Shown here piece by piece: positions 1 to 44,158 of a DNA stretch of 44,158 nucleotides. Both the position numbers and the translations under genes were made by a program. How positions within the stretch are numbered: position 1 is the stretch's first letter; each line of letters opens with the position of its first letter. The stretch is from a virus. The notes beneath the pieces were generated by a model. It was not told where the DNA came from, ran no database searches, and worked only from the letters and a program-made list of their open reading frames with translations. The DNA lies in IMG/VR virus record IMGVR_UViG_3300038421_000078, positions 1 through 44,158 of that record. The stretch is one strand, 5' to 3'.

Positions 1-127
1 GGTCAATCAGGAATCGGGAATATCCTTATTATCGTCTATCTGCCAGATAGACGATAGGCCAAGAATGCAAACGTACAAGAACGCCAGTGAGGTATAGGGT
101 TTTCCTTTGTCGTAAGCCGTGATGCGC
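1..127. repeat. Terminal direct repeat, left copy
   Basis: Bases 1-127 are identical to 44032-44158. The repeat ends inside the C-terminal part of the minus-strand gene at 7-219, and that gene is complete only at the left end. The simplest reading is that the contig closes into a circle of 44,031 bp. A length of exactly 127 is a common maximum assembly k-mer, so a real packaged terminal repeat is possible but not needed. Confidence 0.95.
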
Positions 128-219
128 TCAAAACCAACCCAATAAAACCACTGCTTGAAATCCATTTCCCACGGGAAATTGTATATCCACTGATGCGTAA
201 TAATTACATTCCTTTTCAC
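7..219 (-). CDS. Small protein with one possible membrane segment
   Basis: This is a 70-residue protein of unknown function and the last gene of the leftward replication operon. The start chosen is GTG at 219. It overlaps the stop of the upstream RusA-like gene as GTGA and has AAGGAAGG just upstream. A longer reading frame to 267 would overlap that gene without need. Residues around 43-58 (SLAFLYVCILGLSSIW) are hydrophobic and could span a membrane, while the N-terminus is rich in Trp, Phe and Tyr. The 3' part is repeated at the right end of the contig because of circular closure. No family was recognised. Confidence 0.6.
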   Translation of the reverse strand: MKRNVIITHQWIYNFPWEMDFKQWFYWVGFERITAYDKGKPYTSLAFLYVCILGLSSIWQIDDNKDIPDS

Positions 220-659
220 TGCGCACCTTCCTTGATGTGCTTCTTGTACAGCCGTTCCGAGGGCCATCTGACATCACAGCACGCGCACACCCAGGGAAAC
301 GGGTCGCTGACCTGCGTGGCCTCGATGATGACCTGATCCACCGTGCCCTCTTCGCTGATGGTGGTCACGCTCCTGATCCAGCCGGGCGTGTCGTCGGGCA
401 CCCACCAGCCTTTGATGCCGTCAATAAAAACCTTGCTGCAAATATTGTCAGCGTCCATCAGGTGATGGACGAATTGCGCCGTGACCGTGACGGCGATCTG
501 GCCGGTGAACATGGGCTGCTCAGGGTCCAACGCGGCCCGCACCAGGCCATGGATCTGCTGCGCCACCGCTGCCCGCACCGCCCAGTGTTTGCCCCGGTAG
601 AACTGTTGCCAGCCTATCGCCCGGCCAGGGATGACGATCTTGCGCGTGTCGCTTGTCAC
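216..659 (-). CDS. RusA-like Holliday junction resolvase
   Basis: This is a predicted 147-residue junction-resolving endonuclease, which in phages cuts branched DNA left by recombination and replication. The central region reads MDADNICSKVFIDGIKGWWV followed by PDD. It matches the RusA pattern of an acidic D-x-D-N, K-x(3)-D-G and a later D-D that together bind the metal ions. The N-terminal IVIPGRAIGWQQFYRGKHW fits the RusA first strand. The last 25 residues (CACCDVRWPSERLYKKHIKE) look like a zinc-finger-type tail, which ordinary RusA lacks. The start is GTG at 659, overlapping the stop of the winged-helix gene, with GGAGG upstream. It is translationally coupled to both neighbours. The family call rests on motif reading only. 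Confidence 0.55.
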   Translation of the reverse strand: MTSDTRKIVIPGRAIGWQQFYRGKHWAVRAAVAQQIHGLVRAALDPEQPMFTGQIAVTVTAQFVHHLMDADNICSKVFIDGIKGWWVPDDTPGWIRSVTTISEEGTVDQVIIEATQVSDPFPWVCACCDVRWPSERLYKKHIKEGAQ

Positions 660-892
660 TTCTTGCCTCCAATCTTCTCGATTACCCATTTCGGCACGGG
701 CTTGCCGCGCCGCATCTCGATGTAGCCCAGCCGCTCTAAACTGCGCAGGTAGTAGTGCGCCATGCTGGTCGTGGTCAGCCTGGCCAGGCGCACGATCTCG
801 CGCACCGTAGGCGGCACGGCGTTGTCCATCCAAAACTTCTCGACCACGCTGTACACCTGCGCCTCGGTGCGGCTCGGCGCGTCACGAACCAT
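656..892 (-). CDS. LexA-like winged-helix DNA-binding protein
   Basis: This 78-residue protein resembles the N-terminal DNA-binding domain of LexA, without the peptidase half. It has an opening helix (RTEAQVYSVVEKFW), then PPTVREIVRLARLTTTSMAHYYLRSLERLGYIE, which matches the LexA pattern of P-P-T-x-R-E-I, a helix-turn-helix and a wing leading into L-G-Y-I. It should bind DNA, possibly as an operon regulator or an initiator accessory. The ATG at 892 overlaps the end of the upstream gene (stop at 882), and its own stop overlaps the RusA-like start. Longer in-frame starts upstream would run through the neighbouring gene. Confidence 0.65.
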   Translation of the reverse strand: MVRDAPSRTEAQVYSVVEKFWMDNAVPPTVREIVRLARLTTTSMAHYYLRSLERLGYIEMRRGKPVPKWVIEKIGGKK

Positions 893-1433
893 TCTCGACA
901 CGGTACACCTCCACATCCTTGATGAACCTATCCACAATCTTGACCAGACCTGCGGGCAGGTCGCCGCGCACCTGAAGATTGAGCGCCAGGCGGCGCATTC
1001 GATCTAGCACGGCCAGCCAACCTTCCGGCGCCGGGCCGTGCTCGCCAGCGATCAGAGACTTGAACGCTCGCACCGACGCGCCTTGCTCCGCGGCCATGCG
1101 CAGTTGCTCGATCATCTCGTGCGGCGAGATGTCGTAAGCGCGCATGAGTTCGCCCGCCGCGGCGAAGTGGCTGTAGGTGAGGGATTGGCGGACGCCAACC
1201 AGCTCCGGCCGGCCTGGGCGCAGCGCCCGGTAGGTCAGCCCGGCCCGCGCCATGTCCTCGACCGCGCTCACATCCACCGCCAACGTCTGCGCCAGCCGTT
1301 TGGTCTGCCCCGGCGCGTGGTCGCCGACGATCCGGCTGGCTGCCAGGCAGGACAGCCAGCGCGAGGCTGTGCCGCGGCGGTAGCCATCCACGAAGCGCCG
1401 CTCTAAGGTCAGGTAACGGTCAACGTCACCCAT
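882..1433 (-). CDS. Unknown protein, possible DNA-binding
   Basis: The function of this 183-residue protein is not recognised. The start chosen is ATG at 1433 (MGDVDRYLTLERRF), which overlaps the stop of the DNA methyltransferase (1426-1428). The longer frame lies wholly within that gene. The protein looks mostly helical. The segment KRLAQTLAVDVSAVEDMARAG has the spacing of a helix-turn-helix, and a second helical stretch (MIEQLRMAAEQGASVRAFKSLI) follows. Its place between a methyltransferase and a LexA-like protein fits a role in replication or regulation, but this is inference from context. Confidence 0.55.
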   Translation of the reverse strand: MGDVDRYLTLERRFVDGYRRGTASRWLSCLAASRIVGDHAPGQTKRLAQTLAVDVSAVEDMARAGLTYRALRPGRPELVGVRQSLTYSHFAAAGELMRAYDISPHEMIEQLRMAAEQGASVRAFKSLIAGEHGPAPEGWLAVLDRMRRLALNLQVRGDLPAGLVKIVDRFIKDVEVYRVENGS

Positions 1434-2637
1434 TTGCCGCCTCACCAAATAAAGGCAAGTCATGGTAGCCATCGCCCGCCGCCTCAACCGCCGCGCCGCT
1501 CCGCCAATCATCCAAATCGTCCAGCTCCAACCGCTTGCGGGCGATGTCATGCAGGTAGGTGTAGCTCAAATCGCAGCCCACCCCGCGCCGCCCCAACTTG
1601 CGGGCGACCATCAAGGTGGTGCCGGAACCGGCGAAGGGGTCAAAGACGGTGCAAGGAATGGGGTCGGCGGGCGGGCAGTCGCAGCCAGGACGCCAGCCAA
1701 GTGTCTTGACTTGATAGCTCCCATCGCCATCGGCTCCACCTCTCTTGCTGCCGGTCCTTCTGGACACACCTTGCTCTATATCAAGGTTGTGGTCAACCCA
1801 GCTTCCTTTCCCGATGGTTCCGCCGCTTTTTCTCACCACCCTCGCCCACCCCGCGCCGCACACCGGGCAGCAGCCCCGCTCGGACGTGCCCGCCTTGATG
1901 CAAGGCTCCACCAGGCGCGGCGGGTAGGTGGCGAAGTGGGCAAAGGGAGTCGGCGCGGTGGGGATTGTCCAGACGGTGCGGATGTTGCGACTAGATACGA
2001 TGTCTGGCGCAAGACGCGTCCAACCCTTGTGCCCATTTCCGTCTGCAGCGTTCGCCGCTTCTTTTGGTGGCGACAACTTTGTACCCCTCGAGTGAGTGTT
2101 GCCGGTAACGCCCTCCTTCACCGCCTCCGCATCGAAGTAATACCGCTCGCGCTTGGTCAGCAAAAAAACGTATTCATGCGCCCTCGTTGGCCTATCGGTG
2201 ACGCTTTCGGGCATGGGGTTGGGCTTGCTCCAGATGATATCAGAGCGCAGATACCAGCCGTCCGCCTGAAGTGCGAAGGCCACGCACCAGGGGATGCCTA
2301 CGAGGTCTTTGGGTTTTAGACCATTGCCATTCGCCCTCATTCCGCTGTTGTACGATCTACCGACCCCGTTATCGCTGCTACCATATTCTCTGTGTCCACC
2401 GCTGCTCGCGTATGAGTCGCCCAGGTTCAACCACAGCGTACCGTCATCTCTCATCACCCGCCACACCTCGCGGAACACAGCCACCATGTTCGCAACGTAT
2501 TCATCAGGCGTAGGCTCAAGCCCCAACTGACCAGGTACGCCGTAATCGCGCAGCGACCAATAAGGCGGGCTGGTAACAACCATGTGGACGCTGCCAGAGG
2601 CGAGCGGGATAGCCAGGGCGCTAGAGTTTACGAGCAT
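1426..2637 (-). CDS. DNA methyltransferase, N4-cytosine/N6-adenine type
   Basis: This 403-residue enzyme should transfer a methyl group from S-adenosylmethionine to an exocyclic amino group of A or C in DNA. The catalytic motif IV is TSPPYW at residues 22-27. The AdoMet-binding motif I, DPFAGSGTT, lies near residue 333. Motif IV before motif I, with the recognition region between them, is the beta-class order. A CPVCG pair in the middle and a later CDCP could bind zinc. No restriction enzyme is adjacent, so it is an orphan modification enzyme, probably protecting phage DNA from host restriction. ATG at 2637 overlaps the end of the upstream gene by 17 bases. Target specificity cannot be read from sequence. 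Confidence 0.9.
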   Translation of the reverse strand: MLVNSSALAIPLASGSVHMVVTSPPYWSLRDYGVPGQLGLEPTPDEYVANMVAVFREVWRVMRDDGTLWLNLGDSYASSGGHREYGSSDNGVGRSYNSGMRANGNGLKPKDLVGIPWCVAFALQADGWYLRSDIIWSKPNPMPESVTDRPTRAHEYVFLLTKRERYYFDAEAVKEGVTGNTHSRGTKLSPPKEAANAADGNGHKGWTRLAPDIVSSRNIRTVWTIPTAPTPFAHFATYPPRLVEPCIKAGTSERGCCPVCGAGWARVVRKSGGTIGKGSWVDHNLDIEQGVSRRTGSKRGGADGDGSYQVKTLGWRPGCDCPPADPIPCTVFDPFAGSGTTLMVARKLGRRGVGCDLSYTYLHDIARKRLELDDLDDWRSGAAVEAAGDGYHDLPLFGEAANG

Positions 2638-2866
2638 CGCGCGCCTCCACCAACACCTGTTTCACCGGCCCATCCCGCCGCACCACCAGCAACGCGCCAC
2701 GCCCGCCGCGGCGCAGCTTCGTGCCGGGCGTGAACGTGCCACTACGCAGCATGTGTTCGACGCTCTCGGCAGACAGGCACGCGCCGCGCGAGAAGCCGCC
2801 CGCGCGGTCTGGGTCGTGCTCGACCTGGTAGTAGGACGCGAAGTTGTCAAGGGGCTGGCTGGGCAT
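2621..2866 (-). CDS. Small protein of unknown function
   Basis: This 81-residue protein starts at ATG 2866 (MPSQPLDNFASYYQVEHDPDRAGG). That keeps the overlap with the upstream stop (2847) to 20 bases, and the longer frame to 2956 would bury most of that gene. The C-terminal half, TKLRRGGRGALLVVRRDGPVKQVLVEA, looks like a small beta sheet with a basic turn. It lies in a run of overlapping small genes between two methyltransferases and may be an accessory of the DNA methyltransferase whose start it overlaps. No homologous family was recognised. Confidence 0.5.
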   Translation of the reverse strand: MPSQPLDNFASYYQVEHDPDRAGGFSRGACLSAESVEHMLRSGTFTPGTKLRRGGRGALLVVRRDGPVKQVLVEARDARKL

Positions 2867-3050
2867 AAGCAACCGCTCCAACGAAGGCAGAAAAAACCTT
2901 GAGCATCCGCGCCAGTCTGGGGTGGCCAATCGGTAAGCCGTTGTACGTGCGTGCAATCAGCCCGGCCTCGGTAATGCGTGTTATTTCGAGTGCGTTCTCT
3001 GCATACCCGTTTCCGGTCAAGCGCATCAGCGCAATCTCATTCTTCTCCAT
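2847..3050 (-). CDS. Small protein of unknown function
   Basis: This 67-residue protein starts at ATG 3050 (MEKNEIALMRLTGNGY), overlapping the stop of the upstream gene (3037) by 14 bases. The core EITRITEAGLIARTYNGLPIGHPRLARMLKVFSAF looks helical and mildly basic at its end, and could be a small DNA- or protein-binding module. It is part of the tightly overlapped cluster 2621-3312. No motif identifies it. Confidence 0.5.
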   Translation of the reverse strand: MEKNEIALMRLTGNGYAENALEITRITEAGLIARTYNGLPIGHPRLARMLKVFSAFVGAVAYAQPAP

Positions 3051-3312
3051 GACCCATCTCCTCGAAACTGCGAACGAAATAACCGGCCGTGGTCGCCAGC
3101 ATCTTGGCAAGCAGCCGCTCCCACAACGCGCCCGGTAGGCTGCGGTACAGCGCGTCACACAGCACCTGGGCGCGCTCGTCGTAATACTGGCCCTGCTTGA
3201 TCAGCGTGTCGAAGTGCTGGAGCTGATCGGTAATGCGTATCTCGGCCCGGCGCTCTTGCTCTCCGGGCACGACAGGCTTAGCGAATGGAATATAAACGAT
3301 TTCAACGCTCAC
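3037..3312 (-). CDS. Unknown protein in replication operon
   Basis: This 91-residue protein begins MSVEIVYIPFAKPVVPGEQERRAEIRIT and continues with long amphipathic helices (LQHFDTLIKQGQYYDERAQVLCDALY). The ATG at 3312 overlaps the stop of the class I methyltransferase gene as ATGA, so it is translationally coupled. Function is not recognised. The overlaps on both sides argue that it is a real gene of the same transcription unit. Confidence 0.6.
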   Translation of the reverse strand: MSVEIVYIPFAKPVVPGEQERRAEIRITDQLQHFDTLIKQGQYYDERAQVLCDALYRSLPGALWERLLAKMLATTAGYFVRSFEEMGHGEE

Positions 3313-4154
3313 TTTTCACCTTCCTTCTTCTCGACCGTCGCGCCTTGCCCGGTCTGGATGCGGTACGCCAGCAGGAACTCGGCCAGCAGGTGGTCGTAAT
3401 TGGGCGCGCTGTACACCGGCGTGATCAGTGGAACAGACTTGCACAGCGCCAGAATATTGGACGGGATCGGCAGATGGGTCGCCGTGCCAACGTGCTGGGT
3501 CATCATCAAGGGTTGCCAGCCGGTGCGCAGCAATAAGGGGCGCAAGGCTTCGGGTGTGAACAGGCAAGGGTGCGCCAGGCGCGCCCCGGATGGCGAATAC
3601 AGGGCGTGAGGGACTTCGAGCAGCAGCAAGGCGGCGCCGAAAGCCACTTTTTGCGCTGTCCATAAGCCAACGAACGGGTCCTCCATGTGCTCTAACGTGT
3701 GGATACAAGTCACCAGGTCGTAGGTTAGCCGCGGCGCTTCGTCGCTGTTGCGGTACACCAGGTTGCCGCGCTCTTTCTGGAACTCTGCGTGCGCTTCGGA
3801 CGGCTCGACGCCGCTGGCCTCAGCGCCCAGCCCTTTCAACGCCTCGACCAGCACGCCCGCCGAGCTGCCCACGTCCAGCGCCAGAATGCCAGGGCGCACG
3901 ATGGCCTGCAAATACGGGGCCAGCGCCCGCACCCGCTGCGCCTGAGCCACCAGGTCGGTCACGGTTGGCCGCGCCGAGCCGCTGACCTCGACGCGGTATT
4001 GCTCGCGGTAGTAGTCCTTCGGGATTTCTTCCAGGTGGAAGATCAACCCGCACCGCCCGCACAGGTAGTATTGGATTTCCTGGCCGGTTTCCTTGCGCCG
4101 CCCGGCGAAGAACGGTCGGTAATCATCGCTGCCGCAACTTCTACACTGGTTCAT
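3309..4154 (-). CDS. Class I SAM-dependent methyltransferase with zinc ribbon
   Basis: This 281-residue protein has an N-terminal zinc ribbon (C4xxC7 and C32xxC35) followed by a Rossmann methyltransferase domain. LDVGSSAG at 93-100 is the AdoMet-binding motif I and GVEPS the acidic end of strand 2. LVTCIHTLEHMEDP is the motif typical of the Methyltransf_23/UbiE-like group, which acts on small molecules, sugars or proteins rather than DNA bases. The Zn-ribbon plus methyltransferase layout is common among sugar-modifying C-methyltransferases. In a phage operon it may instead modify a nucleotide, glycan or host factor. The ATG overlaps the stop of the helicase-loader gene. The fold is clear and the substrate is unknown. 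Confidence 0.8.
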   Translation of the reverse strand: MNQCRSCGSDDYRPFFAGRRKETGQEIQYYLCGRCGLIFHLEEIPKDYYREQYRVEVSGSARPTVTDLVAQAQRVRALAPYLQAIVRPGILALDVGSSAGVLVEALKGLGAEASGVEPSEAHAEFQKERGNLVYRNSDEAPRLTYDLVTCIHTLEHMEDPFVGLWTAQKVAFGAALLLLEVPHALYSPSGARLAHPCLFTPEALRPLLLRTGWQPLMMTQHVGTATHLPIPSNILALCKSVPLITPVYSAPNYDHLLAEFLLAYRIQTGQGATVEKKEGEK

Positions 4155-5080
4155 TTCGGGCCTCCAATTCCTCTCAAATCTCTCCCGCTCATCAGCACCC
4201 TGGTCGCGTCCTGAAAGCGGGATTGTAGATACTGCCAGCCGTCCGGCAGGTTGCTTGGGTCGGCGTTGGTGGCAAAGGCGGTGGCGGATACATCTCGGTT
4301 GCGGTGGCGGTGGTCTAAGAGCGCCATGATGGTGGCGCGCGCCCAGGGCGTGGTGCTCACCCGGTCAACTTCGTCCAGCGCCAGGAAGGGCAGGTTGCCG
4401 TAAGCGTCGCGGATGGCGCCGCTCGACCCCTCGCCCTCGCCATACGTGGCGCGCAGCGCGTCCAGCAGATCCTCGGCCACGACGTACTCAGCCCGCACCC
4501 CGGCCCGCACCATCCCGGCGACCATCCCCCGCAGGACGCCGCTCTTGCCCACGCCATTCGTGCCGTGCAGCACCAGCCAGCCCTTCGGGTCCGGGGCGGT
4601 AGCCAGCATTGCGTGGGCGGCCTGCACCGCGGCGGTCTTGCCGCTCTCCGCGCCGTAGGTGTCCACGCGCCAGCCCCGCTCGGCCTGGGTTAGCCCGCAC
4701 TCCGACCAGTAGTATTCAATCAGCGCCAGCCGGTCGGAACACACCGGGCAAGGGTAGGATTGGCGCTCGACAGTGTACCAGCCGTCGCCCAACCAGGCGC
4801 CGACCGTGTGCCTGCCGACCGGGGCGTTGTGGTAGGGGCCTGAAAGCGCCACGGTCATCACGACCGCGCCGAAGTCGCCGCAGTTAGGGCAATCCTTGCC
4901 GCCGCCAATCTCCGCAAAGACCACCCGGCTGCCGTTCTGCCGCGCCAGCTCCAGCCGGGCCAGGCCGGCCGGGGGCAGCTTCGGGATGCTTCCAACCGGA
5001 AGCAACGAGCATTCGACCGGAAGTGGCAGGGTGGCCGGCATATCCCGTAGACCCCTGGCGATCTCACCGATGGTTTTCAC
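4151..5080 (-). CDS. DnaC/IstB-type helicase loader
   Basis: This 309-residue AAA+ ATPase is expected to load the replicative helicase at the phage origin. It has two cysteine pairs (C64/C67 and C111/C114) forming an N-terminal zinc-binding module, Walker A GTNGVGKS at 173-180, and Walker B LALDEVD at 233-239. A sensor-like FATNAD and an arginine-finger-like SRFQDATRV follow near the C-terminus. The zinc module before the ATPase resembles the DnaC/phage loader arrangement. No phage helicase is visible, so it probably recruits host DnaB. It lies just downstream of the initiator in the same operon, and its stop and start overlap both neighbours by ATGA. Confidence 0.85.
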   Translation of the reverse strand: MKTIGEIARGLRDMPATLPLPVECSLLPVGSIPKLPPAGLARLELARQNGSRVVFAEIGGGKDCPNCGDFGAVVMTVALSGPYHNAPVGRHTVGAWLGDGWYTVERQSYPCPVCSDRLALIEYYWSECGLTQAERGWRVDTYGAESGKTAAVQAAHAMLATAPDPKGWLVLHGTNGVGKSGVLRGMVAGMVRAGVRAEYVVAEDLLDALRATYGEGEGSSGAIRDAYGNLPFLALDEVDRVSTTPWARATIMALLDHRHRNRDVSATAFATNADPSNLPDGWQYLQSRFQDATRVLMSGRDLRGIGGPK

Positions 5081-5319
5081 GCCGCAGCCTTCTCGTGCGT
5101 GCGCTTGATGAGCGCGGCCTGCATTCGGAGGCCGCGTTGGTAGAGTTTCGCAAACTCCGGACCAACAGGCTCGTCACAACTGTAGGCATGGTGGTACGAT
5201 TTGCCCCGTTTCTTGTCGTCCCACCGCCAGATAGTGACGCTCAGGCGCTGGCTATCGGGCCGGATATGCGGGTATGTTGAAACTTCGACTTCAACATCAG
5301 TGATCGGTTGTGCGTGCAT
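5077..5319 (-). CDS. Small protein between initiator and loader
   Basis: This 80-residue protein begins MHAQPITDVEVEVSTYPHIRPDSQRLSVTIWRW, suggesting a beta-rich start. A basic region and a C-terminal helix (EFAKLYQRGLRMQAALIKRTHEK) follow. AAGGAG is placed 7 bases before the ATG, inside the last codons of the initiator gene, and the stop overlaps the loader start as ATGA. Function is unknown. The position suggests a replication accessory. Confidence 0.6.
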   Translation of the reverse strand: MHAQPITDVEVEVSTYPHIRPDSQRLSVTIWRWDDKKRGKSYHHAYSCDEPVGPEFAKLYQRGLRMQAALIKRTHEKAAA

Positions 5320-5321
5320 GG

Positions 5322-6032
5322 TTATTCTCCTTGTAACTTCTTCCTGTACTCCTCCGCCAGCGGGTGGCGGGGGTTGTCTTGGACGAAGCGGCGCATCATT
5401 TCACGATCGGCCGCGTCGCCTTCTAAGATGAGTTGCGCTGGCTTGGGTGGCTTGCCTTTGACATCGAACACCCCTTGCCATCCGTGTTCGATGCTCTGCT
5501 CTAGCATGGCGATGGCAGTCTCTTCGGAGTATGCAGCCAGTTTCTTGAGCAGGCGCTCCGAGGCAAGCGGGGTGAGCGGGTGTTTGATCTGCTTGCGGTG
5601 GGTCTGGAAGTCCTGCCAGGATAGGGCGAATGGGCCATTGAATGGCAGTGGTGGATTCTTTAATGGTTCTATTGACGGTTTAATTAAAGGTTCGGGTGAC
5701 TCCCGCGTCACCCCCCCAGTGCTACAAATGTCACCCCCCTCGGCCTCAGATGTCACCCTGGGGTGACATTTTGTCACCCCCCTGATGTTGTACAGGTTGC
5801 ACCCGAACGGCCCCTCGTTGGTCAGTATCCCGATCTCGTTCTCTTTCTTGAGCTTCCGCAAAAGGCGCTGCACGTGCCGCTCGCTGAGCCTGGTCTTGCG
5901 GGCCAAGGTGTCAACAGACGGGAAAGAGTTGCCGTTATCATCCGAGAAGTCAGCCAGGGCCAGGAGCAGCAGCAGCGCGCCGCCCTCTTGTTTTGAATTG
6001 TTCCAGACGTGGGTCATTACCGCGATGCTCAT
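5322..6032 (-). CDS. O-like replication initiator, winged helix
   Basis: This 236-residue protein has a helix-turn-helix domain at about 20-80 (FPSVDTLARKTRLSERHVQRLLRKLKK plus a wing ending in YNIRG). A low-complexity Pro/Gly/Thr linker spans about 82-140, and a helical C-terminal domain (WQDFQTHRKQIKHPLTPLASERLLKKL) follows. This is the layout of phage initiators that bind iterons with the N-terminus and the helicase loader with the C-terminus. The iterons lie inside the gene, in the codons for the linker, as in lambda O. The start at ATG 6032 overlaps the upstream stop as ATGA. The frame to 6062 is less likely. The loader gene follows one gene downstream. Confidence 0.75.
   Translation of the reverse strand: MSIAVMTHVWNNSKQEGGALLLLLALADFSDDNGNSFPSVDTLARKTRLSERHVQRLLRKLKKENEIGILTNEGPFGCNLYNIRGVTKCHPRVTSEAEGGDICSTGGVTRESPEPLIKPSIEPLKNPPLPFNGPFALSWQDFQTHRKQIKHPLTPLASERLLKKLAAYSEETAIAMLEQSIEHGWQGVFDVKGKPPKPAQLILEGDAADREMMRRFVQDNPRHPLAEEYRKKLQGE
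5694..5783. other. Iteron cluster, candidate replication origin
   Basis: The 7-mer GTCACCC occurs four times in the plus orientation, at 5707, 5730, 5752 and 5773, three of them followed by further C residues. It occurs twice inverted, ending at 5700 and 5767. Copies 5750-5758 and 5761-5769 form a 9-bp inverted repeat with a 2-base centre. Three copies carry a preceding T (TGTCACCC). The cluster sits in the linker codons of the initiator gene, which matches the lambda-type origin in which the initiator binds iterons within its own gene. The repeat pattern is seen directly and the origin role is inferred. Confidence 0.65.
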
Positions 6033-6214
6033 GGCTGCCCCGCCCACTCTTTCCCGCAACACGGGCAGTAATTCAGGCTTTGCATTGCCCCAACCGTTGG
6101 CTCGCCGTTATCATCTGGCAGCCAATTGATTACAGACAGGTAAACATCGCAGTTGAGACAAATAAGTACCGGGGCATTGATAAAATCTGATTTATCAAGT
6201 TTCGCAATAATCAT
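6029..6214 (-). CDS. Small zinc-ribbon-like protein
   Basis: This 61-residue protein is the first gene of the replication-initiation transcript. It has LICLNCDVY near residue 20 and NYCPCCGKEW near the end, giving two cysteine pairs about 30 residues apart, which is a typical zinc ribbon. The start chosen is ATG 6214 because GGAGGT lies 6 bases before it. The upstream in-frame ATG would leave that site inside the gene. The stop overlaps the initiator start. Function is unknown, perhaps regulatory or DNA-binding. Confidence 0.65.
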   Translation of the reverse strand: MIIAKLDKSDFINAPVLICLNCDVYLSVINWLPDDNGEPTVGAMQSLNYCPCCGKEWAGQP

Positions 6215-6232
6215 AGCGACCTCCAAACAAAA

Positions 6233-6346
6233 AGACCTGCACTTACCCAGGTGGCCTTCAAGAGTGGCAATCAGGATTTTCGCTGGTTAGGCGGAGAGAG
6301 AAAGCCACCTGGGTAAACACAGGTCTATCTCCTGGATCGCCACTCT
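6233..6346 (-). ncRNA. Structured leader RNA with interleaved pairing
   Basis: There are two long complementary pairs in crossing order. Segment A (6233-6258) pairs with A' (6301-6326) as 7 bp, a 3x3 internal loop and 13 bp. Segment B (6261-6275) pairs with B' (6331-6346) as 8 bp, then 3 and 3 bp around small defects. The order A-B-A'-B' cannot form two nested hairpins, so it is either a pseudoknot or a switch between two folds. On the minus strand it lies in the roughly 165-nt leader between the promoter at 6387-6395 and the ribosome site of the gene at 6029-6214, ending 7 bases before that site. A cis-acting translational control element is the likely role. Confidence 0.55.
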
Positions 6347-6386
6347 ATGCCACGCGCGCCACAAGTCACCATCTCGCAGCACCCCA

Positions 6387-6395
6387 ATTATACCA
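6387..6395 (-). promoter_or_regulatory. Extended -10 promoter of replication genes
   Basis: The minus strand reads TGGTATAAT, a perfect extended -10 box with TATAAT at 6392-6387. No good -35 is present at the usual distance, which extended -10 promoters do not need. Predicted transcription starts near 6380, giving a leader of about 165 nt. The ten bases GTGGTATAAT recur exactly at the promoter of the HNH gene (11860-11869). Confidence 0.65.
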
Positions 6396-7055
6396 CTACT
6401 CACCATTACCAACTACCCTGAACTCAAGCACCCACACCCAGGGGTTGAGCGCCCAGGGGTAGCCGCGCTTGGCGTTGATTTCGTCCCACAACTGTTGATA
6501 TTCTCGCACAGCGGCATAGCCGTCGTTCCTACTTGACATCTGGCCCAGCGCTGGCCTTCCGGTGCAGCCCTCAGAGCGAGCGTCATTTACACTAATCCCC
6601 TGCACTCGCTCAACTCGCACGCCCGTTAGTTCGAGCGTTATGCGGCTGGCCCAGCGGGGCATGAAGCGTGCCGAGCGTGTTCTTCCGGCCCACTCCGGCT
6701 TCGGGCCATCAGTAAAATACCAGACCCGCGAACGGCCAACAATCGGCACTTTGCTACCAGGGAGTTTGTCGTATTGTTTATCAACCGCCCAGGTTTCTTT
6801 CACCCAAAGCCGGTCGCCGGGTTGACCGTATGGGCAGGGAAAGCCCTCGTTACTCGGATATACGCGGGCTGTTTCTTCGGCACTTACCGGGAAAGGCCAC
6901 CACGCTATCCAACCCAAACCAGACCCGTCCTTGTGGACTGACTGAGCCGGGCCACCGATATTCGCAGGCTTGCATATTCGCCTTGTCTGCGTCTTTCGCC
7001 CTTCCAATATCGCCCGCACCATTGGTGCGGTGAAGAGGATTGGTCGTTCTTTCAC
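6396..7055 (-). CDS. ASCH-like phage protein
   Basis: This 219-residue protein belongs to a conserved phage family recognisable by RPILFTAPMVRAILEGRKTQ at the start, GDRLWVKETWAV in the middle, RWASRITLELTGVRVERVQ, and the tail LWDEINAKRGYPWALNPWVW. The family has a PUA/ASCH-type beta barrel predicted to bind nucleic acid or modified nucleotides. No catalytic role is established for it. The start overlaps the stop of the upstream 80-residue gene as ATGA. The promoter of the replication genes lies just beyond its stop codon, so expression may continue from the repressor/tRNA transcript. Confidence 0.7.
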   Translation of the reverse strand: MKERPILFTAPMVRAILEGRKTQTRRICKPANIGGPAQSVHKDGSGLGWIAWWPFPVSAEETARVYPSNEGFPCPYGQPGDRLWVKETWAVDKQYDKLPGSKVPIVGRSRVWYFTDGPKPEWAGRTRSARFMPRWASRITLELTGVRVERVQGISVNDARSEGCTGRPALGQMSSRNDGYAAVREYQQLWDEINAKRGYPWALNPWVWVLEFRVVGNGE

Positions 7056-7294
7056 TCCTCACCTCCCACGGTCATCACTTCCCCGCTCGCCAGCGTCACG
7101 GTGCAGGTCATCCGCTGCGGGGCGAAGCTGGCGTTGTACCCGGCGCACATCCCGGCCAGGTGCTTGACGGCTGCCGTTTCGGACGGGAACACCCAGGGCT
7201 TCATCTCGGTTCCCTGGCGGCGGCGCATTGGTTCGCCGCCGGTCAAGACGTTGAAGCCGCCATTGCATGGTTTGATCAGAGCCTTAGTTTCCAT
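7052..7294 (-). CDS. Small protein of unknown function
   Basis: This 80-residue protein begins METKALIKPCNGGFNVLTGGEPM, with a C-terminal part (RMTCTVTLASGEVMTVGGEE) that looks like beta hairpins. The start at ATG 7294 has AGGTG upstream. A GTG six bases earlier is possible. The stop overlaps the ASCH-like gene start. A perfect 7-bp hairpin (7309-7326) sits directly upstream of its ribosome site. No family was recognised. Confidence 0.55.
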   Translation of the reverse strand: METKALIKPCNGGFNVLTGGEPMRRRQGTEMKPWVFPSETAAVKHLAGMCAGYNASFAPQRMTCTVTLASGEVMTVGGEE

Positions 7295-7413
7295 ATTCAC
7301 CTGTGTGTTTCGGAGTCATCTCCGAAGAAGTTGTGTGTTCGGTTCGGTGCCCCGTGAGCCTCGCTGACCGGTCAAAGAGCGAAACTGTAACTGCCGCGAG
7401 GCACCGAGCCTAG
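7295..7413 (-). ncRNA. Structured RNA between tRNA and next gene
   Basis: Directly 3' of tRNA-Gly on the minus strand, TCGGTGCC pairs with GGCACCGA and the overlapping CCTCGC pairs with GCGAGG further in, giving a long imperfect stem across about 65 bases. A separate perfect hairpin at 7309-7326 has the stem TTCGGAG/CTCCGAA and a 4-base loop. No reading frame with a ribosome site is present. These could guide tRNA 3' processing or control translation of 7052-7294. The structures are seen in the sequence, and any role is inference. Confidence 0.4.
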
Positions 7414-7484
7414 AGCGGGTAGTGGGGATCGAACCCACGATGTCAGCTTGGAGGGCTGCTGCCTTGCCACTTGGCGACACCCGC
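7414..7484 (-). tRNA. tRNA-Gly (anticodon UCC)
   Basis: This 71-nt cloverleaf has a 7-bp acceptor stem GCGGGTG/TACCCGC with one G-U and a D arm GCC-AAGTGGCAA-GGC. The anticodon stem is CAGC/GCTG plus an outer mismatch, with loop CCTCCAA. The T arm TGGGT-TCGATCC-CCACT (T loop TTCGATC) is canonical. The anticodon TCC is at 7452-7450 and reads GGA. The CCA end is not encoded. It lies downstream of a long structured non-coding stretch in the leftward transcript. It probably supplements a glycine codon for phage translation. Confidence 0.93.
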
Positions 7485-7872
7485 TTGGTTTGCTGGCCTT
7501 CCACCAGCCTGACCGTGTTTACGGCTTGGAACAGTACATCCGCGTTCCTTGCTTACTTACCGGGGCGGTCTTATCTTGTGCCGCCCCTGGGGTCGTCGAA
7601 ATTGTGTGGGCGGGGACTCGGCTTACAACTCACCTGCTCTTACGCATCGCAGGAGCGCCTTATTTTTCGTCCGAGGCGGACGCCTTAGCCCTGTCGGTGG
7701 GGGTTCGGAGCTACCGGCAATGCCGTCCGCGGCCGATCCTGTTTATCGTTGTAAGTTGCTCCCCGCCCTGTCAGTGGATCCCGAATTTATGTTCTCCCTG
7801 GCCGGGCGAGCCACGTTCACCGACCCGCCCGGCCACCAAAGGAGAAAGGGGCCATGATGCCCCGCGCGGTTG
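7485..7872 (-). ncRNA. Long structured non-coding stretch before tRNA
   Basis: About 390 bases with no convincing gene separate the repressor gene from tRNA-Gly. On the minus strand several stems are visible: an 8-bp GCCGGGCG/CGCCCGGC near 7801-7833, CGTCCG/CGGACG with a 3-base loop near 7665-7682, CCTGC/GCAGG with an 11-base loop near 7632-7652, GGGGCGG/CCGCCCC near 7562-7588, and GGAAC/GTTCC with an 11-base loop near 7527-7548. This density of stems suggests a functional RNA, co-transcribed with the tRNA, rather than a spacer. The strand is assumed from the neighbours. No known RNA family was recognised. Confidence 0.4.
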
Positions 7873-8142
7873 TCAGGCCGCGCGAGCGGGGTCGCTCCCT
7901 GGGGGGGACAGGGAAACGGCCCCGCTCGCGGGGTCTGACTTCGCCAGCGCGCTGTGAGACGGCCCGTGCTCCAGGATTGCCAGGTACATTTCGATGGCGT
8001 CACGCACCAGTTCGCTGGTCGTGATCTGCCGCAGCCCGGCGGCGCGCTTGACGCGCTTGCGCATTTCGGGCGACAGCGAGAACGTGCTCTGCACCATCTT
8101 CTCTGGGCCAATCTGTGGGTGTCCGGGTCGTTTCGTATCCAT
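7873..8142 (-). CDS. Ribbon-helix-helix repressor
   Basis: This 89-residue protein has a ribbon-helix-helix core at about 16-58 (QSTFSLSPEMRKRVKRAAG, then TTSELVRDAIEMYLAIL). It has the short beta strand, helix A and helix B pattern of CopG/Arc-type dimers. The C-terminal tail is low-complexity and its codons form a large hairpin. It is divergent from the rightward operon and probably binds the palindrome at 8167-8178, controlling both promoters. ATG 8142 lies 6 bases after the predicted -10 box, so the mRNA may be leaderless. No ribosome site could fit. Confidence 0.75.
   Translation of the reverse strand: MDTKRPGHPQIGPEKMVQSTFSLSPEMRKRVKRAAGLRQITTSELVRDAIEMYLAILEHGPSHSALAKSDPASGAVSLSPPGSDPARAA
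7881..7930. repeat. Large GC-rich hairpin in repressor 3' codons
   Basis: CGCGAGCGGGG (7881-7891) and CCCCGCTCGCG (7920-7930) are perfect 11-bp inverted repeats. Inside them is a nested CCCTG/CAGGG stem. The structure occupies the last codons of the repressor gene. It lacks a T run, so it is more likely an attenuating, processing or mRNA-end-protecting structure than a simple intrinsic terminator. Confidence 0.5.
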
Positions 8143-8148
8143 GCCAAA

Positions 8149-8195
8149 ATCATACCATATAAACTATTGACTTGTCAAGAGATTGATGATAGAAT
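8149..8195. promoter_or_regulatory. Divergent promoters sharing an operator palindrome
   Basis: The plus-strand promoter has -35 TTGACT (8167-8172), a 17-bp spacer and -10 TAGAAT (8190-8195). The minus-strand promoter has -35 TTGACA (8178-8173), an 18-bp spacer and -10 TATGAT (8154-8149) preceded by TG. The two -35 boxes overlap in TTGACTTGTCAA (8167-8178), palindromic apart from the central two bases. A dimer bound here would block both. The ribbon-helix-helix protein encoded next door is the obvious candidate. Confidence 0.75.
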
Positions 8196-8217
8196 ATTGA
8201 CAGAAAGGAGAATAAAC

Positions 8218-8430
8218 ATGACCGCAGAAGAGGCAATCAAAATACTAGAGGAAAGCCCGTACAAAGACAGTGGCAAACCAAGTCGCTGCAACCAGGCGCT
8301 GACCTGCAAGCAATTCTGGGGGATCGTACGCGACTACGTTGCTGGACTACCGCCCCAAAAAGTCCTTGAACACCTGTTTGAGAAGCGCGTGTACCAGGCC
8401 AGCAAGAACCAACGCGCCCCGCGTTTCTAG
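8218..8430 (+). CDS. Small first protein of the rightward operon
   Basis: This 70-residue protein begins MTAEEAIKILEESPYKDSG. The start is set by AGGAG at 8206-8210, and it is the first gene after the strong plus promoter. It is mostly helical with two cysteines (CNQALTCKQF) and a basic end (KNQRAPRF). Its position directly behind the early operator suggests an early regulatory or host-takeover role, but no family was recognised. Confidence 0.65.
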   Translation: MTAEEAIKILEESPYKDSGKPSRCNQALTCKQFWGIVRDYVAGLPPQKVLEHLFEKRVYQASKNQRAPRF

Positions 8431-8442
8431 GAGAATAAACCC

Positions 8443-8904
8443 ATGAACCAACAGCTTGCTGAAAAGATCGTGTCCCTCGCCTGCGCCCGACGCTCAGTGG
8501 AATTGCAGGCCCTGGCGGTTGACGCCGCGCTCGGCGCCTTGGAAGAAACCGAAGCCTTCAAGTCGTGGCGGGCGGCCAAGAACGCCAAGCAAGACGCTGA
8601 AAAAGCAGAGGCCGCCGTTGACGCCGAGGTGCGTGAGTTGGCCCTGGCGAGCGGGGAGAAGCAGCCGCACCCGGCGGTGCAGATCATCACCACCAGTGTC
8701 TTAGAGTACCAGGATAAAGACGCCGTTGCCTGGTGTATCCAGACCCAGCAATTGAGCCTGCTCAAGATTGATACCCGCGCCTTCGAGAAAGTTGCCCGCA
8801 CCCTGGAAATCCAGGGCGTCATTCGCCACGAGAAGCCCGGCGTCCGCATCGCGTCCAACCTGCGCCAGTACGAACAGGAGGCTTGCGATGACCGGCTGCC
8901 CTAA
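8443..8904 (+). CDS. Unknown early protein, coiled-coil N-terminus
   Basis: In this 153-residue protein, residues 1-70 are a long Ala/Glu/Lys-rich helix (LGALEETEAFKSWRAAKNAKQDAEKAEAAVDAEV) likely to form a coiled coil. The rest (VLEYQDKDAVAWCIQTQQLSLLKIDTRAFEKVARTLEIQG) is a compact domain. Such proteins are often found beside phage recombination genes, where some act as nuclease inhibitors or sliding-clamp-like partners. A good AGGAG precedes ATG 8443. The domain layout is visible and the role is not. Confidence 0.6.
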   Translation: MNQQLAEKIVSLACARRSVELQALAVDAALGALEETEAFKSWRAAKNAKQDAEKAEAAVDAEVRELALASGEKQPHPAVQIITTSVLEYQDKDAVAWCIQTQQLSLLKIDTRAFEKVARTLEIQGVIRHEKPGVRIASNLRQYEQEACDDRLP

Positions 8905-9256
8905 CCTCAAGTGCTACTGCCCCAGCGCGGCGCACCCGAACACTGGCTGCGCCTGCTCGTGCCACGTGGACTTCTACACCACGCAGGATCAGCAAATCCG
9001 CCAGGCCGTAGACGATGGCGAACTCTACGGCTACATCAAGAGCGCCAGCGGGATGCACCCGGTCGTGATGGTCACGGCCACCGACAAGCACGTTTCGGTG
9101 CGCGCCCTGGATAGCGCCTGGGTCGGCGTGGCGGAATTTTCCCGCAGCCAGTTCTACATGGTTGAGTTGTATCCCGGCCAACTGGCCGAGATGCACAAGA
9201 TCGCCATGCACGACCTGGGCCTGCGACCGGAAGAATATCGAATGAGTGGAGGGTAA
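8888..9256 (+). CDS. Cysteine-rich N-terminal protein, unknown
   Basis: This 122-residue protein starts MTGCPNLKCYCPSAAHPNTGCACSCH, with six cysteines and two histidines in 26 residues and probably a metal site. A beta-rich domain follows (VVMVTATDKHVSVRALDSAWVGVAEF). AGGAGG lies 7 bases before ATG 8888, inside the end of the preceding gene (stop 8904). The longer frame upstream has no ribosome site. Function is unknown. Confidence 0.6.
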   Translation: MTGCPNLKCYCPSAAHPNTGCACSCHVDFYTTQDQQIRQAVDDGELYGYIKSASGMHPVVMVTATDKHVSVRALDSAWVGVAEFSRSQFYMVELYPGQLAEMHKIAMHDLGLRPEEYRMSGG

Positions 9257-9257
9257 C

Positions 9258-9674
9258 ATGGAAGCAGCAACAATCAAACTAGATCATGCTCTCGTAGAGA
9301 GTATCATCAGGGCAGAAGTACAGACCGCAATTGTCGGTGCCATGAATGGCCGCGAGGAAATGATAGCCACTATGGTGGCGGCGGTTCTATCCGAGAAGGT
9401 TGACGACAACGGCAAGCCATCGAGCTACTCTAGCGCACGCACATACCTAAGCTGGTTTACCCGGCGCGCCATCCAGGAGGCGGCGCGTGAGGCGCTGACA
9501 GAATACATCAAAGAGTCGCACCCGAAGTTAGTGGCGGAGATGAAAAAGCAGATCGCAAAACAGGCGGCCTCTGGCGACCTGGCGGCCGCGTTCGTCGGCG
9601 GGCTGGTCAAGAGCGTCGAATCGACCTGGCGAATGAATGTGGAAGTTAGCCTACGGACCCCAAAGGAAGATTGA
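9258..9674 (+). CDS. Unknown protein upstream of annealing protein
   Basis: This 138-residue helical protein (AATIKLDHALVESIIRAEVQTAIVGAM and KSHPKLVAEMKKQIAKQ are representative stretches) starts at ATG 9258 with GGAGGG 5 bases before it. Its stop is 2 bases from the GTG of the annealing protein, so the two are probably coupled. By position it may serve DNA recombination. No family was recognised. Confidence 0.6.
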   Translation: MEAATIKLDHALVESIIRAEVQTAIVGAMNGREEMIATMVAAVLSEKVDDNGKPSSYSSARTYLSWFTRRAIQEAAREALTEYIKESHPKLVAEMKKQIAKQAASGDLAAAFVGGLVKSVESTWRMNVEVSLRTPKED

Positions 9675-9675
9675 C

Positions 9676-10761
9676 GTGAACAACAATAAGTCCATCGTCC
9701 TGGCTTCGGGTGCGGAGTTGCAATACTCCGTCATCCAGCCGAAAGTTATGGAGTATGCCAAAACCCTGATCCGCACATGTCCGGGTGGGAAGAAATTGAC
9801 CGAGAGCGAGGCCACTTATCTGGCTGTGTTCTCGGTAGTCAATGACCTCAATCCCTTCGAGGGGGAAGCATATTACATGCCCAACGCTGGCCCGATCGCG
9901 GGTGTCCCAGCCTACCGCCGCAAGGCTAACGAATACCTGATCCGGCGCTATGGTACTGGCCCGCTGTCAACCTTCAAGACAGATTTCCGATTGGCCGCCA
10001 CCAGCGAGGCCCAATACGACCCCGACAAGAATGACATTGCCTGGGTGTGTATGTTGTACGATCTGCACCAAGACCAACTGTGGCAACAGCAAGTCATCTC
10101 CAATATGGCCGGGCTGCGCGCTGCGGGCATGGAGGGTAAAGAACTGCGCGAGTACGCTGAACATCTGGCCGGCCCGCGCCCCATCACCGAGGCGGTTGGC
10201 GTAGTCAAGGCGTCCGAGAACTTTGGTCCCGACAAGTGGGACAGGAATGAGCGCGCCAAGAAGCGCGCCGAGAAAGCCGCCATCCGCAAGGCTTACCCGG
10301 TGGGCGTCAACATTGTTGGCGACGCCGAGACCGGCGAGATCATTGACGGTGTGGCGCGCGACCTGGTGATGGATGTATCTAGCCAGCTTGCTGCCGGAGA
10401 GCCGAAGTCAGACCACACCGAAACGCAGTTGATGACCGACCTGGGCTTTGGCCCGGTCGCGCAGAAGGACGCCCCGGCGGTTGTGGATGTCGCCAGCACC
10501 ATTCCGCCCGAACCGGAGTATGTCCCCCCGGTTGACGAGCCGAAGCCAGCCGCCGCCACCCCGCAGCAGGCCGCGGTGGACGCGGGCGCGTGCCCTGATA
10601 TCTTCCAGGCAAACGCCTGGTTTGAGCGGTGCGCGCTGCCCACCAAGAAAACCGCCAGCACCTTCGTGCAGTGGTGCAAGGCTGTGCAAGGCTGGATAGA
10701 CTCGACCGGCTGCGGCCTGGAGCAGGCCGCAGCGAAGGCTAATAAGGGAGAGGTGCCATGA
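9676..10761 (+). CDS. RecT/Bet-like single-strand annealing protein
   Basis: This 361-residue protein has residues 1-210 fitting phage annealing proteins. LTESEATYLAVFSVVNDLNP followed by FEGEAYYMP corresponds to the RecT/Bet block in which a helix leads to 'L-x-P-F-x-G-E-x-Y'. GVPAYRRKANEYLIRR follows, and RNERAKKRAEKAAIRKAYP resembles the conserved 'K-x-A-x-A-x-A-x-R-K-A-F-P' helix. It would anneal complementary single strands during recombination. A Pro/Ala-rich linker (about 275-315) leads to a C-terminal helical tail that could bind host SSB or a partner. No paired exonuclease was recognised nearby. The start is GTG 9676, with AGGAAG upstream. Confidence 0.55.
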   Translation: MNNNKSIVLASGAELQYSVIQPKVMEYAKTLIRTCPGGKKLTESEATYLAVFSVVNDLNPFEGEAYYMPNAGPIAGVPAYRRKANEYLIRRYGTGPLSTFKTDFRLAATSEAQYDPDKNDIAWVCMLYDLHQDQLWQQQVISNMAGLRAAGMEGKELREYAEHLAGPRPITEAVGVVKASENFGPDKWDRNERAKKRAEKAAIRKAYPVGVNIVGDAETGEIIDGVARDLVMDVSSQLAAGEPKSDHTETQLMTDLGFGPVAQKDAPAVVDVASTIPPEPEYVPPVDEPKPAAATPQQAAVDAGACPDIFQANAWFERCALPTKKTASTFVQWCKAVQGWIDSTGCGLEQAAAKANKGEVP

Positions 10762-11276
10762 AAGACAAAATCGTTATTCCGTGTTGGGGAGGGAAACACT
10801 GCTCTTCCGCCGATCACCGCCTGGAAGTTTTAGAGATGGATGGTCGTTATTACCTGGATATTCGCGAAGATACCTATACCCAATCCATCTCCATCCCGGC
10901 CTGGCTGTACGCCGCCATCGAGAAGGCACACCGCGAGCAGAGCGGTGGCCCGACCGAGAACGACGAGCTGCACGAGCGCCTCGCGAAGGCCGACGTTCGT
11001 ATCCGGGAGTTGACCGAAGAGCGCGATGACCTGCGCGAGCGGGCCGAGGAGTTTGAGGTGCGATGGCGCACGGCGCGCTCTCACATAGACGCCCTGCATT
11101 TCGAGCGTAACGCGCTGCGCGATGCCCTGAAAGAGCGAGATGCGATCATCGGAGATACCCCCGTACGCGCTTTCTACACAGGCAAGCGCGCCGGCTACGA
11201 CGAAGCCTTTGCCCGCCTGCTGGAGATCGAGAAGGAAATTGCCGACCTAAAGGCAAAGCTAGCAGAGGCCGAATGA
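10758..11276 (+). CDS. Coiled-coil protein, unknown function
   Basis: This 172-residue protein has residues 1-55 as a small beta-rich domain with two cysteines (VIPCWGGKHCSSADH). Residues 65-172 are highly charged, with heptads of Glu/Arg/Leu (ELHERLAKADVRIRELTEER), a long coiled coil broken by GDTPVRAFYTGKRAGYDEAF. The ATG overlaps the annealing-protein stop as ATGA and the stop overlaps the next start as ATGA, so it is clearly part of the operon. No enzymatic motif was seen. Confidence 0.65.
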   Translation: MKDKIVIPCWGGKHCSSADHRLEVLEMDGRYYLDIREDTYTQSISIPAWLYAAIEKAHREQSGGPTENDELHERLAKADVRIRELTEERDDLRERAEEFEVRWRTARSHIDALHFERNALRDALKERDAIIGDTPVRAFYTGKRAGYDEAFARLLEIEKEIADLKAKLAEAE

Positions 11277-11479
11277 GACCGCTCGACCTGTTCGCCAATT
11301 TGCTGCAAGAGTTCAACATGCGCCTTCGCTCACGCGAGTCTATGCAACTCTTCCACTCACCCACCCCGCAGCGCAAGGTGCGTCTGCGCCGCGGCTACAC
11401 CAAGAAGGCGTATAATTTCCAGAAGGCGAAGGTGCGCCGCAAGATGGCCGCCGCTTCACGGCGGATCAACCGAAAGTAG
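11273..11479 (+). CDS. Small basic protein
   Basis: This 68-residue protein has a strongly basic C-terminal half (RKVRLRRGYTKKAYNFQKAK and more Lys/Arg), suggesting RNA or DNA binding. It starts at ATG 11273, overlapping the coiled-coil gene. It is the last gene before the non-coding RNA island, so it might act on that RNA, which is speculation from position only. Confidence 0.6.
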   Translation: MRPLDLFANLLQEFNMRLRSRESMQLFHSPTPQRKVRLRRGYTKKAYNFQKAKVRRKMAAASRRINRK

Positions 11480-11482
11480 TAA

Positions 11483-11619
11483 CAGCCGCCTGCCGCCGCA
11501 AAGGCAGAACCTTACCAGCGTGTACGCACATGCTGTATATAGGAAAAGAACAAATGTACGGAATGTCTGCGTCGGGCGCAAGCCCACTAGGAGCGCAGAG
11601 ACCTGGCGGCAGGCGGCTG
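11483..11619 (+). ncRNA. Structured RNA closed by a perfect 15-bp stem
   Basis: Bases 11483-11497 and 11605-11619 are perfect 15-bp complements, closing a 107-nt interior. Inside are a 7-bp hairpin (11515-11534, CAGCGTG/CATGCTG), a short AAGG/CCTT hairpin, and TCTGCG/CGCAGA enclosing GGGC-GCAA-GCCC, which has a GNRA tetraloop. The 5' strand can alternatively fold as CTGCC/GGCAG with the bases that follow, so two exclusive folds exist. No open reading frame with a ribosome site fits. It begins 4 bases after the preceding stop codon. It is a strong candidate for a functional RNA of unrecognised family. Confidence 0.55.
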
Positions 11620-11630
11620 AAAATTCAGAT

Positions 11631-11751
11631 GGACGGGCGGCGTGGTGGGAACACCAGCTAGGCCGCGGTCGAAGGCAAACGTGGATAGACGCCATGCTGA
11701 CCGACATTGACGGCCAGTCCACAAGATCAGGTTCAAATCCTGACCCGTCCA
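11631..11751 (+). ncRNA. tRNA-like RNA with non-canonical interior
   Basis: GGACGGG (11631-11637) pairs perfectly with CCCGTCC (11744-11750) as a 7-bp acceptor. Directly before the latter is a canonical T arm, TCAGG-TTCAAAT-CCTGA (11727-11743). The 121-nt total is too long for a normal tRNA, and no standard D and anticodon arms fit. The interior holds TGGTG-GGAA-CACCA (11643-11656), GTGGA/TCCAC pairing across 11671-11722, and CCG-ACATTGA-CGG with a 7-base loop. It may be an intron-bearing, decayed or purpose-built tRNA-like structure. Confidence 0.45.
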
Positions 11752-11758
11752 AGTGTCA

Positions 11759-11858
11759 ATTCCTGGAGCGTTACAGGCGTCTCCCCAAAGCAGTGCAAAT
11801 CTGCGCGCAGGATCGCCGGCTTACACGGCAGGCAGCGGGTGAAATTCCCCACCCAGGA
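11759..11858 (+). ncRNA. Third stem-rich segment of the RNA island
   Basis: The 100-base stretch between the tRNA-like element and the HNH promoter is bounded by the complementary segments TTCCTGG (near 11760) and CCAGGAA (near 11858). Within it lie GCAG-TGCAAAT-CTGC and GCCG-GCTTACA-CGGC, both with 7-base loops, and GGGTG/CACCC. No coding frame with a start signal is present. The evidence is the density of stems only, and single stems of this size occur by chance. Confidence 0.3.
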
Positions 11859-11860
11859 AG

Positions 11861-11869
11861 TGGTATAAT
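11861..11869 (+). promoter_or_regulatory. Extended -10 promoter of the HNH gene
   Basis: TGGTATAAT (TATAAT at 11864-11869) is a perfect extended -10 element. With the preceding G it is identical over ten bases to the replication-gene promoter at 6387-6395. Transcription would start at about 11876-11877, exactly where the first long complementary arm of the leader begins. Confidence 0.65.
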
Positions 11870-11876
11870 AGGCCTC

Positions 11877-11983
11877 GCTGATGGATGTTGGGAGTTTTTG
11901 TTTGCCAAATAGATAGCCGCTATTCTGCCCACTCCCTCTCCATCAGCAAGAGACTGGCAAAGCAGGATGGCGGCTATCTGTTT
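11877..11983 (+). ncRNA. HNH leader RNA, complementary segments interleaved
   Basis: Three complementary pairs lie in the same left-to-right order on both sides. A 11877-11895 pairs with 11931-11947 (9 bp plus 6 bp around a small internal loop). C 11901-11907 (TTTGCCA) pairs with 11955-11961 (TGGCAAA). B 11907-11920 pairs with 11970-11983 (13 pairs and one G-U). The order is A-C-B-A'-C'-B', so they cross and cannot all form as plain hairpins. The last arm ends 1-2 bases before the ribosome site of the HNH gene, suggesting control of its translation. Confidence 0.55.
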
Positions 11984-11993
11984 TGGAGAGGCC

Positions 11994-12389
11994 GTGAAGG
12001 ACTGGAGAGCCGGAGTGTACGGCAAAAACTACAAGGCAATGACCGGCTTAGAAAAAGCCGAATGGAAGATCCTCAGAGACAGCATCATTGAGCGCGATAA
12101 CTTTACATGCTTGCGCTGTGAGGATAAGTTTAGGTCAAAGAGTAAACTCACTGTTCACCATGTCGTTCCGCGTGCCGATGGCGGGTCGAATGATCCAAGC
12201 AACCTGGTTACTCTTTGTAGCCAGTGCCACGACTTTGTGGAGATGAACGACCTCAAAACCATCATTGATATCATAGGTAGTATCGAGGTCGAAGTTGAGA
12301 CGGAAGAAGCCCCGCCAGAGCCTGTCGAAACGGATTGGCACACTTGGGTTTATGGCGGTGCTAGAAATCCCTTAAAAGGGAGATTCTAA
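11994..12389 (+). CDS. HNH endonuclease
   Basis: This 131-residue nuclease has the core DNFTCLRCEDKF, then KLTVHHVVPRADGGSND, then PSNLVTLCSQCHDFVE. It has two CxxC pairs for structural zinc, the HH catalytic pair, the central Asn and the final His. The C-terminal 40 residues are acidic and Pro-rich. It could be a free-standing homing nuclease or a recombination/packaging nuclease. The start chosen is GTG 11994 because GGAGAGG lies 5 bases before it. The ATG at 11967 has a weak site and would put the leader's last arm inside the gene. It has its own promoter and a structured leader. Confidence 0.85.
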   Translation: MKDWRAGVYGKNYKAMTGLEKAEWKILRDSIIERDNFTCLRCEDKFRSKSKLTVHHVVPRADGGSNDPSNLVTLCSQCHDFVEMNDLKTIIDIIGSIEVEVETEEAPPEPVETDWHTWVYGGARNPLKGRF

Positions 12390-12409
12390 AATCGTCACGC
12401 CTTGTGACG
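12363..12409 (+). terminator. Hairpins at and after the HNH stop codon
   Basis: AGAAaTCCCTT/AAGGGAgaTTCT (12363-12387) folds over the last HNH codons with a 2-base loop. A second stem CGTCAC/GTGACG (12393-12398, 12404-12409) follows at once. An A/T-rich stretch comes next, but no clean T run. They may weaken read-through into 12462-12707 or protect the mRNA end. This is a tentative terminator. Confidence 0.35.
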
Positions 12410-12461
12410 CTCTTGTGATAAATAAAAATAATTATTTCTGTAATACAGGTAGGACAGGACG

Positions 12462-12707
12462 ATGGAAATCGACTCTACACTACAGGCCGTCACAAAGGCT
12501 TTGCTCGCCGAGCACCAGCGCCTCGGCAGTTGGTCGAAAGTGGCTGCCGAATACAACCGCCCAAAGGGCACGCTTTGTCGCATCGCCACCGAGCCGGGCT
12601 ACTGCCCGAAGTGGCTACGGCGCAACATCCTGGCGATGACGCCCTGGCGAGACCTGCTGGCTATGCCAAAGGAGGAGTTGAAGTGGAGACTGGAAAACCG
12701 GGAATGA
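12462..12707 (+). CDS. Small helix-turn-helix protein
   Basis: This 81-residue protein contains LGSWSKVAAEYNRPKGTLCRIATEP, which has the spacing of a helix-turn-helix of the kind seen in small phage regulators. MTPWRDLLAMPKEELKWRLENRE follows as a helical tail. The 72-base A/T-rich gap upstream (12390-12461) probably holds a promoter, but no clear boxes are seen. The ribosome site is AGGACAGGAC. The stop overlaps the next ATG as ATGA within a 25-base repeat that recurs 258 bases later. Confidence 0.6.
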   Translation: MEIDSTLQAVTKALLAEHQRLGSWSKVAAEYNRPKGTLCRIATEPGYCPKWLRRNILAMTPWRDLLAMPKEELKWRLENRE

Positions 12708-12965
12708 TTGATGTTTTGAACGGCAGGGCAATAGTGCCAGACTTCTATGACAGCGACAGCAAAGAGCACGAGTTCTCGGCGCTGCGCAAGAAGATAGCCC
12801 TAGCCCTGTATGATCGGCTGAAACAAGGGGAGTGCGCCGTGCTTGTCAAAGAAACAACTTTGTCTTTCCCGCCTCTTCCTGGCGAACGATACGGTCACAG
12901 TGCCCTTGCGATTGAAGTTGAGTTACGCGAGGTCAAACGCGTGGAGACTGGAAAACCGGGAATGA
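12683..12965 (+). repeat. 25-bp direct repeat flanking 258 bp
   Basis: Bases 12683-12707 and 12941-12965 are identical (25 nt). Each copy ends in ATGA, the start of a plausible coding frame. The first is the stop/start overlap between two genes. The second precedes an internal ATG at 12962. The distance of 258 bases is a multiple of three, so insertion or deletion between copies leaves the downstream frame intact. This looks like a recombination scar. Confidence 0.85.
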
Positions 12966-13192
12966 AACTATTTGTTGTGTGTGTTTATGGCTTATATGGC
13001 GGCGAGTGGTATTGTGCCGTGTACGCAGAAACAGACGAGCAGGCGCTCCAGAAGGCGCGAGAGCGTTACCCAATCACGGATGAAAACTATCGAGATTACG
13101 AACAGGGAGGTTGTAACTTAGACTCCGACTTTGCCGAGGCTGAGTTGGCCTTCGCGAATGGCGTTTCTAATCTGTGGTGGGTTGGGTGGTAA
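12704..13192 (+). CDS. Two-part protein with repeat-derived extension
   Basis: This 162-residue protein starts at ATG 12704, overlapping the previous stop. Residues 1-86 are encoded by the segment between the two 25-bp repeats (begins MIDVLNGRAIVPDFYDSDSK). Residues 87-162 begin at a second methionine (MKLFVVCVYGLYGGEWYCAVYAETDEQALQKARERYP, of which no longer run is quoted). The second part has the pattern of a small beta-alpha domain for which phages often have a separate short gene. A shorter product from 12962 may therefore also be made. Neither half is recognised. Confidence 0.5.
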   Translation: MIDVLNGRAIVPDFYDSDSKEHEFSALRKKIALALYDRLKQGECAVLVKETTLSFPPLPGERYGHSALAIEVELREVKRVETGKPGMKLFVVCVYGLYGGEWYCAVYAETDEQALQKARERYPITDENYRDYEQGGCNLDSDFAEAELAFANGVSNLWWVGW

Positions 13193-13375
13193 GTGACTAA
13201 GCTTTGCGGCAAGAAGCGTTACTGTTCCTCTGACGCAGCACGCACCGCGGCGATTGCTTTTGGCAGACGCCGCGGTGCGCGTGTGCATCATTACTTTTGT
13301 CTGCGCTGTGGCTTCTGGCATCTCTCCAGCGCAGACCAGGCGCGGGTCAAGCGCATCAAGGCTAGCGCCAGCTAG
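13193..13375 (+). CDS. Small zinc-binding phage protein
   Basis: In this 60-residue basic protein, LCGKKRYCSSDAARTAAIAF is followed by HHYFCLRCGFWHLSS. The pattern of two early cysteines, a CxxC and the ending G-x-W-H-L-(T/S)-S is a very common short phage protein thought to bind zinc, whose function is not established. It starts at GTG 13193 directly after the previous stop (TAA-GTG). Its stop lies in the palindrome shared with the oppositely oriented tail gene, whose stop it overlaps by 14 bases. Confidence 0.6.
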   Translation: MTKLCGKKRYCSSDAARTAAIAFGRRRGARVHHYFCLRCGFWHLSSADQARVKRIKASAS

Positions 13376-13377
13376 CC
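13360..13377. terminator. Palindrome over two convergent stop codons
   Basis: GGCTAGC (13360-13366), loop GCCA, GCTAGCC (13371-13377) is a perfect 7-bp stem. It contains the TAG of the rightward gene (13373-13375) and, on the other strand, the TAG of the leftward gene (13364-13362). It could act as a weak two-way terminator where early and late transcripts meet. There is no T run on either side. Confidence 0.45.
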
Positions 13378-14213
13378 CGGATCGTGCCGCTGTAGGCCAC
13401 TGTCCCCGTCACGCTGGCATCCTGGCTTTTGATCAGCAGCATCACATCGTCGCCGTCTGCGTCCACGTCAATGACGGCCTTGATGGGGAAAAGCAGATCG
13501 CACTCTTCCACTTCGACAGCTGCCGAGAGAGCCAGACTCACCGAGAGCTGCACCCAATAGGCCGTAATGCCGTTGATGGTGCTGGCGGCCCAATCGCTCG
13601 GCACATCCCAGGTGATCTGCCCGTCCCCGCTCAGGGTTTTCCCCGCCACGGCGATGGTGCCGTCCGTGACATTGGAGAGCGCGGCCCAATCTGATCCGTT
13701 CCAATACTTCGCGGTCAGTACCGATGCGTTGGCGTTGACGTTCGCGGCGTCCATGTCAATGCACGCACCGCAGAACGGTTCCGGGCCTCCGACCACCACC
13801 CAATCGCCGTTGGAAACTTTGTTCAGGTCGTTCAGGTTGGCGCCGGTCGCCGCGCTGTTGTCAATCACCTCGGCGGAGTAGTCGGTATAGGATACCCCAT
13901 CGTCAACCGTCTTTTGGAACTTGATGCTGGATACGTCCTGCAGGCGCGGGCGCACGTGCCCGGCCGAGGCCGTGCCGTAGGCCATATAGCTGCCGTCCTT
14001 GTTGCGCACCAGGGGCAAGAAGGTCAGGCTGGGCGCGTCCGCCAGGACGGTCGTGCCGCGCACCACCACGTTGGTGTAGAAACGGGCTTTTGATTTCCCG
14101 CCAGGGTTGCTCAGCCACGACGCGCCCGAAGGCGCGGGCGGGTAATTGCCGTCCAACCCTGTGATCGTGCGGTGGGCGACGGACGCGAGTGCAACAACTT
14201 CGTTGTATGGCAT
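13362..14213 (-). CDS. Virion appendage protein, last late gene
   Basis: In this 283-residue protein the segment at about 135-245 (VLTAKYWNGSDWAALS, DGTIAVAGKTLSGDGQITW, PSDWAASTINGITAYWVQL) is the same module found three times in the large tail protein 16175-20611. It is a beta-rich unit with the W-N-G-x-x-W and D-G-x-I signatures. The N-terminus resembles phage decoration or tail-tip proteins. It is probably a minor tail or fibre-base protein. The start at ATG 14213 has AGGAGG upstream. It follows the lysozyme at the very end of the late operon. Confidence 0.6.
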   Translation of the reverse strand: MPYNEVVALASVAHRTITGLDGNYPPAPSGASWLSNPGGKSKARFYTNVVVRGTTVLADAPSLTFLPLVRNKDGSYMAYGTASAGHVRPRLQDVSSIKFQKTVDDGVSYTDYSAEVIDNSAATGANLNDLNKVSNGDWVVVGGPEPFCGACIDMDAANVNANASVLTAKYWNGSDWAALSNVTDGTIAVAGKTLSGDGQITWDVPSDWAASTINGITAYWVQLSVSLALSAAVEVEECDLLFPIKAVIDVDADGDDVMLLIKSQDASVTGTVAYSGTIRASWR

Positions 14214-14214
14214 A

Positions 14215-14976
14215 TTAGCCTCCTCTAGAAACAATCGGTAGAAACATGTTGAACGGCTGTGGTGGCTGTGTACCGCCGTTCCCAAACCAGGCCCACATTT
14301 CTAACAGTGAGCCATAAAAGAAATTCTCGTCCGCCATTTCTTGTACTCCGGGAATGACCCCGCGCACCTCGTACTGCTGCGCCACAACATTGGCCCCAGC
14401 GGGCGCCGCGGGGTAGAGTGTGAAGTAATTGGCAACCCAGAACTCGTAATCGCCAATCCAGGCGGGCGTGGGTCTGACGAATGACCAGTAGTATTTGCTC
14501 GAATAGATGACAGGCTTTTTGCCGGTCAGCCGCTCAATCTCTTGCAGGAAGGCCAGCAATACATCGGCGTCGTGAACGTAATCTAACTCAACGTCTACGA
14601 TGTATTTGTTGCAGCCAGCCCCGACCACATCAACGAAGTGCCTTGCTTGCTTGATGGGGTCAACGACTCTGTAAAAATGATAGGCGGCCCAGGCCCGTCC
14701 TGTTCGGATTGCCCCCGCTTTGTTCGCTGCAAATTGATTATCGAAGAAATCAAGTCCCTCGGTCGCCTTGAAGATAAACGCCAGAACATATTGAGCCACC
14801 AAGTCCCAATCAACCGGCCCCGACCAGTGGGACAGGTCAACGAAATACGACTTGATGGTGTTTGCAACCAGAACGACAACCAGAATTGCCGCGGCGCTCC
14901 TGACCCTGGCGGGCCGGATCTGCGCGGCAAGCGGTTTGCCTGCGTCGTCCAGGCTGGCGCGGTGCGAGACGGTCAT
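14215..14976 (-). CDS. GH25 muramidase endolysin with N-terminal anchor
   Basis: This 253-residue lysozyme cleaves the glycan chain of peptidoglycan between MurNAc and GlcNAc. The GH25 landmarks are FVDLSHWSG (Asp47), IFKATEGLDF, AAYHFYRV and YIVDVELDY (Asp128 and Glu130, the catalytic carboxylates). Residues 1-45 are extra. A basic stretch leads to a hydrophobic segment (SAAAILVVVLVANTIKSYF), which could act as a signal-anchor-release or signal sequence to reach the wall. The ATG at 14976 has only a weak ribosome site. It follows the membrane genes of the lysis cassette. Confidence 0.88.
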   Translation of the reverse strand: MTVSHRASLDDAGKPLAAQIRPARVRSAAAILVVVLVANTIKSYFVDLSHWSGPVDWDLVAQYVLAFIFKATEGLDFFDNQFAANKAGAIRTGRAWAAYHFYRVVDPIKQARHFVDVVGAGCNKYIVDVELDYVHDADVLLAFLQEIERLTGKKPVIYSSKYYWSFVRPTPAWIGDYEFWVANYFTLYPAAPAGANVVAQQYEVRGVIPGVQEMADENFFYGSLLEMWAWFGNGGTQPPQPFNMFLPIVSRGG

Positions 14977-14979
14977 TGA

Positions 14980-15207
14980 TTACATTCCGCGCGGCGTACC
15001 AGCCCGAAGGCGTGCGGCGTCCTCGTAAGCGACAGAGAAGATGAGCATCACGAACATCGGTTGCAGCGTCAGGATGATTACCTTGACATCCTCCACGGCA
15101 GACGGGGCGGCGTACTTTGTGACAAAGAACGTCACCAGGCTGATGACCGTATCCAAGATCATCAGCCAGAATTTACGGGATCGAAAGAGCAGTTTCCAGG
15201 GGTTCAT
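14980..15207 (-). CDS. Holin-like small membrane protein
   Basis: In this 75-residue protein a basic N-terminus (MNPWKLLFRSRKFW) precedes two hydrophobic segments (LMILDTVISLVTFFVTKYAA and VKVIILTLQPMFVMLIFSVAY), followed by a charged tail. Its size, topology and position directly before the lysozyme fit a class II holin, which forms the membrane lesion that starts lysis. The start at ATG 15207 with AAAGGA was preferred over a longer frame overlapping the upstream gene. Confidence 0.65.
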   Translation of the reverse strand: MNPWKLLFRSRKFWLMILDTVISLVTFFVTKYAAPSAVEDVKVIILTLQPMFVMLIFSVAYEDAARLRAGTPRGM

Positions 15208-15211
15208 AATT

Positions 15212-15481
15212 CTATTCCTTTCTTTGGTTGAATGTGTCCACCAGCCAGCCCAGGGCCACGCCCATGCCAAACCACAAGAAGGCCAGCCAGTAAGCCGCGT
15301 CCGAGCGGTCGCGCCCGTTGCCCAGGCGGCGGCGGAATAACAAGAATACAGGGTAAGCGCCGGTCACGCCAATGGCGTGCTCCACAATGTTGCGCCACCC
15401 GTCCGGCATTCGGGCGGTGATAGAGATAGTTTGGTGCGCCGCCAGCCCAGCCACTACAGAAACAAGTATCTCGATAATCAT
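15212..15481 (-). CDS. Small membrane protein, holin or antiholin
   Basis: This 89-residue protein has an N-terminal hydrophobic segment (MIIEILVSVVAGLAAHQTIS), a middle segment (HAIGVTGAYPVFLLF) and a third (AAYWLAFLWFGMGVALGWLV), giving about three spans. It overlaps the upstream gene as ATGA. It lies in the lysis cassette with another holin-like gene, so the pair could be holin and antiholin or holin and lysis timer. No family signature decides. Confidence 0.55.
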   Translation of the reverse strand: MIIEILVSVVAGLAAHQTISITARMPDGWRNIVEHAIGVTGAYPVFLLFRRRLGNGRDRSDAAYWLAFLWFGMGVALGWLVDTFNQRKE

Positions 15482-15798
15482 GCCGTCAGCAACCCTTTGC
15501 GCCCGATGGCCTTGCGGAATTTCTCAAGCTCGGCGGTCGCGGCGCGCAGCGCCTCCAGGCACTGCTTCTTCTCGGTCTCGATGGTCTGTAGGCGCTCCTC
15601 TAGGTCCTCGTTCTCTTTCTTGCGGCACTCGTTGTCGTCGCTTAGCGCGCTGATGATGGTGCGTAAAATGTCCACGTCCGTTTTCTTGGCCCCTTTGACG
15701 GCGTTGTAGATGGCGACTGCCGCGCCGGTGATGCCGCCCACCGCGCCCACGAGGCCGCCCATGACCCCAACGATGATACTGATCAGTGTCCAGTCCAT
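15478..15798 (-). CDS. Membrane-anchored coiled-coil protein
   Basis: This 106-residue protein has an N-terminal Gly-rich membrane segment (LISIIVGVMGGLVGAVGGIT, continuing to about residue 32). A highly charged coiled coil follows (DDNECRKKENEDLEERLQTI and after). The shape recalls an inner-membrane spanin or a type II membrane lysis protein, or a holin of the hemolysin XhlA type. Its ATG overlaps the nuclease stop and its stop overlaps the next start, so it is part of the lysis cassette. Confidence 0.55.
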   Translation of the reverse strand: MDWTLISIIVGVMGGLVGAVGGITGAAVAIYNAVKGAKKTDVDILRTIISALSDDNECRKKENEDLEERLQTIETEKKQCLEALRAATAELEKFRKAIGRKGLLTA

Positions 15799-16172
15799 TA
15801 GTTCGCCCTCCCGAAGTGCTTGAGCACCGAGGCGTCCGCCAGTTCCTGGGTGTCTACCATGTCCTCGGTGAACGAGATCATCGGCGCAAGCTGGTTGTGG
15901 AAGCTGGCTTGCAGCAGGAGTTCTTGTAGTTTGTCGCGTTCGGCCTGGCGGCTGCCGTGCCAGTAGCTGCCATACACAGGCACGGGCGTCGGAAGGGGCA
16001 CAGTGAACACCAGGAAGTCCAGCACGATGCCGCCCGCGATGCGCCGCCCGCCGAAGTATGACACCTGGTAGTCATAGTTCCAGCCGTATTTTTCTAGCGC
16101 CCGCGCCGTGCGCAGCTCTTCGAGCGATCCGGGTTCTTGTCCGTGGATGAGTTCTGGTCTCTCGTCAGCCAT
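15798..16172 (-). CDS. Vsr/PD-(D/E)XK-like nuclease
   Basis: In this 124-residue protein SLEELRTARALEKYGWNYDYQ is followed by YFGGRRIAGGIVLDFLVF and VPVYGSYWHG. A conserved Glu in the first helix, a strand ending G-G-x-V-L-D-F and then a strand ending Y-W-H is the layout of Vsr and related PD-(D/E)XK nucleases. No clean E-x-K follows the Asp, so activity is uncertain. The start at ATG 16172 is preferred over an in-frame TTG at 16178. It sits oddly between the tail gene and the lysis cassette, a common site for inserted nuclease genes. Confidence 0.5.
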   Translation of the reverse strand: MADERPELIHGQEPGSLEELRTARALEKYGWNYDYQVSYFGGRRIAGGIVLDFLVFTVPLPTPVPVYGSYWHGSRQAERDKLQELLLQASFHNQLAPMISFTEDMVDTQELADASVLKHFGRAN

Positions 16173-16174
16173 TC

Positions 16175-19100
16175 TCAAATCTCCAGCAGGGTGATGTTGA
16201 CCAGGTGCCCCTCTTCCTGGTCGCCCGGATTGACGCGGAACGGCTTGCAGCCGGGCGGCTCGACCACCACGGTCTTGACATCATACGGGCTGTAGATGTT
16301 CGTGAACGTCAACACGGTGGGCGCGTTGGCCCAGGCGTCAATCTGCGCCATGTCGGTTTCGGCGCGCACCGCGAGCGCCTGGCGGTCTTGCAGGTCGCTG
16401 TTGTGATCCATAAAGCGGCACGGAAGGTCGTACTGGTATTTGACCGGGAAGCGCAGCAGGGTCTCGACCACCTGCGCTTTGAGCACCGGCGTGGTCGTGT
16501 TGCTGTTGGTGTAGAAGATCAGCCGGAAGCGAATGCGCCGCGCCGTGACGTTGTTGGCCGCCGCGAGGTTCACTTCCTGGAAGGGGCTGGTGGCGTGCGT
16601 GCTGACCACGTTCGTCCAACCGCTTCCCAGCGCCCCGGTCTCTTCCTGGTACTGCGCTTGGATGTACTGGTTGGCGCCCAGGTTCTCGGTGAACAATTTG
16701 ATGGACTTGAACAGTTTCTCGATGTCCAGGAAGCCGGCGGAAATCCAGCCCGTCACCAGGTAGCCCTCGTGGCGGTAGCGGTAATTACTGTCGCGCAGCG
16801 GGTTGAAACTCGTCTTGGGCAACGGCACCCACACCAGGTCGGCGCCCTGGTTGACCCACAGGCGCGTAACCATGCCCGGTATCACCTGGATGGCGGCGGC
16901 GAAGATGCGCTCCCCCAGCGGCGCCCGGTAGACTTCGTGCCAGCCCGAACCCTTGCGCAGCAGGATGGACGAATAGCCGCTCGTACCGGCGTCAATCAGG
17001 GCAAACACCCGCCCAGGGTAGGTCAGCAGCGCCACGGGCTGGCCTTGCCGGTCGGAGGGCAGGCCCTCGTCGCGGTCTGGGCCAATGTCCTCCAGGCTGC
17101 GGTTATAGTAGCGCTCGATGTGCGTATCGAGGTTGAAATACAGGTACACATCGTTGACGGTGTGCGCCTGGCCGGTCACTTCGCTGCGCATCCCGGATAG
17201 CTCGCGCGGCGGCACGACCACCGGCAGGTCGTTGTTCTCCGTTTGGATCTCGTAGGGCAGGTTGTCCGTAAATACACGCGGGTTTTCCTGCTGGTCGCCG
17301 TAGGCTTCCAGCGCCGTGATGCGGTCGGGGATAGGGATGTAGCGCGGGTACACGTCAATCGCCATCACTTCCACGATGTCCACGTTCTGCGCCCCCAAAT
17401 TGGCGCTGCGGCGCAGGCCCACCGAGACGATGTTGCTCTCGTCCGGGTTGGGGTTGGCGTTGGGCGAGATGGACGCCTGCACGAAGGCCCACTCATTGGC
17501 GTTCAGCGCCGGAATGTCAACGGTGGTCTCGTCGTCCATCTGGGCGTACATCTCGCTGATGCCTAAGAAGATGGACGGCGTGCTCGTTTTCAGGTCGGCG
17601 CTCGGCTTCATGCGGACGGCGTAACCCATCACCCCATTGACCGTGGTGGTGGCCCAATCTTCGGGGATGGTGAAAGAGATGCTGCCATCTTGCCCGAGGG
17701 TCTTTGTTCCACCCGCCAGCGTGCCGTCCGTCACGGTTAGAGTCGTCCAGGCTTGACCGTTCCAGTATTGCACGGCCATCGTGGCGGCTTCGTTGTTCAA
17801 ACCGCCCGCCGTCATGTCCACGTACAGGATGTTGAACTTCTCGGCGCAGACGGCGATCAGGTAATCGTCCGATTGCAGCGAGAGCGCCGCCGAGGTGCCG
17901 CTGTCGCCGTCGTAGGCGCGCGGCAGGTCAACGTAGTTCTCGATGTCCGGCCCTTCCACGTGCAGCCGCCGTATGCCCACCTCGCCCAGGTCGAGCGTCG
18001 GTTGCAGGTAGATGTAATACTTCGTCTGGTCGAGCTGCCCGCTCTCCGGGCTGCCTGTGCCAGGCTCCCAATCCGCGGGCGCGGTAAAGGTGATCGTGCC
18101 GTCAACGGCAAACGGCGCGCCGCCCGAAGCGGTGTTGTCGGTGATGGACAGGCTGACCCAAGATTGACCGTCCCAATAATAGGCAGTCTGCGAGGCGGCT
18201 ACGGCGTTGGCGGTCTCGATGTCCACGTCCAGCACGTTGAAGCGCTTGTTGTGCCCCACGTACAGCCGCCCCAGCGCCCGCAGGGTGAAGCGAGAAGCTG
18301 AAGCCGAGTCGTCGTTGACTTCGTGCAGGTCAATATAGTGGCGCGCTTCCGAGGGCACGTAGCCATTGCCGTCCAACGTCAGCCCGCCCAGGGCGGTGGT
18401 GGCGGTCAGGTTGGCGCTGACCTTGAAGCGTATCCAGAACAGGTTGCTATCCAGTTGGGTGATCGTTCCCGCGCCGCGCTGCCAGTTGACCGGGACGGTC
18501 AGGGTGATGTCGCCGTCCTTGCCCAGGGTCTTGCCGCCCGAAATCGTTCCGTCCGTGATGGTCACAGCCGTCCACGCGTAGCCGTCCCATATCTCGGCGG
18601 TCAACACGGAGGCGGCTGCGTTGGCCGAGGCCACGTCCACCGTCAGGGTGTGAAAGCGCATATCGTACCCAACGTACCAATAGTCCGTGGTTTCCAGCGG
18701 CATCAGGGAGCGCGTAAAGCTCAGCCCGTCCGCCAGGCTATCCAGCTCAAAATAGGTCGTGGCCGAGGTGTCGTAGAAGAATGACGCCGACGGGTTCATC
18801 TTGACCTTTAGCCAGGTCAGCACGTCGAGCACTTCGCCTTTATCCAGCACACAGGCTTGTAGCAGGGCTAAAGATTTGCCCAATCGCGCCGTATCGTCAA
18901 GGACGAGCTTGAGCTGCCCGGCGGTCGTCGCCACGTCCGAGCGGATCAGCACGCCCACCCCCGTCGCCCCCGTGATGTCTACCGGCGTGTCCAGCGCCCG
19001 GCTAGCCATATCGCCGGTGGTAAAACTGCCGTTGGCAGCGATGCGCACCGCGTTGTCAATTTTCGACACCGTGATGTTTGTGACGACTCGCTCGTCCCAC

Positions 19101-20611
19101 ACGCGTGAACCGTCCACCAGGGTGGATAGTTTGGTATACAGGTCACAGGTCGAGAGCACCGGCGGCGGCGGGGTCGGTATGATGGCCTTCGAGACGCAGC
19201 GGTTATACAACGCGTGGGCGTTGTCCGCCCCCCACAGGATATGCCCCAGCGTGGGGTGCTGGATAGCCAGCAGCTTCTCCGCGCCGTAGTTCATGGCGGC
19301 GTTGGTCTGCGTCCAGGTCGCGCCGCGCCGGAACTGGCGCAGCGCCTGGATATTGGCGTCGTCGCCAAAGGCCACAAAAATGAGTTCTCCCGCCACGGCC
19401 AGGTCGGTGGCGTGGTTCGAGAGCGAGTATTGCAGCTCCCAGCGGTTCGCCCCCAGGATGACGTACTCCGTAGCTGTGGTGTGCGCAATCTTCCAGTTCG
19501 GTGAGACGGTCAACGCGCCCGCGGCCGTAGCGGTGATGGTGCGCCAGGGCTGGCTTTCCTCCGACCCAGGCCCGTTGATAATCAGCACCGTCGCCCCGTC
19601 GAAGTCTCCCGCCACCCAGCCGCTCATCGTAGCGTCAAGCAGTTTGTCCAGGTTGCCGGCGTTGCTGTCGGCTACGCCCCGGTCGCCGGAAATCCAGATA
19701 CTGGAAGCCGCGCCATCGTCAGGCATCGAGATGAAATACAACCCGCGCTTGTACTCGAACAGCCGCCCCGGAATATGCGCCGCGGCGTCCGCCACGCGGT
19801 AGTAAGGCGAGAAGGTCGAAGCGCTCCAGGCGCTGCCGTCCGACGACTTGTGCCCCGCAGCCGATGCGTTGCAGCCCACCTCCACGCAGGCGCTCGATGT
19901 CCAGCCCGCCGCCCCGCCTACTACCAGGTGGTAGGTCGTTCCCGCCACCAGCGGGGTCGTGCTCGACCAGTCGAATTTGAAGAACAGGGATAGCACATCC
20001 GAGATGCCGGTCGCCACGCTGAGCAGCGCGCTGGCAACCGACGCCCCCGGCGCTCCTGCCACGTCGGTATAGATGTCCACCTGCATGTTGCCGGTTGGCG
20101 AGCCGACCTTGCGCAGCCAAATCTCGGCGTAGTCTGCGCCGTAGTCGCCCACCACCGCGCTGGGCACGAAGGTCGCGGCGATGAAACGCTGGGTCGAGTA
20201 CAGCCCCTGCCAGGATACCGAACCGGGCAGGCTGAAAGTATGCTTACGCAGGTAGTTGCTCTCCCCCCAACAGTACGTGACCTGGCCGCCCAAGATGACC
20301 TGGTTCTCGTGCTCGGTGTTCAAGCCGCCCGCGTCCAGGTAGCGCGCCACGTCCGCCTCGAAGTCCGGGCTGCCGCGGCCCGAGGCCCAATTCTCTTGCT
20401 CGATGGGCCGGTAAGGCAGCTCGTAGTCGCCGTACTTGGTGGCCCCCTGCGCAATGCGGGTCGAGGTGCGCGGGTAGGGCGTGCGGCGCAAGGCTTCGGG
20501 CGCGTCCTTGCCGCGCCCATCTGCGATCATCAGGCCCACGCGGTTGCCCGACCCGTCCACCAACTCGCCGTGGTACTTTGGTTCCCTGAGCGCCGCGCCG
20601 CTGTTCGCCAT
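16175..20611 (-). CDS. Large modular tail protein
   Basis: This 1,478-residue virion protein begins MANSGAALREPKYHGELVDG. The region about 110-270 contains a jelly-roll-like domain (TYCWGESNYLRKHTFSLPGS, VQVDI-type strands). Three copies of a module of roughly 100 residues lie at about 640-745, 780-890 and 914-1017. Each has the pattern YW(N/D)G-x2-W, DGT, G-K-T-L-x2-DG-x-I and P-x-(D/N)W. The C-terminal part (about 1080-1478) is beta-rich and includes YRAPLGERIFAAAIQV. It is probably a tail hub or spike carrying host-binding surfaces. It directly follows the connector gene. A fourth module copy lies in 13362-14213. Confidence 0.7.
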   Translation of the reverse strand: MANSGAALREPKYHGELVDGSGNRVGLMIADGRGKDAPEALRRTPYPRTSTRIAQGATKYGDYELPYRPIEQENWASGRGSPDFEADVARYLDAGGLNTEHENQVILGGQVTYCWGESNYLRKHTFSLPGSVSWQGLYSTQRFIAATFVPSAVVGDYGADYAEIWLRKVGSPTGNMQVDIYTDVAGAPGASVASALLSVATGISDVLSLFFKFDWSSTTPLVAGTTYHLVVGGAAGWTSSACVEVGCNASAAGHKSSDGSAWSASTFSPYYRVADAAAHIPGRLFEYKRGLYFISMPDDGAASSIWISGDRGVADSNAGNLDKLLDATMSGWVAGDFDGATVLIINGPGSEESQPWRTITATAAGALTVSPNWKIAHTTATEYVILGANRWELQYSLSNHATDLAVAGELIFVAFGDDANIQALRQFRRGATWTQTNAAMNYGAEKLLAIQHPTLGHILWGADNAHALYNRCVSKAIIPTPPPPVLSTCDLYTKLSTLVDGSRVWDERVVTNITVSKIDNAVRIAANGSFTTGDMASRALDTPVDITGATGVGVLIRSDVATTAGQLKLVLDDTARLGKSLALLQACVLDKGEVLDVLTWLKVKMNPSASFFYDTSATTYFELDSLADGLSFTRSLMPLETTDYWYVGYDMRFHTLTVDVASANAAASVLTAEIWDGYAWTAVTITDGTISGGKTLGKDGDITLTVPVNWQRGAGTITQLDSNLFWIRFKVSANLTATTALGGLTLDGNGYVPSEARHYIDLHEVNDDSASASRFTLRALGRLYVGHNKRFNVLDVDIETANAVAASQTAYYWDGQSWVSLSITDNTASGGAPFAVDGTITFTAPADWEPGTGSPESGQLDQTKYYIYLQPTLDLGEVGIRRLHVEGPDIENYVDLPRAYDGDSGTSAALSLQSDDYLIAVCAEKFNILYVDMTAGGLNNEAATMAVQYWNGQAWTTLTVTDGTLAGGTKTLGQDGSISFTIPEDWATTTVNGVMGYAVRMKPSADLKTSTPSIFLGISEMYAQMDDETTVDIPALNANEWAFVQASISPNANPNPDESNIVSVGLRRSANLGAQNVDIVEVMAIDVYPRYIPIPDRITALEAYGDQQENPRVFTDNLPYEIQTENNDLPVVVPPRELSGMRSEVTGQAHTVNDVYLYFNLDTHIERYYNRSLEDIGPDRDEGLPSDRQGQPVALLTYPGRVFALIDAGTSGYSSILLRKGSGWHEVYRAPLGERIFAAAIQVIPGMVTRLWVNQGADLVWVPLPKTSFNPLRDSNYRYRHEGYLVTGWISAGFLDIEKLFKSIKLFTENLGANQYIQAQYQEETGALGSGWTNVVSTHATSPFQEVNLAAANNVTARRIRFRLIFYTNSNTTTPVLKAQVVETLLRFPVKYQYDLPCRFMDHNSDLQDRQALAVRAETDMAQIDAWANAPTVLTFTNIYSPYDVKTVVVEPPGCKPFRVNPGDQEEGHLVNITLLEI

Positions 20612-21453
20612 CAGTCAATCTCTCCCCAGCTCGCCAGTTTCGGCCCGGCGCGCATGTGGCGGTTGCGCCAGGCGATGGCGGTCTTGCGCGCTTCCAGGCG
20701 CGCCATGACGGCGCGCAGCTCCGGGTCGCTGTTGGCGGTGTCGGCCTCGCGCCCCTTGAGCAGCATGAGCGCCGCGTCCAGCACCACCCGGTTGATGTCC
20801 ACGCTCTCGTGCAGTTTATCGCTGGCCGCGTAGAGCGGGGCGTGCGGCAGCCAGTAGTGGATGCGCAAGGCGTAGGGGTAGGCCGGCTGGGTGCGGAAGA
20901 TGAGTTTTTTGGCCGTTCCGGCCGCCGCCTGCTCGATCTGCCAATCGTAACATTGCCACCACTCGTTGGCGTCTGTGTCGGTCGAGACGCCCTGTATCCA
21001 GACCTGGATGCTCTGGTCGAGCACCGCGGTGGGCAGGGAGTATTCCAACTGGCTGGCGGCGGTGGTCAAACTGGTGTCAATTGTCTCGACCAGAAGCTCG
21101 CGCAAGATATTGTTGATCTTACCGATGACCATATCCAAATCGAAGCGGCGCGTCGCCAGGGCGTAGCGGTCGCCCGAAGCTGGCGCAACCGTGAAGGCCG
21201 CGCAGGTGATCGTGCCGGTCGAAGATACGAAGTCCGAGATGCGCGAGAACTCCTTCTCTGGCGCAGCCCCCGCGCCGGCTGCGTCACGCGTGATCAGCGC
21301 CGTGCCCAGGTTGAAATGGTCGTCCTCGAACACGCTCTGCAATCGCAGCGTGTCCACGATGGTCGTGAGCGACCCGCCTGTGGCGATGCTCTCGACCAGC
21401 GCGCCCAGTTCGTTGAGGGTATGGTACACCAGGTCGAACAGGGTGTAAGCCAT
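20611..21453 (-). CDS. Head-tail connector/adaptor protein
   Basis: This 280-residue protein begins MAYTLFDLVYHTLNELGALV, a helical start, with a beta insertion (VSSTGTITCAAFTVAPASGD). It then has the pattern typical of head-to-tail adaptors of short-tailed phages, including LRELLVETIDTSLTTAASQL, EYSLP, and a late HESVDINRVVLDAALMLLKG helix region. It probably binds the portal and joins the tail. It follows the capsid genes and precedes the big tail protein, its stop overlapping the tail start by one base. The assignment rests on context and general appearance. Confidence 0.5.
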   Translation of the reverse strand: MAYTLFDLVYHTLNELGALVESIATGGSLTTIVDTLRLQSVFEDDHFNLGTALITRDAAGAGAAPEKEFSRISDFVSSTGTITCAAFTVAPASGDRYALATRRFDLDMVIGKINNILRELLVETIDTSLTTAASQLEYSLPTAVLDQSIQVWIQGVSTDTDANEWWQCYDWQIEQAAAGTAKKLIFRTQPAYPYALRIHYWLPHAPLYAASDKLHESVDINRVVLDAALMLLKGREADTANSDPELRAVMARLEARKTAIAWRNRHMRAGPKLASWGEID

Positions 21454-21948
21454 TTAGATCACCGCCGGGGTAAGCATCCCCTCGGCCTTTGCCCGCGCGA
21501 TGGCCGCCTCCAGGAGGCGGGCGTTGTCCTTGTGGTACTCGTTGACCTCGGCCATCACCGCCTCCTGGTTGGCGGGGCTGACGGCGTAGACCTTGTAACC
21601 GAAGTCCGCGCTGATCCACTCGGCGGCGCGCTGGGCGTCGCTCTTTTCAATCTCCACCTTGTAAGCGGCCTTCTCGGCCGCGCCCACCTTTGCGAGCTGC
21701 GCCTCCGAGAGCCGCCGCGGGGTGAAGCGCGGCAGGCGGGCGTTCAGCGGGATGAAGGCCACGCCGTTGCGGAACTCCACGCCGGCCGTGTTGCCGTTGT
21801 AGGCCGGGTTGGGGGCCACCAGCAGGAAGCCGTTCTCTTTCTTCTCGGCCTCGGCCAGTTTTGAGCGCGCTTCGGCGAGCGCGGCTTGGGCCTCGGCGAG
21901 TTGCCGCTGCAAATCTTCGGTAGGGGTCGTTTCTTTCGGTGCCATCAT
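21454..21948 (-). CDS. Coiled-coil virion-region protein
   Basis: In this 164-residue protein, residues 8-40 form an Ala/Glu/Lys coiled coil (LQRQLAEAQAALAEARSKLA). A small domain follows (NGFLLVAPNPAYNGNTAGVE, FRNGVAFIPLNARLPRF) that contains the T-A-G-V-x-F-x-N-G-V-A pattern seen in short phage head proteins. A helical C-terminus ends it. The ATG at 21948 overlaps the preceding stop as ATGATG with GAGGAG upstream. Function is unknown, perhaps head completion. Confidence 0.55.
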   Translation of the reverse strand: MMAPKETTPTEDLQRQLAEAQAALAEARSKLAEAEKKENGFLLVAPNPAYNGNTAGVEFRNGVAFIPLNARLPRFTPRRLSEAQLAKVGAAEKAAYKVEIEKSDAQRAAEWISADFGYKVYAVSPANQEAVMAEVNEYHKDNARLLEAAIARAKAEGMLTPAVI

Positions 21949-22247
21949 TTGCTCCTCTTGGGTGTGTCGAGCCAGCAGGCCGGGGTTTGGTCCTCCGGGT
22001 GCGGCTCGGTACATTTATACTTGTTCACCAGGGGCAGCCCCCGGCGCTTGCGCTCGAAGTTGTGGTCGAGCCAGTTGACCACCATGCGGTCGGCCTTGCC
22101 GAGGATGCCAAAGCGGAAGGGCTGCGGGATGCGCCGCATGGTTGCGCGGCACCTTTCGCACTTGACGGTCGGGTTGGCGCCCATTGCGTGCTGCACCTCG
22201 CGGCGCGGGTGGGTCTTGTCCTTCGGGCAACCGTAGACGTAGGTCAT
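21945..22247 (-). CDS. FmdB-like zinc-ribbon protein
   Basis: In this 100-residue protein MTYVYGCPKDKTHPRREVQH is followed by VKCERCRATMRRIPQPFRFG. It matches the FmdB-type zinc ribbon (Y-x-C-P-x-C/H ... C-x-x-C-x-x-x-(M/L)-x-R), common as a small phage protein. In cellular genomes the domain is found in putative regulators. Its phage role is not established. A second cysteine-containing tail ends the protein. The start overlaps the upstream Rossmann-protein stop as ATGA. Confidence 0.65.
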   Translation of the reverse strand: MTYVYGCPKDKTHPRREVQHAMGANPTVKCERCRATMRRIPQPFRFGILGKADRMVVNWLDHNFERKRRGLPLVNKYKCTEPHPEDQTPACWLDTPKRSK

Positions 22248-23341
22248 TGCTCGGCGTCCCTTTCTTCCATTTGCACGGTCAACTCCGGGTCAACTTCCAG
22301 CAGGTCGCACTCGGCCACCAGCTTCTGCAGGGCCTGGACTGCGCCGGTAGTGCGGTGCATCACCGCCCACGCTTGCTGCTGGGCGCGGAACAACTCTCCA
22401 GCTTTGGCGGGGTCTACTTCTGGCTGCGTCAGGTAAGCGTTGTATTCAGCCCGCTTGTAGTTGCTCTCGGCCTTGTAGCGTTCCGCCATCACCCGGTACT
22501 GGCTGACATATCCGTCCAGTTTCTGGCGGCTGCTCCAATAGTCGCTCTCCTTGAGCAACTTATTGCAGGTGGTCATCGCGCCCCAATTGACCGAAGCGTC
22601 CGCTTCGGCGTTGGTCATCGCCACGATGAGCGTGCGCAACTTTGTGGGGTCGGCACCGTTGCGCGCCTCGTTGTTGTAGGCGTCACGCGCTCGCTGCGCA
22701 ATGGCTTCGGTCTCGTCGGTGCGCCGGGCGTAGAAGTCGGCGTAACGCTCCAGGGTCGGGCGGTCGGCGAAGGGGATAGCCTCGTAGGCGTACAGCCGCG
22801 CCTTGCACAGGTGCGACTTTTCGTGGATGACCACCTCGATGCCGCGCCCTAGGGCCACGCCGATCATAAAGGCGCCGCCGGGGTATTGGTAAGCGTACTC
22901 GGTCGAAGAGAGCATTTCCACGCCGTAGAGTTCGATGCGCTCGACTCGCTCGTAAATCGCCAGCGCCAGCATGAAGCTGACCGAGGAGGTGTAGAACTTG
23001 ATCGGGTCGCCAGTATTGGTACAAAAATTAGGGAATAAGTCCTGCTGGATTTCTTCTAAGGGGTAGCGCACCGAGGCGGGCACTTCCGGGTGCGCGTCCA
23101 GCATGTAGATCGGGAAGCCGTGCGGCTGCTTCAACCACTCCCAATATTCAGTTGCTGAACTTAGCTCCTTGCGCCGTATCCAGTCCTCGTGGTGGATCTC
23201 AAACAGCCGGTCAATGCGCGGCAAGGCGTCGCCCAGCACCTTGTAAGCGTGGTTCATCGTCCAAATCTCATCTGCTCTGGACTGCGCCACAAAAGGCATG
23301 GTCGCGCTGGCAAAACCTACAATGGCTACACTTTTCGGCAT
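22244..23341 (-). CDS. Rossmann-like protein in capsid region
   Basis: In this 365-residue protein residues 1-170 form a Rossmann-like domain. KSVAIVGFASATMPFV is a nucleotide-binding type first strand and turn. IWTMNHAYKVL, IDRLFEIH, YTSSVSFMLALAIYERVERI and ELYGVEM follow, then YPGGAFMIGVALGRGIEVVI. This pattern resembles MptE-like/DUF115 and sialyltransferase-like proteins. The C-terminal half is helical, with coiled-coil potential. An enzyme-like gene among capsid genes is unusual. It might glycosylate virion proteins or be a repurposed structural protein. A 9-bp GC hairpin lies just upstream. Confidence 0.55.
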   Translation of the reverse strand: MPKSVAIVGFASATMPFVAQSRADEIWTMNHAYKVLGDALPRIDRLFEIHHEDWIRRKELSSATEYWEWLKQPHGFPIYMLDAHPEVPASVRYPLEEIQQDLFPNFCTNTGDPIKFYTSSVSFMLALAIYERVERIELYGVEMLSSTEYAYQYPGGAFMIGVALGRGIEVVIHEKSHLCKARLYAYEAIPFADRPTLERYADFYARRTDETEAIAQRARDAYNNEARNGADPTKLRTLIVAMTNAEADASVNWGAMTTCNKLLKESDYWSSRQKLDGYVSQYRVMAERYKAESNYKRAEYNAYLTQPEVDPAKAGELFRAQQQAWAVMHRTTGAVQALQKLVAECDLLEVDPELTVQMEERDAEQ

Positions 23342-23352
23342 GGTAAGGTTTT

Positions 23353-23376
23353 GGGGCGGGGATTGCTCCCCGCCCC
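23353..23376 (-). terminator. GC-rich hairpin after capsid genes
   Basis: A perfect 9-bp stem GGGGCGGGG/CCCCGCCCC with a 6-base loop lies between the capsid-associated gene and the Rossmann-protein gene. On the transcribed strand it is followed by AAAACC, not a T run, so it probably attenuates transcription or stabilises the abundant capsid mRNA rather than ending it fully. Confidence 0.5.
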
Positions 23377-23383
23377 GTTGGGT

Positions 23384-23779
23384 CTAGATGAACGACTTGG
23401 CGCGCGAGTATTCTTGCTGGGCCTGGGTGATGTACACCAGGACGTTGGAGAAGTCGGGCGACGTGCCCCCGACCACCAGCTCGATCTCGACGGTGCGCTT
23501 GTTGGTGGAAAACGGGATGTGATACCAGCCCGTCGCCTGCTCCAGGTCAGTCCGGCCGGCGATCTCGCTGTCGGTCGTCGCGACCGTGGAAGCGGTCGAA
23601 GCGCGAATCTTCACATCCAGGGTCGCGTCGGTGGCGGTGTCCACCACCGGCACGTACACCTCGTAGGCCAAACCTTCCAGGGGGGTCTGGAAGATTTCGG
23701 TCTCATAGATCACGGTCGCCGTAAGTTCGGCGTCGGAGGTGTAACGCAGTTGCAGGTTTGCATCTTTTGTGCCAGACAT
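23384..23779 (-). CDS. Capsid-associated protein, possible decoration
   Basis: This 131-residue beta-rich protein (LQLRYTSDAELTATVIYETE, YVPVVDTATDATLDVKIRAS, TVEIELVVGGTSPDFSNVLV) is immediately downstream of the capsid gene. The start at ATG 23779 has a very strong AGGAGGTG site, fitting high expression. Its size, composition and position suggest a capsid decoration or stabilising protein, though no family was identified. Confidence 0.55.
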   Translation of the reverse strand: MSGTKDANLQLRYTSDAELTATVIYETEIFQTPLEGLAYEVYVPVVDTATDATLDVKIRASTASTVATTDSEIAGRTDLEQATGWYHIPFSTNKRTVEIELVVGGTSPDFSNVLVYITQAQQEYSRAKSFI

Positions 23780-23790
23780 AGTAACACCTC

Positions 23791-24786
23791 CTAAGTCCAG
23801 GAACTCGGCGCAGCCAGGTTGCGGCCGCGCACGATGCCATGCGAGCCGAGAGACGAGAACCCGCACCACCAATCAATACGCGTTTGCTTGGCGGGCGCGG
23901 TTTCCATCTCGCCGCCGTTGTTGGGGTCGTAGACTTCCATCTCGGAGAGCTGGATGCCCGTGATCCCCTCTTGGTCGTCCGTGCTGACGGCGTAGATGCT
24001 CGTGCTATCCGCGCCGGCGTCACCGGCCACCTCGGTATTGGTGATGATCTCGGTGCTCTGGTCTTTCTTGAACCCGGTGTCAATGATCGGGGCGCCCTTG
24101 TAGGCCGCGAACTCGCGCCCCAGGGTATCCTTCGTCACCGACAACATACCCCCACCGCCCTGCTGGATGTAGCGACTGACGCGGCCCAGGCCGAGATAAA
24201 CATCCTCGTTGCTGAACCATGCCTTTACGTCGCCTCCGTTGCAGTACTTGTACATTTCGTCCAGGCGCTGGAAGAAAGTCAGGCCGTTGGCGGCCGAAGC
24301 GGTGGGGTCAAGCGGGGCCGAAGAACTCCCCGCGAAGTAAACTGATTGGCGCGTTGGCATTGCGGCCACGCGGTATTTCAGCCCGGAGAACCCCAGCGGG
24401 TCAACGCCAGGGTCGCCGTTGATAAAATAGTCGTTGAAAGTGAACGACATAGACTTGATCTTCTGATCTGTAAAAGCCCGCTCCGGGTCTTTGACGTAGT
24501 TTTTGACCTTGCTAAATACCCGGTCGAACTTTATTTCCCCGCCGAACCCGAACAGGCTTTCGTACACCTGCTCGAACTCGCCTTCGCTCGCGGTGTACGT
24601 TCCGTTGATGCCACGGAACGCCACGGCCGGCAGGGTCTGCCAGCGGATAGCGATGATCTTCAAGGAGTCCACGTTCTCGAACGGCAGCCACTCCATCAAG
24701 GGCGAGTGGCGGATGATGTTCAGAATAACGTAGAGCTTGATGCGGGGGATCTCAAGTTTTGCCGTCTGGGCTAACGTGAGAGCCAT
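23791..24786 (-). CDS. Major capsid protein
   Basis: This 331-residue protein is assigned by position behind the scaffold gene and by features of HK97-fold capsid proteins of short-tailed phages. It has an N-terminal helix (ALTLAQTAKLE), an E-loop-like region (LPFENVDSLKIIAIRWQTLP, AFRGINGTY), a spine-helix region and P-domain strands. GGGGMLSVTKDTLGREFAAY with the following GAPIIDTG resembles the A-domain segment of these capsid proteins. Length fits. The next gene may decorate the shell. A dedicated promoter lies just before the scaffold gene. Confidence 0.75.
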   Translation of the reverse strand: MALTLAQTAKLEIPRIKLYVILNIIRHSPLMEWLPFENVDSLKIIAIRWQTLPAVAFRGINGTYTASEGEFEQVYESLFGFGGEIKFDRVFSKVKNYVKDPERAFTDQKIKSMSFTFNDYFINGDPGVDPLGFSGLKYRVAAMPTRQSVYFAGSSSAPLDPTASAANGLTFFQRLDEMYKYCNGGDVKAWFSNEDVYLGLGRVSRYIQQGGGGMLSVTKDTLGREFAAYKGAPIIDTGFKKDQSTEIITNTEVAGDAGADSTSIYAVSTDDQEGITGIQLSEMEVYDPNNGGEMETAPAKQTRIDWWCGFSSLGSHGIVRGRNLAAPSSWT

Positions 24787-24819
24787 AGAAATCTCCTTAG
24801 AGCATTTCTGCCCTGTAGT

Positions 24820-25503
24820 TTATTTTCTCTTCGCCTCTGCCCAAATCTGATCCAGGTTGGTGGTGAACTGCCCTTGCGGGGCAGCTCCCATGCCGGGCGC
24901 AGCGGGCATACGGGCGGTTGGCGTGGAGGCAACGCGCGCTTTCTTCGCATCCAGGGCCTGGCGGTAGCCATACAGGAAGTCCATGGGGTCGTCGGCCTCC
25001 TGAACGGGCTTGACGAACTGAGCGAACTCAGGGTCATTCTCGTCCAGGCGGACGCCGAGCTTCTGTTCCATCCGGTCGGCCTGCGTCTCTGCCCAGGCTA
25101 CGATCTGCGCGTTCTGGTCTGGTTGTCCCTGTGGTTGAGCTGGCGTCGCCGGCGTAGCCTGGCCGGGCTGCGGTGCGGGTGGATTACCGGGCTGGGTGAA
25201 AGCCTCCAGGATTAGGCCCTGGGTGATCTGCTGCTTTTGCGCTTCAGTCACCTGGATGCCTCCCTTGTTCAGCGTTTCCACCGTCTGGTTCAGCCGTTCG
25301 GCAATCCAATTCTTCTGCCGGTCAACCTGGCTCTGCACGCCCTGATAGTTCTTGCTGATCTCGCCTTTCAGGTCGTTCAAAGCCTGTTGGAACTGCTCTG
25401 CCGTAACATACGCGGGCTGCGGGCTTGCTTCCGGGGCAGGCCCCTGGCCGGGGGTCTGCGGAAGTGCGCCGCCCTGCGGTTGGTTATCGGGTTGCATAGA
25501 CAT
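24820..25503 (-). CDS. Scaffolding protein
   Basis: This 227-residue protein, rich in Gln, Pro and Ala, has a central helical region (AEQFQQALNDLKGEISKNYQ, KNWIAERLNQTVETLNKGG) and a flexible Pro/Gln linker (about 115-140). Its C-terminal helix and basic end (IWAEAKRK) suit binding to the inner capsid surface. Its composition and position directly before the capsid gene identify it as the assembly scaffold. The start at ATG 25503 has GGAGG 8 bases upstream. A second ATG follows two codons later. Confidence 0.7.
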   Translation of the reverse strand: MSMQPDNQPQGGALPQTPGQGPAPEASPQPAYVTAEQFQQALNDLKGEISKNYQGVQSQVDRQKNWIAERLNQTVETLNKGGIQVTEAQKQQITQGLILEAFTQPGNPPAPQPGQATPATPAQPQGQPDQNAQIVAWAETQADRMEQKLGVRLDENDPEFAQFVKPVQEADDPMDFLYGYRQALDAKKARVASTPTARMPAAPGMGAAPQGQFTTNLDQIWAEAKRK

Positions 25504-25523
25504 GGTTTGTGCCTCCGTGTTCA

Positions 25524-25553
25524 AATATAACACAATTTGTCGCTATGGCGCAA
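25524..25553 (-). promoter_or_regulatory. Late promoter before scaffold and capsid
   Basis: On the minus strand -35 TTGCGC (25553-25548), an 18-bp spacer and -10 TATATT (25529-25524). The -35 region ACTTGCGC is the same as at the start of the late operon (39780-39785). It would give extra expression of scaffold and capsid. Part overlaps the last codons of the giant gene. Confidence 0.5.
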
Positions 25554-28500
25554 GTGCGCCGTAGACGATTTGTTCTAGGAATGTGTCGAAGTCTCCGCCG
25601 GGCCGTCCGGCGTTCTCCCACACCCAGCGCATATCCGCACGCGCCCCGGCGCTCAGGCTCTGCCCGGCGTAGACCCAGCCGATCAACCCGCTCATGGTGG
25701 CCGGGCTGAACTCCTGGAAGAACGAGTAATCCACCTGCTGGGCCTGGCCCTGGCTCGCGCCGGCCTGCATCGAAGTGGTGAACTGCTCTACCTCCGGGTG
25801 CTCGGCTTTGTAGCCGCGGTTCCAGTCCCAATACTGCGCCAGTTCGGGGAACCGGTTCAGGAAGTCGCGCCGCGCCGCGCCCTCCGGCATACTAAAATAA
25901 GTGCTCTGCAAGGCGTACCAGTTGGGGAACTGCTCGTTGCGCAGCTCCCGGTAGGCGTTGACCGTCTCAACCACCTGCTGCGGCGCGAACTGGATTTCCG
26001 GCAATATGTCCGGGTCGAGCGTAAATTCGGGCACGGTTGCGCGGGCCTCGGGCACAGTTCCGCCCAGGGCGCGCGTCCAGGCGGCCAGGGTTTCCAGGTC
26101 GAGCGTGTCGTAACTACGCGTGTCGTCGTCCAGGAAGTCGGTGGTGAACTGCTCGCCCAGCGCGGCGCGCACCTGCTGCTTCTCAGCGCTGCCCAGGCTC
26201 GCATACCTATCCCATAGCTCCGAGATCATGAACTGGCGCAAACGCCCTTCCGGCGTGTCGTAGAGCGCCAGGCGCGCCTCGTACTCCGGGTGCGCTTCCA
26301 AGAAGGCGTTGAGCGCGTCCTGGTCGCCCCGGTTATAGGCTTCGCGCGCCACCTTCCATTGCTCGGCAAGCCCGCGCTGCTCCATCTCGCCGGCTGGCAA
26401 TAACCCCGCCGGCATCCAACCGAAGAGCGTGCTGGTCGCCAGCCCCACCGGGTCGTTCCAGGCTGCGCCGTGCAGCAGCCCGTAAGCGGGCAGGGCGCCC
26501 GGCGTGCGCAGGGCGGTTTCCAGTTGCACGCGCCGGCGCGCTTCGTCATAGGCCGGGCCGGCGCGTTCCATCATCGCCACAAGCACTTCTCTGGTCGAGA
26601 AAGTCCCATCCGCGGCCATGTTCGCCAGCATCCGGTCAACGTAATAATCGCCCCACGCGCCGAACTCCGATAGCCCCGCCGCCTTGCGGATAGCGCCCTC
26701 CGGCGCGGCCAGGATGCCGCCCAGCAGGTTGCCGAGCGCCTGGATCGGGGTGTTCTGGGTGAGCGCCTGGATGGTCTGCCCCGTGCGGGTGATGGGCAAG
26801 AGCGGCATATCGCTCTCCCCGGTCAGCGTCTTGCCGGTCAGGGCAAAGTAGGGCAGGGTGATCCACAGGGCCGGCGCCATCACCAGGTTGAGGAAGTCCA
26901 TCGGGTTCGATTGACCTTCCTCGATCTGCTGCTGCGCCTGCGCCAACGCCCGTTGCCAGAGCGGCCCGCTGCGGTTGCGAGCCGCCGCCAAAGCCTCCAT
27001 CTGGCTGACCTGCCCGGCTGAGGCCATCTGCGCCAGGATGGCCTGGGCGCGCTGCTCGTCCTCGCTCTTGTCCGCCATAATGCGGTCAATCGGCGAGGTC
27101 ATTTCCTCGAAGGGAAAGAGCTTGCGCATCGGGTCTACCCATACCTGGTTGCCCGTCCAGGCCGGCAAGAACGGCACAGGGATCGCCATCTTCCCGGCCA
27201 GGCGCGAGGGTATCCCGGAGCGCGGGCGCGAGGCGAAGAAGTTGCGCAGCCGCGCCCAATTCGCAAACCAGGCCGGGCGGTCAATCATGCGCAGCGCCCA
27301 ATTCCAGGCCGTGCGGGTAAACCAGAACTGGTATGGGAACACCATGTTGAGATACTGGTCGAAGCCGCGTCGCTCGGAGTAGTTGAGCAGCGCTTCGTCG
27401 CCCAGTTTCTCGCCCCAGGCCAGGGCGGCGCGCTTGGCGCTTGCCATGCTGCCGTCCACCTTGCCGAGCCAGCCGTTGAGCTGCCCCATCAGTTCGGGCG
27501 GCACATTCGGGATAGGCGGCGCGTCGCCAGAAGCCAACATGCGCTCTTGCAGCATGTCCAGCATGGGCCTGGTGTAGGTTTCCCAGCCCTCGCTCAAGAT
27601 CATCCCGTCATAGCGCGGCGCGGCGATGTTCTCGGCCAGCCCCGGCAGGTAGGGGCCAATCGCCGGGGTAGCGGCGGGCGCGCCTTCTTCGGGCGGCTTG
27701 GGGCCAAAATCTTCCAGCGGGTCGGCTTTGTGCGCGGCGGCGTATTCGTTCACTCCCGCCTGCATCTCGGCGGCCAGCGCCGCCGGGTCTACTTGCGGGA
27801 GCGGTTCAACAGGCCGAGCAGCTTCTGGTACGCCTTCGACCCCGGCACCACCAGCGCCAGCAACTTCGACCCCTTGGGGAATTTCCCCAACGGCCCCGGC
27901 GATGGCCGAGGCTTCGGCGTCGTCAATATGGGTGACGTGGATTTCGCCATTTGGATCCTCCACGACGGCCAGGCCGTCAGCAATCGTTTCTGGGTCAATC
28001 GTTTCCATTTCCGCCATCTCGCCGCGGTACTCGTCCACGATCTGCAATACTTCGCCCTTGAGTTCGCCCGGAATGAGCGAAGCGCGGGCGTATGCGCTCA
28101 TCAGGTCGCCCACCTGCTGGTCGGTGATGCCCAACGTCTGGGCCAGCTCGTCCGTCAGCCGCCCCTCGTCAATGTGCCCGGCGATCAGCGCCCCGGCTTC
28201 ATCCATCTTCCCCTCGGCGATCAGCTCAAGCGCCTGGGTAAAGTCGGCCCGCACAAAGATTTCGCCCGGCGACACACCCTGCTCGTTCATCAGGCGGCTC
28301 ATAAAAGCCCTGTCGTCCAGCGCAGCGCGAATGCGGGTGACGATCTCATACACCTGGTTATTGGGCTTCACCGGCTCGTTGCCTTCGATGATGTCGCCCA
28401 ACGCCGCCAGCACCGCGTCCCTGCCGCCCATGCCTTTGTAGGTTGGCTTGCCGGGGAAGTATTCGCTCCACCAATCCGGGTACACGCCCTGGCGGATGGT

Positions 28501-31500
28501 CTGCCCGGTCGTTGGGTCGGTGATCAGAACATAGTTGCGCCCGCTGGCTGCGACCGGAATATTCTCCACCGCGTTCGACAAGAATGGCGCGGCGCCCTCG
28601 TAGTGCATCCGCTGCGAGGTGGGTAATTCGCTCATTGGCCGGCGGGCGGCTTCGCCTGCGGCTTTGGCCGCGGCGGCGATCTCGGCGGCGCGGGTGTGCT
28701 CGGCGGCGCGTTTCTCGAAGGCGCGCCGGGCAATCTGCTGCCAGTCCGGGTTGCGGGCGATGAAGTCGCCCAGGCTGCGCCCGACCGAGAACGCCCCTTC
28801 GCCGTAGCGCAGGATGGCGGCTTGCAGGTGGGCGTCGTCCGGGTTCTCAATCTTGAACTCTTCCGCCATCCGGCGCAGCTCGCCCACCACTGGCGCGTCA
28901 GCGGCCCGGCTTTGCTCAGCGGCCCGGCGCATATCGCGTGCGGCGCGCGCCGCGGCGAACTTTTCGCTTTCAAGGTCAATGCTGCCCAGCAGGTCGGCCT
29001 TGAGTTTTTCCAGCACTACCGGGTCAATCCTGATCTCCGGGAACTGCGCTGCGGCGGCCTCGACCCGCATCTGCGCGGCGGGCGCGGTGGGCGGCGGTTG
29101 GGCGCTGGTCGCCGCTTGTTCGTCGCGCACTTGACGCAGGGCATCAACCACATTATTGGGCGTCATATCTGCTGTAATGTTGATACCGTACTGCGCAGCC
29201 GTCCGGCGCAGGTTGTTGGTCATAAATGCAGGAACGCCGCCCTGGTCAACTGCGTTCAATAGATCATCCAGGGGGTGCGGCGGGCGTGTTCCACCCGTTG
29301 GCGGCGGGCCTTCCGGCGGGCGCGGCGGCGCTCCGGCGGGGTCCGGGCCTTCCATCCCGCCGGTTGCGGTATTGTACAGGTTGTGCATCCCCTCCACCTC
29401 CGCGTTGAAGAAGTCGCGGATATGGGGCTTGTACACGTTGTCCAGGAAGGTTTGCCAGGCGGCGCGGCGCTCGTTGAATGACATCCCCTCCACCGAGGCG
29501 CGAAACTGGTCAATCAGCCGCCCGCGCTCGGTGTCCAGGAGCGACATTCTCCCGCGCCAGGCTTCGGCCTGCGCCGCGGCCGCGTCGCCAAACTGGCTGC
29601 GCACATGCTCCACGAACAACCCGCCGGTCTGCCCGTTGTGCAGGTTGACCTGCCCGCGCACGTTATCATACGCCGCGTCCACCTTGCGGCGCAGCGCGTC
29701 CCAGGCGGCGTTGCGGGCGTCTTGGGAGGAAAACTTGGTATCCTGGAACTCGCTGAACAATTGTTCCTTCAGGGTGTAGAAGTCCCCCCACAGCTTATGG
29801 TTGGCTTCGATCAGCCCCAGGTACTGCTTCGCCACCGGGTCGGCGAACTTCATGCCGTCCAGTATCCCCAAGATGCTGGCCTTCTCGAAGGCGCGGTAGC
29901 GCGCCCAACTCTGCGCCGTCTCGATGCCCTGCTGGCGGTAGAAGGCGTCCGGCCTTACCCCATAACGGCGCATCTCGCCCGCTTTGGCGTACACTTCGTC
30001 CCACGAACGGAAGTGCTGCATCCAGAACTCATCCATGCGCGCCGCCAGGTCGCTCATGATGCGCAGCGCCTCGGCGGCCCCGGCGGTATGCACCTGGCTG
30101 CCCACCTGCTCGGCCCTGGTGCGCAGGTCGCGCGCCACCATCTCGTCCACGTGGCGCTGGAAGCGGCGGTTGACGTTTCCGAACGCCTGGCGCACTTCGC
30201 CCGGCGTGGTCGCTTTGGCGAGCTGCGCATCCAGGTCGTCCATCACGGGTCGCAGCGTGTCGCGGACGATCACCGGGTCAATCCCCAATTGCCGCGCCAC
30301 GTCCGGCAGGTGCTGGCTGACCTGGTAACGCGTGGTCTGGGTCGTGATGTTCGCCAGCTTCTCGCGCAGCTCGCGCGGGTTCATGCTGCCCTCGACCATT
30401 GCATACAGCGCGTCCGGCAAGCGCGGGTCAATGTTGCGCAAGGCTGCTTCCAGCCCTTGCGGCATGGCGTCAAAACCGCGCCCCCGGCTCCAGATGCCAT
30501 CCCAGCCTTGCCTCATGCCGTGGTAGACGGCCTGGGCGCGTTCGGCGCGCTCGATGTGCTGCGAAGCCGCCCCAAAAGGCGCCCACTTGTTCGCGCCGTC
30601 CAACACGCGGTTCAGGTTGCTCAAAAACCCCGGCTGGTTGGTCGCGGCGCGGATGACGTTCTCGGCGCCGCCCTTGCTCACGCCCAGCCCGATGTCCGCA
30701 ATGCCCGCCCCGGCGCGCATCCGGTACGGCTCCACGCCCAGGCGATCCAGAAAGCGGCTGATGGTCTTGGCGTCGGCAAACCCGCCCACGCCCGCCACGG
30801 CCCGGCTGACCAGGTTATTGACCGTATTATTGATCAGATAGCCGGGGTTCCAACCCAGCAGAATGCCGGTCTGCGCCTTCTTGAGCGTATCGAACAGGCG
30901 CAGCGTCGCCGGCGACGGCTTGACGCCGAAGGCTTTGGTCGCCCACTGTGCGGCGTTGGTGGTCATCGCGCCCCATAATTTCGCCTGGAACTCGTCCGGG
31001 TGCAAGGGAATGGCGTTATCGCCCAGGAAGGTCGCCGCAATATCCGTGAGCGATTTGGGCGTCAAGGCGCCCGAGGCGATGTCGTCCAGGATGGCCCGCG
31101 CCGAGGGCGTGCCCAGGGCCTCTAGGGCAGTCTGCAACTGGCGCATCACGCCCGGCGCGTCGGTCAGGTTTTCTAGCCGGGTCAGGAAGTCGCCCGGCGT
31201 CTCGCCCAATACCTGCGCCAGGTTGTTGACGATGGCGCGCCCGGCGTCGCCAGCGTGCCACTGCTCCAGCATCATCTCGGCCTGGTGGGTGAAGGTGGCG
31301 TACGCGCGCTGCCCCGAATACATCTCCGGGCTGCCGAACATCTCGCCCATCTTGGCGGCCTCGGTGGGGGTCATCCCGGCCACCCGGCGCACGAAGTCCA
31401 CCATGCCGTCTGGGTCGCCGCGGTGCATATCGAAGCTAATCGCGCCCGCGTCCGCCATCGAGGTGACAAACTCGCGCGCCCGCGCTTCGGGCGTCATGGC

Positions 31501-33432
31501 GAAGATATGGGCAAAGGCGCGCCCAATCGGGCTGGCTGGGGTCGCGTCCGTCCAGGCGCGCACGCGGCCCGTCTCGTCCAACCCGGCCGCTAGGCGCTGG
31601 AAGGCGGTCAACTGGTCAGCCGGGCCGGCCAGCCCGGCGCGGATCGAAGCCACGTAGCGCCGGAAGCCCGCCACCGGCCCCTTGCCTGTCTCGGCGGCGG
31701 TGCGAAAGGCCAGCTCCATCGCCGTATCGCCCACGTAGCGCCCAATCAGCGAGACGCCCTTCGAGCTGGCGGTTGGCGCCACGTTGAGCGGGTCGAGCAC
31801 GATATTGCCCATGAGGTCCCAAAATCCGCCCGTCAACCCAAAGCGGGTCATCGTGTCGAAGGATACGTACTCCGGGTCCTCGCCATTCGCCAGGCGCCGG
31901 CGCGCTTCGACCAGCGCCGCCACGCCCACCGCGTTCATCTGCACCGGGTCTTTCGACCCCGGCAGCCACACCTCGCCCATGCGCGCCAGGCGCAAATCCA
32001 AGTCCTCGCCCAGAACTTTGGTGCGCACCAGCCATTCGGTGAACTGCAACAGGTTGCCAGGGTCAGGGTTGCGCAGCGCCTCATCCAGGCCCAACAGCCT
32101 ACCGATCCACTGCGGCGGGGAATATTGCAACGCCTGCTGGATCACGCCGCTTTCGTAGGTGGATTGCGCAGCCAGGCCGGCTTGCCCGAAGAAGTTGGTG
32201 CGCCCGGTTTTCCAGTCAATCGCCGGCGCCCCCGAGGGCGTGGACATCGCCCGCCAAACTTCCTCGACATCCCCGTACACTGCCGGGTCGTAGGCCGCGG
32301 CGGCGAATTGCAGGCCCACGCCTAAGCCCTCTTCCAGGAAGGAAGCGGGCACATTGAACAAAGAGAGCACCTGCTGCGCCGTCCAGCCGATAGTAGCCTG
32401 GGCGCCGGGCAGCACGCCGCGGCGGTAGGCGTCGAACACGCCCCAGCCGCTTTCCGGCGCCCAAGCCGACAACCCGCCCAGGCCTCCGCCGATCAGCGCC
32501 CCGCCAAAAGCTCCTACCGGGCCGCCGGTGATCAGACCCAGCGCGCCCATGTTGATCGCCCCGGCCGCGGCCGGCTGCTCTTGCAGTCCCTCGATAAATT
32601 GCATCCACGCCGGGCGGTTGGGGTCGGGGGCCACCGTGGGGCTATTGATGATCTGGTCGTAATACTGCTGGTTCTGGATGGCGTACTGGTAGGCCGGCGG
32701 CAAACCACGCGCATCGCGCTCGGCGGGCGGCTTCTGCTGCTCTTCGTAGTAGCGCAGCGCCTGGTAATCGGCGGCGGGCAGCAAGCGATCCGGCCCCGGC
32801 ATGGTAATGCCCTGTAAGAAGCCGCGCGCCGGGTCATCCGGCGTGAGATATTTCCACTCGATCCAGGGCCTCGGCTGGCCGTGCTCGTCGCGGTTGGCGA
32901 ACTCCAGGTACTTGTAAGCCGCCTCGATCTCTTCGCGGTTCACCCCTTCCGGCAGGGGCGCGCCCGGCGGCAGCGACTGGATGCGCCAGTACTCACGCGC
33001 CACGTTGTACGGGTTCTCCCAATAGGTGGGGTCGTAGGGCGGTTTGTACACGCCTGTGCGCGCCGAGCCGGTCGGCTTGCTCCAGCCGCCGGAGAAGGGC
33101 AGCATCTCGCCCGACATCGGATCAACCGTCCAGTTGCTCTTGAGCAGTTCCCCCCACGGCCCGATCTTGCCCGCCAACTGGTAGTCGCCATACATTCCCA
33201 CCTGGCCGGGCGATACGCCCGCAGGTAAGCCTTTTTGCTTCGGGCCGGGTTGCAATTGCCACGGCTTGCCCGGCCCGGCCGGGTAGCCTGGCGCGGGCGA
33301 AAAGTAAGTCTGGTCTGGCGGCGGCGCGCCAGGGCCGCCCGCGGTCTGCGCGGGCGGGGGCGGTGGGGCTGGCTGGGCCAGCCCGCTGTATTCGCCAGTG
33401 CCTGGCTTTTCCCTACGCTTGTAGATCGGCAT
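25543..33432 (-). CDS. Giant virion protein (2,629 residues)
   Basis: This single gene takes up 18 percent of the genome. The first 120 residues are Pro/Gly-rich. Gly-rich hydrophobic stretches at about 295-330 (GAINMGALGLITGGPVGAFG, then GGALIGGG) could insert into membranes. Long helical regions dominate. A middle segment reads TGILLGWNPGYLINNTVNNL. Around 2020-2090, FPYQFWFTRTAWNWALRMID then RPAWFANW is an aromatic motif common in large virion proteins. No certain catalytic site was found. It is probably an internal core or ejection protein that enters the host with DNA. It begins in a TAATG overlap with a 43-residue gene. Confidence 0.7.
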   Translation of the reverse strand: MPIYKRREKPGTGEYSGLAQPAPPPPPAQTAGGPGAPPPDQTYFSPAPGYPAGPGKPWQLQPGPKQKGLPAGVSPGQVGMYGDYQLAGKIGPWGELLKSNWTVDPMSGEMLPFSGGWSKPTGSARTGVYKPPYDPTYWENPYNVAREYWRIQSLPPGAPLPEGVNREEIEAAYKYLEFANRDEHGQPRPWIEWKYLTPDDPARGFLQGITMPGPDRLLPAADYQALRYYEEQQKPPAERDARGLPPAYQYAIQNQQYYDQIINSPTVAPDPNRPAWMQFIEGLQEQPAAAGAINMGALGLITGGPVGAFGGALIGGGLGGLSAWAPESGWGVFDAYRRGVLPGAQATIGWTAQQVLSLFNVPASFLEEGLGVGLQFAAAAYDPAVYGDVEEVWRAMSTPSGAPAIDWKTGRTNFFGQAGLAAQSTYESGVIQQALQYSPPQWIGRLLGLDEALRNPDPGNLLQFTEWLVRTKVLGEDLDLRLARMGEVWLPGSKDPVQMNAVGVAALVEARRRLANGEDPEYVSFDTMTRFGLTGGFWDLMGNIVLDPLNVAPTASSKGVSLIGRYVGDTAMELAFRTAAETGKGPVAGFRRYVASIRAGLAGPADQLTAFQRLAAGLDETGRVRAWTDATPASPIGRAFAHIFAMTPEARAREFVTSMADAGAISFDMHRGDPDGMVDFVRRVAGMTPTEAAKMGEMFGSPEMYSGQRAYATFTHQAEMMLEQWHAGDAGRAIVNNLAQVLGETPGDFLTRLENLTDAPGVMRQLQTALEALGTPSARAILDDIASGALTPKSLTDIAATFLGDNAIPLHPDEFQAKLWGAMTTNAAQWATKAFGVKPSPATLRLFDTLKKAQTGILLGWNPGYLINNTVNNLVSRAVAGVGGFADAKTISRFLDRLGVEPYRMRAGAGIADIGLGVSKGGAENVIRAATNQPGFLSNLNRVLDGANKWAPFGAASQHIERAERAQAVYHGMRQGWDGIWSRGRGFDAMPQGLEAALRNIDPRLPDALYAMVEGSMNPRELREKLANITTQTTRYQVSQHLPDVARQLGIDPVIVRDTLRPVMDDLDAQLAKATTPGEVRQAFGNVNRRFQRHVDEMVARDLRTRAEQVGSQVHTAGAAEALRIMSDLAARMDEFWMQHFRSWDEVYAKAGEMRRYGVRPDAFYRQQGIETAQSWARYRAFEKASILGILDGMKFADPVAKQYLGLIEANHKLWGDFYTLKEQLFSEFQDTKFSSQDARNAAWDALRRKVDAAYDNVRGQVNLHNGQTGGLFVEHVRSQFGDAAAAQAEAWRGRMSLLDTERGRLIDQFRASVEGMSFNERRAAWQTFLDNVYKPHIRDFFNAEVEGMHNLYNTATGGMEGPDPAGAPPRPPEGPPPTGGTRPPHPLDDLLNAVDQGGVPAFMTNNLRRTAAQYGINITADMTPNNVVDALRQVRDEQAATSAQPPPTAPAAQMRVEAAAAQFPEIRIDPVVLEKLKADLLGSIDLESEKFAAARAARDMRRAAEQSRAADAPVVGELRRMAEEFKIENPDDAHLQAAILRYGEGAFSVGRSLGDFIARNPDWQQIARRAFEKRAAEHTRAAEIAAAAKAAGEAARRPMSELPTSQRMHYEGAAPFLSNAVENIPVAASGRNYVLITDPTTGQTIRQGVYPDWWSEYFPGKPTYKGMGGRDAVLAALGDIIEGNEPVKPNNQVYEIVTRIRAALDDRAFMSRLMNEQGVSPGEIFVRADFTQALELIAEGKMDEAGALIAGHIDEGRLTDELAQTLGITDQQVGDLMSAYARASLIPGELKGEVLQIVDEYRGEMAEMETIDPETIADGLAVVEDPNGEIHVTHIDDAEASAIAGAVGEIPQGVEVAGAGGAGVEGVPEAARPVEPLPQVDPAALAAEMQAGVNEYAAAHKADPLEDFGPKPPEEGAPAATPAIGPYLPGLAENIAAPRYDGMILSEGWETYTRPMLDMLQERMLASGDAPPIPNVPPELMGQLNGWLGKVDGSMASAKRAALAWGEKLGDEALLNYSERRGFDQYLNMVFPYQFWFTRTAWNWALRMIDRPAWFANWARLRNFFASRPRSGIPSRLAGKMAIPVPFLPAWTGNQVWVDPMRKLFPFEEMTSPIDRIMADKSEDEQRAQAILAQMASAGQVSQMEALAAARNRSGPLWQRALAQAQQQIEEGQSNPMDFLNLVMAPALWITLPYFALTGKTLTGESDMPLLPITRTGQTIQALTQNTPIQALGNLLGGILAAPEGAIRKAAGLSEFGAWGDYYVDRMLANMAADGTFSTREVLVAMMERAGPAYDEARRRVQLETALRTPGALPAYGLLHGAAWNDPVGLATSTLFGWMPAGLLPAGEMEQRGLAEQWKVAREAYNRGDQDALNAFLEAHPEYEARLALYDTPEGRLRQFMISELWDRYASLGSAEKQQVRAALGEQFTTDFLDDDTRSYDTLDLETLAAWTRALGGTVPEARATVPEFTLDPDILPEIQFAPQQVVETVNAYRELRNEQFPNWYALQSTYFSMPEGAARRDFLNRFPELAQYWDWNRGYKAEHPEVEQFTTSMQAGASQGQAQQVDYSFFQEFSPATMSGLIGWVYAGQSLSAGARADMRWVWENAGRPGGDFDTFLEQIVYGALAP

Positions 33433-33563
33433 TACTTCTTTCTTCGGTAACGCACTTTCAATGGGCGCGGCTTCGAGCCGTACTTATTCGTCCAGCGGCG
33501 GGCGATCCGCGGGTGCTTCCACCACAGGAAACGGCGTTGTTTGTCACTGCGAAAAGGTGACAT
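33432..33563 (-). CDS. Small basic phage protein (43 residues)
   Basis: The sequence MSPFRSDKQRRFLWWKHPRI continues ARRWTNKYGSKP and a Lys/Arg-rich end. It matches a widespread tiny phage protein with the pattern P-F-x-S-x-x-Q-R-R-(F/W)-(L/M)-W ... P-x-(I/M)-A-x-x-W. Its function is not established. It lies between two late genes. ATG 33563 is 3 bases after the preceding stop, and its TAA overlaps the giant gene's ATG (TAATG), which strongly supports it as real. Confidence 0.8.
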   Translation of the reverse strand: MSPFRSDKQRRFLWWKHPRIARRWTNKYGSKPRPLKVRYRRKK

Positions 33564-33566
33564 TGA

Positions 33567-34574
33567 TCACACTCCACGCCAGCTCACCAATTCCTGATAC
33601 CAGCGGGGCAACTGCACCCCGGCCTGCATCCCGCGCCCGGCCTGCACGTTGGGGGCGTAGCGCGGCGCGCTGTATCCGGCCGGGCGAGTCTGCTGGCCGT
33701 AGTAAGGCCGCACGCCGGGCGCCCGTCCGCCCGCCACGTTGGTCTGGGTGTACCCGCCCCCGCCCCCGCCCCCGCCGTATCCCGGATAACCACCCCCGCC
33801 GCCATAATAAGGTGGCTCAACTACCCCGGTTGGATAGCCCGGTTCCACGGTCTGCTCCGGCGGGATGGTCACAACACCGGGAGGCTGCGGGCCGGGCGGG
33901 GTGGTGAGTTTTTTCAGGTGGGGGCGCGTGACGCCGCGCGGGGCGGCTTTCCCGCCCACGATTGCGCTGCCGCCCGGAATTTCCTGGATCACAGCCCGCC
34001 GCGGTTGTCCAACCTGCCAGCCCTGCCCGGCCTGGTAAGGCTGCGATGAGCCGTAAATAGGCTGGTAGGGATAGGTGGATGGGTCATACGGGTTGAACGC
34101 CACCCCGCTCGCCAGGTCGAGCGGAGCCACGACCAGTTGCGGGATCATCGTGCCGCGGTGGCGCAGCGCCAAATCTTCGGGCGTCTCGTACATCGCCCGG
34201 TTCTGCCCGTAATAGTTCTGGGTGTAGCGCGACTCGCTCTCCGGGTTTGGCGGCTGGGCGGGCTGGGTCGCAGGCTGCCCGGCGCCGTGGTAGGCTTGCC
34301 AATACTCTGCGCTGCCATAGGTCTGGCCGCGGGCGGCGTACTGGCGGTTAGCTTCGGCTTGCTGCTGCTGCCAATACTCTGCGCTGCCATAAGTTGGGTT
34401 ATAGGCCGCGGCCGGGTTGGCGGCGGGCTGCTGTGGGCCGAGCCACCCGGCGCGGCGCAATGCGCCGGCCACTACGGTGGAGCGCACGCCGCCTCGCCCC
34501 GATCCTTGCGGGCCGCTGGGCGGGGTGGGCGGGGTGGTGGTTGCGCCAGCCGGGCGGTAGCGTTTAATTGCCAT
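33567..34574 (-). CDS. Low-complexity Gly/Pro/Tyr/Gln-rich virion-region protein
   Basis: This 335-residue protein is of biased composition and probably largely unfolded. It has an imperfect tandem repeat with YGSAEYWQ occurring twice, 24 residues apart, a middle part with PEDLALRHRGTMIPQLVV, and Gly runs (GGGGGYPGYGGGGGGGGY). A small C-terminal helix (PRWYQELVSWRGV) may bind a partner. By position next to the portal and giant protein it may be an internal or linker protein of the head. The ATG overlaps the end of the 94-residue gene. Confidence 0.55.
   Translation of the reverse strand: MAIKRYRPAGATTTPPTPPSGPQGSGRGGVRSTVVAGALRRAGWLGPQQPAANPAAAYNPTYGSAEYWQQQQAEANRQYAARGQTYGSAEYWQAYHGAGQPATQPAQPPNPESESRYTQNYYGQNRAMYETPEDLALRHRGTMIPQLVVAPLDLASGVAFNPYDPSTYPYQPIYGSSQPYQAGQGWQVGQPRRAVIQEIPGGSAIVGGKAAPRGVTRPHLKKLTTPPGPQPPGVVTIPPEQTVEPGYPTGVVEPPYYGGGGGYPGYGGGGGGGGYTQTNVAGGRAPGVRPYYGQQTRPAGYSAPRYAPNVQAGRGMQAGVQLPRWYQELVSWRGV
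34297..34391 (-). repeat. 23-bp direct repeat encoding YGSAEYWQ
   Basis: Bases 34297-34319 and 34369-34391 are identical, 72 bases (24 codons) apart, inside the low-complexity gene. The repeat can expand or contract without a frameshift, so this protein may vary in length between phage relatives. Confidence 0.85.
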
Positions 34575-34848
34575 TCGTGCCTCCTTTGCGCCAGCGAGGC
34601 GCAGCGGTTGGGGCCGGCGGATTGGGTTGGCCGGTGAGGGATTTGAACATGCCGACCACGCGCTCCAGGGCCTCCGGGTTGACGCCCGCCACTTTCTGCG
34701 GGTTGCGTTTCAGTTCAGCCAACGTCATACCCAGCAGCGCCACGCCCAGCGGGGCCATGAACTGGCCTTTGAACGCTTTCTCCCAGCGGGCGTAAGCGGT
34801 TGCGCCCAGAAGATAGGCGCTCTCGGCGTCGCGAATGGTGAGCGGCAT
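34564..34848 (-). CDS. Small protein after portal
   Basis: In this 94-residue protein MPLTIRDAESAYLLGATAYA leads a helical N-terminus, with hydrophobic FMAPLGVALLGMTLAELK in the middle, followed by a basic Pro/Ala-rich tail. The start at 34848 follows the portal stop by one base. Function is unknown. It could be a small head protein. Confidence 0.55.
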   Translation of the reverse strand: MPLTIRDAESAYLLGATAYARWEKAFKGQFMAPLGVALLGMTLAELKRNPQKVAGVNPEALERVVGMFKSLTGQPNPPAPTAAPRWRKGGTNGN

Positions 34849-34849
34849 G

Positions 34850-36628
34850 TCAGGCCATCTCCTGGGGCGGAGGCCCCATCGGCGGGGCGGGCATCATGGG
34901 CGGCTGGCCGCCGCCCATCGGGCTGTTCGGGCCGGGCGGGGCCATCGGGCTGCCCTGGTCTGCGCCCGGAACAGGCGCAATCGGCGCGCCCTGGCCGGGC
35001 ATACCGGGCATCCCCGAAGCCTGGCCGGGCATCAAGGCGACTTGTTTCAGTTGGGCGATCTGCGCCATCTGCTCGAACATATACTTTTGGAAGGCGGCGT
35101 TGGCGGCCTGCTCCGTCCAGATGCGGTTGCGCATCTCTTCGGGCTGGCCCTCTCCCAGCACGTTCTCGCGCACCCAATCCATTGGCGCAATCGGGTTCTC
35201 GCCGCCGGCCAGCATGGTGGCGATGTTGGCGTTCTGGAGCTTGTCCTGCGGCATCGAGATTTCAAGCTGCGCGTTGATGGTCAATCGGTCGGGAATATCT
35301 TCCGGCGCAAGCGTCACATCGTCCTGGTCGTAATACGCCTTGCCTGTGACGCCGTGCTTCTTCATGCAGGCCAGGGCGATCTCGCACGCCTCGCCAATGC
35401 CCCACGAAGTCTTGCGCTGGGTGGGCGCGAGCGGCAATCTCCCGGCCTGGGAGAGCAGCGCCAGGGCCGAATACGGGCTGGACGCGCCGATGCTCTCGCC
35501 CAAGACCTGCGAGCGAATGGTGCTCTCCTCTTCCAGCGCGTTCAGGATTTGCCAGGTGGTGAGGAGCGAGGGGTCAATCACCTGCTTGCCGAGCTGGGCA
35601 AAGTCCTCGCCCGGCCCCAGCTTGATCCAGCCGCCCGGCTGGTCAAAGTCCACGTTCGGCTCGGCGTCCGGGTTGGGCGAGGAAAACTTGAACATCGGGT
35701 TTGCCCCCAGTCCGAAGGTCAGGCTGAACATGGCCGACAGCACCAGGTTCTGGCGCTTCCAGATGTCGCTCTCGTGCACGCTGTACAGGAACGGCTCGCG
35801 CTGGTCGCAGACGTTCTCGAAGAGCATACTGCCCTCGGTCACTTGCGCCACAATCGGGATGTAGGGTAGGCCGTGGGCTACTTCCAGGATCGGGGCCTCG
35901 ACCCCTTCCAGCCAGACCACATGCACGTCGAGGTCCCAACCTTCGCATAGCACGCAGGCCGTGGCGTTGTCCGAAACGCGGTTCATCTTGGCCGTCAGTT
36001 TCCCTAGGGCGCCGTCCGCCTCGCCGCCCCACACCTCGCGCACCTTGCCGTAGGTCGTCGCCACCCGGCTGATGAAGGCGTCCAGGCCGAGCTTCGAGCG
36101 CACGGCGTAGCCTTGCTTTGGGTTGGTCACGTCAAATAAGTAGGGCGTCTTTTCGACAAGATCCTCCGCCCGGCGGATGCGGCCTGGGGAAGATTTACCC
36201 TTCTGCAGGGCGGCGAGAATGTCCCTGGTCGCGGTGACGGCGATGTGGATTTCAGAGTAGAGCAAAGCGCTTCGGATCAGGTCGTAATGCACCGGGTCGC
36301 CGCGCACACGCCCCGAACGGTTCCACATCGCCTTGCAGAAGCGCTCGATCTTCGAGGCCTGTTCCTTTGCGGCGGTGTTGTTCACGTCGCCCGGTACGTC
36401 GAAGAGCGGGTCGGTGGCGATCATCAGGCGCATCGCGCCCAAGAGCTTATTGCGCGGTGTGGGGCTTTTGGTGATCTTCGCCACCTTCTGCTGCTTGCGC
36501 ACCTTGCCCTCCTCGTCCCAGCGCATGAAGAAGATGTCCTCCATCGCCGTGTAGAGGCTGTTGCGCCGGGCGTTCTCCGACTTGAGCTGGGTACTGAGTT
36601 CCTGGAACTCTTTCAGGGTGTAGGCCAT
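34850..36628 (-). CDS. Portal protein
   Basis: This 592-residue protein would form the dodecameric ring at the capsid vertex through which DNA is packaged and ejected. It is recognised by position after the terminase and by portal-like content: a helical N-terminus (LKEFQELSTQLKSENARRNS), a central domain ending in IWKRQNLVLSAMFSLTFGLG, a long GPGEDFAQLGKQVIDPSLLT stretch, and a QILNALEEESTIRSQVLGE helix. A QAANAAFQKYMFEQMAQIAQ helix and a Pro/Gly/Met-rich flexible C-terminus of about 60 residues follow. Length is usual for a podovirus-type portal. Confidence 0.75.
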   Translation of the reverse strand: MAYTLKEFQELSTQLKSENARRNSLYTAMEDIFFMRWDEEGKVRKQQKVAKITKSPTPRNKLLGAMRLMIATDPLFDVPGDVNNTAAKEQASKIERFCKAMWNRSGRVRGDPVHYDLIRSALLYSEIHIAVTATRDILAALQKGKSSPGRIRRAEDLVEKTPYLFDVTNPKQGYAVRSKLGLDAFISRVATTYGKVREVWGGEADGALGKLTAKMNRVSDNATACVLCEGWDLDVHVVWLEGVEAPILEVAHGLPYIPIVAQVTEGSMLFENVCDQREPFLYSVHESDIWKRQNLVLSAMFSLTFGLGANPMFKFSSPNPDAEPNVDFDQPGGWIKLGPGEDFAQLGKQVIDPSLLTTWQILNALEEESTIRSQVLGESIGASSPYSALALLSQAGRLPLAPTQRKTSWGIGEACEIALACMKKHGVTGKAYYDQDDVTLAPEDIPDRLTINAQLEISMPQDKLQNANIATMLAGGENPIAPMDWVRENVLGEGQPEEMRNRIWTEQAANAAFQKYMFEQMAQIAQLKQVALMPGQASGMPGMPGQGAPIAPVPGADQGSPMAPPGPNSPMGGGQPPMMPAPPMGPPPQEMA

Positions 36629-36633
36629 TGGCT

Positions 36634-37410
36634 TTAGATCGGGTCTGGCGAGGGGCTGTTCGGGATGGCGTTGTAGTAGACCAGGAAGCCAGCCACATAC
36701 ACGCCGTTGTTGACCGTATCCAGGATATCCGTCCCATCACGCAGGTACTCCAGCGTCAGGTAATCCGAGACTTCCACCGTCAACCCGCTGCTCACTTTTG
36801 GCTTCTCGGCGATCTCGCTAGCCGTCACGGCTTCGGCGGCGTAGTCCGGCACAACGGACGTGTTGGTAAAATCTTCGCCCGCCTTGCCAAAGTAGCAGCG
36901 AATCTTGTGGTACAAGTCGCCCGTCCCAGCCGAACGAAGAACTGCCTTCACCACCAGGTCGGACGAATAGCTTGAAGAAATCCGTACCTTGCCGATGGCT
37001 GAGCAAACCTTGTTGTCTGGGAACAAAAACCCAAACTTGGCGTTTGGGTCGGTGGCCGGGTTGCCGCGCGCAATAGCGGTCGCGTCTGTGATGTTGTAAG
37101 CGTATTCAACGGGCACGAACTCGACCGCCTGAAAGTTCGCCATATCCTGCTCTTCCAGCAACATTTCAACCACGCTGCCGGCTGCGTAGGCGTTGGTCAG
37201 CGCCACAGTCACGGTCACGGTGCGCCCCACTACGGACGCGACGGTGCGAGTTTCGGTCGTCGCACCATCGCGCGAGCGGATGCGGATCATGCGCGCCGTC
37301 CAGTCTAATATCGGCGCGCGCACTACAATGCTGGTGGCGCCGGCTTTGGCCGAGCGATCCAGGCGGGTCGCCAGGCTGAACTCTTCGATTTGTGGAATAG
37401 GCCACGACAT
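36634..37410 (-). CDS. Virion protein between terminase and portal
   Basis: In this 258-residue protein, residues 10-85 hold a beta module (GATSIVVRAPILDWTARMIR, then IRSRDG, RTVASVVGRTVTVTVALTN) of a type repeated in tail and head accessory proteins. The rest is beta-rich (KVRISSSYSSDLVVKAVLRS). It is likely a structural protein, possibly a head fibre or decoration protein. The start at ATG 37410 has AGGAAG close upstream and lies 7 bases after the large-terminase stop. The longer frame would overlap the terminase gene. Confidence 0.55.
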   Translation of the reverse strand: MSWPIPQIEEFSLATRLDRSAKAGATSIVVRAPILDWTARMIRIRSRDGATTETRTVASVVGRTVTVTVALTNAYAAGSVVEMLLEEQDMANFQAVEFVPVEYAYNITDATAIARGNPATDPNAKFGFLFPDNKVCSAIGKVRISSSYSSDLVVKAVLRSAGTGDLYHKIRCYFGKAGEDFTNTSVVPDYAAEAVTASEIAEKPKVSSGLTVEVSDYLTLEYLRDGTDILDTVNNGVYVAGFLVYYNAIPNSPSPDPI

Positions 37411-37417
37411 GATCTTC

Positions 37418-38926
37418 CTATATGCCTTTCTGATCCAACCACGGATTGCGTTGGTGTTCACGGGGTTTCTTTGCTCCAAATATTCTGGTATTGGTCAAGC
37501 CATATTTTAGCATATCAAAAGCGTGATCCTCCTGTTTCGGCCCCACATCTTCCGGCATGGCCGGGTTCTTCGCCAGCTTCGGCAGAGTGCGGATGGTGTT
37601 GGGGCAGGTGCTGAACACTTGCAGCCCCGGCTTGCCATCCGGCAACGGGGTAAGGATACCGTTCACCTTGCGCACGCCGCTCAGCCGGTCGTTGTCGGCC
37701 CGGATCAACGGCACGCCGTACTTGCGGTACTCGTCGGCGGTCGTGTAGAACAACCCATCCTTGTTGCGGCTGATCCACATGGACGGGTCGGCGAACGTGA
37801 AGGCGATCACCTCATTGGGCGGGGTATAGGTCAGGATCATCTCGGCCTGCTGCTTGTCGGTCAGCCCGGCTACATACAATTCACGATACAACCAAACCCG
37901 CCCGTTGTCAATATTCAACGTGAACCAGCCGCAGCAGAACGGCTTATCGTAGCCCCAGTCCACCGCCCTCCACCTCGGATAGTACGCCGGGAAGTCCCTC
38001 GGTTCGCACACGTGGCGCTCGTTGCTCCATTGCGTGAACATCTGGCCCGTGAACACGTCCCACAACCCCCAGCGCAAAGCCGCCGCCGTTTCGGGGTTAC
38101 TGCTCATCAGCCTCTTCTCGTACTCCGGGTCACGCGTCACCAGCGCCTGGTTATCCTCCAGGAACGCCGGCACGAAGAATACCTCGACGTACTTATCGTT
38201 CGGGTTCAGCACGTGCAGCACCCCGTCGTAGCGCTCCTGGGTGATCTTCTCGGTCATCTTCTCTAGGTCGAAGAGCTTCATGTACCAGCCGTGACCGATG
38301 TTGCCGGGATTGCTCGATAGCACGGCGAACGGCTTGATGATGCGGCTACGAGAACTCTTGCGGTTCCTGGTCAGCAGGTAATCGATCATCTCCCAGGTGA
38401 AATGGGTCGCTTCGTCCACAATGATGATGTCGAAGGATTTGGATTGGTACTTGTAGACATCGTTCTCGTTCTCGCAGTGCAGGAACTGGAACATCGCCCC
38501 GGTCTTGGGAAAGTACCATACCCGCCCGTTATCCTTCTTCTCGGCGATGCCCCAAAATACCTCGTGCGCATCCTGCATCACACCCCCCGCCCCTTCCATC
38601 TCCGCATACGTCCGGCGGAAGTAAACGATCTGCGCGCCGGGAAAGGCGTGCGCGGCGACCGCCACCAACCCCAGCTCCCCATACGTCTTTCCCCCACCCG
38701 CCGCCCCCCCGATCCCGATGATCGGCGCCCTCGGCTCCACCGCCGGCCCTGTCCCTTTGTAGTAGCTCAATAGCCCGGCAGCCTCCAATAACCGCTCTTG
38801 CTTCGGCTGCGGCTTGTACTGGATGTCGTCCTTCGCTTCCCCTGCTTCCGCCGGCATCAAATCTTCCAGGAAGTTATCCACCGCCTCGATATCCAGGAAG
38901 TCTTCGCCAAATACCCGCAGGGTCAT
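37418..38926 (-). CDS. terL: Terminase large subunit
   Basis: This 502-residue packaging motor has an ATPase domain with Walker A GAAGGGKT at 74-81 and Walker B IIIVDEA at 167-173. The coupling motif is SSNPGN. A C-terminal RNase H-like nuclease domain has a first acidic strand AVDWGYDKP (Asp323) and a late DHAFDMLKYGL carrying its acidic pair. It translocates DNA through the portal and cuts it. It is preceded by the candidate small subunit with an ATGA overlap. The subtype cannot be assigned by eye, so the packaging mode (headful or site-specific) stays open. Confidence 0.93.
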   Translation of the reverse strand: MTLRVFGEDFLDIEAVDNFLEDLMPAEAGEAKDDIQYKPQPKQERLLEAAGLLSYYKGTGPAVEPRAPIIGIGGAAGGGKTYGELGLVAVAAHAFPGAQIVYFRRTYAEMEGAGGVMQDAHEVFWGIAEKKDNGRVWYFPKTGAMFQFLHCENENDVYKYQSKSFDIIIVDEATHFTWEMIDYLLTRNRKSSRSRIIKPFAVLSSNPGNIGHGWYMKLFDLEKMTEKITQERYDGVLHVLNPNDKYVEVFFVPAFLEDNQALVTRDPEYEKRLMSSNPETAAALRWGLWDVFTGQMFTQWSNERHVCEPRDFPAYYPRWRAVDWGYDKPFCCGWFTLNIDNGRVWLYRELYVAGLTDKQQAEMILTYTPPNEVIAFTFADPSMWISRNKDGLFYTTADEYRKYGVPLIRADNDRLSGVRKVNGILTPLPDGKPGLQVFSTCPNTIRTLPKLAKNPAMPEDVGPKQEDHAFDMLKYGLTNTRIFGAKKPREHQRNPWLDQKGI

Positions 38927-39657
38927 TCGTCTATCTCCAGCACGTCACTGCCCTGCTTGTACAACCCGTGAAGTTTGTCTTGCATGAACTTCACCATCGG
39001 CTTCCTCTGCTCCGGCTCAACAAACCGCTCGATGGCTTCCTTGAACGCGGCTGAGATGAACAAGAGTTCGGCTTTTGCGAATGCGGTCTGGTTCTTCGAG
39101 GCAATGACCTTGATGACCGTGTTCACAATGTCGTTCGAGAGGTCGCGGACGAGTTGCACTTTTTCGGGCGTGATGACTACGGACTGAGAGGGCGGGATAG
39201 CCGCTGTGATGATCTCTGACCCATGTTTGTCTGCTACCCCACCCCTATCCCCCTTCTGTGCCCGCTGGGAGTTTTTGTCATTTAGAAGGTCGTCAAGCGC
39301 CAGCAGTAAGATCGTGCGCTGGGTCTCTAACTCCGCGGTCAGGTCGAGCGGGTCAACGCTGGCGGCGTCAAGTGATTGGCGTATCTGTGCGGTCAGGCGC
39401 TCGCGGTAGATGTAGGACTTGCGACCACCGCGCCAATTGGGGTTGGCTGGGCCAACCTGTGACACTCCACCGTGGAGCTTACAGCGTCCAGCGCCAGCGT
39501 GAGACGTACCCCAGCCGGCCGGGCGGGTGCAATACCGGTACTTGGCCGTCACCTGCCTGGTGGGGGCACCGCAGACAGCATACGTTTTTGGGTTGTCTGG
39601 GTGCCCAACCGGAAGGTAGTTATAGGTGTGCGGTGCGAGTACTTTTGGTTTCGTCAT
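38923..39657 (-). CDS. Terminase small subunit candidate
   Basis: This 244-residue protein has an N-terminal module with Cys/His pattern (YAVCGAPTRQVTAKYRYCTR, then GWGTSHAGAGRCKLHGG). It is a zinc-binding motif frequent in small terminases and related phage proteins. A helical middle part follows, with a C-terminal segment VRDLSNDIVNTVIKVIASKN that would drive oligomerisation. It should recognise packaging DNA and regulate TerL, whose start it overlaps. The start chosen is ATG 39657 (MTKPKVLAPHTYN), which lies after a small hairpin and about 100 nt downstream of the predicted promoter. Confidence 0.7.
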   Translation of the reverse strand: MTKPKVLAPHTYNYLPVGHPDNPKTYAVCGAPTRQVTAKYRYCTRPAGWGTSHAGAGRCKLHGGVSQVGPANPNWRGGRKSYIYRERLTAQIRQSLDAASVDPLDLTAELETQRTILLLALDDLLNDKNSQRAQKGDRGGVADKHGSEIITAAIPPSQSVVITPEKVQLVRDLSNDIVNTVIKVIASKNQTAFAKAELLFISAAFKEAIERFVEPEQRKPMVKFMQDKLHGLYKQGSDVLEIDE

Positions 39658-39757
39658 GCTTTCGATAATTACGCTTATCGCAAGCGTCTCATGTCGGGCC
39701 GCCAGCCTGTCACCTATCACGCCCAGTGACAGAAGGGCGGATATACTCTCTCTCGCG

Positions 39758-39785
39758 ATTATACCCCGCTCTCCCAAAAGCGCAA
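39758..39785 (-). promoter_or_regulatory. Promoter of the late operon
   Basis: The minus strand carries -35 TTGCGC (39785-39780) and -10 TATAAT (39763-39758) with a 16-bp spacer. The predicted start is near 39751, leaving a leader of about 95 nt. That leader contains the stem ACGCTT/AAGCGT shortly before the terminase start and TGTCAC/GTGACA further up. The -35 neighbourhood ACTTGCGC recurs at the scaffold promoter. Confidence 0.6.
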
Positions 39786-40057
39786 GTCAAAATTCACCCC
39801 CTGAAATTCAACGCCTGAAATATAAGGCGCAAACTGCAATGGAAATGTTATGGAATAAGTTATTGACCTATGCTATCCTTAGGGCAGAACGTTACAACCC
39901 GATAGAGAGCGCACGACCTGGTGGTTAGCCCTCGCCCCAAACTGGCAAGCCCTTAGCAAAGGTTTCAAGCGGTCAAGGCAGTAACGCAGCAACCCAGCAG
40001 CCCCTAGCACTAGCACCAGAACTCACAGGCCGTGATGAAGCGCAATCGGTACACAAG
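39786..40057. promoter_or_regulatory. Divergent control region, no genes
   Basis: This gap of about 270 bases lies between the late-operon promoter and the first hammerhead-like leader. A possible plus-strand extended -10 is TGCTATCCT (39871-39879), without a clear -35. Two CCTGAAAT direct repeats lie at about 39800 and 39814. From 39880 to 40057 there is only stretches of A/C-rich sequence, with no reading frame having a ribosome site. It probably carries the start of the rightward accessory transcript. Confidence 0.4.
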
Positions 40058-40122
40058 ACTCGAAACGGCACAGAGATAAGCCTGTGCTGTCACCAGGGAT
40101 TTGGCCTGGTCTGAATGAGAGT
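40058..40122 (+). ncRNA. Hammerhead-like ribozyme, one-base core insertion
   Basis: Arranged as a type II hammerhead (open stem II). Stem II is ACTC (40058-40061) with GAGT (40119-40122). GAA is at 40062-40064. Stem III is 9 bp with one G-U (40065-40073, 40082-40090), beginning with the expected A-U pair. C at 40091 is the cleavage base. Stem I is ACCAGG-GATTTGG-CCTGGT (40092-40110). The core reads CTGA-AT-GA instead of CTGA-N-GA, one base too many. It lies in the leader of 40146-40235, so cleavage would free the mRNA 5' end near 40092. Confidence 0.7.
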
Positions 40123-40145
40123 ATCCACCAAAAGGAGATGACGCA

Positions 40146-40235
40146 ATGACCACTCTAACGATTGTCCGAGAATACCAGGGGTACATGCTCAATCCCGTTA
40201 TCCAGGTTGACTATCGCAGGAGCTATCGAAGATAA
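40146..40235 (+). CDS. 29-residue protein after hammerhead leader
   Basis: The sequence begins MTTLTIVREYQGYMLNPVIQ and ends basic (DYRRSYRR). AAAGGAG is 7-8 bases before the ATG, and the stop overlaps the next ATG (TAATG), so it is very likely translated and coupled. It is the first gene downstream of the hammerhead-like element. Too short for any domain, it could be a leader peptide or a functional small protein. Confidence 0.55.
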   Translation: MTTLTIVREYQGYMLNPVIQVDYRRSYRR

Positions 40236-40438
40236 TGAACGCTGTGACCGTTTTTAATCTTGCCACCCAGGAACACCGCACCTATTGCGGCATCACCCCG
40301 ACCCAGGCAGTTATCGCAGCCTACGCCCAGGAGCGCCACGACTGGAACACCTGGGACTATGCGACGTGTTACGGCAACCTGGTAGAGACCGGAGAACACA
40401 CGGTACTGTGTGGCGACTGGTCAGCAATCAATCATTAG
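40235..40438 (+). CDS. Conserved small mobile-element protein
   Basis: In this 67-residue protein MNAVTVFNLATQEHRTYCGI, then TPTQAVIAAYAQERHDWNTW, and a late LCGDWSAI match a short protein family seen in phages and plasmids. The pattern is V-F-N ... E-H-R-T-Y-x-G-I-x-P-x-Q-A-V-I-A-A-Y-A-Q, and the function is unknown. It starts within the TAATG overlap with the 29-residue gene. Confidence 0.65.
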   Translation: MNAVTVFNLATQEHRTYCGITPTQAVIAAYAQERHDWNTWDYATCYGNLVETGEHTVLCGDWSAINH

Positions 40439-40477
40439 GCCATCAAGACCAACCGAGAAAACAAGGGAGAAAAGACC

Positions 40478-40705
40478 ATGTACACCAGACTGAGTAATAA
40501 GGCACAGGAATTAGTGCTTGCCATTTGGCAAGAGCAACTGGCTACCGGTATCGGCGAGCCGGGAGAAACCGTAAACCCAGAGCAGATTGATGAGTGGGTA
40601 TGCAACCGCACCTATCCGCCCAGCTTGCTTGAGCAGGCCGCAAATGGCGACGTTGCAGCCATTGCGCACATCAGAGACGAGGCCGGTTTGCAAATCCTGA
40701 TCTAA
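40478..40705 (+). CDS. Small acidic protein, unknown
   Basis: This 75-residue protein begins MYTRLSNKAQELVLAIWQEQ and has QIDEWVCNRTYPPSLLEQAA, mostly helical and acidic. GGGAG lies 9 bases before the ATG. A hairpin-rich leader of the next gene starts immediately after its stop. No family was recognised. Confidence 0.6.
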   Translation: MYTRLSNKAQELVLAIWQEQLATGIGEPGETVNPEQIDEWVCNRTYPPSLLEQAANGDVAAIAHIRDEAGLQILI

Positions 40706-40873
40706 CCCCCACCGCCAGCCGCATGGCTGGCGCCTGCCCGCTGCCCGAGGGCGCAGTAATGCGAACGGGTTACAACGGAGCGAGAGCCACGGCGCTCCCC
40801 GGCGGACAGGTGCCAACGATGCACCATAAACCAGCCCGTCAAGGCTGGACTAGAACACAAGGAGAATAAAATC
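40706..40873 (+). ncRNA. Structured leader of the pilin-like gene
   Basis: This 168-nt non-coding stretch contains, in order, CGCCAGCC-GCAT-GGCTGGCG (8-bp stem, 40715-40734) and CCCG/CGGG enclosing CTGC/GCAG (about 40739-40772). GGAGCG/CGCTCC (about 40781-40802) is next, and CCAGCC-CGTCAA-GGCTGG (about 40832-40849) lies just before the ribosome site AGGAG. GGCGCCTG and CAGGTGCC can close the middle part. The first hairpin may also end the upstream transcript. No known riboswitch or ribozyme core was recognised. Confidence 0.4.
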
Positions 40874-41485
40874 ATGAGCAGACACCAGAATATGACACTT
40901 TGTTGCTTGACCGGAAAGCAACACCAAAACACCTGTAACTATTGGTACGCGGTGCGCGATGATGTAATTTGGCCGCACACTGCATTTACCACCCGTGAAG
41001 CATTGATGCTCTGGCTGAATGAGCGCGGCCTGAAACTCACCGAGCCACTGCCGGAGGAGCGCGGAACCTGGCAGTATCAGAAAATCATTGGCACATACAG
41101 CCGGAATATGATAATAGATCGGGGCGAATTCGACGCACTGCAAGGCCCGACGACCACCGAACTAAGCAACGGCGATTACACCTCTGCCAAAATCACGGAC
41201 GACCAGGACGGGAACAAGGTTATCAATTACCTGAACCCGAACGTGCGCGGACGTCTGGTATACAACTACGACGCAACCCGCAACGCACGCGACGCTGGCT
41301 ATCCCTTCCCGTCCGAGTCCGGCCAGGGTATGATCGAGTTTGCCCTGATCCTTGCCCTGGTGGCGGTGGTGGGTATCGTGGTGCTGACCATCCTCGGGCC
41401 GCAAATCCAGGCTGCATACCATCAGGTCATGTGCGCTCTTCCGAACGTGCCCGCCGACATCATCTGCGCGGTGGCGAGCAACTAA
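40874..41485 (+). CDS. Phage protein with C-terminal Flp-pilin-like helix
   Basis: In this 203-residue protein, residues 1-140 look like a soluble phage accessory domain (FTTREALMLWLNERGLKLTE, IIGTYSRNMIIDRGEFDALQ, TELSNGDYTSAKI, VINYLNPNVRGR). Residues 147-186 read SESGQGMIEFALILALVAVV and onward, matching Flp/TadE pilins. It has a class III prepilin site G150 with Glu at +5 (E155) and Phe at +6, then a 22-residue membrane helix and ILGPQIQAAYHQV. In true Flp pilins this site is near the N-terminus. Here it is near the C-terminus after a full domain. It could interact with the host Tad pilus machinery or simply be membrane-anchored. Confidence 0.65.
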   Translation: MSRHQNMTLCCLTGKQHQNTCNYWYAVRDDVIWPHTAFTTREALMLWLNERGLKLTEPLPEERGTWQYQKIIGTYSRNMIIDRGEFDALQGPTTTELSNGDYTSAKITDDQDGNKVINYLNPNVRGRLVYNYDATRNARDAGYPFPSESGQGMIEFALILALVAVVGIVVLTILGPQIQAAYHQVMCALPNVPADIICAVASN

Positions 41486-41540
41486 TCAACCAACCTTTCA
41501 AGCGCCCCGCCGGTGGCCTCGTAACCGGCAGGAGATTACA

Positions 41541-41756
41541 ATGAGAGCGACCGAACGTGAACTTTACGCCGCTGTCGAGCGAGGAGAATTGACTCCTCGC
41601 GAAGCGCACGAAGCACTTATGGAGCTTGATTTAGAAAATGAATACCGCCGCCATGTCTCCCGCGAGGGCAACCGTCCATACAATGAAAACCCAGATGGGT
41701 GCTGGTACTGCGGGAGCGACGCACACCACAGTCAAGATTGTCGAGAACGGGACTAA
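41541..41756 (+). CDS. Small zinc-knuckle protein
   Basis: This 71-residue protein has an N-terminal helical, charged part (ERELYAAVERGELTPREAHE) and a C-terminal CWYCGSDAHHSQDC. This is a Cys-x2-Cys-...-His-x4-Cys zinc knuckle of the type that binds single-stranded nucleic acid. A GCCGG/CCGGC hairpin (41509-41529) precedes its AGGAG site. Its stop lies 5 bases before the second hammerhead ribozyme, whose cleavage would separate this gene's mRNA from the next. Confidence 0.65.
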   Translation: MRATERELYAAVERGELTPREAHEALMELDLENEYRRHVSREGNRPYNENPDGCWYCGSDAHHSQDCRERD

Positions 41757-41761
41757 TCGGC

Positions 41762-41818
41762 ACTCGAAACCGCGCAAGGGGCGCGGTCGCCGGGGATTTG
41801 GCCCGGCCTGACGAGAGT
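41762..41818 (+). ncRNA. Type II hammerhead ribozyme
   Basis: All core bases are present. Stem II is ACTC (41762-41765) with GAGT (41815-41818). GAA is at 41766-41768. Stem III is ACCGCGC-AAGGG-GCGCGGT (41769-41787) and starts with the required A-U pair. The cleavage base is C41788, giving the triplet GTC. Stem I is GCCGGG-GATTTGG-CCCGGC (41789-41807). CTGA is at 41808-41811, C at 41812 and GA at 41813-41814. Stems I and III are closed and stem II is open, which makes it type II. Predicted self-cleavage falls between 41788 and 41789, in the leader of 41840-42040. Confidence 0.88.
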
Positions 41819-41839
41819 AGACATAAGGAGATAGAGACG

Positions 41840-42040
41840 ATGTACACACTAACATATGCTGGGCCACACGGCAAAGGGTCAATGATCTTTGACAACCCCA
41901 CCAGCGCAAACTATTGGACGAACAGCATGGCGCGCGCCGGCAATATCCGCTTCACCCTGCGCCGCCTATGCAAACGCCATGCGCAGATGATGTCATCCGA
42001 AAAGCACGGCAAGTGCTGCAAGATTTTGCAGGAAGGATAA
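41840..42040 (+). CDS. Small protein behind hammerhead leader
   Basis: This 66-residue protein (MYTLTYAGPHGKGSMIFDNP, then TSANYWTNSMARAGNIRFTL) has a basic, cysteine-containing end. The start at ATG 41840 is set by AAGGAG at 41825-41830. The longer frame passes through the ribozyme and the previous gene. Its mRNA would start with a 5'-hydroxyl if the ribozyme cleaves, which can change stability or translation. Function is unknown. Confidence 0.6.
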   Translation: MYTLTYAGPHGKGSMIFDNPTSANYWTNSMARAGNIRFTLRRLCKRHAQMMSSEKHGKCCKILQEG

Positions 42041-42044
42041 CCCC

Positions 42045-42338
42045 ATGAACTACCGAGTATGCACGAGTGCAGACTGCGGAGCTGTCAGCAAAGCAGAGAA
42101 TTGCATGGACTACAAGCACGGTGACGGGGCAATGCTTTGCCCTGTGTGTTACGATACTACAGAAGAATTTTATCCCCCAACCCTGACCATCTACCGCGCC
42201 GTGTACAATTCCCTCCGGGAGTGGCGCGCCGCCTATCACGACTGCTGCCAGCACTATGGCTACAAAGCCCGCGTGCATGGCGGCTGGAAATTCTTCGAGA
42301 CCCAAACCGACTATGAGACCTGGAAGCGCCAGAGATAA
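42045..42338 (+). CDS. Cysteine-rich small protein, probable zinc ribbon
   Basis: In this 97-residue protein YRVCTSADCGAVSKAENCMD is followed by MLCPVCYD, giving two or more cysteine pairs that probably bind one zinc. A helical half follows (YRAVYNSLREWRAAYHDCCQ) and a final FETQTDYETWKRQR. AGGAT is the weak ribosome site, 4 bases after the previous stop, so it is probably coupled. No family was recognised. Confidence 0.6.
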   Translation: MNYRVCTSADCGAVSKAENCMDYKHGDGAMLCPVCYDTTEEFYPPTLTIYRAVYNSLREWRAAYHDCCQHYGYKARVHGGWKFFETQTDYETWKRQR

Positions 42339-42350
42339 GGACAACCCGAC

Positions 42351-42782
42351 ATGGGCAAGGCAGCGAGCGACCGAGGTACGCAAGTAATCATCAGGCACAT
42401 TGACGGCGACTTTCTTCGGGAAGAAGCCGGGGCGCAGCGCATGTTCGACAAGTTGACGCGCGCCGGTGAGAAACTAGAAGCTCGCAACCAGGAACTAGAG
42501 ACCGAGCTAGGCGCAGCGAAAGCAGAACTAGAGCGTGCCCGCGCCGCATACCACCGCCGCACGGCAGAGCGGGACGTGCTGAAAGAGGAATTGCAATCAG
42601 CGAAACAGAGCGCCGATTATTACCGCCAGTTTTGTGCAGATATGCTCCGCTGCCTAGAAGATGAGCGCAGGGGACACCAGAAACTCGCCGCGGTGATGAA
42701 GTTGGCTCTCACCCCAGAGCAATACCACCAATACCGCGCAGCGGCAGCGGACATCTACCCGGAACTATTTGAGAAAGGATAG
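42351..42782 (+). CDS. Coiled-coil accessory protein
   Basis: In this 143-residue protein, residues 1-30 are a short leading domain (QVIIRHIDGDFLREEAGAQR). Residues 35-115 are a continuous charged coiled coil (KLEARNQELETELGAAKAEL and on), and the C-terminus (LTPEQYHQYRAAAADIYPEL) is helical. It is likely a scaffold or regulator. No motif gives a specific role. Confidence 0.6.
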   Translation: MGKAASDRGTQVIIRHIDGDFLREEAGAQRMFDKLTRAGEKLEARNQELETELGAAKAELERARAAYHRRTAERDVLKEELQSAKQSADYYRQFCADMLRCLEDERRGHQKLAAVMKLALTPEQYHQYRAAAADIYPELFEKG

Positions 42783-42786
42783 CCCC

Positions 42787-43275
42787 ATGAAACCGCAGCA
42801 ACCCGCCATGTTTGAGACCGCCGACCCGCCCTTGTTCTCCGGCACGCCCCAGCCGGGGCACGCCGAGACGTTCGACCCCCGGCCGGAAGCCCGTCAAATC
42901 CCCCTGGAAATTGGAATGCGGGTAACGTTTGGCGCAACCCGCCAGCCCGCAACCGTCGCGGCCCTGTGGCCCGCTCAGGAAATTGCAAAGCTGCAAGTTG
43001 GGCAGCGCGCCGTGATGGTCAACGTCAACCAGGTACACGCAGCCGAGCGCCCCACCCCGCCAGCCAACGGCGTCGCCATCCTGGTGGCAAAAGACCTGCC
43101 CGACACCTACGAAACCAGCGTGGTCATCATGCGCGATGGGGTTGCTACCTACGCCATTCGCCACGTTGCCATCCTGACCCACGCCCGCGCGCTCGAAGTG
43201 GCGCGCGATGAGCAGCGCGACCACACCACGCAGGACGGGCAGACCCCGCCTATCCTGGACTACACAGGAGAGTGA
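42787..43275 (+). CDS. Accessory protein with beta-barrel-like middle
   Basis: This 162-residue protein begins MKPQQPAMFETADPPLFSGT, a flexible Pro-rich lead. It then has IGMRVTFGATRQPATVAALW, VGQRAVMVNVNQVHAAERPT and TYETSVVIMRDGVATYAIRH, a beta-rich domain. The tail is acidic. ATG 42787 follows the previous stop by 4 bases with GAAAGGA upstream. The function is not recognised. Confidence 0.6.
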   Translation: MKPQQPAMFETADPPLFSGTPQPGHAETFDPRPEARQIPLEIGMRVTFGATRQPATVAALWPAQEIAKLQVGQRAVMVNVNQVHAAERPTPPANGVAILVAKDLPDTYETSVVIMRDGVATYAIRHVAILTHARALEVARDEQRDHTTQDGQTPPILDYTGE

Positions 43276-43279
43276 CGCT

Positions 43280-43528
43280 ATGACCGCATTTGCCAGCAAG
43301 CCCATCCCGATAGACGAGAAACCGCGCATCTTCTTCAAGTTCAACGGCCCAGAACAAGAGCTTGAGTTTGTAGCGTGGACTACAAAATTCCTGATCGTCA
43401 AGTACCCGCCCGGCAGCGCCGAAGCAGGCAAGCCCTGGCGCATGGGGCGCAACCTGGTCAACCACTGGATCAAAGCCGGCGTGCTGCGCATCGAGGGCGA
43501 CGTGCCCCCGCTGGCGCTCACTGAATAA
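43280..43528 (+). CDS. Small protein of unknown function
   Basis: This 82-residue protein (MTAFASKPIPIDEKPRIFFK, then FEFV-type strands, GRNLVNHWIKAGVLRIEGDV) looks like a small beta-alpha domain. The helix NLVNHWIKAGVL followed by a strand could be a DNA-binding helix. It starts 4 bases after the previous stop with AGGAG upstream. No family was recognised. Confidence 0.6.
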   Translation: MTAFASKPIPIDEKPRIFFKFNGPEQELEFVAWTTKFLIVKYPPGSAEAGKPWRMGRNLVNHWIKAGVLRIEGDVPPLALTE

Positions 43529-43550
43529 TTCCCCGAAGGAGAATGACACC

Positions 43551-43631
43551 ATGCCGCCCTACCGCATAGGCATTGCGGTGCGTCATGTAAATCAACCTAG
43601 ACCAGCCAGACAACGAAAGGAAAATTTATGA
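43551..43631 (+). CDS. 26-residue basic peptide gene
   Basis: The sequence begins MPPYRIGIAVRHVNQPRPAR and ends QRKENL. GAAGGAGAA lies about 8 bases before the ATG and the stop overlaps the next gene's ATG as ATGA. Such coupling is the rule in this genome, so the tiny frame is probably translated. It could equally be a translational leader for 43628-43957. Confidence 0.45.
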   Translation: MPPYRIGIAVRHVNQPRPARQRKENL

Positions 43632-43957
43632 GCGCAATAGCTGAAGCGTTCGCCCCCCTTGATGCACGCTACCGTGAGGCGGTGATGCGAGACACATGGG
43701 GACACCTTGCCCCGACCAAGAACAAAAAATACCCTGGATATATTCTATTTTGCCATGCGTCTGATGGATATCTCTGCCCGATTGACTATGACTTCATTGG
43801 CCTACCCGGCTCCCCCTGGTTGCACGATGCTGTGATAGATTTTATTTCGGACAACACGCCCGAACAGTGTGTAATCTATCGCTTTGACGGGTCATTCAAA
43901 AACTATAAATTTACAGGGACAATCAAAAAAGTAAACTGCCAGCCCGATCCAACCTAG
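43628..43957 (+). CDS. Unknown protein, last rightward gene
   Basis: This 109-residue protein (FAPLDARYREAVMRDTWGHL, YPGYILFCHASDGYLCPIDY, PEQCVIYRFDGSFKNYKFTG) has a mixed alpha/beta composition. It is preceded by AAAGGAAAA and overlaps the 26-residue frame. It ends 22 bases before the strong hairpin that separates the rightward block from the leftward replication operon. No family was recognised. Confidence 0.6.
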   Translation: MSAIAEAFAPLDARYREAVMRDTWGHLAPTKNKKYPGYILFCHASDGYLCPIDYDFIGLPGSPWLHDAVIDFISDNTPEQCVIYRFDGSFKNYKFTGTIKKVNCQPDPT

Positions 43958-43979
43958 TCAATTCCCCCGTTGCCGCGAG

Positions 43980-44006
43980 ACGCCCCCGGTTATCCGCCGG
44001 GGGCGT
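43980..44006. terminator. Hairpin between convergent operons
   Basis: ACGCCCCCGG (43980-43989) and CCGGGGGCGT (43997-44006) make a perfect 10-bp GC-rich stem with a 7-base loop. It lies between the last rightward gene and the end of the leftward operon (stop at 44038, same as 7). The T content after it is weak (TGCTCT), but the position between convergent operons makes a two-way terminator likely. Confidence 0.7.
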
Positions 44007-44031
44007 TGCTCTGATTGCGCCGGGCCAAATG

Positions 44032-44158
44032 GGTCAATCAGGAATCGGGAATATCCTTATTATCGTCTATCTGCCAGATAGACGATAGGCCAAGAATGCA
44101 AACGTACAAGAACGCCAGTGAGGTATAGGGTTTTCCTTTGTCGTAAGCCGTGATGCGC
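44032..44158. repeat. Terminal direct repeat, right copy
   Basis: This is an exact copy of bases 1-127. It contains the C-terminal part of the leftward gene at 7-219 and shows that the sequence is circular or circularly permuted. Genome length without the duplicate is 44,031 bp. Confidence 0.95.

Follow-up and report, generated by a model that had tools for sequence, protein, structure and literature searches.

Type II hammerhead ribozymes between the genes of a phage operon and a recurrent variant of their core

We describe a complete type II hammerhead ribozyme with the canonical core, HHR-2, at positions 41762–41818 (+ strand) of virus record IMGVR_UViG_3300038421_000078. The whole stretch of 44,158 nucleotides is called the window below; it carries terminase, major head protein and other phage genes. 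HHR-2 is almost certainly a real hammerhead fold, and its sequence makes cleavage very probable. We suggest, with a probability of roughly two in three, that it cuts the mRNA of a rightward operon in cis and, together with a second hammerhead (HHR-1), splits it into separate end-protected messages. HHR-2 belongs to the already known phage type II hammerheads. A recurrent core insertion, a loop subgroup and gene-boundary statistics go further, and for these three no paper was found in the open literature, most subscription journals being outside the scope of the search.

Structure of the two hammerheads

HHR-2 is open at stem II. The 5′ strand of this stem, ACUC (41762–41765), pairs over 4 bp with the 3′ strand GAGU (41815–41818). 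It is followed by the GAA (41766–41768) and by the 7-bp stem III hairpin ACCGCGC-AAGGG-GCGCGGU (41769–41787; loop AAGGG, ΔG −12.3 kcal/mol), in which A15.1 at 41769 pairs with U 41787. The cleavage triplet GUC occupies 41786–41788, and its place in the hammerhead frame predicts a cut between C17 and the first base of stem I (41788/41789). The 6-bp stem I hairpin GCCGGG-GAUUUGG-CCCGGC (41789–41807; loop GAUUUGG, ΔG −11.9 kcal/mol) leads to the core CUGACGA (41808–41814). Hence, all conserved core elements (CUGANGA, GAA, the A15.1–U16.1 pair and H17) and three stems of 7, 6 and 4 bp with the open end at stem II are in place. The initial annotation had placed an intact type II hammerhead here with cleavage at 41788/41789; direct reading of core, stems and coordinates agrees with it, and the cut keeps the status of a predicted site.

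The initial annotation also held that the absence of a match to any hammerhead covariance model would speak against the motif; both models that were run match. Rfam RF02276 (Hammerhead_II) matches 41762–41826 with 37.4 bits, just over its gathering score of 37. This score is marginal partly because the alignment leaves C41765 unpaired and treats two stem II bases as an insertion. In the printed alignment of 41762–41826 C11.1 is unpaired and stem II is offset by one, so that perfect pairs are under-credited. Our own covariance model R1, built from 13 sequences (HHR-2 and 12 copies from viral contigs), gives HHR-2 62.4 bits, HHR-2 being a member of the training set. The minimum-energy fold of HHR-2 recovers stems III and I; the outer helix in it runs partly through core bases.

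The second hammerhead, HHR-1 (40058–40122, +; match to R1 at 40058–40125), is absent from the initial annotation. It sits 1,697 nt upstream of HHR-2, ahead of the small gene that opens the rightward operon, and R1, in whose training it had no part, finds it in the window with 38.8 bits (E 1.7e-7, without filters). HHR-1 has three stems of 9, 6 and 4 bp, the open end at stem II and a GUC triplet. Its stem III hairpin (40065–40090, 9 bp) carries the loop AGAUAAGC; the predicted cleavage site lies at 40091/40092, and the 6-bp stem I hairpin (40092–40110) has the same loop GAUUUGG as HHR-2. The core CUGAAUGA (40111–40118) contains one base inserted after A6. Because this is one base more than the conserved 7-base CUGANGA core, we file HHR-1, as read from its letters, as a core-insertion variant and not as a canonical type II member. 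It is absent from the RF02276 results for the window even with the threshold relaxed to E≤1, so that it stays under the Rfam cut-off.

Loop I is identical in the two hammerheads (7/7), stem II is ACUC/GAGU in both, and the differences in stems I and III, within an alignment that covers part of the stems, are compensated pairs. This pattern is what paralogues under selection on structure should show. The loop I of HHR-1 and its tail share a 5-bp match (CCAAA/UUUGG) at an unusual offset, which may be chance.

The stem II-open circular permutation, the canonical core, the GUC, the phage context and the clusters flanking genes are features shared with the RF02276 hammerheads. Unlike these, the window copies have a 7-nt loop I, HHR-2 is devoid of the pseudoknot between loop I and the 3′ tail, and HHR-1 has the 8-base core. 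A pseudoknot of at least 4 bp was looked for in HHR-2 and rejected: the longest Watson–Crick run is 2. The pseudoknot is a majority feature of RF02276 and is not obligatory; known pseudoknotted type II ribozymes need it for high-speed cleavage.

Relatives in viral contigs

A pattern search in which the core and three stem II pairs were fixed returned 12 copies on 11 viral stretches, and stems I and III, left free by the pattern, form in essentially all 12 of them. In the alignment of these 12 copies with HHR-2, 94% of the pair cells contain a standard pair. Double changes number 54, compared with 16 for shuffles, and when the partner is shifted by one column, pairing falls to 38%. We regard this covariation as strong evidence for the hammerhead fold in the 13 phage copies.

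HHR-1 and HHR-2 fall into a subgroup with a 6-bp stem I and the 7-nt loop I RAAUYGG (18 copies, 12 contigs). The stems of this subgroup covary, and in all its copies an A, which the search patterns did not fix, directly precedes the three core pairs of stem II. Three matches from a search with the loop pattern were all discarded as non-hammerheads. The group with 7-nt loops displays no excess of loop I–tail complementarity over shuffled tails, whereas loops of 8 nt or more show a clear excess. For this reason the 7-nt-loop group probably uses a different, non-Watson–Crick contact.

The core CUGAAUGA recurs in five other viral contigs (L041, L042, L047, L051 and L160). All six 8-base cores read CUGA-AU-GA, mostly with a 7-nt loop I. 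The copies of L041 and L042 come from a search in which CUGA could be followed by any two bases, and both have AU; those of L047 and L051 were added by a second pattern, and that of L160 is unselected, lying in a contig fetched for another copy. L047 and L051 have part of the downstream gene in common; otherwise no related proteins were found among the six loci. Rfam gives the five relatives 27–33 bits or no match. The 8-base core is commoner in the RAAUYGG subgroup (4/18 against 2/192 elsewhere), an association that is only suggestive because two of the four copies come from a pattern favouring that core.

The chance rate of the 8-base-core pattern was gauged on bacterial and archaeal genomes, where a near-identical pattern gave 32 matches, none with all stems (I and III of at least 5 bp), which are thus attributed to chance; 12 of its 16 matches in viral contigs were likewise set aside as chance.

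The insertion itself has a precedent, and its recurrence is the addition. The A6a core variant of low activity (Perreault 2011) resembles HHR-1 in having a single base added behind A6. Here, in contrast, six viral contigs share the insertion, which takes the form CUGA-AU-GA in every case, lies mostly beside a 7-nt loop I and is known from sequence. Phage PaP3, a candidate source of the published A6a insertion, gave no match with our scanner or with R1. The recurrent 8-base core means that counts based on Rfam overlook a subgroup, and its copies are a natural set for probing how far the hammerhead core tolerates an insertion. Tentatively, we propose that type II hammerheads are a phage operon-cutting system selected for two capped ends, in which the RAAUYGG subgroup, devoid of the pseudoknot, would include an active CUGAAUGA form missed by current covariance models and perhaps tuned to slower cutting or to another metal ion.

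In L041 a sub-threshold match to the twister-P1 ribozyme (7851–7902, − strand; 38.6 bits against a cut-off of 67.2) lies on the strand that also carries the 8-base-core hammerhead, some 1.1 kb 5′ of it. This contig may carry two ribozyme classes in one operon.

Gene boundaries and the proposed processing of the operon mRNA

HHR-2 takes up the space that separates the end of a CCHC-knuckle gene from the ribosome site of the gene that follows. The upstream gene (41541–41756, +; 71 aa) ends with the stop codon at 41754–41756. The initial annotation called it a zinc-knuckle gene, and the motif CX2CX4HX4C is indeed present in the translation, although Pfam returns no match; the phage collection has none either. 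Downstream, the Shine–Dalgarno sequence AAGGAG (41825–41830, +) precedes the ATG at 41840, 51 nt 3′ of the predicted cut, which opens a gene of 66 aa (41840–42040, +) with no relatives in Pfam or the phage collection. The intercistronic position claimed earlier is therefore correct, and in place of ‘phage leader’ the term intercistronic spacer is the better one. No reading frame ends shortly before HHR-1, which precedes the 29-aa first small gene of the operon (40146–40235, +; Shine–Dalgarno AAGGAG at 40132–40137), whose start lies 54 nt past the HHR-1 cut. DNA and protein queries of the phage collection with the HHR-2 region and both flanking genes gave no match, and we therefore have no orthologous locus for comparison. 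A scan for the major head protein across viral contigs found no relative, and the terminase scan yielded one 10-kb fragment with no hammerhead match on it.

The same placement is seen in a much larger set, which comprises at least 209 unique motifs in at least 152 viral contigs (at least 210 motifs with HHR-2), the contigs having been chosen by motif. The following fractions refer to the matches listed and are approximate, since gene calling was crude. An upstream stop codon lies within 20 nt 5′ of stem II in 154 of 198 assessable motifs (78%), with a peak at 2–7 nt. A Shine–Dalgarno sequence and a start codon within 70 nt downstream are found in 159/198 (80%). Both features together, strictly applied, occur in 129/198 (65%) and, when one motif is taken per contig, in 91 of 142; random positions on these strands show them in 2.2% of cases. 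The median distance from the cut to the start codon is 55 nt among the matches listed. Proximity to a stop codon may merely reflect the compactness of phage genomes, which counts against a processing role.

Most contigs are single-copy, and in the 30 multi-copy contigs among the matches listed the strands are never mixed. The richest case is record IMGVR_UViG_3300038412_000035 (bases 2574–7558), where 11 type II hammerheads follow one another on one strand within 5 kb, most of them at gene junctions. The proteins flanking the motifs almost never cluster and are mostly unrelated, and the function is therefore independent of any particular gene. The closing hairpins are stable: median ΔG is −12 kcal/mol for stem III and −9.5 for stem I, and 87 of 123 stem III tetraloops are GNRA or YNCG (all among the matches listed), a bias suggesting selection for very stable hairpins. 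In the 2.3 Mb of fetched DNA there are 0 type I hammerheads and 1 weak type III, a count that is biased because the contigs were picked for type II motifs. A role as generic intercistronic mRNA cutters appears the best explanation of these data. With about 200 motifs, unrelated neighbours and up to 11 copies per operon, cutting between genes becomes a testable claim.

In bacterial mRNA decay 3′ hairpins impede exonucleases, and 5′ hairpins and ends other than a monophosphate impede RppH and RNase E. We infer from this that the cut would separate and stabilise the neighbouring messages. HHR-2 would cut in cis at 41788/41789 of the rightward polycistronic mRNA, and HHR-1 at the operon head and HHR-2 would together divide the transcript at defined gene boundaries. 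Since the open end of a type II hammerhead is at stem II, the cut falls between two closed hairpins, III and I; the type II permutation is thus the form that caps both products with hairpins. The upstream mRNA would acquire a 3′ end formed by stem III with a 2′,3′-cyclic phosphate, and the downstream mRNA a 5′-OH end flush with stem I, about 51–54 nt ahead of the start codon. Both hairpin-bearing ends should be shielded from exonucleases and from 5′-end-dependent decay, and the neighbouring genes may then decay and be expressed independently. We lean slightly towards such processing, with both ends capped, as the main function.

Cleavage might instead act as a translational switch, either exposing or hiding the downstream ribosome site or being gated by ribosomes that terminate at the abutting stop codon. 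In most motifs listed the stop codon lies 2–13 nt ahead of stem II, where a terminating ribosome would cover the GAAA strand, and in some relatives the Shine–Dalgarno sequence overlaps stem II. However, the predicted accessibility of this sequence in the window is hardly altered by the cut (0.88 before and after, and 0.51 to 0.53), so that a simple ribosome-site switch is unsupported; the median change over 161 motifs listed is 0.017, with a gain above 0.2 in 17%, however. Taken with the missing upstream reading frame at HHR-1, this makes a switch rather unlikely.

HHR-2 could also be a structural relic or a chance motif without activity, given that its Rfam score is just 0.4 bit over the cut-off, the pseudoknot is missing and the motif is simple. 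Yet the scan of the window for the full type II motif gives exactly one copy, HHR-2, and 400 dinucleotide shuffles of the window gave 1 motif with stems as good, that is about 0.0025 expected by chance per window. Stems that changed in a compensated way, both from HHR-1 to HHR-2 and among the relatives, and the exact intercistronic placement also speak against this reading, which we consider improbable.

Finally, the two co-oriented cutters 1,697 nt apart could excise the segment with five small genes between them, which a host RtcB-type ligase would circularise, the 5′-OH and 2′,3′-cyclic phosphate ends left by hammerheads being suited to such ligation. Most contigs, however, have a single copy, and a search by Perreault et al. 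for splicing or circularisation products from hammerhead clusters in bacteria was negative, which leaves circularisation very improbable.

The proposed separation of the operon mRNA at gene boundaries has precedents in earlier work. Type II hammerheads at gene boundaries of phages and prophages, in clusters flanking genes, were reported in 2011 (Perreault et al., PMC3088659). Clustered prophage hammerheads cleave in vitro, one triple array also in E. coli; of 18 consensus hammerheads assayed in vitro, 4 showed no activity (PMC3088659). Later papers still regard the role of these RNAs in phages and bacteria as open or unclear (PMC7151607, PMC6155905). In the haloviruses HF1/HF2 a hammerhead variant (HHphage) is located 13 nt ahead of a start codon, and the mapped 5′ end of the transcript falls no more than three nt from the cut site (PMC3088659). 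Like HHR-1, HHphage directly precedes the opening gene of an operon, in this case an early one of the virus. It differs by an insertion at 2a/2b beside stem I, by its origin in a virus of an extreme halophile and by the single copy reported.

Several other features of the window were noted. The gap between two early genes at 40706–40873 (+) has a branched RNA fold of −66.3 kcal/mol (z −2.7, equalled by 0 of 200 shuffles); it has no Rfam match and no similar phage DNA, and is possibly another structured RNA of the same operon. A 203-aa gene of the rightward operon (40874–41485, +) matches Flp/Fap pilin weakly at its C terminus (E 1e-4), under the Pfam cut-off. A tRNA gene lies at 7414–7484 (−) and scores 52.5 bits in Rfam.
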